This document shows, in pieces, positions 1 through 26,868 of a stretch of DNA of 26,868 nucleotides. The position numbers and the translations under genes were made by a program. How positions within the stretch are numbered: position 1 is the stretch's first letter; each line of letters begins with the position of its first letter. Below the pieces are notes generated by a model. The model was not told where the DNA came from and made no database searches. It was given only the letters and a program-made list of their open reading frames with translations. Source of the DNA: a virus. Location of the stretch: positions 1 through 26,868 of IMG/VR virus record IMGVR_UViG_3300045996_000283; one strand, written 5' to 3'.

Positions 1-40
1 CTCATCCGTAGAAAATTTCCCCCTTTGAAGGAATTTGTTA

Positions 41-517
41 ATGGCTTTAACAGGCAAAAAGCTGGCCTTCGGCAAGGCGCTTTGGGCCGGAAAGTCAAAC
101 AAAGAGGCCGCTGTCATAGCGGGATACAGCGAAAAGACGGCATCTGCGTCGGGGTCGCGACTGGCCAAGGACGAGGATGTTAAAGCGTACTTGGTCGAGA
201 TGCGGCGCCGGGCTGATGCGCGTGCGCCAAAAGCGGCGTCGACTCGACTGGCGAAAGCGGCCGGACCCGGCCCGGATATGCCGGATGACGATCTGCTGGA
301 AAGCGACGATGACCCGCGCGAGTTTCTTCGGAAGGCCATGAAAAACGGCGCCCTGGAGCCGCGTCAGCGGATCGACGCCGCTAAGGCGCTGCTGCCCTAC
401 GAGCATCCGAAGCTGGGGGAAGGCGGAAAGAAGGAGCAGAAGCTGGACGCCGCCAAGGCGGTAGCGAAAGGTCGATTCGGTGCCAGGGCCGCGCCAAAGC
501 TGGTGCATAGCAAATGA
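41..517 (+). CDS. Terminase small subunit
   Basis: Probable DNA-recognition subunit of the packaging motor, 158 aa. The N-terminal half (about residues 1-55) reads as a helix-turn-helix of the Terminase_2 kind: a run with KEAAVIAGYS followed by a stretch like KTASASGSRLAKDEDVKAYL, the usual 'new variety, new site, next helix' pattern of TerS proteins. The rest is Lys/Ala-rich and acidic in the middle (DDDLLESDDDP). I chose ATG 41 because AAGGA lies about 8 bases upstream; an in-frame TTG at 35 has no better site. Its stop overlaps the start of the large subunit by four bases (ATGA). Position directly before terL is the strongest support; the family call rests on the HTH-like region only. Confidence 0.8.
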   Translation: MALTGKKLAFGKALWAGKSNKEAAVIAGYSEKTASASGSRLAKDEDVKAYLVEMRRRADARAPKAASTRLAKAAGPGPDMPDDDLLESDDDPREFLRKAMKNGALEPRQRIDAAKALLPYEHPKLGEGGKKEQKLDAAKAVAKGRFGARAAPKLVHSK

Positions 518-2181
518 CCGCCGCGCCAGAATGGACGACTGCTTGCCCTGATTGGGCCGAGCGGTTGAAGAGCGGCCGATCGATCATTCCGCCGCCGGTC
601 TTCCCTGAAGAGGCGGAGGCCGCGCTTGAGGTGCTGCGCGAGCTGCGAATTGTAGACGCGCCCGGATCGCCGACGATCGGCGAGGCCTGCGCGCCCTGGG
701 TGTTCGATCTGGCCGCCTCGATCTTCGGCGCCTATGACGCCGAGTCGGGTCGCCGCCTGATCACCGAATGGTTCGTGCTGATCCCGAAAAAGAATTCGAA
801 GTCGACCGTCGCCGCGGCGATCATGCTGACAGCGCTGATCCTGAATTGGCGGGAGTCGGCCGAGTTCACCATCTTGGCGCCGACGCTGGAGGTGGCGAAC
901 AACAGCTTCGCCCCGGCGCGCGACATGGTGCGCAAGGACGACGAGCTGGACGCGCTGCTGCAGGTGCAGACGCACGTAAAGACGATTACCCACCGGGAGA
1001 TGAACGGGACGCTCAAGGTGTCGGCGGCCGACTCCAATACGGTTTCGGGCAAGAAGTCTGTCGGAACGCTGATTGAGGAGCTCTGGCTGTTCGGCAAGCA
1101 GCCGCACGCGGAGAACATGCTTCGTGAGGCGACCGGTGGCCTGGCATCTCGCCCGGAGGGCTTCGTGATCTACATCACGACCCAGTCAGACGATCCGCCT
1201 GCCGGGGTGTTCAAGCAGAAGCTGCAGTACGCGCGTGACGTGCGGGACGGTGTGGTGGTCGACAAGCGCTTCGTGCCGATCATTTACGAGTACCCGAAGG
1301 AGATCATCGACGCAAAGCAGGACCGAAACCCGGCCAACTTTGGCATGGTCAACCCCAACATAGGGTATTCGGTCGACCGCGAGTTCCTTGAGCGCGAGAT
1401 GGCGAAGGCCCAGAACGACGGCGAGGCCTCCGTGCGCGGCTTCCTTGCCAAGCACCTGAATGTGGAAATCGGGCTGGCCCTCCGCTCCGACCGTTGGGCC
1501 GGCGCGGACTTCTGGGAACAAGCCGCACTGCCGGTGTTCAGCCTGGCCGAGTTGATCGATCGAAGCGAAGTCGTCGCCGCCGGCATCGACGGTGGTGGTC
1601 TGGACGACTTGCTCGGGCTTGCTGTCATTGGCCGCTGCGCGACGACACGCCGGTGGCTGACCTGGGGACATGCATGGGCGCATCCGTCCGTGCTTGAGCG
1701 CCGAAAGGAGATCGCCTCCCGCCTGCAAGACTTCGCCAACGATGGTGACCTGACGCTGGTTTCGCGGATTGGTGATGACGTCGCGGAGGTGGGCGAACTG
1801 GCGCAAATGCTGGAGGCATCCGGGAAGCTCGACAAGATTGGAGTTGACCCCAGTGGCCTGGGTCAGATTCTCGACGGGATGCTCGAAGCCGGCGTGCCGG
1901 AAGAGAAAATCGTCGGCATCTCGCAAGGCTGGAAGATGACCGGCGCTATCAAGACCGCCGAGCGGAAGCTGGCCGAGGGCGTGCTGGTACATGCCGGACA
2001 GCCGTTGATGGCCTGGTGCATCGGCAACGCGCGCGTCGAGCCAAAGGGCAACGCGGTAGTGATCACGAAGCAACAGTCCGGGTCAGCCAAGATCGACCCG
2101 TTGATGGCGATGCTGAATGCGGTATCGCTGATGGCGCTGAATCCAGCGTCTGAAGGCAAATCATTCTGGGACAACCCTTGA
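514..2181 (+). CDS. terL: Terminase large subunit (ATPase and nuclease)
   Basis: Motor ATPase and headful/cos nuclease that pumps DNA into the procapsid, 555 aa, a normal length for the Terminase_1 (HK97/phage) family. A Walker A-like P-loop PKKNSKST is at about residues 91-98 (the phage form lacking a classic GxxGK). A Walker B-like stretch TLIEELWLF is at about 185-193. The C-terminal RNase H-like nuclease begins near GIDGGGLDD with the first acidic residue at D359, and ends with a DPLMAMLNAV segment near residue 530. The start overlaps terS by ATGA and the stop overlaps the portal start by TTGA, so the three genes are translationally coupled. Confidence 0.95.
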   Translation: MTAAPEWTTACPDWAERLKSGRSIIPPPVFPEEAEAALEVLRELRIVDAPGSPTIGEACAPWVFDLAASIFGAYDAESGRRLITEWFVLIPKKNSKSTVAAAIMLTALILNWRESAEFTILAPTLEVANNSFAPARDMVRKDDELDALLQVQTHVKTITHREMNGTLKVSAADSNTVSGKKSVGTLIEELWLFGKQPHAENMLREATGGLASRPEGFVIYITTQSDDPPAGVFKQKLQYARDVRDGVVVDKRFVPIIYEYPKEIIDAKQDRNPANFGMVNPNIGYSVDREFLEREMAKAQNDGEASVRGFLAKHLNVEIGLALRSDRWAGADFWEQAALPVFSLAELIDRSEVVAAGIDGGGLDDLLGLAVIGRCATTRRWLTWGHAWAHPSVLERRKEIASRLQDFANDGDLTLVSRIGDDVAEVGELAQMLEASGKLDKIGVDPSGLGQILDGMLEAGVPEEKIVGISQGWKMTGAIKTAERKLAEGVLVHAGQPLMAWCIGNARVEPKGNAVVITKQQSGSAKIDPLMAMLNAVSLMALNPASEGKSFWDNP

Positions 2182-3398
2182 AGCTACTTGACCGAATCCT
2201 TGGGCGCAAATCGGCCCAGCTCACCTACGACCAGGTCGCAGGCCTGATCGATGGTGGCGGCGGCAAAGTGGTAGCCGGCGTCCATGTGAACGAAAAGACG
2301 GCGCTGCAGGTGTCAACGGTTCTCGCCTGCGTTCGGGAAATCGCCAACGGCTGCGCAACACCGGACCTGCATGTGTTTCGTGAGAAGTCGGACGGTACCC
2401 GCGAGCGCGCAACGAATATTCCGGAGTACCGGCTTCTGAGCCGCCGCCCCAACGAGTGGCAAACGTCGTTCGAATGGCGTCGGCAGATGACCCTGCATGC
2501 CGCGCTGACCGGCCAAGCCCTATCGGTCAAGGTGCGCGGCGACAACCGCCGCGTGCGCGAACTGATCCCAATTGAGCCCGGCCGTTGGGATGTCCGCAAG
2601 GTTTCCCGGTATGAGCTGCGCTACCGCTGCTGGGACGAGTTCGGAATGATCGGCGAGTTCGCCCCCGAAGACGTGTTCGTGCTGAATGGCCTTCAGTGGG
2701 ACTGGGCCGACAGCATGAACGTGCTCAAGCTGGCGTCCGCAGCAATCGGCCTGTCGATCGCCACCGAGAAGAGCCAAGCAGCCATGCACGAGAACAGCCT
2801 GCGGCCGAGCGGCCTGTATTCGGTTAGCCGGGTGCTGGGCGAAGAGCAGCACGAGCGCCTTACCGCATGGATCAAGAAGTTCGGTGGGACTGCTCGTGCC
2901 GGCGACCCCCTGGTGCTCGACAACGGCGCCACGTGGACGCCGACCGCTCAAACCGGCATCGATGCCCAGCACGTTGAGACTCGGCGGCTGCAGATTGAAG
3001 AAGTATGCCGGGCTTATGGCGTGTTCCCGGCAATTATCGGCCATGCAGACAAAGCGTCGACTCACGCCAGCGCCGAGTCGTTCTTCGATGCGCACCTGCG
3101 GCAGACGCTGAAGCCATGGCACAAGGCCTGGCGTGACCGCCTGGACGAAACGATGCTCGACGGCGCCGGTCCGCTGTATGTGCAGTTCGACACTCGTTAC
3201 ATGGTGGCCGGATCGATGAAGGATCGGGCGGCATGGGCTCGCACGATGGCCGAAATGGGCATCTACACCCGCAACGAAATCCGCGACGAGGAAGGCAAGG
3301 ACCCACTGACAGGCCTCGACGAACCACTGACCCCGCTGAACATGATGCAGGGCGCAAAGCAAGGAAAGCCGAATGAAGACACTTCCGCAGAAGACTGA
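2178..3398 (+). CDS. Portal protein (HK97 family)
   Basis: Dodecameric head vertex through which DNA enters and leaves, 406 aa, normal for the Phage_portal/HK97 family (about 400-430). Typical stretches are visible: STVLACVREIANGCA near the N-terminus, then a central segment with ENSLRPSGLYSV and EEVCRAYGVFPAIIGHADKAS, and a C-terminal DTRYMVAGSMKDRAA plus MGIYTRNEIRDEEG. The start is TTG at 2178, sharing bases with the terL stop (TTGA). A Leu start with coupling is more likely than a downstream start because the first residues (MKLLDRILGRK) match the usual portal N-terminus. Confidence 0.93.
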   Translation: MKLLDRILGRKSAQLTYDQVAGLIDGGGGKVVAGVHVNEKTALQVSTVLACVREIANGCATPDLHVFREKSDGTRERATNIPEYRLLSRRPNEWQTSFEWRRQMTLHAALTGQALSVKVRGDNRRVRELIPIEPGRWDVRKVSRYELRYRCWDEFGMIGEFAPEDVFVLNGLQWDWADSMNVLKLASAAIGLSIATEKSQAAMHENSLRPSGLYSVSRVLGEEQHERLTAWIKKFGGTARAGDPLVLDNGATWTPTAQTGIDAQHVETRRLQIEEVCRAYGVFPAIIGHADKASTHASAESFFDAHLRQTLKPWHKAWRDRLDETMLDGAGPLYVQFDTRYMVAGSMKDRAAWARTMAEMGIYTRNEIRDEEGKDPLTGLDEPLTPLNMMQGAKQGKPNEDTSAED

Positions 3399-4152
3399 GC
3401 AGCGCGACCACAAAGCCGCTACATCGCCATCTGCGCCGCGCTTGGCGCCCGCGCGCCAGTCCATGCCGCCCCATCTGGAGCGCAAGGAAACGGCAGGCGG
3501 ACGTGAAGTTCGAAGCTTCGTGTTCGAACTGAAGGCCGCTGGCGACGACGGCACGGTCGAGGGCTATGGCTCGGTATTTGGCGTGCGTGACAACTACGAC
3601 GATGTGATTGCTGCGGGGGCCTATGTCGCCTCCTTGGCTGCTCACAAGTCGGCTGGCACCATGCCCGCCATGCTGTGGCAGCACGACGCGTCGGCACCGA
3701 TCGGCGTCTGGACCGAGATGGTCGAGGACAGCAAAGGCCTGAAGATCAAGGGGAAGCTGGCCTTGGACACCGTCAAAGGCAAGGAAGCGCACGCGCTGCT
3801 AAAGATGGGCGCCATCAACGGACTGTCTATCGGCTTCGTGTCAAAGAAGTGGGACTACGACCGCGAAATGGAAGTGCGCACGCTGACCGAAGTCGACCTG
3901 TGGGAAGTTTCCCTGGTCACGTTCCCAGCGAACGAAAAGGCGCGCATCACTGGCGTCAAGGCGGCAGATGTCGCCGGCATCAAAACGATTCGTCAAGCTG
4001 AGCAGGCCCTGCGGGATGCAGGCTTCTCATCGGACGCGGCCAAGGCGCTGATCGCCGAAGTCAAACGCATCGCACTGGATGAGCGGGACGCTCATGGGGC
4101 GGCTGCGGCAATGAAGGCAGCTGACCGGCTGCTCAATTCCCTCACCTCGTGA
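3373..4152 (+). CDS. Prohead maturation protease (HK97/S78 family)
   Basis: Serine protease that cleaves the capsid delta domain during head maturation, 259 aa. The catalytic His is in LWQHD (H104), the nucleophile in GLSIGF (S152), and the conserved acidic/strand motif is LWEVSLVTFPAN (E178 region). The preceding VEGYGSVFG and DVIAAGAY segments are typical of the family. The gene starts inside the portal gene (26-base overlap, different frame). A 60-residue C-terminal extension after the protease core is helical and Ala/Lys-rich; in relatives this tail is itself removed. The MKTLPQK N-terminus is long compared with the core, so a later start is possible but none has a better ribosome site. 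Confidence 0.93.
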   Translation: MKTLPQKTEQRDHKAATSPSAPRLAPARQSMPPHLERKETAGGREVRSFVFELKAAGDDGTVEGYGSVFGVRDNYDDVIAAGAYVASLAAHKSAGTMPAMLWQHDASAPIGVWTEMVEDSKGLKIKGKLALDTVKGKEAHALLKMGAINGLSIGFVSKKWDYDREMEVRTLTEVDLWEVSLVTFPANEKARITGVKAADVAGIKTIRQAEQALRDAGFSSDAAKALIAEVKRIALDERDAHGAAAAMKAADRLLNSLTS

Positions 4153-4163
4153 AAGAGACACAC

Positions 4164-5561
4164 ATGACCAAGCAACTCATCCTCGCTGCCAGCCTGGGCG
4201 CCTCGATGGCCGCCCACTTCGCCGCATTCCAGGCCAAAGCCGCCATGGTGCCGTACGAAAAGCGCCAAGATCCGACCATCAAGTCGGTCGCCGACTCGAT
4301 CGACAAGATCGCCACCGCCTTCGACGAGTACAAGAAGACCAACGATCAGCGTATCGAAGCCATCAAGTCGGGCAATTCGACCGCCGATTTCGACGCCAAG
4401 CTGGCCCGCATGGATCAGCACATCGAAGCCATGACCGAGGCCAAGAGCCGCCTGGAAAAGATGGAAACCAAACTGGCGCGTCCTGGCGTGTTCTCCGGCG
4501 GCAAGGACGATGGCGAATCGAAGGAATCGGCTGAATACCGCAGCGCCTTCCTGGACTGGATGCGCGCGCCCGGCGACCATGAGCGTCAGCAGAAGGCATC
4601 GCAAGCCCAGAAGGCTCTCGAAGCCAAGTCCGCCGCTGATGGCCGCGAAAAGCGCGCTGCGCAGACCGTGACCCCGACCGGTTCGGCCGGCGGCTTCGCG
4701 CTGCCTGAAGAAATCGAGCGCACTATCGCACGCCTGGGTGTCGACATGTCGCCGATCCGCGCGATCGCCACCGTTCGCACTGTCGGCAGCACCGACTACA
4801 AAGAGCTGTTCGACGTCAACGGCGCCGGCTTCGAATGGGTCGGCGAGACCGACCCCCGCAACCAGACCAATACCCCGGATCTGGCTGAAGTGGCGCCGAC
4901 CTTCGGCATGGCATCGGCCAAGCCGCAGGCCTCGGAAGAGTCGCTGGACGATCTGTTCTTCAACGTCGAAGACTGGCTGATCAGCTCGGCATCGGAAGCC
5001 ATGTACGCCGGCGAGGGCGCGGCCTTCATCAGCGGCAACGGCACCAAGAAGCCGACCGGCATTCTGGCTGGCCCGACCCCAGTCTCGACCGCTGACAGTT
5101 CGCGCGCGTTCGGCACGCTGCAATACATCGCATCCGGCCAGGCCGCGGCAATGCCGACCAACCTGGACGTCCTGTACGACCTGGTGTACTCGCTGCGCGC
5201 CCGCTACCGCAACAACGCCCAGTGGCTGACTAGCAAGCTGGTACTGGCCGCGATGCGCAAGTACAAGGACGCCGACAACAACTACCTGTGGCAGCCGTCG
5301 CTGCAGGCCGGCCAGCCGTCGACCTTCCTGGGCTATGCCATCAACGAAGCTGAAGACATGCCGGCCGTCGCCGCCAATGCGTTCCCGCTGGCGTTCGGTG
5401 ACTTCAAGGAAGGCTACCTGATCTGCGACCGCGTGGGCCTGCGCATCACCCGCGACGAGATCACCACCCCCGGCTTCGTCAAGTTCTACGTGCGCAAGCG
5501 CGTGGGCGGCAAGCTGCGCAACACCCAGGCGATCAAGCTGCTGAAGATCGCGGCAGCGTAA
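4164..5561 (+). CDS. Major capsid protein (HK97 fold) with delta domain
   Basis: Main shell protein, 465 aa. Residues 1 to about 165 form a charged, helical scaffolding (delta) domain, with heptad-like runs around residues 45-105. The HK97-fold body begins near TPTGSAGGFALPEEI and includes FEWVGETDPRNQTNTPDLAEV and YAGEGAAFISGNGTKKPTGI, both standard in this family. No separate scaffold gene is seen, which fits the fused delta domain and the adjacent protease. I chose ATG 4164 (AGAG about 6 bases upstream) over GTG 4149, which overlaps the protease stop but lacks a ribosome site. The first 28 residues are unusually hydrophobic and Ala-rich for a delta domain. A strong hairpin follows the gene. 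Confidence 0.95.
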   Translation: MTKQLILAASLGASMAAHFAAFQAKAAMVPYEKRQDPTIKSVADSIDKIATAFDEYKKTNDQRIEAIKSGNSTADFDAKLARMDQHIEAMTEAKSRLEKMETKLARPGVFSGGKDDGESKESAEYRSAFLDWMRAPGDHERQQKASQAQKALEAKSAADGREKRAAQTVTPTGSAGGFALPEEIERTIARLGVDMSPIRAIATVRTVGSTDYKELFDVNGAGFEWVGETDPRNQTNTPDLAEVAPTFGMASAKPQASEESLDDLFFNVEDWLISSASEAMYAGEGAAFISGNGTKKPTGILAGPTPVSTADSSRAFGTLQYIASGQAAAMPTNLDVLYDLVYSLRARYRNNAQWLTSKLVLAAMRKYKDADNNYLWQPSLQAGQPSTFLGYAINEAEDMPAVAANAFPLAFGDFKEGYLICDRVGLRITRDEITTPGFVKFYVRKRVGGKLRNTQAIKLLKIAAA

Positions 5562-5575
5562 GCCAGCGTGTCAAC

Positions 5576-5603
5576 GGAAAAGGCCTGTTCGGAGGCCTTT
5601 TCC
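5576..5603 (+). terminator. Hairpin after capsid gene
   Basis: An 11-bp perfect stem (GGAAAAGGCCT / AGGCCTTTTCC) with a 6-base GTTCGG loop. The right arm itself carries TTTT. It sits 15 bases after the capsid stop and can act as a partial Rho-independent terminator or 3' mRNA stabiliser, so that capsid is made in excess over the genes that follow. Confidence 0.75.
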
Positions 5604-5617
5604 TATTGGAGACCCGA

Positions 5618-5842
5618 ATGAAATTGATCGCAACGCAAGCGTTCTCTTGGGCGCACCGCGGCGTCGAGATCGCGCATTACCAGGCCGGCGAAGGCATCGA
5701 TACGGAAGACACCGACCTGATCGACGTCGCAATCCGTGAAGGCTGGGCATCGCCAGATGGCGAGAAGCCAATTGAGCCGCCCGGCGACGAGGCAGAAGTC
5801 GCAGAGAACAAACCCCCGCGCGCCAAGCGCGCAACCAAATAA
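5618..5842 (+). CDS. Small head-module protein, unknown
   Basis: 74 aa, not recognised with certainty. The first 50 residues (MKLIATQAFSWAHRG..., then AGEGIDTEDTDLIDVAIREGWA) follow the layout of short proteins found after the capsid gene in many siphophages: a beta-rich start, then a helix ending in 'G-W-A'. The last 25 residues are charged and low complexity (EPPGDEAEVAENKPPRAKRATK). The start at ATG 5618 has TTGGAGA upstream; an in-frame TTG at 5606 is part of that ribosome site. It lies between the capsid and SGNH genes and may be a minor head or decoration protein, but that is inference from position. Confidence 0.7.
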   Translation: MKLIATQAFSWAHRGVEIAHYQAGEGIDTEDTDLIDVAIREGWASPDGEKPIEPPGDEAEVAENKPPRAKRATK

Positions 5843-5854
5843 TCACGAGGCAAC

Positions 5855-7510
5855 ATGAGCAACGTTCGCGTCAAGTACATCGGAGCGGCTGACCGCTTCA
5901 GCGAGGTCGGCATCACCGGGCAGCAGCAAGTCTGGCGTAAGAACGAGGCCGGATATGTCGCAGCCGCAGACGCAGCGCTTCTTCTTGCATCGGGCCAATT
6001 TGTGCAGGGGGCAGGCTCGCTGAAGGAGAATATGCGGAAGCTCGCGCTGGCCATGGAGGACGGTGAGTTTCCCCTGCCGATGGCGGCCGTCACAACCGCG
6101 ACTTTCACCGGTGATTGGACGCCGACCGCCGTCACCGCCAATGCCACTGCCGAAGAAAAGGTGCTGACACTCAGCAGCGGCTCGATGTCGCCGGGCGACA
6201 TTGTCAGCATCATCACGCCGCCGGCATCGCTGGCTGCTGGTGTGGCGATGCGCTTTCGCTACCTCAGCGCTACGACGGTGGGTATCTGGTTCCAGAACAA
6301 CAACGGCACCAATGCCGCGCTGCCCGCTGGTACCTGGACGGTTACGGTTTCTCGCTTCGCTGGCGGGTTGCCGGTCGACGCGCCTATCGTGACGATGGGG
6401 AGCGCGAACGCCGCCTCGCAGGTTGGCGCGTCCGGTGTGATCCGGACCGTAGCGCCAAACTCCGGGCTGATCCGCATGCGCCACCCGTATCTGCGGGATG
6501 CCGCCTACGACTTTACGGGCTTCGTGTTCGTGAGGCCGTCTCAGAACTCGACCAAGCCGTCAGGGCGGAGCGGCAGCGTGTTGTCGTCGGATTATGTTAC
6601 CGAAGCGTCCAAGTTCGATATTGTGCTGCTGGGCAACGGCGTGTCGATGCAGGTCATTGTTGACGGCAAGATCGTTACCCCCGCGCCACTGACCACGCCG
6701 CTCAACTTCCAAGTTCATCGGGTGCACCTCGACTTCACCCAGGGCGGCACGCTGAGCAACTACGTGCGCAAATCCCGCACGATCCGGGTTGAGGTGGGTG
6801 GCTATGGTTGGTTCGGTGGCGTGACGATCCTTAAATCGGACACGATCGCCCCGCTGGCAAAGCTGAACAGCGTGAAGGCTGGCGGTCTGGGCGACTCCTG
6901 GGTCGAGGGTCAAACGCCCTACCATCCGATGCGGCCAACCACGCTCTGTACGTTCGATGGTTTCGCTGGCCGGCTTGGCGACCTCCTGGGATGGGACACG
7001 ACCGTCGTCTGCGGAGTTGGCGGCACCGGGTATTTGTCGGATTCGGGGACGACCTACAAATACCGAGATCGTATCAACGACCTCATCAGTCTCAACCTCG
7101 ATGCCGGGTTTATCTGGGGAAGTTCGAACGACACCACGTTCCCGGCAGCCGCCGTGAAAGCCGAGGCGGTCGCGTTCTATACGCAATTGTCAGCGGCAAT
7201 GCCGAATACGCCGTTCTTTGTGTTCGGTGTGCAGAGTCTCAACACCGCAACGGCCACGTCGCGCGCGGACCATAACGCAGCTATCAAAGCGGCTATCGCC
7301 GAAGTGAACGCGCCCAACATCTGGTTCATCGATATGCTTTCGCCGACTCCCTGGATCGCAGGTACGGGCCGGAGCGACGCGAGGACGAATGACGGTAACG
7401 CAGACTGGGCAATCGGCCAGAACGATCACCCGACTTGGGAAGGCCACACCTTTGTTGCACACAAGGCGGCAGATCCAATCCGTAGCATTGTCAAGTCGTT
7501 CTTGGCCTGA
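5855..7510 (+). CDS. SGNH/GDSL hydrolase in the head module
   Basis: 551 aa, two parts. Residues about 345-551 carry the SGNH blocks: GLGDSWVEG with the nucleophile at S348, GVGGTGYLS (block II), WGSSNDTT with N425 (block III) and NDHPTWEGH with H525 (block V). The Asp sits directly before the His rather than at the usual -3 position, so the triad geometry needs checking. Residues about 1-50 (VKYIGAADRF..., ending ALLLASGQFV) resemble short head-associated phage proteins, and about 75-340 look beta-rich, like a structural or carbohydrate-binding region. Start ATG 5855 has CACGAGG upstream. Such enzymes usually act as esterases or deacetylases on sugars. Placed between capsid and connector, it is probably a virion-borne enzyme; substrate unknown. 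Confidence 0.85.
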   Translation: MSNVRVKYIGAADRFSEVGITGQQQVWRKNEAGYVAAADAALLLASGQFVQGAGSLKENMRKLALAMEDGEFPLPMAAVTTATFTGDWTPTAVTANATAEEKVLTLSSGSMSPGDIVSIITPPASLAAGVAMRFRYLSATTVGIWFQNNNGTNAALPAGTWTVTVSRFAGGLPVDAPIVTMGSANAASQVGASGVIRTVAPNSGLIRMRHPYLRDAAYDFTGFVFVRPSQNSTKPSGRSGSVLSSDYVTEASKFDIVLLGNGVSMQVIVDGKIVTPAPLTTPLNFQVHRVHLDFTQGGTLSNYVRKSRTIRVEVGGYGWFGGVTILKSDTIAPLAKLNSVKAGGLGDSWVEGQTPYHPMRPTTLCTFDGFAGRLGDLLGWDTTVVCGVGGTGYLSDSGTTYKYRDRINDLISLNLDAGFIWGSSNDTTFPAAAVKAEAVAFYTQLSAAMPNTPFFVFGVQSLNTATATSRADHNAAIKAAIAEVNAPNIWFIDMLSPTPWIAGTGRSDARTNDGNADWAIGQNDHPTWEGHTFVAHKAADPIRSIVKSFLA

Positions 7511-7528
7511 TTGAAGTCGAGGGGAACC

Positions 7529-8083
7529 ATGACCGCACGAATGATCAACCCGCCGGCCGAGCTGGCCGTCGACTTCGCGCTGGCGAAGCTGTGCCTGAAG
7601 GCCGACGACAGCGATGAGCGCGATACCGAGATCCGTAGCCTGGTCCTGGGCATCACGCTCCGAGCCGAACATGAAACCGGCCGGGCATTCATCCACCAGG
7701 ACTGGCGGGTGTCGCAGGATCGGTTCTGCGGGGAGATCCGGCTGCCCAAGGCGCCGCTTGTCCAGGTGCTGAGCGTCAAGTACTACGACGCCAACAACGT
7801 GCAGCAGACGCTGCCGACCAGCGAATACCAGGTGGACGGAGTGAGCGAGCCGGGCCGCATCCTGCTGGCGGCCGGGAAGTCGTGGCCGTCGACGTTCGCC
7901 CGCGTCAACGCCGTGACGGTCGACTATCGGGTCGGCTATGGCGCCACGCATGAAGCCGTCCCAGGCGACGTCAAGTCGTACATTCTCGGCATGCTGGCCC
8001 TGCGGTTCGATCCGCCGGCAACCGGCGCCGAGGCCGCAGAAGAGAACCTGTCCGGACTGCTGGACGCATCGAAGGTGTACTGA
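7529..8083 (+). CDS. Head-tail connector (gp6-like)
   Basis: 184 aa, adaptor ring below the portal. The N-terminal half has the phage gp6/YqbG helical pattern (ELAVDFALAKLCLKAD, RDTEIRSLVLGITLRAEHETGRAF), followed by strands around FCGEIRLPKAPLVQVLSVKYYD and a typical VDYRVGYGATHEAVPGDVKSYILGMLA near the end. Start ATG 7529 has GAGGGG about 4 bases upstream; the open frame extends to TTG 7511 but without a suitable site. Its stop overlaps the next start (TGATG), coupling it to the adaptor gene. Confidence 0.88.
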   Translation: MTARMINPPAELAVDFALAKLCLKADDSDERDTEIRSLVLGITLRAEHETGRAFIHQDWRVSQDRFCGEIRLPKAPLVQVLSVKYYDANNVQQTLPTSEYQVDGVSEPGRILLAAGKSWPSTFARVNAVTVDYRVGYGATHEAVPGDVKSYILGMLALRFDPPATGAEAAEENLSGLLDASKVY

Positions 8084-8406
8084 TGACTTTCTCCGACACG
8101 CTGCGGCACAAGATCAGCATTCAGGCGCCTGGCGCCGACCGTGACGCAGCTGGCCAGCCGATCGAAGCGCCGTGGACGGAGATCGCGGCGCCTTGGGCTG
8201 ACGTGCGCGTGCTGGGCGGTTTGGAGACGATCAAGGCCGGCGCGGTCACCGCGCTGACCAAGGCGTCGATCAGGATCCGCTACCGCACCGGCATCGACAC
8301 CAGCATGCGTGTGGTGCACGACGGGACCGTCTACCAGGTGCAGGCCATCCTGCCCGACATGGCGCGCAAGCAGTACGTCGACCTCGTGTGCGAGGTGGTC
8401 AAGTGA
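8083..8406 (+). CDS. Head-tail adaptor (head closure protein)
   Basis: 107 aa, Phage_H_T_join type. The family pattern is visible across the whole length: LRHKISIQAPG, then a WTEIAAPWADVRVLGG segment, ASIRIRYRTGIDTSMRVVHDGTVYQVQAI, and a final YVDLVCEVV strand. It closes the portal-connector channel and receives the tail. It starts one base inside the stop of the upstream gene and its own stop overlaps the next start by four bases (GTGA). Confidence 0.9.
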   Translation: MTFSDTLRHKISIQAPGADRDAAGQPIEAPWTEIAAPWADVRVLGGLETIKAGAVTALTKASIRIRYRTGIDTSMRVVHDGTVYQVQAILPDMARKQYVDLVCEVVK

Positions 8407-8927
8407 GCCTGAAAGTCGACCTGACGGGTTTTCAGCAAGCGATTCGCGACATCACCGGCCGGCTCAATGAGGCGGTTGGTGAGTCGACTCTGCGCTCAGC
8501 CGGGGTTGCCGGCGCCGCGGTGTTCCGAGATGAGGCCAAGAGGAATGCACTGGCCAACAAGAAGACCGGCGTGCTGTATGAAAACATCATTATCAAGCGC
8601 GTAGAGGAAGAATCGGATGGCGCGCGTCGGCAAACCTACTTGGTGACTGTTCGGTCTGGCAGGTATGGCTCGGCCGGTGATGCTTTCTACTGGCGTTTTG
8701 TCGAGTTCGGCCACCGCTTTGTACGACCAAACCCGAATAAGTACAAGGGCCGGAAAAAGGCAAAGTGGGCGGCGCACCGGCAGGCCGCGCTATTGGAGTA
8801 CGGCAGCGCTCAGGCGCCGGCGTACCCATTTATGCGGCCAGCGTTCGAGAGCAAAAAGAATGATGCCGCCGCTGCTGTGCAGGCTGAGTTGTCCCGCAAG
8901 ATCAACGAGAAGCTGGAGGGCAGATGA
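8403..8927 (+). CDS. HK97 gp10-like head-tail protein
   Basis: 174 aa. Typical HK97-gp10 features: an N-terminal helical part (LTGFQQAIRDITGRLNEAV), ENIIIKRV, a long beta region with FYWRFVEFGHRFVRPN and the C-terminal PAYPFMRPAFESKKNDAAAAVQAEL, the family hallmark. It acts at the head-tail joint or as a tail completion factor. I set the start at GTG 8403 because GAGGTGG lies just upstream and the GTGA overlap couples it to the adaptor. The Lys/Arg-rich insert at about residues 116-132 (YKGRKKAKWAAHRQ) is longer than in HK97 itself. Confidence 0.88.
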   Translation: MSLKVDLTGFQQAIRDITGRLNEAVGESTLRSAGVAGAAVFRDEAKRNALANKKTGVLYENIIIKRVEEESDGARRQTYLVTVRSGRYGSAGDAFYWRFVEFGHRFVRPNPNKYKGRKKAKWAAHRQAALLEYGSAQAPAYPFMRPAFESKKNDAAAAVQAELSRKINEKLEGR

Positions 8928-9274
8928 GTTTGGAAGAACATGTAGTCGCCGTGCTTGCTGGCTTAGCTGGTGACCGAGTGTTCCCCGACTTTGCGCCGGA
9001 AGGAACCGCTCGCCCGTACATCGTCTACCAAGCAGTGGGTGGCGAAGCAATCAACTTTGTTGACGGCGCGCTGCCGGGAAAGCGCAACGCCCGCGTTCAG
9101 GTTGCAGTCTGGTCCGATTCGCGGCTGGAAGCCTCGAGCATTGTCAGCCAAGTGGAGGATGCGATGCGCGCCGCCGGGCAGTTGCAGGTAACGGTGCTCG
9201 GCGCCGCGGTATCAACGTTCGACGAAGAGACCGGCTATCGCGGCTCGCGCCAAGATTTCAGCTGCTGGTACTGA
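8924..9274 (+). CDS. Tail completion protein (DUF3168)
   Basis: 116 aa, DUF3168 family (lambda gpU-like position). Visible pattern: VLAGLAGDRVFPDFAPEGTARPYIVYQAVGG, then ARVQVAVWSDSRLEASSIVSQVEDAM and a final DEETGYRGSRQDFSCWY, with the closing aromatic/W-Y typical of the family. It likely caps the head-proximal end of the tail tube. It overlaps the gp10-like gene by ATGA and is followed by a terminator, so it ends the head-tail joining block. Confidence 0.88.
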   Translation: MSLEEHVVAVLAGLAGDRVFPDFAPEGTARPYIVYQAVGGEAINFVDGALPGKRNARVQVAVWSDSRLEASSIVSQVEDAMRAAGQLQVTVLGAAVSTFDEETGYRGSRQDFSCWY

Positions 9275-9307
9275 TAACAATTTCCGCCCTTCGTGGGCAA
9301 CAACCAC

Positions 9308-9329
9308 AGCCGCTCATGCGGCTTTTTTT
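9308..9329 (+). terminator. Rho-independent terminator before tail tube gene
   Basis: A 6-bp GC-rich stem (AGCCGC / GCGGCT), TCAT loop and a run of seven T. It sits between the DUF3168 gene and the tube protein. With no promoter evident before the tube gene, read-through seems to be required. Confidence 0.8.
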
Positions 9330-9348
9330 CGTCCCGAAAGGAAACAAT

Positions 9349-9996
9349 ATGGCCCAGGTACCAACTGGCTCCACCTTCTTCATCGCTACCGCCTTCAGTG
9401 CCCCGGTACCCGTGACCGCAATCTCGAATGCGTCGGAAGCGGTTGTTACCGCGACTGCGCACGGCTTCGCCAATGGCGAAATCGTCGAGGTTCGCTCCGG
9501 CTGGGGGCGTCTGGAAAAACGCGCGTTCCGCGTGAAGAGCCAGGCTGCCAACACCTTCGTGCTCGAAGGCGCTGACACCAGCAATACCAGCTTTTTCCCG
9601 GCCGGTGGCGGCGTCGGATCGGTGCGCAAGGTGAACACCTTCGTGCAGTTGACCACCGTCATGAACCCTACCGCCAGCGGCGGTGAGGCGAAGAAGGTCA
9701 ACTACAAGTACATCGAATCGGACGTCGAGTACTCGATCAACGATGGCTTCTCGGCCGTCAACCGCTCCCTGGAGCTGGATGCGGATTCGATCGGCTCAGC
9801 TGGCTACACCGCCTGCAAGACGCTGACCGACGTGCAGTCCGACACCATCCTCAAGACCATGACCAAAAGCGGCAGCTTCACGCTGCTGCCGTGCACGGTC
9901 GCGATGAACGAGGAAGTGATCTACCAGGATGGTCAGATCAACCGCGTCAAGGTGGACTTCTCGGGCAACAACAAGAGCACCCGCTACGCCGCGTAA
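9349..9996 (+). CDS. Major tail tube protein
   Basis: 215 aa, the expected size and place for the siphophage tube subunit. The N-terminus (MAQVPTGSTFFIATAFSAP) is followed by an SH3/Ig-like 'ATAHGFANGEIVEVRSGWGRLEKRAFRV' type segment and a C-terminal half with DVEYSINDGFSAVNRSLELD, KTMTKSGSFTLLPCTVAMNEEVIYQDGQI and a final strand, matching tube proteins of Burkholderia-type phages in layout. Start ATG 9349 has AAAGGA 6 bases upstream; upstream in-frame codons overlap the terminator. It is followed by two hairpins, which fits the need for high expression. Exact family name not assigned. Confidence 0.85.
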   Translation: MAQVPTGSTFFIATAFSAPVPVTAISNASEAVVTATAHGFANGEIVEVRSGWGRLEKRAFRVKSQAANTFVLEGADTSNTSFFPAGGGVGSVRKVNTFVQLTTVMNPTASGGEAKKVNYKYIESDVEYSINDGFSAVNRSLELDADSIGSAGYTACKTLTDVQSDTILKTMTKSGSFTLLPCTVAMNEEVIYQDGQINRVKVDFSGNNKSTRYAA

Positions 9997-10009
9997 ACCG
10001 TGTCTCCGG

Positions 10010-10063
10010 CCCGCCGCCTGGCGGGTCTTTCCAGCCCCTGGCCTGATCCCCAGGGGTCTTTTT
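10010..10063 (+). terminator. Tandem hairpins after tail tube gene
   Basis: Two hairpins in a row. The first is CCCGCC / GGCGGG with a 4-base loop (10010-10025) followed by TCTTT. The second is CCCCTGG / CCAGGGG with an 8-base loop (10035-10056) followed by TCTTTTT. Either can serve as a Rho-independent terminator; together they suggest strong attenuation between the abundant tube protein and the chaperone genes. Confidence 0.8.
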
Positions 10064-10086
10064 ATCACCAGTAGAGAGAGAACAAC

Positions 10087-10413
10087 ATGCCCAAGCTGAC
10101 CAAACTGAGCCTTTCCGTCGCCGTCGCCGCTACCTTCACCGCTACCGTGCAGGTCCCTATCCCTGGCGGCGAGTTCGCGCCTGTCGTGATGACCTTCAAG
10201 TACCGGGACCGCGACGCTTTCCAAGAATTCCTCGACAGCCTGAAGGTCGCCAAGGACGTGGAGGCGATCCTGGATACCGCTAGCGGCTGGGATCTCGATG
10301 ACGACTTCAACTCCGAATCGGTCGAGAAGCTGTGCAAGCGCTACATGGGTGCAGCCGGCGCCATTCTGCACACCTACATCAACGAGCTGACTGGCGCCCG
10401 CGTAAAAAACTGA
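10087..10413 (+). CDS. Tail assembly chaperone G
   Basis: 108 aa, product of normal termination. It lies between the tube and tape measure genes, the fixed position of the lambda G-type chaperone. The protein is small, beta-rich at the start (VQVPIPGGEFAPVVMTFKY) and acidic/helical after residue 40 (RDAFQEFLDSLKVAKDVEAIL). It binds the tape measure protein during tail assembly and is not in the virion. Its last codons read GTA AAA AAC TGA, so the slippery heptamer abuts the stop. ATG 10087 is preceded by GAGAGAGAACA. Confidence 0.85.
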   Translation: MPKLTKLSLSVAVAATFTATVQVPIPGGEFAPVVMTFKYRDRDAFQEFLDSLKVAKDVEAILDTASGWDLDDDFNSESVEKLCKRYMGAAGAILHTYINELTGARVKN

Positions 10414-10724
10414 GGGCGCTTGCGGCCAAGATGTATGAGCGCCTGCCCACCGTTGAGGAAGCGGCAGAGGCGGGTTTCATCCCCGAGGACTACGCAAGCG
10501 ATCCTGTTGATCCGTTCCCAGATAACGACCAGGCCCTTCAACTGTTTGAGTACATGCGCACGCAGTGGCGCATGGGTCCTAGCGGGCCTTGTGGGCTCGA
10601 CTACGGCGTCATGCACCAGAAGATGGGAAGGCTGGGCCTTTCCCCTGAATGCTTTGATCAGCTTGAGTCTGATCTGCAGATCATGGAACAGGCCGCTTTG
10701 GCCTGCATATATGCCAAAGAGTAG
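10087..10724 (+). CDS. Tail assembly chaperone GT (-1 frameshift product)
   Basis: Predicted 212-aa fusion: 108 residues from the G frame, then 104 more after a -1 slip, beginning LRALAAKMYE and ending at the TAG at 10722-10724. The T part (LPTVEEAAEAGFIPEDY, then RTQWRMGPSGPCGLDYGVM and CFDQLESDLQIMEQAAL) has no good start codon of its own near the junction, as expected if it is made only as a fusion. In the GT proteins of lambda-like phages the T domain recruits tube subunits to the tape measure protein. Position, frame relation and heptamer agree; the frameshift itself is inferred. Confidence 0.85.
10404..10410 (+). promoter_or_regulatory. Programmed -1 frameshift site A AAA AAC
   Basis: The heptamer is in the correct frame (codons GTA AAA AAC) immediately before the TGA of G. 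Four bases downstream, GGCGCT (10415-10420) can pair with AGCGCC (10438-10443) around a 17-base loop, a possible stimulatory stem. The downstream -1 frame stays open for 104 codons. Confidence 0.85.
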
Positions 10725-10752
10725 CGGTTGCCGCATGTCGGCGCCCCAAAGC

Positions 10753-10789
10753 AAAAAGCCCTGAGCGCTTCGAACGCCAGGGCTTTTTT
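10753..10789 (+). terminator. Rho-independent terminator after GT
   Basis: AAAAAGCCCTG / CAGGGC TTTTTT stem with an internal GCG/CGC pairing in the loop region, ending in six T. It lies between GT and the 59-aa gene. Confidence 0.85.
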
Positions 10790-10822
10790 ATTTCCTCCGT
10801 ACCGGACTACGAAAGAACATAC

Positions 10823-11002
10823 ATGAATGATACCAGCAAAAAGCCAGGAATAAAGCTGGCGATCGACTGGCTGAAAGGGCTGAAGATGGGTTTTCCGAAC
10901 AGTAGGTGGGTAATGTTTTCGATTGGCGTCTACGTGCTGGCCGCCGCCGCCGAGAAGCTAATCACCGCCCTGGCCACTGTGGCGCCCCTGCTTAATCAAT
11001 AA
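10823..11002 (+). CDS. Small membrane peptide between GT and tape measure
   Basis: 59 aa (MNDTSKKPGIKLAIDW... ending LATVAPLLNQ). It opens with a short basic segment (KLAIDWLKGLKMG) and continues into one probable membrane helix at about residues 29-53 (WVMFSIGVYVLAAAAEKLITALA). The ATG follows a weak GAAAG element, and the stop is 9 bases before the tape measure ATG, so it sits in the operon. A coding function is likely because the frame fills the gap, but it was not recognised as a known family. Confidence 0.6.
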   Translation: MNDTSKKPGIKLAIDWLKGLKMGFPNSRWVMFSIGVYVLAAAAEKLITALATVAPLLNQ

Positions 11003-11011
11003 GGCCAAACG

Positions 11012-14000
11012 ATGTCCGAAATCAACAGCGCAGAAGTCAAACTTGGCCTTGATGCCACTGGATTTGAGACTGGCCTGCGAAAGGTGGATGATGGCGTCGC
11101 GCGCACCGGTCGAAATGTCGAAAATCTCGGTAAAGCCAAGGGCTTCGAGCAACTTAGCGCCGGCGCTGACGGCGCAGCGACTACCGTTGACCGTACGACC
11201 AAGCGACTGGTTGAGGCGATCCAGCGCACGACTGTCACAATGCAGGCGGGGTCGAAAGGAACTGCGGAATACTACGCGGCCTTGGCAAACGCGCGCGGCG
11301 CCAACTTGGCGACGCTGCGGCCGTATCTCGATCAACTGGATCAAGTCGCCCGCAAGACTGCTGAAGCCGCCGAAGCGCAGCGCAAGCTTGACGCCGGCAG
11401 TCGGTTCCTAGATGGGCTGCGGTCGCAGGCTGACGGAATTGGCAAGACGGCTGCTCAACTTGCCGCATTGCGCGCCGAGCAGTTGGGCGTCGCTGATGCC
11501 GCACGTCCGCTGATCGAGCAGTTGCAGGCAGCCGAGGAGGCGGCCGGCGGCGCCGAAGACTCGGTCAGCAGCTTCGCAAGCGCGCTTGCTGCTATAGGTT
11601 TGGGCGCTGGCGTTGCATCGATAGCTGCAATTTCGGACGAGTACAGCAAGTACGTATCGCAGTTGGAGTTGGCGACGGAGGGACAAACCGAATTTGCCAA
11701 CGCTCAGGCGAACGTGCGTCGAATCTCGACCGCGGCACAGTCTGACCTTACCGCAACGGCTTCGCTCTATGCCAGCATCACCAATGGCACCCGCGAACTC
11801 GGTTTGGCCCAGACGCAAGTAGCCAAGATCACCGAGACCGTAAGCCTGGCGCTTAAGGTGTCCGGCGCGTCCGGGCAAGAGTCGGCCGCTGCGATCCTGC
11901 AACTGGGGCAGGCTTTTGCATCTGGAACGCTGCGCGGCGACGAATTCAACTCTGTCGCCGAGGCGGCTCCGCGTCTGATGCAGGCGCTGGCAGACGGCCT
12001 GGGTGTGCCTCGTGGCGCGCTGCGCAAGCTGGCGGAAGAAGGCGAGCTGACCGCCGCCGTATTGGCAGAGGCCCTGCCACGCGCGCTTGATGGCCTGCAG
12101 AATGAGGCACGCTCGGTCGAGACAGTCGGCGGCGCCATCACAGTACTCAAGAACAATATCTTGGAAATGGTGGGCGCGACCTCGCAGTCAAGTGGCGTGG
12201 TGTCCGTGTTGTCTGGCGGCATCAACTTGCTGGCCGAGAATCTGACCCTTGCTGCCGGCGCTGCGGGGACGTTCGCTGCCGTAAAGTTGGGTACTGCCCT
12301 TGATGTGATTGCCACCAAGGCGCTGAACAATGTCGCCGCCAATCGCGCGCTGGCCGCGTCAAATGTCGCCACTGCGCAGGCGAATGTACAGGCTACAGCT
12401 GCGGCATCGTCGCTGGCTGCTGCGCGGGTAGTAGAACTACGCGCTGCAGTGGCCGCCGCTCAGGGCAATGTTGCGCTGGCGATCGCTACCAACGGACTGA
12501 TCCCGGCCCAGGCCCGCGCGGCGGCCGCAGCTGCGGCTCACACGGCCGCGCTGTCAGCGCAAACCACCGCAATGGGCGCTGCCTCGGTCGCCGGCGGTGT
12601 CCTGCGTGGCGCGCTTGGTTTGCTCGGCGGCCCAATCGGCGCCGTAATTACCGTCCTCGGTGCTGCGGCAACTGCATGGGCCGTGTGGGGGGATTCTGCG
12701 GAGCAGGCCGAAGCCGATGTCACCGGGTCGGTGCGCGCGTCGACCGAAGAAATCCTGTCCGGACTGGACAAGCAGATCGAAAAGCTGCGCGAGCGTAACA
12801 ACCTGGCAAAGATCGGCTTCAAGCCATCGGCGAACGAAAGCCCGGCAGTTGAGCGGCTGGGTGAGGTCGTCGCTCAGATCGATCGCGCTGGCCGTGGGCA
12901 GGGTGAATATGCCAACCTGAACCTGGAAGCCCGCACAGAGATTCTGAAGGCGCTTGGCCGTCAGTATGGCGAACTGACCACAAGAATCGAGGAATTCAAT
13001 CGCCAGTCGGCAGAGGATTCGGCCAATCGATCAGCCAAGACTGCAGGCGAGTGGATGGAAAAGTACGCCTCCAACAGCGAGAAGCTGACTGCAGAACTTG
13101 CGAAAGCACGCAAAGAGCTTGGTGCAGCTTTCAGCCCAGAGCTCGAGGCCCGCATTCGCAAACAGTACGAGGTGAAGGAGAAGGGCGCCGCAGTCGAGGT
13201 CACCGCATACAAGTCGTTGAAGGAAGCGATCGATGAGCGGGTTGCTTCGACGGCGCGCGAGGCAGCCGGCCTCGCTGCTATGACTGAGTCGCAGAAACTG
13301 CAGGCTCGGTTTGATAGCGAAATCGCGTCCGGAAAGATCCGCGTAACCGCCGCTGAGAAGGCAAGACGCCAGGCGGACCTCGACGGCATCCGAGTCAACG
13401 AAGAGGTGATCGCCTCGCAGAAGCGCGCCGCCCAAGGCGCCGCCGAGTGGGCGAAGATCGCCAAGGAAGCCGCCGACACACGCTTGCGGTCGATCGCCGA
13501 AGTCGTGCGCGAGGCCGACAAGAACGAAGAGTTGGCACGCACCTTCGGCATGACCAAGGCTGAGATCGAGCGGCTAACGCTGGCCAGGCTGGAAGACCAG
13601 TTGGCGCAGCGTTCTTCGATGGGCCTGACGCTGGACGAGATCGAGACGCTTGAGCAACTGATCGACGCCAAGCGCCGGAGCGTGGCCGCGATCGGTTCTG
13701 TCGAAGCACAGGACGCAGCCAAGCGCGCCAATGAATCCTTGGCCGCTGACTGGAAGCGCACGATGGACAACATCGACGATGTGTTCCGCCAGGGCTTCGC
13801 CGACATGCTGAACAACGGCCAGGACGGGTGGAAGTCGTTCACGAAGTCGCTGGTCACCACGTTCAAGACTTCGGTGGCAGATGCCATCTACAAGATGTTC
13901 GCGCAGCCGTTCGTGGCGCGCGTGGTGGCGTCGGTGACGGGCATCGGCGGTGGCTCGGCCGCCGGTCTCGCGCAAGCGGCCGGCATGCCTGGAGCCGCCG

Positions 14001-16225
14001 AGAGTGGCGGTGGCCTGGGTGGCATCGGCAGTCTTGCGTCGACTGCGCAGGCCGCCTACAAGGCGATCAGCCTTGGCTTCGAGGGCATTTCGACGGTTGT
14101 TGCCGATTCCGTGCAGGCGGCAATGTACGGCAGTGGCGCGACTACGCAGATTGCCAGCAATGGCGCGTTTGCGAACGGCGCTGGTGCGGTCGCCGGATAT
14201 GCGGCCGGCGCCGCCGTCGGCGTCTATGGTGGGCGTGCGATCTCGAATGGCTACTCTGCATTCGGCGGGTCGGGGAACACCGCTGTCAACGTCGGGACGG
14301 CTATTGGTGCTGTGATCGGTGGGCCTATTGGCGCCGCGATCGGTGGCGCGTTGGGTGGTGTCGTAAACCGAGCTTTTGGCCGGAAGGCAAAAGAAACGAC
14401 CGGCACGACACTGAACGGCATGTTCGATGCCGATGGCTTTGACGGTACGACCGACACCGCCTGGATGCAGAAAGGCGGCTGGTTCCGCAGCGACAAGTCG
14501 GGCATCGACAAGGTGGCCATCGACGCAATCGTTGCCTCGCAGTTCACCGCCGGCTATGAGGCGCTGAAAAAATCGTCGGCAGACTTCGCCAGCGTGTTGG
14601 GCATCAACGCAGACGCGATCAAGAACCGCACCCAGGTGCTGAGCATCGCGCTTTCGGGTGACCAGGCCAAGGACCAGGAGGCAATCGCCAAGTTCTTCAT
14701 TGGCGTGGGCGACCAGATCGCCGTCGAACTGGTACCGACCATCGCGCAGTTTGCGAAGGCGGCAACTGAGTTCGGCGGCGCGGGTGAGTCGGCAAGCGCG
14801 ACCCTGCAGCGAATCGCGGGCAACTACGCATTCATCGACGCGGCTCTGACTTCGATCGGTGACACGTTCGGCGCTGTCGGCCTCGGCTCGGTGGCTGCGC
14901 GCGAGCGCCTGCTGGAACTGACCGGCGGGCTGGAAGCGTTCGGCAAGGGTACCGCGTTCTTCGCTCAGAACTTCCTCACGGAGGCCGAGCGCCTGGAGCC
15001 GGTGCGCAAGTCGGTCACCGACACGCTGGCCGGGCTGGGCCTGGCGATGGTCGACTCGCGGGACGAGTTCAAGAGCGTCGTGCTCGGCCTGGACCTGACG
15101 ACCGAGGCCGGCGCCAAGACCTACGCCTCGCTGATGGGCGTGCAGGAGCAGTTCGCCGCGCTGTACCCAGCGGTGGAGTCGACTGCGGACGCGCTCAAGG
15201 CGGCGGCCGAAGCAGCGAAAGAGCAACGTCAGAGCCTGCAGGACCAGCTTGACGAGCTGACGATGTCGCCGGCGCAGAAGATCGCGAAGCAGCGCGCGGA
15301 GGTTGACCCTTCAAACGTCGATCTGTTCGACCAGGTGCAGGCTACGCAGGCAGCCAAGTCAGCGGCGGAAGCGCTGGCATCGGCGAACCGTTCGTACCAG
15401 GATCAGATTGATTCCCTGCTGAAGTCGCAAATGAGCGCGGCGGCACTGAGGGCCTTCGAAACCAAGGATATGGACGCGTCTACCGTCGCACTGTACGACC
15501 GTGTGGCGGCGCTGAAGGCAGAAATCGATTCGTCGCAGGCTGCCGCTGAGGCGATCACCCAGGCGCGCGAGGCATCGACGAACACGATGCGCATGTTTGC
15601 CGATGCCTTGCAGGGAACGATGGACAAGGCGAATGCAGCCGCGGCTGCGCTGCGTGGCTATAGCCAGTCGCTGGAGTTGGGCGGCAATTCGCCGCTCGAT
15701 GCCGAGGCGCAGTACACCCTGGCAAAGCAGCGCCTGTCAGGGCCGGATGCCGATCAGGCAACTGTGACCGCTTTCTTGGAAGCCGCCAAAGGTCGCGCCG
15801 GCTCGTCGCTGGAGTACGCGAGGGACTTCGCCCTGGCTCAGTCCACGCTCGAATCGCTGGCGAAAGCGCAGGAGGAATATGCGCGCCGAATTCCTGACCT
15901 TTACCGCCTGGCGCGCGAGGCCGGATCGTTCGGCAAGGTCGGTGCCTACGCAAACGGTGGGCTGGCTTCTGGCTGGTCGCTGGTGGGAGAGAAGGGGCCG
16001 GAGTTAGTCAACTTCTCGCAGCCGGCGCGCGTGTACACGGCAGAGCAGACGAAAGCTGCGCTCGGCGGCGGCGCCGATGTCACGGCTCTGAAGGATGAGC
16101 TGCGTCAGATGCGTGAGCAGCTGTCGGCGGCGCTTGCCGTCATTGCAACGAGTTCCAACAAGACGGCCGATGCGATCGATGACATTGCATCTGGACGGCG
16201 TGTTCTGCAAATGGAGAGCCAATGA
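11012..16225 (+). CDS. Tail tape measure protein
   Basis: 1737 aa, the largest gene. It sets tail length and enters the host envelope. Residues 1 to about 200 are helical and charged. About 205-375 match the TIGR02675-type tape measure domain (SDLTATASLYASITNGTREL, ... GTLRGDEFNSVAEAAPRLMQAL, GVPRGALRKLAEEGELT). A hydrophobic stretch follows at about 528-560, long helices to 920, then a lambda-H-like segment (WKSFTKSLVTTFKTSVADAIYKMF, about 945-968), Gly/Ala-rich membrane-like segments (about 1045-1125), and the usual C-terminal ANGGLASGWSLVGEKGPELV near 1648. At roughly 0.15 nm per residue the tail would be about 260 nm, which is long. AAGG precedes ATG 11012; the stop overlaps the next start (ATGA). 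Confidence 0.95.
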   Translation: MSEINSAEVKLGLDATGFETGLRKVDDGVARTGRNVENLGKAKGFEQLSAGADGAATTVDRTTKRLVEAIQRTTVTMQAGSKGTAEYYAALANARGANLATLRPYLDQLDQVARKTAEAAEAQRKLDAGSRFLDGLRSQADGIGKTAAQLAALRAEQLGVADAARPLIEQLQAAEEAAGGAEDSVSSFASALAAIGLGAGVASIAAISDEYSKYVSQLELATEGQTEFANAQANVRRISTAAQSDLTATASLYASITNGTRELGLAQTQVAKITETVSLALKVSGASGQESAAAILQLGQAFASGTLRGDEFNSVAEAAPRLMQALADGLGVPRGALRKLAEEGELTAAVLAEALPRALDGLQNEARSVETVGGAITVLKNNILEMVGATSQSSGVVSVLSGGINLLAENLTLAAGAAGTFAAVKLGTALDVIATKALNNVAANRALAASNVATAQANVQATAAASSLAAARVVELRAAVAAAQGNVALAIATNGLIPAQARAAAAAAAHTAALSAQTTAMGAASVAGGVLRGALGLLGGPIGAVITVLGAAATAWAVWGDSAEQAEADVTGSVRASTEEILSGLDKQIEKLRERNNLAKIGFKPSANESPAVERLGEVVAQIDRAGRGQGEYANLNLEARTEILKALGRQYGELTTRIEEFNRQSAEDSANRSAKTAGEWMEKYASNSEKLTAELAKARKELGAAFSPELEARIRKQYEVKEKGAAVEVTAYKSLKEAIDERVASTAREAAGLAAMTESQKLQARFDSEIASGKIRVTAAEKARRQADLDGIRVNEEVIASQKRAAQGAAEWAKIAKEAADTRLRSIAEVVREADKNEELARTFGMTKAEIERLTLARLEDQLAQRSSMGLTLDEIETLEQLIDAKRRSVAAIGSVEAQDAAKRANESLAADWKRTMDNIDDVFRQGFADMLNNGQDGWKSFTKSLVTTFKTSVADAIYKMFAQPFVARVVASVTGIGGGSAAGLAQAAGMPGAAESGGGLGGIGSLASTAQAAYKAISLGFEGISTVVADSVQAAMYGSGATTQIASNGAFANGAGAVAGYAAGAAVGVYGGRAISNGYSAFGGSGNTAVNVGTAIGAVIGGPIGAAIGGALGGVVNRAFGRKAKETTGTTLNGMFDADGFDGTTDTAWMQKGGWFRSDKSGIDKVAIDAIVASQFTAGYEALKKSSADFASVLGINADAIKNRTQVLSIALSGDQAKDQEAIAKFFIGVGDQIAVELVPTIAQFAKAATEFGGAGESASATLQRIAGNYAFIDAALTSIGDTFGAVGLGSVAARERLLELTGGLEAFGKGTAFFAQNFLTEAERLEPVRKSVTDTLAGLGLAMVDSRDEFKSVVLGLDLTTEAGAKTYASLMGVQEQFAALYPAVESTADALKAAAEAAKEQRQSLQDQLDELTMSPAQKIAKQRAEVDPSNVDLFDQVQATQAAKSAAEALASANRSYQDQIDSLLKSQMSAAALRAFETKDMDASTVALYDRVAALKAEIDSSQAAAEAITQAREASTNTMRMFADALQGTMDKANAAAAALRGYSQSLELGGNSPLDAEAQYTLAKQRLSGPDADQATVTAFLEAAKGRAGSSLEYARDFALAQSTLESLAKAQEEYARRIPDLYRLAREAGSFGKVGAYANGGLASGWSLVGEKGPELVNFSQPARVYTAEQTKAALGGGADVTALKDELRQMREQLSAALAVIATSSNKTADAIDDIASGRRVLQMESQ

Positions 16226-17133
16226 GTGACATTTTGAGCGTGTTGGTGGGGATCGATATCACTGATTCGAAGCTCACCAGCAGTACGGCAGTTGAGCCGG
16301 CGACGGGCGAAGTGGTTTGGAACGCGGCTACCAACTATGCCGTTGGAGCGGTCGCGATCCGCACAACGACCCATCGCCGATATGAGTGCCTTCTCCCTGG
16401 CGTAGATGCCGGGCTGCCGGAATCCACGCCGCTGCGGTGGGCCGACCTCGGCCCGACGAATCGCTGGGCAATGCTGGACGGAGAGTCAAGCACGCAGACG
16501 ATAGTGACCTCGCCGCTTACCGTCGTGTTGCACCCGGGCCCGTTCAACAGCATCTACCTGGATGGGTTGGATGCGGATTCGATCAGCGTCACGGTCAAGG
16601 ATGCCCCCGGCGGCAACGTCATCTACACCTACACCGGATCGCTGGAAGGCTCGGCGCCGGCCGACTACTACGAATATTTCTTCGAGCCGTTCCGGCCACT
16701 GAAGGATTTGCTGCTGACCGGAGTGGAGCCGTACAGCAACGCCGAGATCAGCATCACGCTGACTACGCCTGGCGGAAGCGTCAAGTGCGGGGTCGTCCGC
16801 GTCGGGGATCTCAAACCACTTGGCAGAACGCTCAGCGGGGCGACTGCCAAGCCGAAATCCTACTCGCGGGTGACTGTTGATGCCGAAGGCAAGAACGTCA
16901 TCAAGCGCGGCAAGAAGGCGCGCGACATGTCGGCGACTGCGCTGGTGACGATCCAGGAGGCGCGAACCGTGCTGGACACGGTGACCGACCTCTTGGACGT
17001 GCCGTGCCTGTGGGTCTGTTCGGACTCGACGAATTACAGCGGGCTCCGGCAATACGGCCTCGGCAGCGCCGAAATGAACCACAGCAGCGCGAGCCACGTA
17101 ACCCTTTCACTCAACGTCACTGGACTGATCTAA
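16222..17133 (+). CDS. Distal tail / tail hub candidate
   Basis: 303 aa, not placed in a named family with confidence. Residues about 28-85 (WNAATNYAVGAVAIRTTTHRRYECLL, then PLRWADLGPTNRWAMLD) match a motif frequently seen in distal tail proteins of phages of Betaproteobacteria and resemble a small carbohydrate-binding fold. The middle has SIYLDGLDADSISVTVKDAPGGNVIYTYTG and the C-terminal half is beta-rich. It starts with ATGA overlap after the tape measure gene (GGAG upstream) and ends TAATG into the fibre gene. By position it should form the tail tip, a role normally filled by several proteins. Confidence 0.6.
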   Translation: MSDILSVLVGIDITDSKLTSSTAVEPATGEVVWNAATNYAVGAVAIRTTTHRRYECLLPGVDAGLPESTPLRWADLGPTNRWAMLDGESSTQTIVTSPLTVVLHPGPFNSIYLDGLDADSISVTVKDAPGGNVIYTYTGSLEGSAPADYYEYFFEPFRPLKDLLLTGVEPYSNAEISITLTTPGGSVKCGVVRVGDLKPLGRTLSGATAKPKSYSRVTVDAEGKNVIKRGKKARDMSATALVTIQEARTVLDTVTDLLDVPCLWVCSDSTNYSGLRQYGLGSAEMNHSSASHVTLSLNVTGLI

Positions 17134-18116
17134 TGGCACAGACCACACCACCCACCATCACGCCGGCACCGCAGCCGCCGCAGCGCAACAACCGGGCGAC
17201 GTTCGGAAACTTGCTGGACGCCTTTCTGCTGTGGCTGTTCAGCGTGGTCGCTCAGTTCCAGGCACTGGCCACGAACGTCTACAACAATGCCGTCGATGCG
17301 TTCAGCAGCGCAGAGAAGGCGCACGACGATGCTGAGATCGCTGCCTCCGCAGCCCAGGCGGCAATCTCGGCGGCTAACATCACGCGCTGGGTCAGCGGCA
17401 CGACCTACCAGCAGGATGCGTGCGTCATCAGTCCGGCCGACAACTCAACCTATCGCCGCAAGACGGCTACGGGGGTGAGCACTGTCGACCCATCGGCCGA
17501 CCCGACGAACTGGGCGCCGCCGGTCGTGCGCGGCACGCCTCGGATCATGGTCATCACCACCACGCAGCCGTTCATCGTGCCTGCGGCCGAGTTCGAAGTC
17601 GAGCTGCAGGGTGCGGGTGGCGGCGGGCAGAACGGCGGGCAGCAAGGTGGCGGCGCTGGTGGATACGTACGCAAGCGTTTTGCCGGCGCGACGGTTGGCG
17701 CTACAGCAATGATCACCCTCGGAGCGAAAGGAACGGGGCAGCCGCAGTCTGGCGGTCTCGATACCTCTGCACAATCGTCCAGCTTTGTCCTTGCCGGCTT
17801 TACTCCGCTGACGGCTGGCGGCGGAAGTCGTGGCGGGGCAAACCCTGCTGTGGGTGGAGCCGCTACCGGGGGAGATTTGAATATTCCCGGCGCATACGGG
17901 AGGCCTCCGCACTTCCAGGAAGATGGGAATACCGGCGGGGCTGGCGGGGACTCGCTGTTCGGTCGGTCAAACCCTAACAAGTTCGGCGAAGGATTGCCAT
18001 CAACTGGTTACGGCGCAGGCGGCGCGTCTGGGTCTCAGGTCTATTTCGCGCCGGGACAGTTTACGCCGCATGCCGGCGCTGCAGGCGGCGATGCAGTCTG
18101 CATCATTCGGTACTAA
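17133..18116 (+). CDS. Tail fibre-like protein with glycine-rich tip
   Basis: 327 aa. The N-terminus is Pro-rich (TTPPTITPAPQPPQ), then comes a helical, Ala-rich linker at about residues 25-80, a short carbohydrate-binding-like segment (ITRWVSGTTYQQDACVISPADNSTYRRKT, about 82-110), and a C-terminal 150 residues full of Gly (GGGGQNGGQQGGGAGGY, GGAGGDSLFGRSN) ending GGDAVCIIRY. That ending is typical of glycine-rich receptor-binding tips of phage tail proteins. ATG 17133 shares bases with the previous stop (TAATG). Likely the host-range determinant. It is short for a full fibre, so it may attach through the upstream 303-aa protein. Confidence 0.75.
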   Translation: MAQTTPPTITPAPQPPQRNNRATFGNLLDAFLLWLFSVVAQFQALATNVYNNAVDAFSSAEKAHDDAEIAASAAQAAISAANITRWVSGTTYQQDACVISPADNSTYRRKTATGVSTVDPSADPTNWAPPVVRGTPRIMVITTTQPFIVPAAEFEVELQGAGGGGQNGGQQGGGAGGYVRKRFAGATVGATAMITLGAKGTGQPQSGGLDTSAQSSSFVLAGFTPLTAGGGSRGGANPAVGGAATGGDLNIPGAYGRPPHFQEDGNTGGAGGDSLFGRSNPNKFGEGLPSTGYGAGGASGSQVYFAPGQFTPHAGAAGGDAVCIIRY

Positions 18117-18128
18117 GGAGAGCAGCAC

Positions 18129-18365
18129 ATGGCGATGCCACCCTACACATGCAGCCCTGACGATCCCGTTTTCGAAGACATCGAAATTTGGGACGCGCAG
18201 AACAACATGCACACCATCATCGTTTCCACCGAATGCACCGCCGAGTGGCTGTGCGGCGCCGCGCCGGAGTTCGGCATGTGGGGGCCGCACTACCCGCTGA
18301 CGTGGCGGCACACGCCGCCGCCGGCCGATGAGCCTCCACCAGTTAAGGACCCTGAAGCACCTTGA
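18129..18365 (+). CDS. Small late protein, unknown
   Basis: 78 aa with a strong AAGGAGA upstream of ATG 18129. Visible pattern: an acidic, Trp/His-rich body (PDDPVFEDIEIWDAQNNMHTIIV, WLCGAAPEFGMWGPHYPLTWRH) and a Pro-rich tail (TPPPADEPPPVKDPEAP). No family recognised. It lies between the fibre and the lysis cassette and is closed by a terminator. Position after a receptor-binding protein would suit a fibre chaperone or minor tail protein, but nothing in the sequence shows that. Confidence 0.6.
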   Translation: MAMPPYTCSPDDPVFEDIEIWDAQNNMHTIIVSTECTAEWLCGAAPEFGMWGPHYPLTWRHTPPPADEPPPVKDPEAP

Positions 18366-18374
18366 TGACAACCA

Positions 18375-18399
18375 GCCCGCCACCGAGCGGGCATTTTTT
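18375..18399 (+). terminator. Rho-independent terminator before lysis cassette
   Basis: GCCCGC / GCGGGC, six-base CACCGA loop, then A and six T. It separates the structural operon from the lysis genes. Confidence 0.85.
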
Positions 18400-18528
18400 C
18401 GTCCGGAAAGGTCCTCATGCACCTCAGCCTGATCAACGAACCAGGTCCGCACTATGTGTGCGCCGCATAACGATAAGCCTGCCAAAACCCCGCAGGAATC
18501 CCCGAACGACACCATTGAAAGGGTGCCC

Positions 18529-18717
18529 ATGGATGACCTGACCGTCGCCCTCATGAAAGCATTCGTGCCGCTGGCGACGATCGCAGGCTGGATGGCTCAA
18601 GCGCTGCCGCCCCTAGCCGCGCTGGCCTCGATCCTCTGGATCGGCTACCAGTGGTACCACTCCGAACCAATGAAGCAGCGCCGCCAACGCCGGCGCGCGA
18701 AAGGAAAGCGCACATGA
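18529..18717 (+). CDS. Holin-like small membrane protein
   Basis: 62 aa. One long or two short hydrophobic helices (about residues 10-42, FVPLATIAGWMAQALPPLAALASILWIGYQW) are followed by a strongly basic tail (KQRRQRRRAKGKR), a holin-like layout. I chose ATG 18529 because GAAAGGG lies 5 bases upstream; the frame is open back to ATG 18454, adding a hydrophilic 25-residue leader (PHNDKPAKTPQESPNDT) that could be an alternative, antiholin-type start. It overlaps the next gene by ATGA. Confidence 0.65.
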   Translation: MDDLTVALMKAFVPLATIAGWMAQALPPLAALASILWIGYQWYHSEPMKQRRQRRRAKGKRT

Positions 18718-18923
18718 ACTTTATCGACGACGCGAAGCGGCAGTTCCCCAAGTTGTGGAGCGTCCGCTTTGCCCTTCTGGCCGCTGCAGCATCTGGTATC
18801 GAGACAGCCATGCACCTGTACGCCACCGGCACGGCGCCGCTGCTGGTTATCGCCGCCGGCCTGTCGTCGCTCGGCGCAGCAATCGCCCGGGTGATCGCCC
18901 AGCCATCGCTGGAGCAGCCATGA
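18714..18923 (+). CDS. Holin candidate
   Basis: 69 aa. The N-terminus FIDDAKRQFPKLWSVRFALLAAAASGIETA followed by PLLVIAAGLSSLGAAIARVIAQ is the layout of a small phage holin family in proteobacteria (W-S-V-R at the membrane entry, then two helices, then A-R-V-I-A-Q). AAGGAAAG precedes ATG 18714. It is coupled by ATGA at both ends to the upstream membrane protein and the lysozyme. It likely forms the membrane lesion that triggers lysis. Confidence 0.75.
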   Translation: MNFIDDAKRQFPKLWSVRFALLAAAASGIETAMHLYATGTAPLLVIAAGLSSLGAAIARVIAQPSLEQP

Positions 18924-19426
18924 GCCGGGCCCGCATCGCAGTGGGCAGCCTGGCACTGAGCGCCGCCGCGTTCGTCGGCCTGGTCACGCATGAGTCGTAC
19001 ACCGACCGCGCTGTGATCCCGACGAAGAACGATCGGCCCACCGTAGGGTTCGGATCGACCTTCGATGAGCAGGGGCGGCCCGTGAAGATGGGGGACACCA
19101 TCACGCCGGTTCGCGCGGTCCAGCGCGCCGCAGCGCACATCTCCAAGGAAGAGGCAGCATTCCGCGCTTCAATCCCGGGCGTGGCACTGCACCAGGTGGA
19201 GTACGACGTCTACATGGACTGGGTCTACCAATACGGTACCGGCGCCTGGCGCGCGTCCTCGATGCGCCGTGAGCTGCAGGCGGGCCGATACCGCGAAGCC
19301 TGCAGCTCGCTGCTGCTCTACAAGAAGTCCGGCGGATATGACTGCTCGGTTCCGGGCAATCGCATCTGTGCGGGCGTCTGGACCCGCCAGAAAGAACGCT
19401 TCTCCAAATGCATGGAGGCGCAATGA
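18920..19426 (+). CDS. Endolysin, GH24 lysozyme
   Basis: 168 aa, cleaves the glycan chains of peptidoglycan. The catalytic set is E25 (HESYTD), D38 and T41 (NDRPTVGFGST), the arrangement seen in BcepMu-like phage lysozymes, where the Asp-to-Thr distance is short. GDTITPVRAVQRA, WVYQYGTGAW and SLLLYKKSGG are family segments. Residues 3-23 form a weakly hydrophobic, Ala/Gly-rich segment without a typical cleavage site, suggesting a SAR-type (signal-arrest-release) endolysin; this is inference. Six Cys are absent; only three or four Cys are in the C-terminal part. Coupled by ATGA to both neighbours. Confidence 0.9.
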   Translation: MSRARIAVGSLALSAAAFVGLVTHESYTDRAVIPTKNDRPTVGFGSTFDEQGRPVKMGDTITPVRAVQRAAAHISKEEAAFRASIPGVALHQVEYDVYMDWVYQYGTGAWRASSMRRELQAGRYREACSSLLLYKKSGGYDCSVPGNRICAGVWTRQKERFSKCMEAQ

Positions 19427-19569
19427 GGGGCTGGGACATCGCATGGATCGCCATCGGCTATCTCTCTGCGGCATTCGTAGGCGCAGTCTTCGGCGCGATC
19501 GCCGGCGGCTACGCCATCATCAAAGTGCTTTTCAAGATGCACGAGAACTCACTGCCACCGAAAGGCTGA
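19423..19569 (+). CDS. Third small membrane protein of the lysis cassette
   Basis: 48 aa (MRGWDIAWIAIGYLSAAFVG... ending NSLPPKG). It has one long hydrophobic segment, about residues 7-37, ending in IIKVLFK. GGAGG lies 4 bases before the ATG and the start overlaps the lysozyme stop (ATGA). It is short but well placed between lysozyme and Rz. It may be an antiholin or extra holin; no family recognised. Confidence 0.6.
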   Translation: MRGWDIAWIAIGYLSAAFVGAVFGAIAGGYAIIKVLFKMHENSLPPKG

Positions 19570-19571
19570 CC

Positions 19572-19964
19572 ATGCTTCCCGTTCCGAGTTTCCCGGTCAC
19601 GGCTGGGGTCAAGATCGCCGCTAGCTTCGCTCTGGCCGTCGGTCTGTTCATTGCTGGATGGCTGGCCAACGGATGGCGGCTCGGAGCAGAGCTGGCAGAC
19701 GTACGGGCCGAACATGCCGGCCAGGTTGCCATCCAGGCGACGGCGGCGCTCAGCACCATGAAGGCCGACGCCGACGCCATTCACGCGGCAGCCCAGCAGC
19801 TCGGCGCCATCGAAATCACGCTCGGTCCGAAGATCGACGCGCTCAAGAAGGAGATCAGAAATGCGAAGCCTTTGCCTGCTGGTTGCGTCCCTGACGCTGG
19901 CCGCGTGCGCAACCTCGACGCCGCAATCGACGCCGCCAACGCCGCGGCCGCAACTCGACAGTAA
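19572..19964 (+). CDS. Rz: i-spanin (Rz-like)
   Basis: 130 aa, inner-membrane spanin subunit. An N-terminal anchor (about residues 10-33, VTAGVKIAASFALAVGLFIAGWLA) is followed by a periplasmic helical part rich in Ala, Glu, Asp and Lys (ADVRAEHAGQVAIQATAALS, ALKKEIRNA) and a C-terminal AAIDAANAAAA. AAAGG precedes ATG 19572. The gene for Rz1 starts inside its end, in another frame (104-base overlap), the classic spanin arrangement. The pair fuses inner and outer membranes at the last lysis step. Confidence 0.85.
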   Translation: MLPVPSFPVTAGVKIAASFALAVGLFIAGWLANGWRLGAELADVRAEHAGQVAIQATAALSTMKADADAIHAAAQQLGAIEITLGPKIDALKKEIRNAKPLPAGCVPDAGRVRNLDAAIDAANAAAATRQ

Positions 19965-20106
19965 GCTGGCAGAGCCTTGCCCGGCGATCGGCAAGCCTGA
20001 AGCGGCCGACTACGATATCTGGTTGCTGTGGGCGCTGGATCTGCTCGAGCAGTACGGCGCCTGCGCGGCGAAACACGCTAAGACGGTTCAGGCCTGGCCG
20101 AAATGA
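19861..20106 (+). CDS. Rz1: o-spanin lipoprotein (Rz1-like)
   Basis: 81 aa. A signal peptide MRSLCLLVASLTLAAC with lipobox LAAC would give a mature lipoprotein beginning at C16. The mature part starts Pro-rich (STPQSTPPTPRPQ), as in Rz1 proteins, then has a conserved-looking WLLWALDLLEQYGACAAKHAK. A strong AAGGAG is 7 bases before ATG 19861. It overlaps the Rz gene out of frame. The mature protein is longer than lambda Rz1 (40 aa) and more like the longer o-spanins. Confidence 0.88.
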   Translation: MRSLCLLVASLTLAACATSTPQSTPPTPRPQLDSKLAEPCPAIGKPEAADYDIWLLWALDLLEQYGACAAKHAKTVQAWPK

Positions 20107-20115
20107 CGGCTGCTA

Positions 20116-20135
20116 TACTGTATGCATGTACAGTA
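20116..20135 (+). promoter_or_regulatory. LexA (SOS) box overlapping a promoter and start codon
   Basis: Seven-base arms TACTGTA and TACAGTA separated by six bases give CTGT-N8-ACAG, the beta/gamma-proteobacterial LexA operator. A -10-like TATACT (20114-20119) overlaps its left arm. No clear -35 is seen. The ATG at 20126 lies inside the box. Confidence 0.8.
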
Positions 20136-20470
20136 AAGTTAAAATCCTTCGGCGCAATGGGGAGCGCCGGCCGGACCGGGAGATAGCGTCTGATCCGGGT
20201 ATCGTCGGCCACATCTCCATGTGCGTGATCGTCAACTACACTGTTTTGAAGATCTTTGCGCCTGGTGGAACCGGCGGCCGGGCGCCGCTGGTACCCGAGC
20301 TATTCCGCGCGCACTGCACGACCATCGAAGGCGCCCGCATGCTCTTCCGTGGATTTAACCGGATCGGAAATCAGGACGACGAGAATGCGCCAGTGGTGCG
20401 TCAGGAGTGGGCCGTTGAGATCATGGTCGAGCAGCCCGAGCGTATTGCTCAGCCGACAAACCGGCTGTGA
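20126..20470 (+). CDS. SOS-controlled protein of unknown function
   Basis: 114 aa, not recognised. The N-terminus is basic (MYSKVKILRRNGERRPDRE), then comes a hydrophobic strand (CVIVNYTVLKIFA), a Gly-rich bend, and a beta-rich end (ARMLFRGFNRIGNQ, QEWAVEIMVEQP). The ATG at 20126 is inside the SOS box and about 7 bases after the TATACT hexamer, so the mRNA may start at the ATG with no leader; no ribosome site exists upstream. An internal ATG at 20219 is an alternative start. Its stop at 20470 abuts the stop of the opposite-strand gene. Likely a lysogenic accessory (moron) gene or an SOS-timed phage factor. Confidence 0.65.
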   Translation: MYSKVKILRRNGERRPDREIASDPGIVGHISMCVIVNYTVLKIFAPGGTGGRAPLVPELFRAHCTTIEGARMLFRGFNRIGNQDDENAPVVRQEWAVEIMVEQPERIAQPTNRL

Positions 20471-20650
20471 TTAGAACTGCCTGCGCTCATGGTGCGGCGC
20501 CGCCAGAACCCGGTCGGTGACGGCCGGCGGCACTTGGCGCATGTTGAGGAATGCGCGCGCGGCGTCGTCTCCAAAAGCTCGCTGCATGGCGATTGCTTCT
20601 CTGACCTGCTGGGCGGTTTGCGTGTCGTGGCGAGGGGAGTGAGGGGGCAT
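20471..20650 (-). CDS. Small basic protein, unknown
   Basis: 59 aa from ATG 20650, with GGAG five bases upstream. Pattern: TQTAQQVREAIAMQRAFGDDAARAFLNMRQVPPAVTDRVLAAPHHERRQF, helical with R-x-F-L-x-M. Similar small proteins are common in Burkholderiales as I recall them; function unknown. A weak -10 (TATAAC, 20678-20673 on this strand) and a -35-like TTGCAG (20699-20694), spacing 15, are a possible promoter. Convergent with the SOS gene, stops touching. Longer in-frame start at 20686 has no ribosome site. Confidence 0.6.
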   Translation of the reverse strand: MPPHSPRHDTQTAQQVREAIAMQRAFGDDAARAFLNMRQVPPAVTDRVLAAPHHERRQF

Positions 20651-20872
20651 GGAGGCTCCGAGTAAAACCGACGTTATAGCACGCATCGGCGCCCTGCAAA
20701 AACTGCGCTATTCGACAGAAGCGACTCCAATCAATACAGGCACTTAACGCAGCGGCCCGGCGGAACCAATAGCGCAGCTCGCGGTCTGCAAGCTACTGAT
20801 TCCAATCACGATATTGCTGAGCGGCGGTCTGACTTCTAAGCAGATGCTCCGATCTGGTGAAGCTGTCCGCGC

Positions 20873-20884
20873 GTTCCGCAATTC
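20873..20884 (+). repeat. Arm-type repeat, copy 1
   Basis: GTTCCGCAATTC, identical to the copy at 21097-21108. It lies about 110 bases left of the tRNA-derived core and is a candidate P-arm integrase site. Confidence 0.5.
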
Positions 20885-20984
20885 AATCCATCGCCCGCGT
20901 TTTCCCAGCGGAGCAGCGTCACTGGTCCGGCTGAATTGAGGAACGGTTTTGTAGAGCAAGTCCTTGATTTCGCTCAGTGTTCCT

Positions 20985-21034
20985 GTGGACTCATAATCCG
21001 TTGGTGCCCGGTTCGACTCCGGGGAGGCCTACCA
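20985..21034 (+). other. attP core: 3' half of a CAT-anticodon tRNA
   Basis: The sequence matches a tRNA from the anticodon stem to the 3' CCA: anticodon loop CTCATAA (anticodon CAT, 20992-20994), TGGTG variable loop, T-stem CCCGG/CCGGG with TTCGACT loop (21007-21023), 3' acceptor strand GAGGCCT, discriminator A and CCA (21032-21034). No matching D-arm is visible upstream. This is the segment a phage carries to rebuild a host tRNA-Met or tRNA-Ile2 on integration. The integrase gene lies next to the 3' side, as expected. Confidence 0.8.
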
Positions 21035-21091
21035 AATAAATCCCTGTAGATTCAAACGGTTAGCGCCGATTCTGCCGCGATTTTCCGAACT

Positions 21092-21113
21092 GCCGAGTTC
21101 CGCAATTCTCGGC
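21092..21113 (-). terminator. Hairpin downstream of integrase
   Basis: GCCGAG / CTCGGC with a ten-base loop, 20 bases past the integrase stop. No T-run follows on the minus strand, so termination is weak or the stem has another role. The loop contains one GTTCCGCAATTC repeat. Confidence 0.3.
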
Positions 21114-21124
21114 ATGTTCCGCAA
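21097..21124 (+). repeat. Arm-type repeats, copies 2 and 3
   Basis: GTTCCGCAATTC at 21097-21108 and GTTCCGCAA at 21116-21124, same orientation, 19 bases apart. They are candidate P'-arm sites between the core and the integrase gene. A degenerate TTTCCGAA is at 21082-21089. Confidence 0.5.
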
Positions 21125-21132
21125 AATCCCCG

Positions 21133-22242
21133 TTACCTGGTCGGCTTGACCAGCTTGCCCCGGCGGTGGCGCACGTACTTCAGGGTCATGCTTTGAGTCG
21201 CATGTCCGAGCTGATCCTGCGCGCCCTGCATGCCGGCAGCCTCTTCCTTGTCGGTACCGGCCTTCGCGCGAAGGTCGCGGATCTGATATTCCTTGATCGA
21301 CGCTGCCAAGTCAGGCCGCGCGGCTGCCGCCGCTTTTCTGGCGCGGTCGAAAGCCCGACGGACTTCGCCCTCACTGATCGGATAGCCGTCGTCGTTGTTG
21401 AGCAACATGAGGCTTTTCGACGGGCGCCTGGCAATGGCCGCCAGCAATTCAGCCAAGGCGCCTTCATTGGCCAGGCGCAGTCGCTTCCCAGTTTTGTTCT
21501 GCTCGACCGCGATCCATCCATCCTTGATGTCAGACTTCGTGATTTTCCTAACGTCGGCCGGTCGCTGACCTGTCAAATATGCGAGGTCCAGCACATCGCG
21601 CAAAGCCGGTTCGGCATGCTCCCAAACCACCTGGTAGACCTCGTCCTCGACGTACACATCCCGCCCGCTTTCGCTGTGTCCACGGATGCCGGCGCACGGA
21701 TTCGTCATCCGTGTCAGGCCTGCTTGGCGGGCGAAGTTCCAGATATGGGAGAACAGGGCCTTCTCACGATTCGCACGCACGTGCCCAAGGTCGGGCTTTA
21801 CCTCAAGCGGTGCCTTCTTTTCTTGGACCCGCTTGGCGTTCTTGAGCCGCGCCTGCTCGACCGCTTCCTTTACCCGCCATGCCAGGTACTGACCCACATG
21901 AACCGGCTCGATATCGTCGAGTGCGATCGGCGGGTCGTCGTAGAAGCGGTACAGCCAGGCCAGCTCGGCCAGATTGTCCTTCTGAGTCCGCGGCGCTTTC
22001 GTCGGCAATACTTCCTTCAGATAGCGCTCGGCAGCCATCCGGAAGGTAACCCTAGGCGCCGAATCCTCATCCTTTATTGTCAGCTCCGCCCATTTGCGAA
22101 CAGCTTCCACATAGTCCTGGCCCAGCGAGATCTCGCGCCGCGGCGATTCGCCTGTGTCGAGGTAGTAATACACCTTGTCCCGGCGGTAGCGCGCGCGCAT
22201 ACCGGTCGGGAGATTCTTATTCCTGGTTGGTTGACGGCCCAT
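21133..22242 (-). CDS. int: Tyrosine recombinase (integrase)
   Basis: 369 aa, catalyses integration and excision at the neighbouring att site. The N-terminal 40 residues (MGRQPTRNKNLPTGMRARYRRDKVYYYLDTG) are a lambda-Int-type arm-binding domain, about 65-180 the core-binding SAM-like domain, and 195-369 the catalytic domain. Catalytic residues visible: R227 (TGQRPADV), R325 in RDLRAK, H347 (QLGHATQ), Y356 (KYVRHRRG). The usual first His of the H-x-x-R box is Arg (R322), as in a known subgroup of these integrases. ATG 22242 shares a base with the stop of the DUF4224 gene (TAATG). It is the last gene of a long minus-strand operon. Confidence 0.95.
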   Translation of the reverse strand: MGRQPTRNKNLPTGMRARYRRDKVYYYLDTGESPRREISLGQDYVEAVRKWAELTIKDEDSAPRVTFRMAAERYLKEVLPTKAPRTQKDNLAELAWLYRFYDDPPIALDDIEPVHVGQYLAWRVKEAVEQARLKNAKRVQEKKAPLEVKPDLGHVRANREKALFSHIWNFARQAGLTRMTNPCAGIRGHSESGRDVYVEDEVYQVVWEHAEPALRDVLDLAYLTGQRPADVRKITKSDIKDGWIAVEQNKTGKRLRLANEGALAELLAAIARRPSKSLMLLNNDDGYPISEGEVRRAFDRARKAAAAARPDLAASIKEYQIRDLRAKAGTDKEEAAGMQGAQDQLGHATQSMTLKYVRHRRGKLVKPTR

Positions 22243-22463
22243 TACTTCCCACGCAATACGTTCGGTACCCAGCGCTTCTTCTCGGCCGGCGCCGCTGGTG
22301 TGTTCGCGCCCTTGTCGATCACCGAGCGGGTGACGACGGCCCGGCCGATCGCGTTCACAAAGAATGGGAGCCCCATCTTTCGCAGCGCCTCGATCTGTTT
22401 GGACTTGATTTTACGTCCCGTCAACTCGGCGATCTCATCGTCATTCAAGAACGTCGCACTCAT
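22242..22463 (-). CDS. DUF4224 protein
   Basis: 73 aa. The DUF4224 pattern fills the N-terminal half: FLNDDEIAELTGRKIKSKQIEALRKMGLPFFVNAIGRAVVTRSVI. Members commonly lie directly upstream of phage integrases; a DNA-binding or recombination-directionality role is often supposed but is not shown here. I chose ATG 22463, with GAGG about 6 bases upstream, over TTG 22484. It is coupled to the upstream 55-aa gene (ATGA) and the downstream integrase (TAATG), so the three are expressed together. Confidence 0.88.
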   Translation of the reverse strand: MSATFLNDDEIAELTGRKIKSKQIEALRKMGLPFFVNAIGRAVVTRSVIDKGANTPAAPAEKKRWVPNVLRGK

Positions 22464-22627
22464 TTCCGCCCTCTCTTTTCCCAATCCTTACAATACTGCG
22501 CTCCCTTGGTGCACTGTCCTGGCTGGCAGTCGCACCGCTGTTCCTTGCGCTTGAAGATGGCGTCGAAGCGATCGCCGAACTGCTCGCGCGGGACGGATAG
22601 CGGGCGTGGTGTGCTTCCTTTGCTCAT
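22460..22627 (-). CDS. Small Cys-rich protein
   Basis: 55 aa (MSKGSTPRPLSVPREQFGDRF... ending KDWEKRGRK). Four Cys in CDCQPGQCTKGAQYC could bind one metal ion. Basic overall. It is coupled by ATGA overlap at both ends, between the Dam-type methyltransferase and DUF4224 genes, which is the main support. Function unknown. Confidence 0.7.
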   Translation of the reverse strand: MSKGSTPRPLSVPREQFGDRFDAIFKRKEQRCDCQPGQCTKGAQYCKDWEKRGRK

Positions 22628-23154
22628 GGCGTCCTCTCATTGGTGGTAGCGGCAGCGCGGACTGCGCTCCGGCTGGTGATTGGCAGCAGCACGCCGAGAC
22701 CACTTGCCGATAGTGCCGCGACGTTCGCCACGCCATACGCGACGAGGCAGATCGGCGCCCCGGAATTGAAGCTGGCCCGCGATCCGTCCACACGGTGGAA
22801 GTGCGGCCGGCCCTTGATGAACAGCACGGCATCGGCGGCGCCCCACACGCATTCGTAGAACATTTCGGTTTCGGTGCGCGCTGGGATCAGTGCGATTCCG
22901 TTGCCGTGCGCTGCCATGCGGCGCAGCCACTTGACCGCCTCACGGCCGAAAGGCGGGTTGCACCACACGCGGCCCTCCCAGCGCTGCGCCAGGCCGTCGT
23001 CCAGCACATGGAAGTGCTGCGCGGCGGTCGGCCATGGGCGATTGATGGGAGAGCAAGGGTCGAGATCGAAGGCGCCGAGCGACTGGATGATCTCCGGTGG
23101 TGTCAACCACTCGTCGTTGCCCATCACGGGCGATTGGTGTCCGGACAAGCTCAT
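22624..23154 (-). CDS. dam: DNA N6-adenine methyltransferase (phage Dam type)
   Basis: 176 aa, phage Dam (TIGR01712/PF05869) layout: DEWLTPPEIIQSLGAFDLDPCSP at the start, the catalytic motif NPPFG (N66-F69, the D/N-P-P-Y/F box), then GNGIALIPARTETEMFYECVW and a VLFIKGRPHFHRVDG segment. It likely methylates adenine in phage DNA and so protects against host restriction; the target (often GATC) cannot be read from the sequence. ATG 23154 has AAGGAG upstream; the frame is open further but the upstream part is the 3' end of the neighbouring gene. Coupled on both sides by ATGA. Confidence 0.9.
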   Translation of the reverse strand: MSLSGHQSPVMGNDEWLTPPEIIQSLGAFDLDPCSPINRPWPTAAQHFHVLDDGLAQRWEGRVWCNPPFGREAVKWLRRMAAHGNGIALIPARTETEMFYECVWGAADAVLFIKGRPHFHRVDGSRASFNSGAPICLVAYGVANVAALSASGLGVLLPITSRSAVRAAATTNERTP

Positions 23155-23384
23155 GCCTTCTCCTTCCCGCCCTCTGCGCTTTGTGCATCGGCGGCGACCG
23201 GCCCATGCCACTTCGCTTTGTACTCGACCATAAAGTCCGCCGGGAACGCTGAGCGCCAGCCGCAGGCGCACTTGAACTGCTCACCATCGAAACGGGTGCG
23301 CGGCCAAGTCGCGCCGCACTTCTCCGCGCCGCAGTACGGCGCATACCCACGCTGGTTCATAAGGTTGTTTCGGACGATGCTCAT
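23151..23384 (-). CDS. Small zinc-ribbon protein
   Basis: 77 aa. Cys pattern: YCGAEKCGATW at about residues 17-24, then FKCACGW near 38, a C-x4-C...C-x-C layout that would hold one zinc ion. ATG 23384 follows GGAGG by 6 bases. ATGA overlaps on both sides place it firmly in the operon. Function unknown; it could be a small nucleic-acid binder. Confidence 0.75.
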   Translation of the reverse strand: MSIVRNNLMNQRGYAPYCGAEKCGATWPRTRFDGEQFKCACGWRSAFPADFMVEYKAKWHGPVAADAQSAEGGKEKA

Positions 23385-24277
23385 GCTGCACCTCCATCCG
23401 GCACGCTTCCAGCAGCCGTTGCCGGTGCGGCCTCTGAGCATCCGGCGCCTTGCTCAGACGCTGCTTTGTCGCTGCTTTGAGGTGCAGGCGTCACTTCGGC
23501 AGCTTCCTTCAAGCGCAACACGATCTGATCGATCTCATCGGCCAATGTGTTGGCCATGCCGCTATGCCATAAGCTGCTGGCGATGCGCGCCAAGTCGTCA
23601 GCGATCTCATCCACCGCCCCGGCAGGAGCTGCGTCAGCCGATCCGTCGATCCCAGCCGCAGAATTCGACACGTTCGGGCGATGTGTCGATTCTGTCGACG
23701 CGTCAGTCGAAGCGGCGACAGGGGCGGCGACGAGTGGCGTCCACGCGCCGGACCTCTTGCGCACGTCCTCCATCGCGACGTCCATGATCGGGCCTTCGTA
23801 GCCGCCGTCGCTGCGGAAGCGAATCCACGCCACTGGCTTGTCAGCCGCTACTGGGGAAGCTGCGAGCGCAGCGCGGCCTTGGTGGTACAGGATGAACTCG
23901 CCGCCTTTGTCGTCCCTCGCCATCCCGACCGGCGTCCAGTTGTAGCGTTCGATCGCTGCCGGCATCTGCTCGCCCTGTGCCGGGGCATCAGTGGCGCGAG
24001 ATGCGGCGATGGCGTCGGTTTCGCCTTGGTCATAGCCTTTCGAGGCCCATTCCTTGACGATCTCAATCAAGCGCGTCGTGGTGGTGACCCGCTCTCCCTG
24101 CCAGTACACGCTTGGCGCCTTGACCTGTTCAATGGCGCGCCGATTCCAGGCGGCCGGCGAAAGCCGGAATTCGCAGCGGTCGCAGATCGCGTATTCCTCA
24201 TGCATGCCAGGATTGTGCGGCAGGTAGCGCGCCGGTCCGCCGCAGAAAGGGCAATTGCTCAGTTTCGTGTTGTCCAT
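23381..24277 (-). CDS. Lar-type protein with long modular C-terminus
   Basis: 298 aa. Residues 1-50 are a Lar restriction-alleviation domain: C9-x2-C12 (CPFCG), C32-x2-C35 and AWNRR at 43-47. The remainder is a chain of segments with low-complexity links (DAPAQGEQMPAA, VAASTDASTEST): a YNWTPVGMARDD...EFILYHQGRAAL module, a WIRFRSDGGYEGPIMD module, and a helical DEIADDLARIASSLW...EIDQIVLRLKEA part. Lar proteins modulate restriction in E. coli prophage Rac; whether this one does is inference. AAGGA precedes ATG 24277. The very long extension is unusual, since Lar is normally 60-80 aa. Confidence 0.75.
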   Translation of the reverse strand: MDNTKLSNCPFCGGPARYLPHNPGMHEEYAICDRCEFRLSPAAWNRRAIEQVKAPSVYWQGERVTTTTRLIEIVKEWASKGYDQGETDAIAASRATDAPAQGEQMPAAIERYNWTPVGMARDDKGGEFILYHQGRAALAASPVAADKPVAWIRFRSDGGYEGPIMDVAMEDVRKRSGAWTPLVAAPVAASTDASTESTHRPNVSNSAAGIDGSADAAPAGAVDEIADDLARIASSLWHSGMANTLADEIDQIVLRLKEAAEVTPAPQSSDKAASEQGAGCSEAAPATAAGSVPDGGAA

Positions 24278-24278
24278 G

Positions 24279-24527
24279 CTATTCCTTCTGTTCTGTGGCG
24301 GTGGGGGCGAGTGGCTCGAAGAAAATACCTTTTGGCCCGCACCCGTGAATCGAGTCTGATCGCTCGGAGCTGCAAAAATCCTCTGGCCGGCGCTTGCCGG
24401 TTACGAGGTTCATTCGCAGATGCGGCCGGCAGCACATATCGGCGCCCCACAGACTGTTCGCCAAGCGGCTGAGCAACCCAGCCGGCCGGTACTTGTGTTT
24501 GCAGTCGGTGCAGAATGGCCCGTTCAT
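24279..24527 (-). CDS. Cys-rich phage protein
   Basis: 82 aa. It starts MNGPFCTDCKHKYRP, then ...GADMCCRPHLRMNLVTGKRRPEDFCSSERS...CGPKGIFFEPLAP, a layout (CxxCKH ... LVTGK ... C..RS ... CGP.G..FEP) common among small early phage proteins, presumably metal-binding. ATG 24527 has GGGGA upstream and shares one base with the previous stop; a GTG directly before it is a second option. It ends one base before the 298-aa gene start. Function unknown. Confidence 0.8.
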   Translation of the reverse strand: MNGPFCTDCKHKYRPAGLLSRLANSLWGADMCCRPHLRMNLVTGKRRPEDFCSSERSDSIHGCGPKGIFFEPLAPTATEQKE

Positions 24528-25030
24528 CACGCATCCCCGCGCTCTGCTGGCTGCTGGGCCGCGACATCGGGCCGGAACAGCGGCCGCCAGTGCGTCGGCG
24601 TGACGACATTCATTTCGTCGTACTCGCCCTCATAGCAGACCCATTTGCCGTCGTCCTGAAGGTGGCCGAACCCGGTTCCGTTCATGCCCGCCGCGCTCAT
24701 CCCGAACACCAGCACGGTATTGGAAATGTCGGTGCCGCTGGTGGTGCATTCGTGGACGCACTTCGGCAAATGATCATCGACGCTGATCCACGCATCCCGC
24801 TCGCTCTGCGCTACTGGTGCGGATGCAGCAGATGCGGTGCGACGGTTCCAGGCGGTGATCAGCATGTGCTCGAATCCTGGTCGGTAGGCAGGTATTTCAA
24901 CCCGGCAGTATTCGCACGTGATGAATGGGCATTTCTCCTGATCGTAGGTAATTGCAACCTCGCTGTCACAGAAAGGGCAGGGCTTCAATGCTTCGCCCGA
25001 CGTGATCGGGGATGGGGTGTGGTTAGCCAT
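24527..25030 (-). CDS. Lar-type zinc ribbon fused to DUF551
   Basis: 167 aa, two domains. Residues about 15-64: Lar-like, with C18-x2-C21 (PCPFC), C39-x2-C42 (CEYC) and AWNRR at 60-64. Residues about 80-155: DUF551, beginning AWISVDDHLPK and ending VVTPTHWRPLFRP. The fusion combines two phage domains that more often occur separately. ATG 25030 follows AAGAG; the gene overlaps the upstream one by 8 bases. Possible anti-restriction role through the Lar part (inference); DUF551 function unknown. Confidence 0.85.
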   Translation of the reverse strand: MANHTPSPITSGEALKPCPFCDSEVAITYDQEKCPFITCEYCRVEIPAYRPGFEHMLITAWNRRTASAASAPVAQSERDAWISVDDHLPKCVHECTTSGTDISNTVLVFGMSAAGMNGTGFGHLQDDGKWVCYEGEYDEMNVVTPTHWRPLFRPDVAAQQPAERGDA

Positions 25031-25316
25031 TTTTCTCTTTCATCACACGTTGAACTGCCATCTCGGTGAAGTCGTCCCAAGCTGCTTCCAGCCAGCCGGG
25101 GCCACCGATCAAAGGTGAGCTGCGCCATTCGCTGCCGTCACGGTGCTGGAACACCAGCGTGCCATCGACTGCGTAGATGCATTGCCAGCCGTGGAAACTG
25201 CCGGGCGCGATGACCACGTTGTAGTAAATCTCGGACTTGTACGCCGGACGGCAGACGCATCGATCCGGCCTGTACTGGTTGCACTCAGGGCAGCGCATAT
25301 CGGAACCGACGCTCAT
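25023..25316 (-). CDS. Zinc-ribbon protein
   Basis: 97 aa. N-terminal CPECNQYRPDRCVC (C9, C12, C20, C22) forms a likely zinc ribbon, followed by a beta-rich middle (YYNVVIAPGSFHGWQCIYAVDGTLVFQHRDGSEW) and a helical end. ATGA couples it to the upstream composite protein and it overlaps the Lar-DUF551 gene by 8 bases. No specific family recognised. Confidence 0.8.
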   Translation of the reverse strand: MSVGSDMRCPECNQYRPDRCVCRPAYKSEIYYNVVIAPGSFHGWQCIYAVDGTLVFQHRDGSEWRSSPLIGGPGWLEAAWDDFTEMAVQRVMKEKNG

Positions 25317-26572
25317 GGCTGCTCCTGCTGTGCTTTATGGGCTGCGGCGACCGGCATTGCGGCGTCGATGGCAGCGCGCGGCGTCGAATGCCACTGGCCC
25401 CACGATTCGCCGTCGTCACGCATGCGGTAGCGCTTGGGTTTGCCGCCCGACTGCATCCAGTAGACTGACCATGACGTGCCGGTGATGAAGTCAAGACGCT
25501 GCGTGTCGTCCACCCGCCCGCTGTGCTCGCCGTCACCCTGCGCGGTGGCTGCGTTCGCCAGCAGCACCGTCAACGGGCCTTTGATGGTGCGCGACATCGC
25601 CATCACGGCCACACCGAACGTGGTGGTTTCATAGTATGTGCGGCGTGCCTTCGGCGTGTGGAGCAGGCCAAGCGCGGCCAGCCGCTGCATTATGTCGGCG
25701 TGAACATCGTAGCCTTCTCCATCTTCGGCGCACTCGTAGAAGCGATGGAGCGCCGCCAGCTCGTCACCACTGATCATCACGGCTTCGGCTTCGCCTTCGC
25801 CTAGCGTCGGCGCTGCTGGCGCGCTGGTAGCTGCGCGCAGTTCGATGATGATGCGGTCCTTGTCCTGCGCCGTGCTCTTCCATGCCATCATGCCGTTGTA
25901 GAAGCGGTCGCACTCGTCGGCGGCCGTTTGCATGACCTCGCGGAATGCTTCGGGCAGCGCAGTAGGGCCGCAGTTCGCCAAGGTGGCGCGCAGGCGGCGC
26001 GAAATGTCGGTCCGCGCATCGCCCACCCCGGCGCTGTGCTCGCCTTGCGCTTGCGGCTGAGCTGCGGCGCGGTCCACGATGTACTTAACAATGCGCTTAT
26101 CCGTTTCTGCCTTCTCGGGCACACGACCATCGTGCATACACTTGCCGATATGGTCGTAGGCATCCTTCATCGCCGCTTCCAGCAGTGCGGAGCAATCCAC
26201 CTCTGCTGCCCCGGCTTGCGCTGGCACTGCGCTGCGGGCGGCTACCTCTCCTGGCAACTCGCCGTACTGAACGAAGTGCTGGAAGATCGGCAACAGCTCT
26301 TCGACCTGTCCGCGCGTCAGGTGCATGCGAGTGTTGAGCGATACCTCGCGTGGGATGGGGAACGGAACCCAGCCGGTGCCGTCGCCAGGATCAATGCCGT
26401 GTGCGCTGGCCTGCGCCGCCATGATCTTCGGCTCGGCACTGGCCGTCCCGAACCAGATTGCGTCCTCGGTCGCAAGGCTGCTTTTCTGGATGCTGCACTC
26501 TGCGCCGTAGCGGTCAGCGAACTCGATCAGGCGGAATCCGCGCGAGGTGCTGCTAAATTTCAGGTCAGCCAT
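25313..26572 (-). CDS. Composite modular early protein
   Basis: 419 aa, apparently several small phage proteins joined. Residues 1-110: a FRLIEFADRYGAECSIQKSSLATEDAIWFGT ... RMHLTRGQVEELLPIFQHFVQYGELP domain known from stand-alone phage proteins. About 125-165: SALLEAAMKDAYDHIGKCM. About 185-245: ISRRLRATLANCGPTALPEAFREVM. About 265-310: MISGDELAALHRFYECAEDG. About 357-405: RLDFITGTSWSVYWMQSGGKPKRYRM. Links AQGEHSAGVGD (175-185) and AQGDGEHSGRVDD (344-356) are near repeats, and GCTGTGCTCGCC is shared at 25520 and 26033. ATG 26572 has GGAGG upstream. The frame opens further upstream, but the start rests on that site. Function unknown. Confidence 0.75.
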   Translation of the reverse strand: MADLKFSSTSRGFRLIEFADRYGAECSIQKSSLATEDAIWFGTASAEPKIMAAQASAHGIDPGDGTGWVPFPIPREVSLNTRMHLTRGQVEELLPIFQHFVQYGELPGEVAARSAVPAQAGAAEVDCSALLEAAMKDAYDHIGKCMHDGRVPEKAETDKRIVKYIVDRAAAQPQAQGEHSAGVGDARTDISRRLRATLANCGPTALPEAFREVMQTAADECDRFYNGMMAWKSTAQDKDRIIIELRAATSAPAAPTLGEGEAEAVMISGDELAALHRFYECAEDGEGYDVHADIMQRLAALGLLHTPKARRTYYETTTFGVAVMAMSRTIKGPLTVLLANAATAQGDGEHSGRVDDTQRLDFITGTSWSVYWMQSGGKPKRYRMRDDGESWGQWHSTPRAAIDAAMPVAAAHKAQQEQP

Positions 26573-26574
26573 GC

Positions 26575-26868
26575 TCAGCCCTCCGTGTTGTTGGGTGCAG
26601 CAGGGAGCTTGCAGCCGCAGCGCGCTCTGTCGGCGCATTCGGTCGGTTTGAGGCCGCACTGGCCCAGGCTAGGGTCGCGTAGGCTGTCCAGCAGCTTGAC
26701 GGCCTTCTCACGCACTTCGCAGGTGGTCACGACCAGATCGCCGCCGCCGACGTCCTGATCGTAGCTGTCGCGAACGAACTCCTGCACGATAGCCAGTGCA
26801 TCCGGCACCGCTCCCGCCTGTACAGCCGATGCCTCGCGCAGCCGCTCAACCAGATCGCCACGCCAGTT
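26575..26868 (-). CDS. Early protein, truncated at right window edge
   Basis: The frame is open from the edge (26868) to the TGA at 26575-26577, 97 visible residues. The first visible part (DLVERLREAS) matches the start of common phage early modules. Then come DALAIVQEFVRDSYDQD, VTTCEVREKAVKLLDSL and a Cys-containing tail (ECADRARCGCK). GTG 26808 could be a start, but coding continues upstream, so a partial gene is more likely. Two bases separate it from the composite gene. Confidence 0.65.
   Translation of the reverse strand, partial: NWRGDLVERLREASAVQAGAVPDALAIVQEFVRDSYDQDVGGGDLVVTTCEVREKAVKLLDSLRDPSLGQCGLKPTECADRARCGCKLPAAPNNTEG

Follow-up and report, generated by a model that had tools for sequence, protein, structure and literature searches.

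The viral DNA analysed here, a stretch of 26,868 nucleotides (hereinafter designated the window), contains a predicted LexA operator that includes the start codon of a 114-aa open reading frame (ORF). Read from its sequence, this ORF is probably a host-LexA-repressed, leaderless accessory gene of the moron type, located at that end of a temperate phage which carries the attachment site. LexA control of the gene is highly likely and a leaderless start of its mRNA is predicted with good, if lesser, assurance, while as to function we lean towards an activity in damaged lysogens that is not under the control of the phage repressor.

Predicted operator, promoter and start codon overlap within 25 bp

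The predicted elements and the gene that they govern are arranged as follows.

20111–20119, + strand: extended –10 element TG-C-TATACT (TGCTATACT), with TG at 20111–20112 and the hexamer at 20114–20119
20116–20135, no strand assigned: predicted LexA operator TACTGTATGCATGTACAGTA, CTGT-N8-ACAG, 8/8 core bases
20126, + strand: predicted transcription start, the A of ATG, placed by the –10 spacing
20126–20470 including the stop codon, + strand: 114-aa ORF for a predicted small PH-like β-barrel protein of an unnamed family, its first codons inside the operator

The palindrome TACTGTA-N6-TACAGTA, which the initial annotation had proposed as a LexA operator, is read directly from the sequence at 20116–20135 and is the sole intact site in the window. 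CTGT-N8-ACAG, the LexA motif of beta- and gammaproteobacteria as defined in PMC8565304, occurs at one site in 26,868 bases (0.16 expected from dinucleotide shuffles), with half-sites that are the full TACTGT/ACAGTA; the next best sites in the window match the core at 7 of 8 bases and lack the TACTGT/ACAGTA palindrome. Both overlaps claimed for the operator are equally direct readings: its bases 11–13 are the ATG (20126–20128) of the 114-aa ORF, and its left end is overlapped by a TATACT hexamer that itself follows TGC. Since no σ70 –35/–10 pair was scored in 19800–20750, a genuine promoter here would have to be an extended –10 one. A hexamer at –12 to –7 places the canonical +1 on 20126, the A of ATG, in agreement with the transcript start at or next to the ATG that had been predicted. 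No Shine-Dalgarno sequence was found upstream of this ATG. The sequence criterion for a LexA regulon is a palindrome within the promoter region, that for leaderless genes a –10 element 6–7 nt before the start codon and an absent Shine-Dalgarno sequence, and the window shows both.

In the lysogen, a LexA dimer bound at 20116–20135 would mask three elements at once: –10, transcription start and start codon. RecA filaments would induce LexA self-cleavage and so release the promoter; RNA polymerase would then start at or next to the A of ATG and produce a leader-free mRNA, which ribosomes would have to engage via its 5′-terminal AUG.

The gene lies between the lysis genes and the likely attachment site

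Three neighbouring features define the position of the SOS gene.

19861–20106, + strand: ORF for an o-spanin-like lipoprotein (MRSLCLLVASLTLAACATSTPQ...), the last lysis gene before the SOS gene, its lipoprotein signal read by eye
20987–21034, + strand: likely attP core, the 3′ half of a CAU-anticodon tRNA gene, with matches in carrier-family genomes
21133–22242, – strand: tyrosine integrase, convergent with the SOS gene, relatives 41–61% identical

The o-spanin stop (20106) and the SOS-gene start are separated by 20 bases on the same strand, so the gene does directly follow the spanins as annotated initially; its claimed separation from the late operon is uncertain, as no convincing terminator was found between the two genes. 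The 48-base core recurs exactly in several carrier-family genomes and in near matches in more. Because this tRNA piece is the likely attP core, the gene would sit at the very end of the integrated prophage, the usual place of accessory genes. Its relatives in phages and prophages also lie between lysis or late genes and the integrase, and integrase PHROGs are present among the neighbours of the homologues. A position flanked by lysis genes on one side and integrase/attP on the other, shared by relatives, fits the accessory-gene reading offered initially. DNA-level searches of phages and plasmids yielded no near relative of the whole phage.

In one genome the tRNA core occurs exactly at two places separated by 24 kb (G813:C1:2663018 and 2687177), as expected for an element integrated at the tRNA. 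Repeats resembling GTTCCGCAATTC flank the attP core (20870, 21094 and 21109; region 20866–21124) and resemble integrase arm-type sites.

Most homologues found without using the operator retain it

Searched alone, the window protein has no match in Pfam, in PHROGs or among phage records. When viral contigs were scanned for the pattern TACTGTATNNATGTACAGTA, many sites were returned, most of them with short or unrelated ORFs. On seven of the scanned contigs, however, the ORF that begins within the box encodes a complete or partial protein similar to the window protein; the six full-length ones are 26–38% identical to it in an alignment. To counter selection bias for the box, residues 1–8 were removed from the query (alignment A4); searched in this form, it found 33 homologues, on 32 viral contigs and one MAG contig. 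The box is present in the same register in 24 of them (22 with an 8/8 core, two with TACTGG), always preceded by TA to form TATACT, and nine have no box. Conservation of the box among homologues had been put forward initially as a check on the operator, and it holds among members found without using the box. The homologues also favour the proposed start: they begin at the ATG inside the box and none at the equivalent of ATG 20219, the alternative start whose use had been named as a counter-argument, and which we rejected because homologues align from 20126.

Profile searches of genomes detected members in 4 of 398 genomes of a phylum sample, 12 of 349 of one order and 23 of 195 of one family, the last being probably betaproteobacterial. 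The six viral members found via the box itself were excluded from unbiased counts. The metagenomic viral contigs come from few sampling sites, with near-copies among the members, and member starts are inferred.

Among known profiles, phrog_5560 (no function assigned) is matched by 4 of 7 and 14 of 29 members scanned (best E 2.7e-12); the window protein itself gives no match to it at E ≤ 1. Of 29 members compared with Pfam, NCBIfam and PADLOC, none has a meaningful match; two Pfam matches are at chance level, and the DinI domain of Pfam is absent. A tblastn search of INPHARED phages with five members found no match, and a sixth member gave a single weak, fingerprint-consistent match to pAN_24 of Pseudomonas phage vB_PstS-pAN. 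No clear PDB homologue was found by sequence. The protein family was previously unnamed and is without annotated function.

The operator constrains the N-terminal codons

We classified 59 intact members by the position of the box relative to the start: 35 carry it across the start (hereinafter designated fused members), six have a box with 7–8 of 8 core bases wholly upstream (by 19–51 nt) and 18 have none. Clustering at 60% identity reduces them to 33 clusters, 14 with an overlapping box, 6 with an upstream box and 13 without. TATACT is found in 33 of the 35 fused members and TG in 18. Codon 2 is TAC in 31 and CAC in 4, and codon 3 is AGT in 28 and AGC in 7, giving an M-Y/H-S N-terminus in which the synonymous TAT and TCN never occur. 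These two codons vary freely in members without a start-overlapping box, and in one member that has lost the box (L189) they read TAT AGC. A regulatory site can therefore fix the N-terminus of a protein, because the operator is also coding sequence. On the non-coding side, TATACTG is invariant in the 14 fused-cluster representatives, and bases further upstream vary.

Among the members found by genome search, 17 of 28 have a box with 7–8 of 8 core bases near the start, compared with 19 of the 520 genes that served as controls from the same regions. The operator, the –10 element and their register are kept in relatives with quite different upstream genes. The fused arrangement is not bound to one N-terminus, since in member L203 the fused box precedes a 19-residue N-terminal extension. 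On the family tree, which has few firm branches, the fused state calls for a minimum of five changes and all three states together for a minimum of ten.

We considered and rejected a general cassette common to proteins that are unrelated to one another. Many LexA boxes returned by the pattern scan happen to contain an ATG at short or unrelated ORFs, so that an ATG within a LexA box does not by itself indicate a gene. Another protein, of 74 aa (MYSIYLGEGIVGNELHERV...), starts in the same LexA-box pattern on seven contigs (L003, L013, L045, L058, L074, L101 and L102), where the TA before the box is absent.

A leaderless layout is also seen in members without the box

Fused members alone cannot prove leaderless expression, because the operator fixes the position of their –10 element. 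Among the 18 box-less members, TANNNT starts at –12 or –13 in 12, compared with 4% of 272 control ORFs, and in those 12 it is found nowhere else between –27 and –6. Shine-Dalgarno cores occur in 2 of 59 members compared with 43% of control ORFs, whose starts were assigned mechanically and are in some cases wrong, which if anything lowers the control rate. The binomial p values (~3e-13 for TANNNT and ~3e-12 for Shine-Dalgarno) are optimistic given the relatedness of the members; counted by cluster, the hexamer is present in 8 of 13 box-less clusters (authors' count). Two members with an upstream box, L201 and L202, are exceptions that apparently use ribosome sites. Retention of a –10-like hexamer at –12/–13 without a Shine-Dalgarno sequence in box-less relatives strengthens, at the level of sequence, the leaderless start suggested in the initial annotation.

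More tentatively, and with somewhat more doubt than confidence, we propose that the whole family, phage and bacterial, may be expressed via leaderless mRNAs, its temperate-phage branch having a fused 25-bp module of operator, promoter, start and codons, in which the operator sets the N-terminus of the protein. If true, this would provide a dedicated channel by which an SOS effector is translated from 5′-AUG mRNA while ordinary initiation is compromised.

The box follows the LexA motif of the host

The lexA auto-operators of carrier genomes read TACTGTACAAAAATACAGTC and similar. A lexA operator of the CTGT-N8-ACAG type is present in 15 of 16 genomes with a boxed member versus 2 of 7 with a box-less member (Fisher p = 0.003), a test made on carrier genomes, to whose family the window's host probably belongs, judging by attP-core matches. 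Such tracking is predicted by control through host LexA and not by a phage-encoded repressor. Three or four of the seven box-less carriers have another lexA palindrome, GGTGATA-N4-TATCACC or similar. Some members without a LexA box lie in chromosomes without phage genes, often as stand-alone genes, so SOS control is not universal in the family; no new SOS motif was seen before the box-less chromosomal members.

Upstream of lexA in four genomes of the same order (L287, L288, L289 and L290, in G415, G707, G533 and G625, respectively), we observed GGTGATA-N4-TATCACC or TGGTGATAATGTTTTCACCA, palindromes that suggest a non-canonical LexA motif. A betaproteobacterial LexA motif is attributed to Sanchez-Alberola et al. 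2015, as cited in PMC8565304.

One member, L166 (JANINJ010000013.1, a MAG labelled Xanthobacteraceae), has a perfect CTGT-N8-ACAG box, and the lexA operator in its bin is of the GAAC-N7-GAAC kind and looks alphaproteobacterial. This case is probably a misbinning, or else a cross-host phage or a host in which the box would fail.

Alternative explanations

Tum of coliphage 186 is likewise encoded by a small gene under LexA control close to the attachment end, and the resemblance in size, control and position would suit a LexA-controlled antirepressor of the Tum or Gifsy type that inactivates the phage repressor after SOS induction, the more so as the window stops before any immunity region and leaves the phage's own repressor unseen. 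However, about ten of about twenty carrier viral records encode an S24-peptidase repressor (self-cleaving type) or a related S24 protein; in G899 such a gene lies ~5 kb from the family member. With S24-type repressors encoded by many carriers, an antirepressor would add nothing there. Some members, moreover, are stand-alone genes in chromosomes or lie beside genes for SRAP (SOS response associated peptidase), and we consider an antirepressor unlikely. Somewhat less likely still is a normal late gene that ends the lysis operon and is read from a read-through mRNA, with the operator adding minor control or none. The close, co-directional o-spanin stop and the want of a convincing terminator speak for it, but the ribosome site that a longer mRNA would need is absent, and operator, –10 element and register persist whatever genes lie upstream.

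Phages often carry their own operators, and the genome of L166 has a LexA motif other than that of its box, so that the palindrome might belong to a phage-encoded repressor instead of host LexA. The perfect CTGT-N8-ACAG, its occurrence as a single site instead of a cluster, and the association of box presence with the lexA operator type of the host make this very improbable. Half of the box is coding sequence and could in principle be a by-product of a conserved MYS N-terminus, or the box a chance occurrence. We find this scarcely credible, as the non-coding half is kept in the 35 fused members, the TAT and TCN synonyms are never used there, and six members carry the box wholly upstream. Control by host LexA of a leaderless accessory gene therefore stands as our preferred reading.

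Comparison with known systems

LexA-repressed accessory genes of prophages include Tum of phage 186 and the dinI-type genes of lambdoid and Gifsy prophages. The window gene resembles these SOS-controlled morons in being small, in standing apart from the main lytic operons behind a predicted operator for host LexA, and in its expected expression in the damaged lysogen. It differs in that operator and start codon are fused, the operator coding for N-terminal residues, in that the protein belongs to another, unnamed family, and in that many carriers already have S24-type repressors.

Lambda cI has been used in leaderless reporters (PMC8138138). As for cI transcribed from PRM, the mRNA here is expected to start from AUG, with a –10 element 6–7 nt upstream and no Shine-Dalgarno sequence; unlike cI, the window gene would be controlled by LexA and not by the phage repressor, and its leaderless layout is kept family-wide, box-less members included. 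PHROG 5560 provides neither function nor regulation, and the window protein falls short of its profile.

We found no description of a LexA box over a start codon, nor of a LexA box combined with leaderless expression in a prophage, in the literature searched, which mostly excluded subscription journals; the family-conserved fused operator-start module and the family-wide leaderless layout are likewise undescribed there. The gene offers a compact, testable case joining SOS control and leaderless translation, topics rarely combined. It also defines a gene family, often with predicted SOS control, that is present in roughly an eighth of the genomes sampled from a single family, and the fused layout provides an easy rule for finding further such genes.

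Fold and neighbourhood

AlphaFold models are confident (pLDDT 88 and 96) and show a single helix beside a small barrel. Among structural matches, RanBD, PH, EVH1 and the EndoMS N-domain rank highest, all of them weak (Z 6.4 to 5.2, rmsd about 3, 69–86 residues aligned; best Foldseek E 0.014), and a fold search of a viral structure library returned nothing below E 0.2. The modelled PH-like barrel suggests a binding module, not an enzyme, with structural matches too weak for homology.

SRAP genes adjoin three divergent members. SRAP (HMCES/YedK; PF02586) is tied to SOS operons and prophages (PMC3765255). Like the present family it comprises SOS-linked genes of phages and bacteria, but the proteins are unrelated and the connection is one of association. 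These recurrent neighbours point to the DNA-damage response. From neighbourhood and fold together we conjecture, with reservation, that the protein might bind a component of the DNA-repair or SOS machinery, as a partner protein or an adaptor. Phage SRAP genes on three contigs (L017 9136, L041 1221 and L076 11384) have a perfect LexA box (TACTGTACATTCATACAGTA) ~70 nt upstream.

Follow-up and report, generated by a model that had tools for sequence, protein, structure and literature searches.

Integration of phage lambda offers the closest described comparison for the locus reported here. Lambda uses a heterobivalent tyrosine integrase with arm sites to either side of the attP core; IHF sites lie between the arms and the core, xis stands beside int, and the integrase gene is on the P′ side, with three sites in the P′ arm and an intergenic site as core (PMC4880445 and general knowledge). 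A second point of comparison is provided by Islander sub-site A elements, for which the crossover is at the anticodon loop and attP carries a 3′ tDNA fragment (PMC4383910). Its passages on target sub-sites give neither a common arm word nor a fixed arm geometry across different tRNA targets (PMC4383910).

The window analyzed here (the whole stretch of DNA, a 26,868-base virus record classed as linear) contains an attachment region with features of both systems. Genes for terminase, portal, protease, capsid, and endolysin lie to the left of it on the plus strand, and a tyrosine integrase and an excisionase are encoded to the right on the minus strand (Table 1); the gene annotation bears out an earlier sequence-only reading, which had placed a piece of tRNA between the late or lysis genes and the integrase. 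As in lambda, predicted arm sites flank the core on both sides, candidate IHF sites lie between arms and core, xis adjoins int, and the gene for the putatively heterobivalent integrase is on the P′ side. The arm word differs from that of lambda, however, the P′ arm has two sites rather than three, and the core lies in a tRNA anticodon loop, whereas that of lambda is intergenic (PMC4880445 and general knowledge). A presumed crossover at the anticodon loop and a 3′ tDNA fragment within attP are instead the likenesses to Islander sub-site A (PMC4383910). A DNA comparison of the int region with isolated phages recovered similarity only to methylase and lysis genes. We consider it very probable that positions 20873–21124 are a lambda-type attP, intact and probably functional, which belongs to a Massilia-group temperate tailed phage and is unsplit as packaged virion DNA.

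Table 1. Features of the window that bear on the putative attachment site
Feature	Coordinates	Strand	Basis or remark
Left contig end, cos-like motif CTCATCCGTAGAAAATTTCCCC	1..22	+	First base of YNCAYN6[AT]7 upstream of terminase genes; putative cos cut
Terminase small subunit (context)	35..517	+	phrog_641 E 5e-44
Terminase large subunit (context)	514..2181	+	phrog_9 E 6e-135, PF20441, PF03354
Endolysin (context), last recognized late-gene module left of attP	18905..19426	+	phrog_7, PF00959
Outer P-arm integrase site GTTCCGCAA (predicted)	20873..20881	+	Equivalent position in relatives
Inner P-arm site, degenerate GTTCCTCAA (predicted)	20936..20944	−	Opposite orientation to outer site, at a spacing of 62 bp
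IHF consensus site AATCAAGGACTTG, P side (predicted)	20957..20969	−	Sole exact WATCAANNNNTTR in window
attP core (CAT-anticodon tRNA, 3′ part, with one flanking base)	20987..21035	+	
IHF-like site, one mismatch, P′ side (predicted)	21050..21062	+	
First P′-arm integrase site (predicted)	21097..21105	+	105 bp from middle of anticodon loop
Second P′-arm integrase site (predicted)	21116..21124	+	19 bp from first
Tyrosine integrase, 369 aa	21133..22242	−	PF00589, phrog_1
Excisionase (DUF4224)	22242..22484	−	phrog_8896 E 3e-17, PF13986; adjoins integrase gene

Predicted arm and IHF sites, and recombination proteins

Exact copies of GTTCCGCAA occur three times in the window on either strand, all within 252 bp and at the positions that the sequence-only reading had reported (20873, 21097, and 21116); only 0.38 copies are expected in 26,868 bases, and three copies anywhere were reached in 1 of 100 shuffles. 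The same reading counted one arm copy on the left and two on the right. This overlooked a degenerate fourth copy on the minus strand, which has one mismatch and belongs to a 14-nt inverted repeat with the copy at 20873; the arms are therefore two plus two, not one plus two. Around the core, P consists of an inverted pair and P′ of a direct pair, with a single degenerate site among the four. The spacing of the P pair (62, against a typical value of 61), that of the P′ pair (19), and the distance from loop to P′ (105) together fit 40 sites.

Candidate IHF sites, identified by consensus only, are present between the core and each arm. The exact match separates the inner P site from the core; the site with a single mismatch is on the other side, where it separates the core from the P′ arm. 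In two relatives (L004 and L012), an exact IHF site is found on the P′ side of the core.

The window integrase contains a tyrosine recombinase catalytic domain (PF00589, E 7.5e-13), and its best sequence match in the PDB is lambda Int (E 1.7e-10). No Pfam arm-domain match was found in the window integrase. Structure prediction with AlphaFold2 from 19 relatives (mean pLDDT 85) gave a model whose top fold match is full-length lambda Int (E 5.8e-15, TM about 0.5) and in which, at a pTM of 0.53, an N-terminal domain of three strands plus a helix is present; this model, itself of moderate confidence, suggests that an N-terminal arm-binding domain is likely. Box II (residues 322–325 of the window integrase) is RDLR, instead of the usual HxxR, in nearly all family members in the alignment.

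We infer binding by integrase and IHF, bending, and recombination at the window attP, proceeding as follows. The N-terminal domain of the integrase would bind the inverted arm sites on P and the direct arm sites on P′, with IHF introducing a bend between the core and each arm, and strand exchange by the catalytic domain would take place in the anticodon loop of the tRNA gene in the host. After integration, the integrase end would have a complete tRNA gene made of the host 5′ half joined to the phage 3′ half, and the opposite end would have a tRNA 3′ fragment; the excisionase would help to reverse the reaction.

Host target and related attachment sites

The 49-base core is identical to CAT-anticodon tRNA gene DNA of Massilia sp. 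CFBP 13721. The sequence-only reading had located a tRNA 3′ part at 20985–21034; it is indeed present, with exact host identity over the slightly shifted interval given in Table 1. Within the core, the 48-mer running from GGACTCATAATCC to GGCCTACCA is unchanged in the Massilia genome, where it forms part of a 79-nt tRNA gene, and joining the host 5′ half to the phage 3′ half yields a complete tRNA according to ARAGORN. The ARAGORN label is Met, although the CAT anticodon alone cannot tell elongator Met from lysidine-modified Ile2. Searches of the window with ARAGORN and Rfam returned no complete tRNA, in keeping with the presence of a 3′ fragment alone.

A host tRNA gene with a matching 3′ end was looked for and found, both in Massilia sp. 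CFBP 13721 and more widely in its genus, where the 48-mer is present in 21 of 41 genomes; among 200 genomes sampled from the order it occurs in two, the Massilia genome itself and one congeneric genome. Host DNA directly flanking the tRNA segment was also looked for, and phage genes were found on both sides instead. The crossover presumably falls within the anticodon loop (CTCATAA, 20990–20996). These sequence matches suggest a Massilia-type bacterium as the likely host group and its CAT-anticodon tRNA gene as the likely integration site.

Two further occurrences of this core were observed. A separate small viral contig (L021, 5506–5553) has an identical 48-nt tRNA core with no TTCCGCAA arms nearby, and another integrase may therefore use an identical target. 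A genome from the Massilia genus group (G223:C1) contains two copies of the tRNA 48-mer on one strand, 11.4 kb apart (689623–689670 and 701039–701086), likely marking a small island in the same tRNA gene.

Integrase searches identified relatives in 13 viral contigs and five genomes. In one of these, IMG/VR contig 3300046513_000272 (G002), one end consists of a complete tRNA-Met and then the P′ arm, and the opposite end of the P arm and then a tRNA 3′ fragment, the two ends being about 38.7 kb apart; this is a phage integrated in a tRNA gene of the CAT-anticodon type. A near-identical phage, IMG/VR contig 3300046694_000162 (G001; integrase 98% identical), has a single unsplit core with all four arm sites. 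Both resemble the window in having the same kind of tRNA target and the same arms. However, only their int and xis genes match window genes (57% identity for the integrase and 43% for the excisionase), and the rest of the phage differs; integrase and excisionase therefore constitute a module common to otherwise different phages.

The isolated Pseudomonas phage F10 (NC_007805) has late genes, attP region, integrase, and excisionase in the same order as the window, and its integrase is 38% identical to that of the window. The F10 arms have the same four-site layout, with the P pair 62 apart, the P′ pair 21 apart, and one mismatch in some sites; its core, however, is unlike that of the window, as it does not correspond to a tRNA 3′ end by ARAGORN or by inspection. 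Relatives with the same four-site layout support the sequence-only reading of the repeats as lambda-type P and P′ arms. In two distant relatives, Mannheimia phage 3927AP1 (L262) and Pseudomonas phage PseuP_222 (L263), similar paired repeats are found beyond the integrase with other words (TTTCGGAA and GTTATGGAAC, respectively), as if the geometry had outlasted the arm word.

Left end and form of the DNA

The P arm, core fragment, and P′ arm are contiguous in the window. The sequence-only reading took this unsplit arrangement as a sign of a virion genome, an excised circle, or a tandem prophage. The idea that an unsplit attP is unusual was rejected, with 39 of 94 comparable sites intact among the matches listed; being unsplit is common in virus contigs and not surprising in itself. 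Among the proposed origins, the virion is favored by the left end of the window.

The window starts with CTCATCCGTAGAAAATTT, and 7 of 80 TerL relatives (L037, L039, L046, L050, L055, L082, and L088) start at exactly the same base of the motif. In most of the longer TerL relatives the cos-like motif is internal, upstream of the terminase genes, and records from sequenced P. aeruginosa lysates start in the same region, not all on one base. The right end of the window falls inside an open reading frame; with an expected genome of about 38–40 kb, judging from relatives and F10, the record is a fragment that reaches the left cos-like end only. From these comparisons the left end is best read as a putative cos end of packaged DNA. 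Its position on a base common to seven other contigs favors packaged virion DNA, and the window contig is most likely packaged linear virion DNA; the site would be unsplit by virtue of packaging, with the left cos end coinciding with the left end of the window.

An intact attP, working in the same way, would also be present in a tandem prophage, in a replicating concatemer, or in a circle formed by excision, and the contig G001 does look permuted, as it ends inside a gene and has 38,386 bases compared with about 38.7 kb for the G002 prophage. However, random breaks in circles or tandem copies would not be expected to yield a left base shared with seven independent contigs at a cos-like motif, and we consider such an origin of the window contig unlikely. 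With packaged virion DNA as the preferred reading, the contig represents unintegrated phage DNA for which a likely host group and integration site are identified, and the shared start base at a cos-like motif in eight independent contigs may serve as a way to recognize packaged DNA in metagenomes.

The integrase family and its attP geometry

In an integrase tree of 72 rows, built by a quick method and including some partial rows, the window integrase groups with CAT-tRNA integrases (five other rows from four contigs) with 95% SH-aLRT support. Among the labeled rows, the tRNA isotype must have changed at least 8 times, and the side occupied by the integrase gene at least 12 times. Several relatives (L006, L011, L015, L016, L120, L148, L159, L162, and others) have the integrase gene on the P side rather than the P′ side; at P-side integrase sites, the order of the arms relative to the tRNA is unchanged.

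It could be supposed that the tRNA piece in the window is a decayed remnant of another element's att site, unused by the neighboring integrase, given that a P site and an IHF site each deviate from consensus by one base, and that other elements use the same tRNA gene, as the core of L021 without arms indicates. Yet the order and spacing of the arms match the family, the window integrase groups with users of the same kind of tRNA, and the 49 bases are unchanged relative to host DNA, making a remnant highly improbable.

The arm word and the IHF consensus are both concentrated beyond the integrase genes of the family. Over the 330 bp that lie past these genes (4,397 bp in total), the arm 8-mer occurs 20 times, compared with 9 times in 157,140 bp of background (about 79-fold enrichment), and the exact IHF consensus occurs nine times compared with three (about 107-fold). 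Querying the viral collection with the pattern TTGCGGAA-N11-TTGCGGAA identified at least 119 loci, whereas a reversed control pattern identified 21. Under strict criteria, a tRNA 3′ half ends within 230 bp on the expected side at 66 of 119 loci among the matches listed, as against 0 of 21 reversed-pattern loci; the wrong side or the wrong strand accounted for 3 of 119. Relaxing the criterion and adding loci found by integrase brought the sites with a tRNA end among the matches listed to 94. Such counts are approximate, since the loci include duplicates of a single contig as well as close relatives, and tRNA identity was read by a simple parser. Most sites with a tRNA end have an integrase of the family nearby; the 25 listed pattern loci with neither tRNA nor integrase roughly equal the yield of the control pattern. 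The tRNA targets of pattern sites include Leu, Met, Lys, Cys, Asn, and Arg. Among the papers listed by a literature search with TTGCGGAA, all sequence matches were unrelated.

Nine-base repeats alone are weak evidence, with 12 occurrences of GTTCCGCAA at up to one mismatch in the window against 8.65 expected, but the recurrence of the same word past the integrase gene among relatives whose cores differ, together with the pair-pattern counts and their controls, makes it scarcely credible that the arm repeats are due to chance or serve some other role, for instance as sites for a repressor or for transcription.

The spacing of these elements is also regular. In the clustered set, the P′ arm mostly lies near 72–74, 82–86, 93–95, or 103–108 bp from the middle of the anticodon loop, a periodicity matched by 0 of 5,000 jittered data sets. 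The distance from CCA to the arm was dropped as a measure, as the anticodon-loop distance phases more sharply (best R of 0.76 versus 0.62 for clear loops). The P arm of the family is an inverted pair 60–63 or 51–54 bp apart, and its inner site lies at a near-constant distance from the anticodon loop. Four loci (L192, L212, L236, and L003) have a CCA-to-P′ gap of 86 or 138 bp, much longer than the others.

These comparisons suggest that about 90 further sequenced sites follow the rigid attP blueprint of the window despite many different tRNA targets. We favor, with some reservation, an evolutionary reading in which the integrase family has kept one arm word, TTGCGGAA, and a rigid attP geometry, while the part that binds the core has moved many times from one tRNA anticodon loop to another as its target, and the integrase gene has repeatedly switched sides. 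The geometry so maintained would comprise an inverted P pair at about 61 or 51 bp, an inner P site whose distance from the anticodon loop is nearly fixed, a direct P′ pair at 19 bp, and loop-to-P′ distances in helical-turn steps of about 73, 83, 94, and 105 bp.

The window attP is ordinary in kind, and the regularity of the family is the less ordinary result. If the retargeting reading is true, the 27-bp pattern would find attP and reveal the host target of uncultivated phages, so that a simple DNA pattern could lead to the att sites and hosts of metagenomic phages. A fixed arm code and quantized spacing combined with changing tRNA cores would likewise make the family a natural data set for studying target change by integrases.
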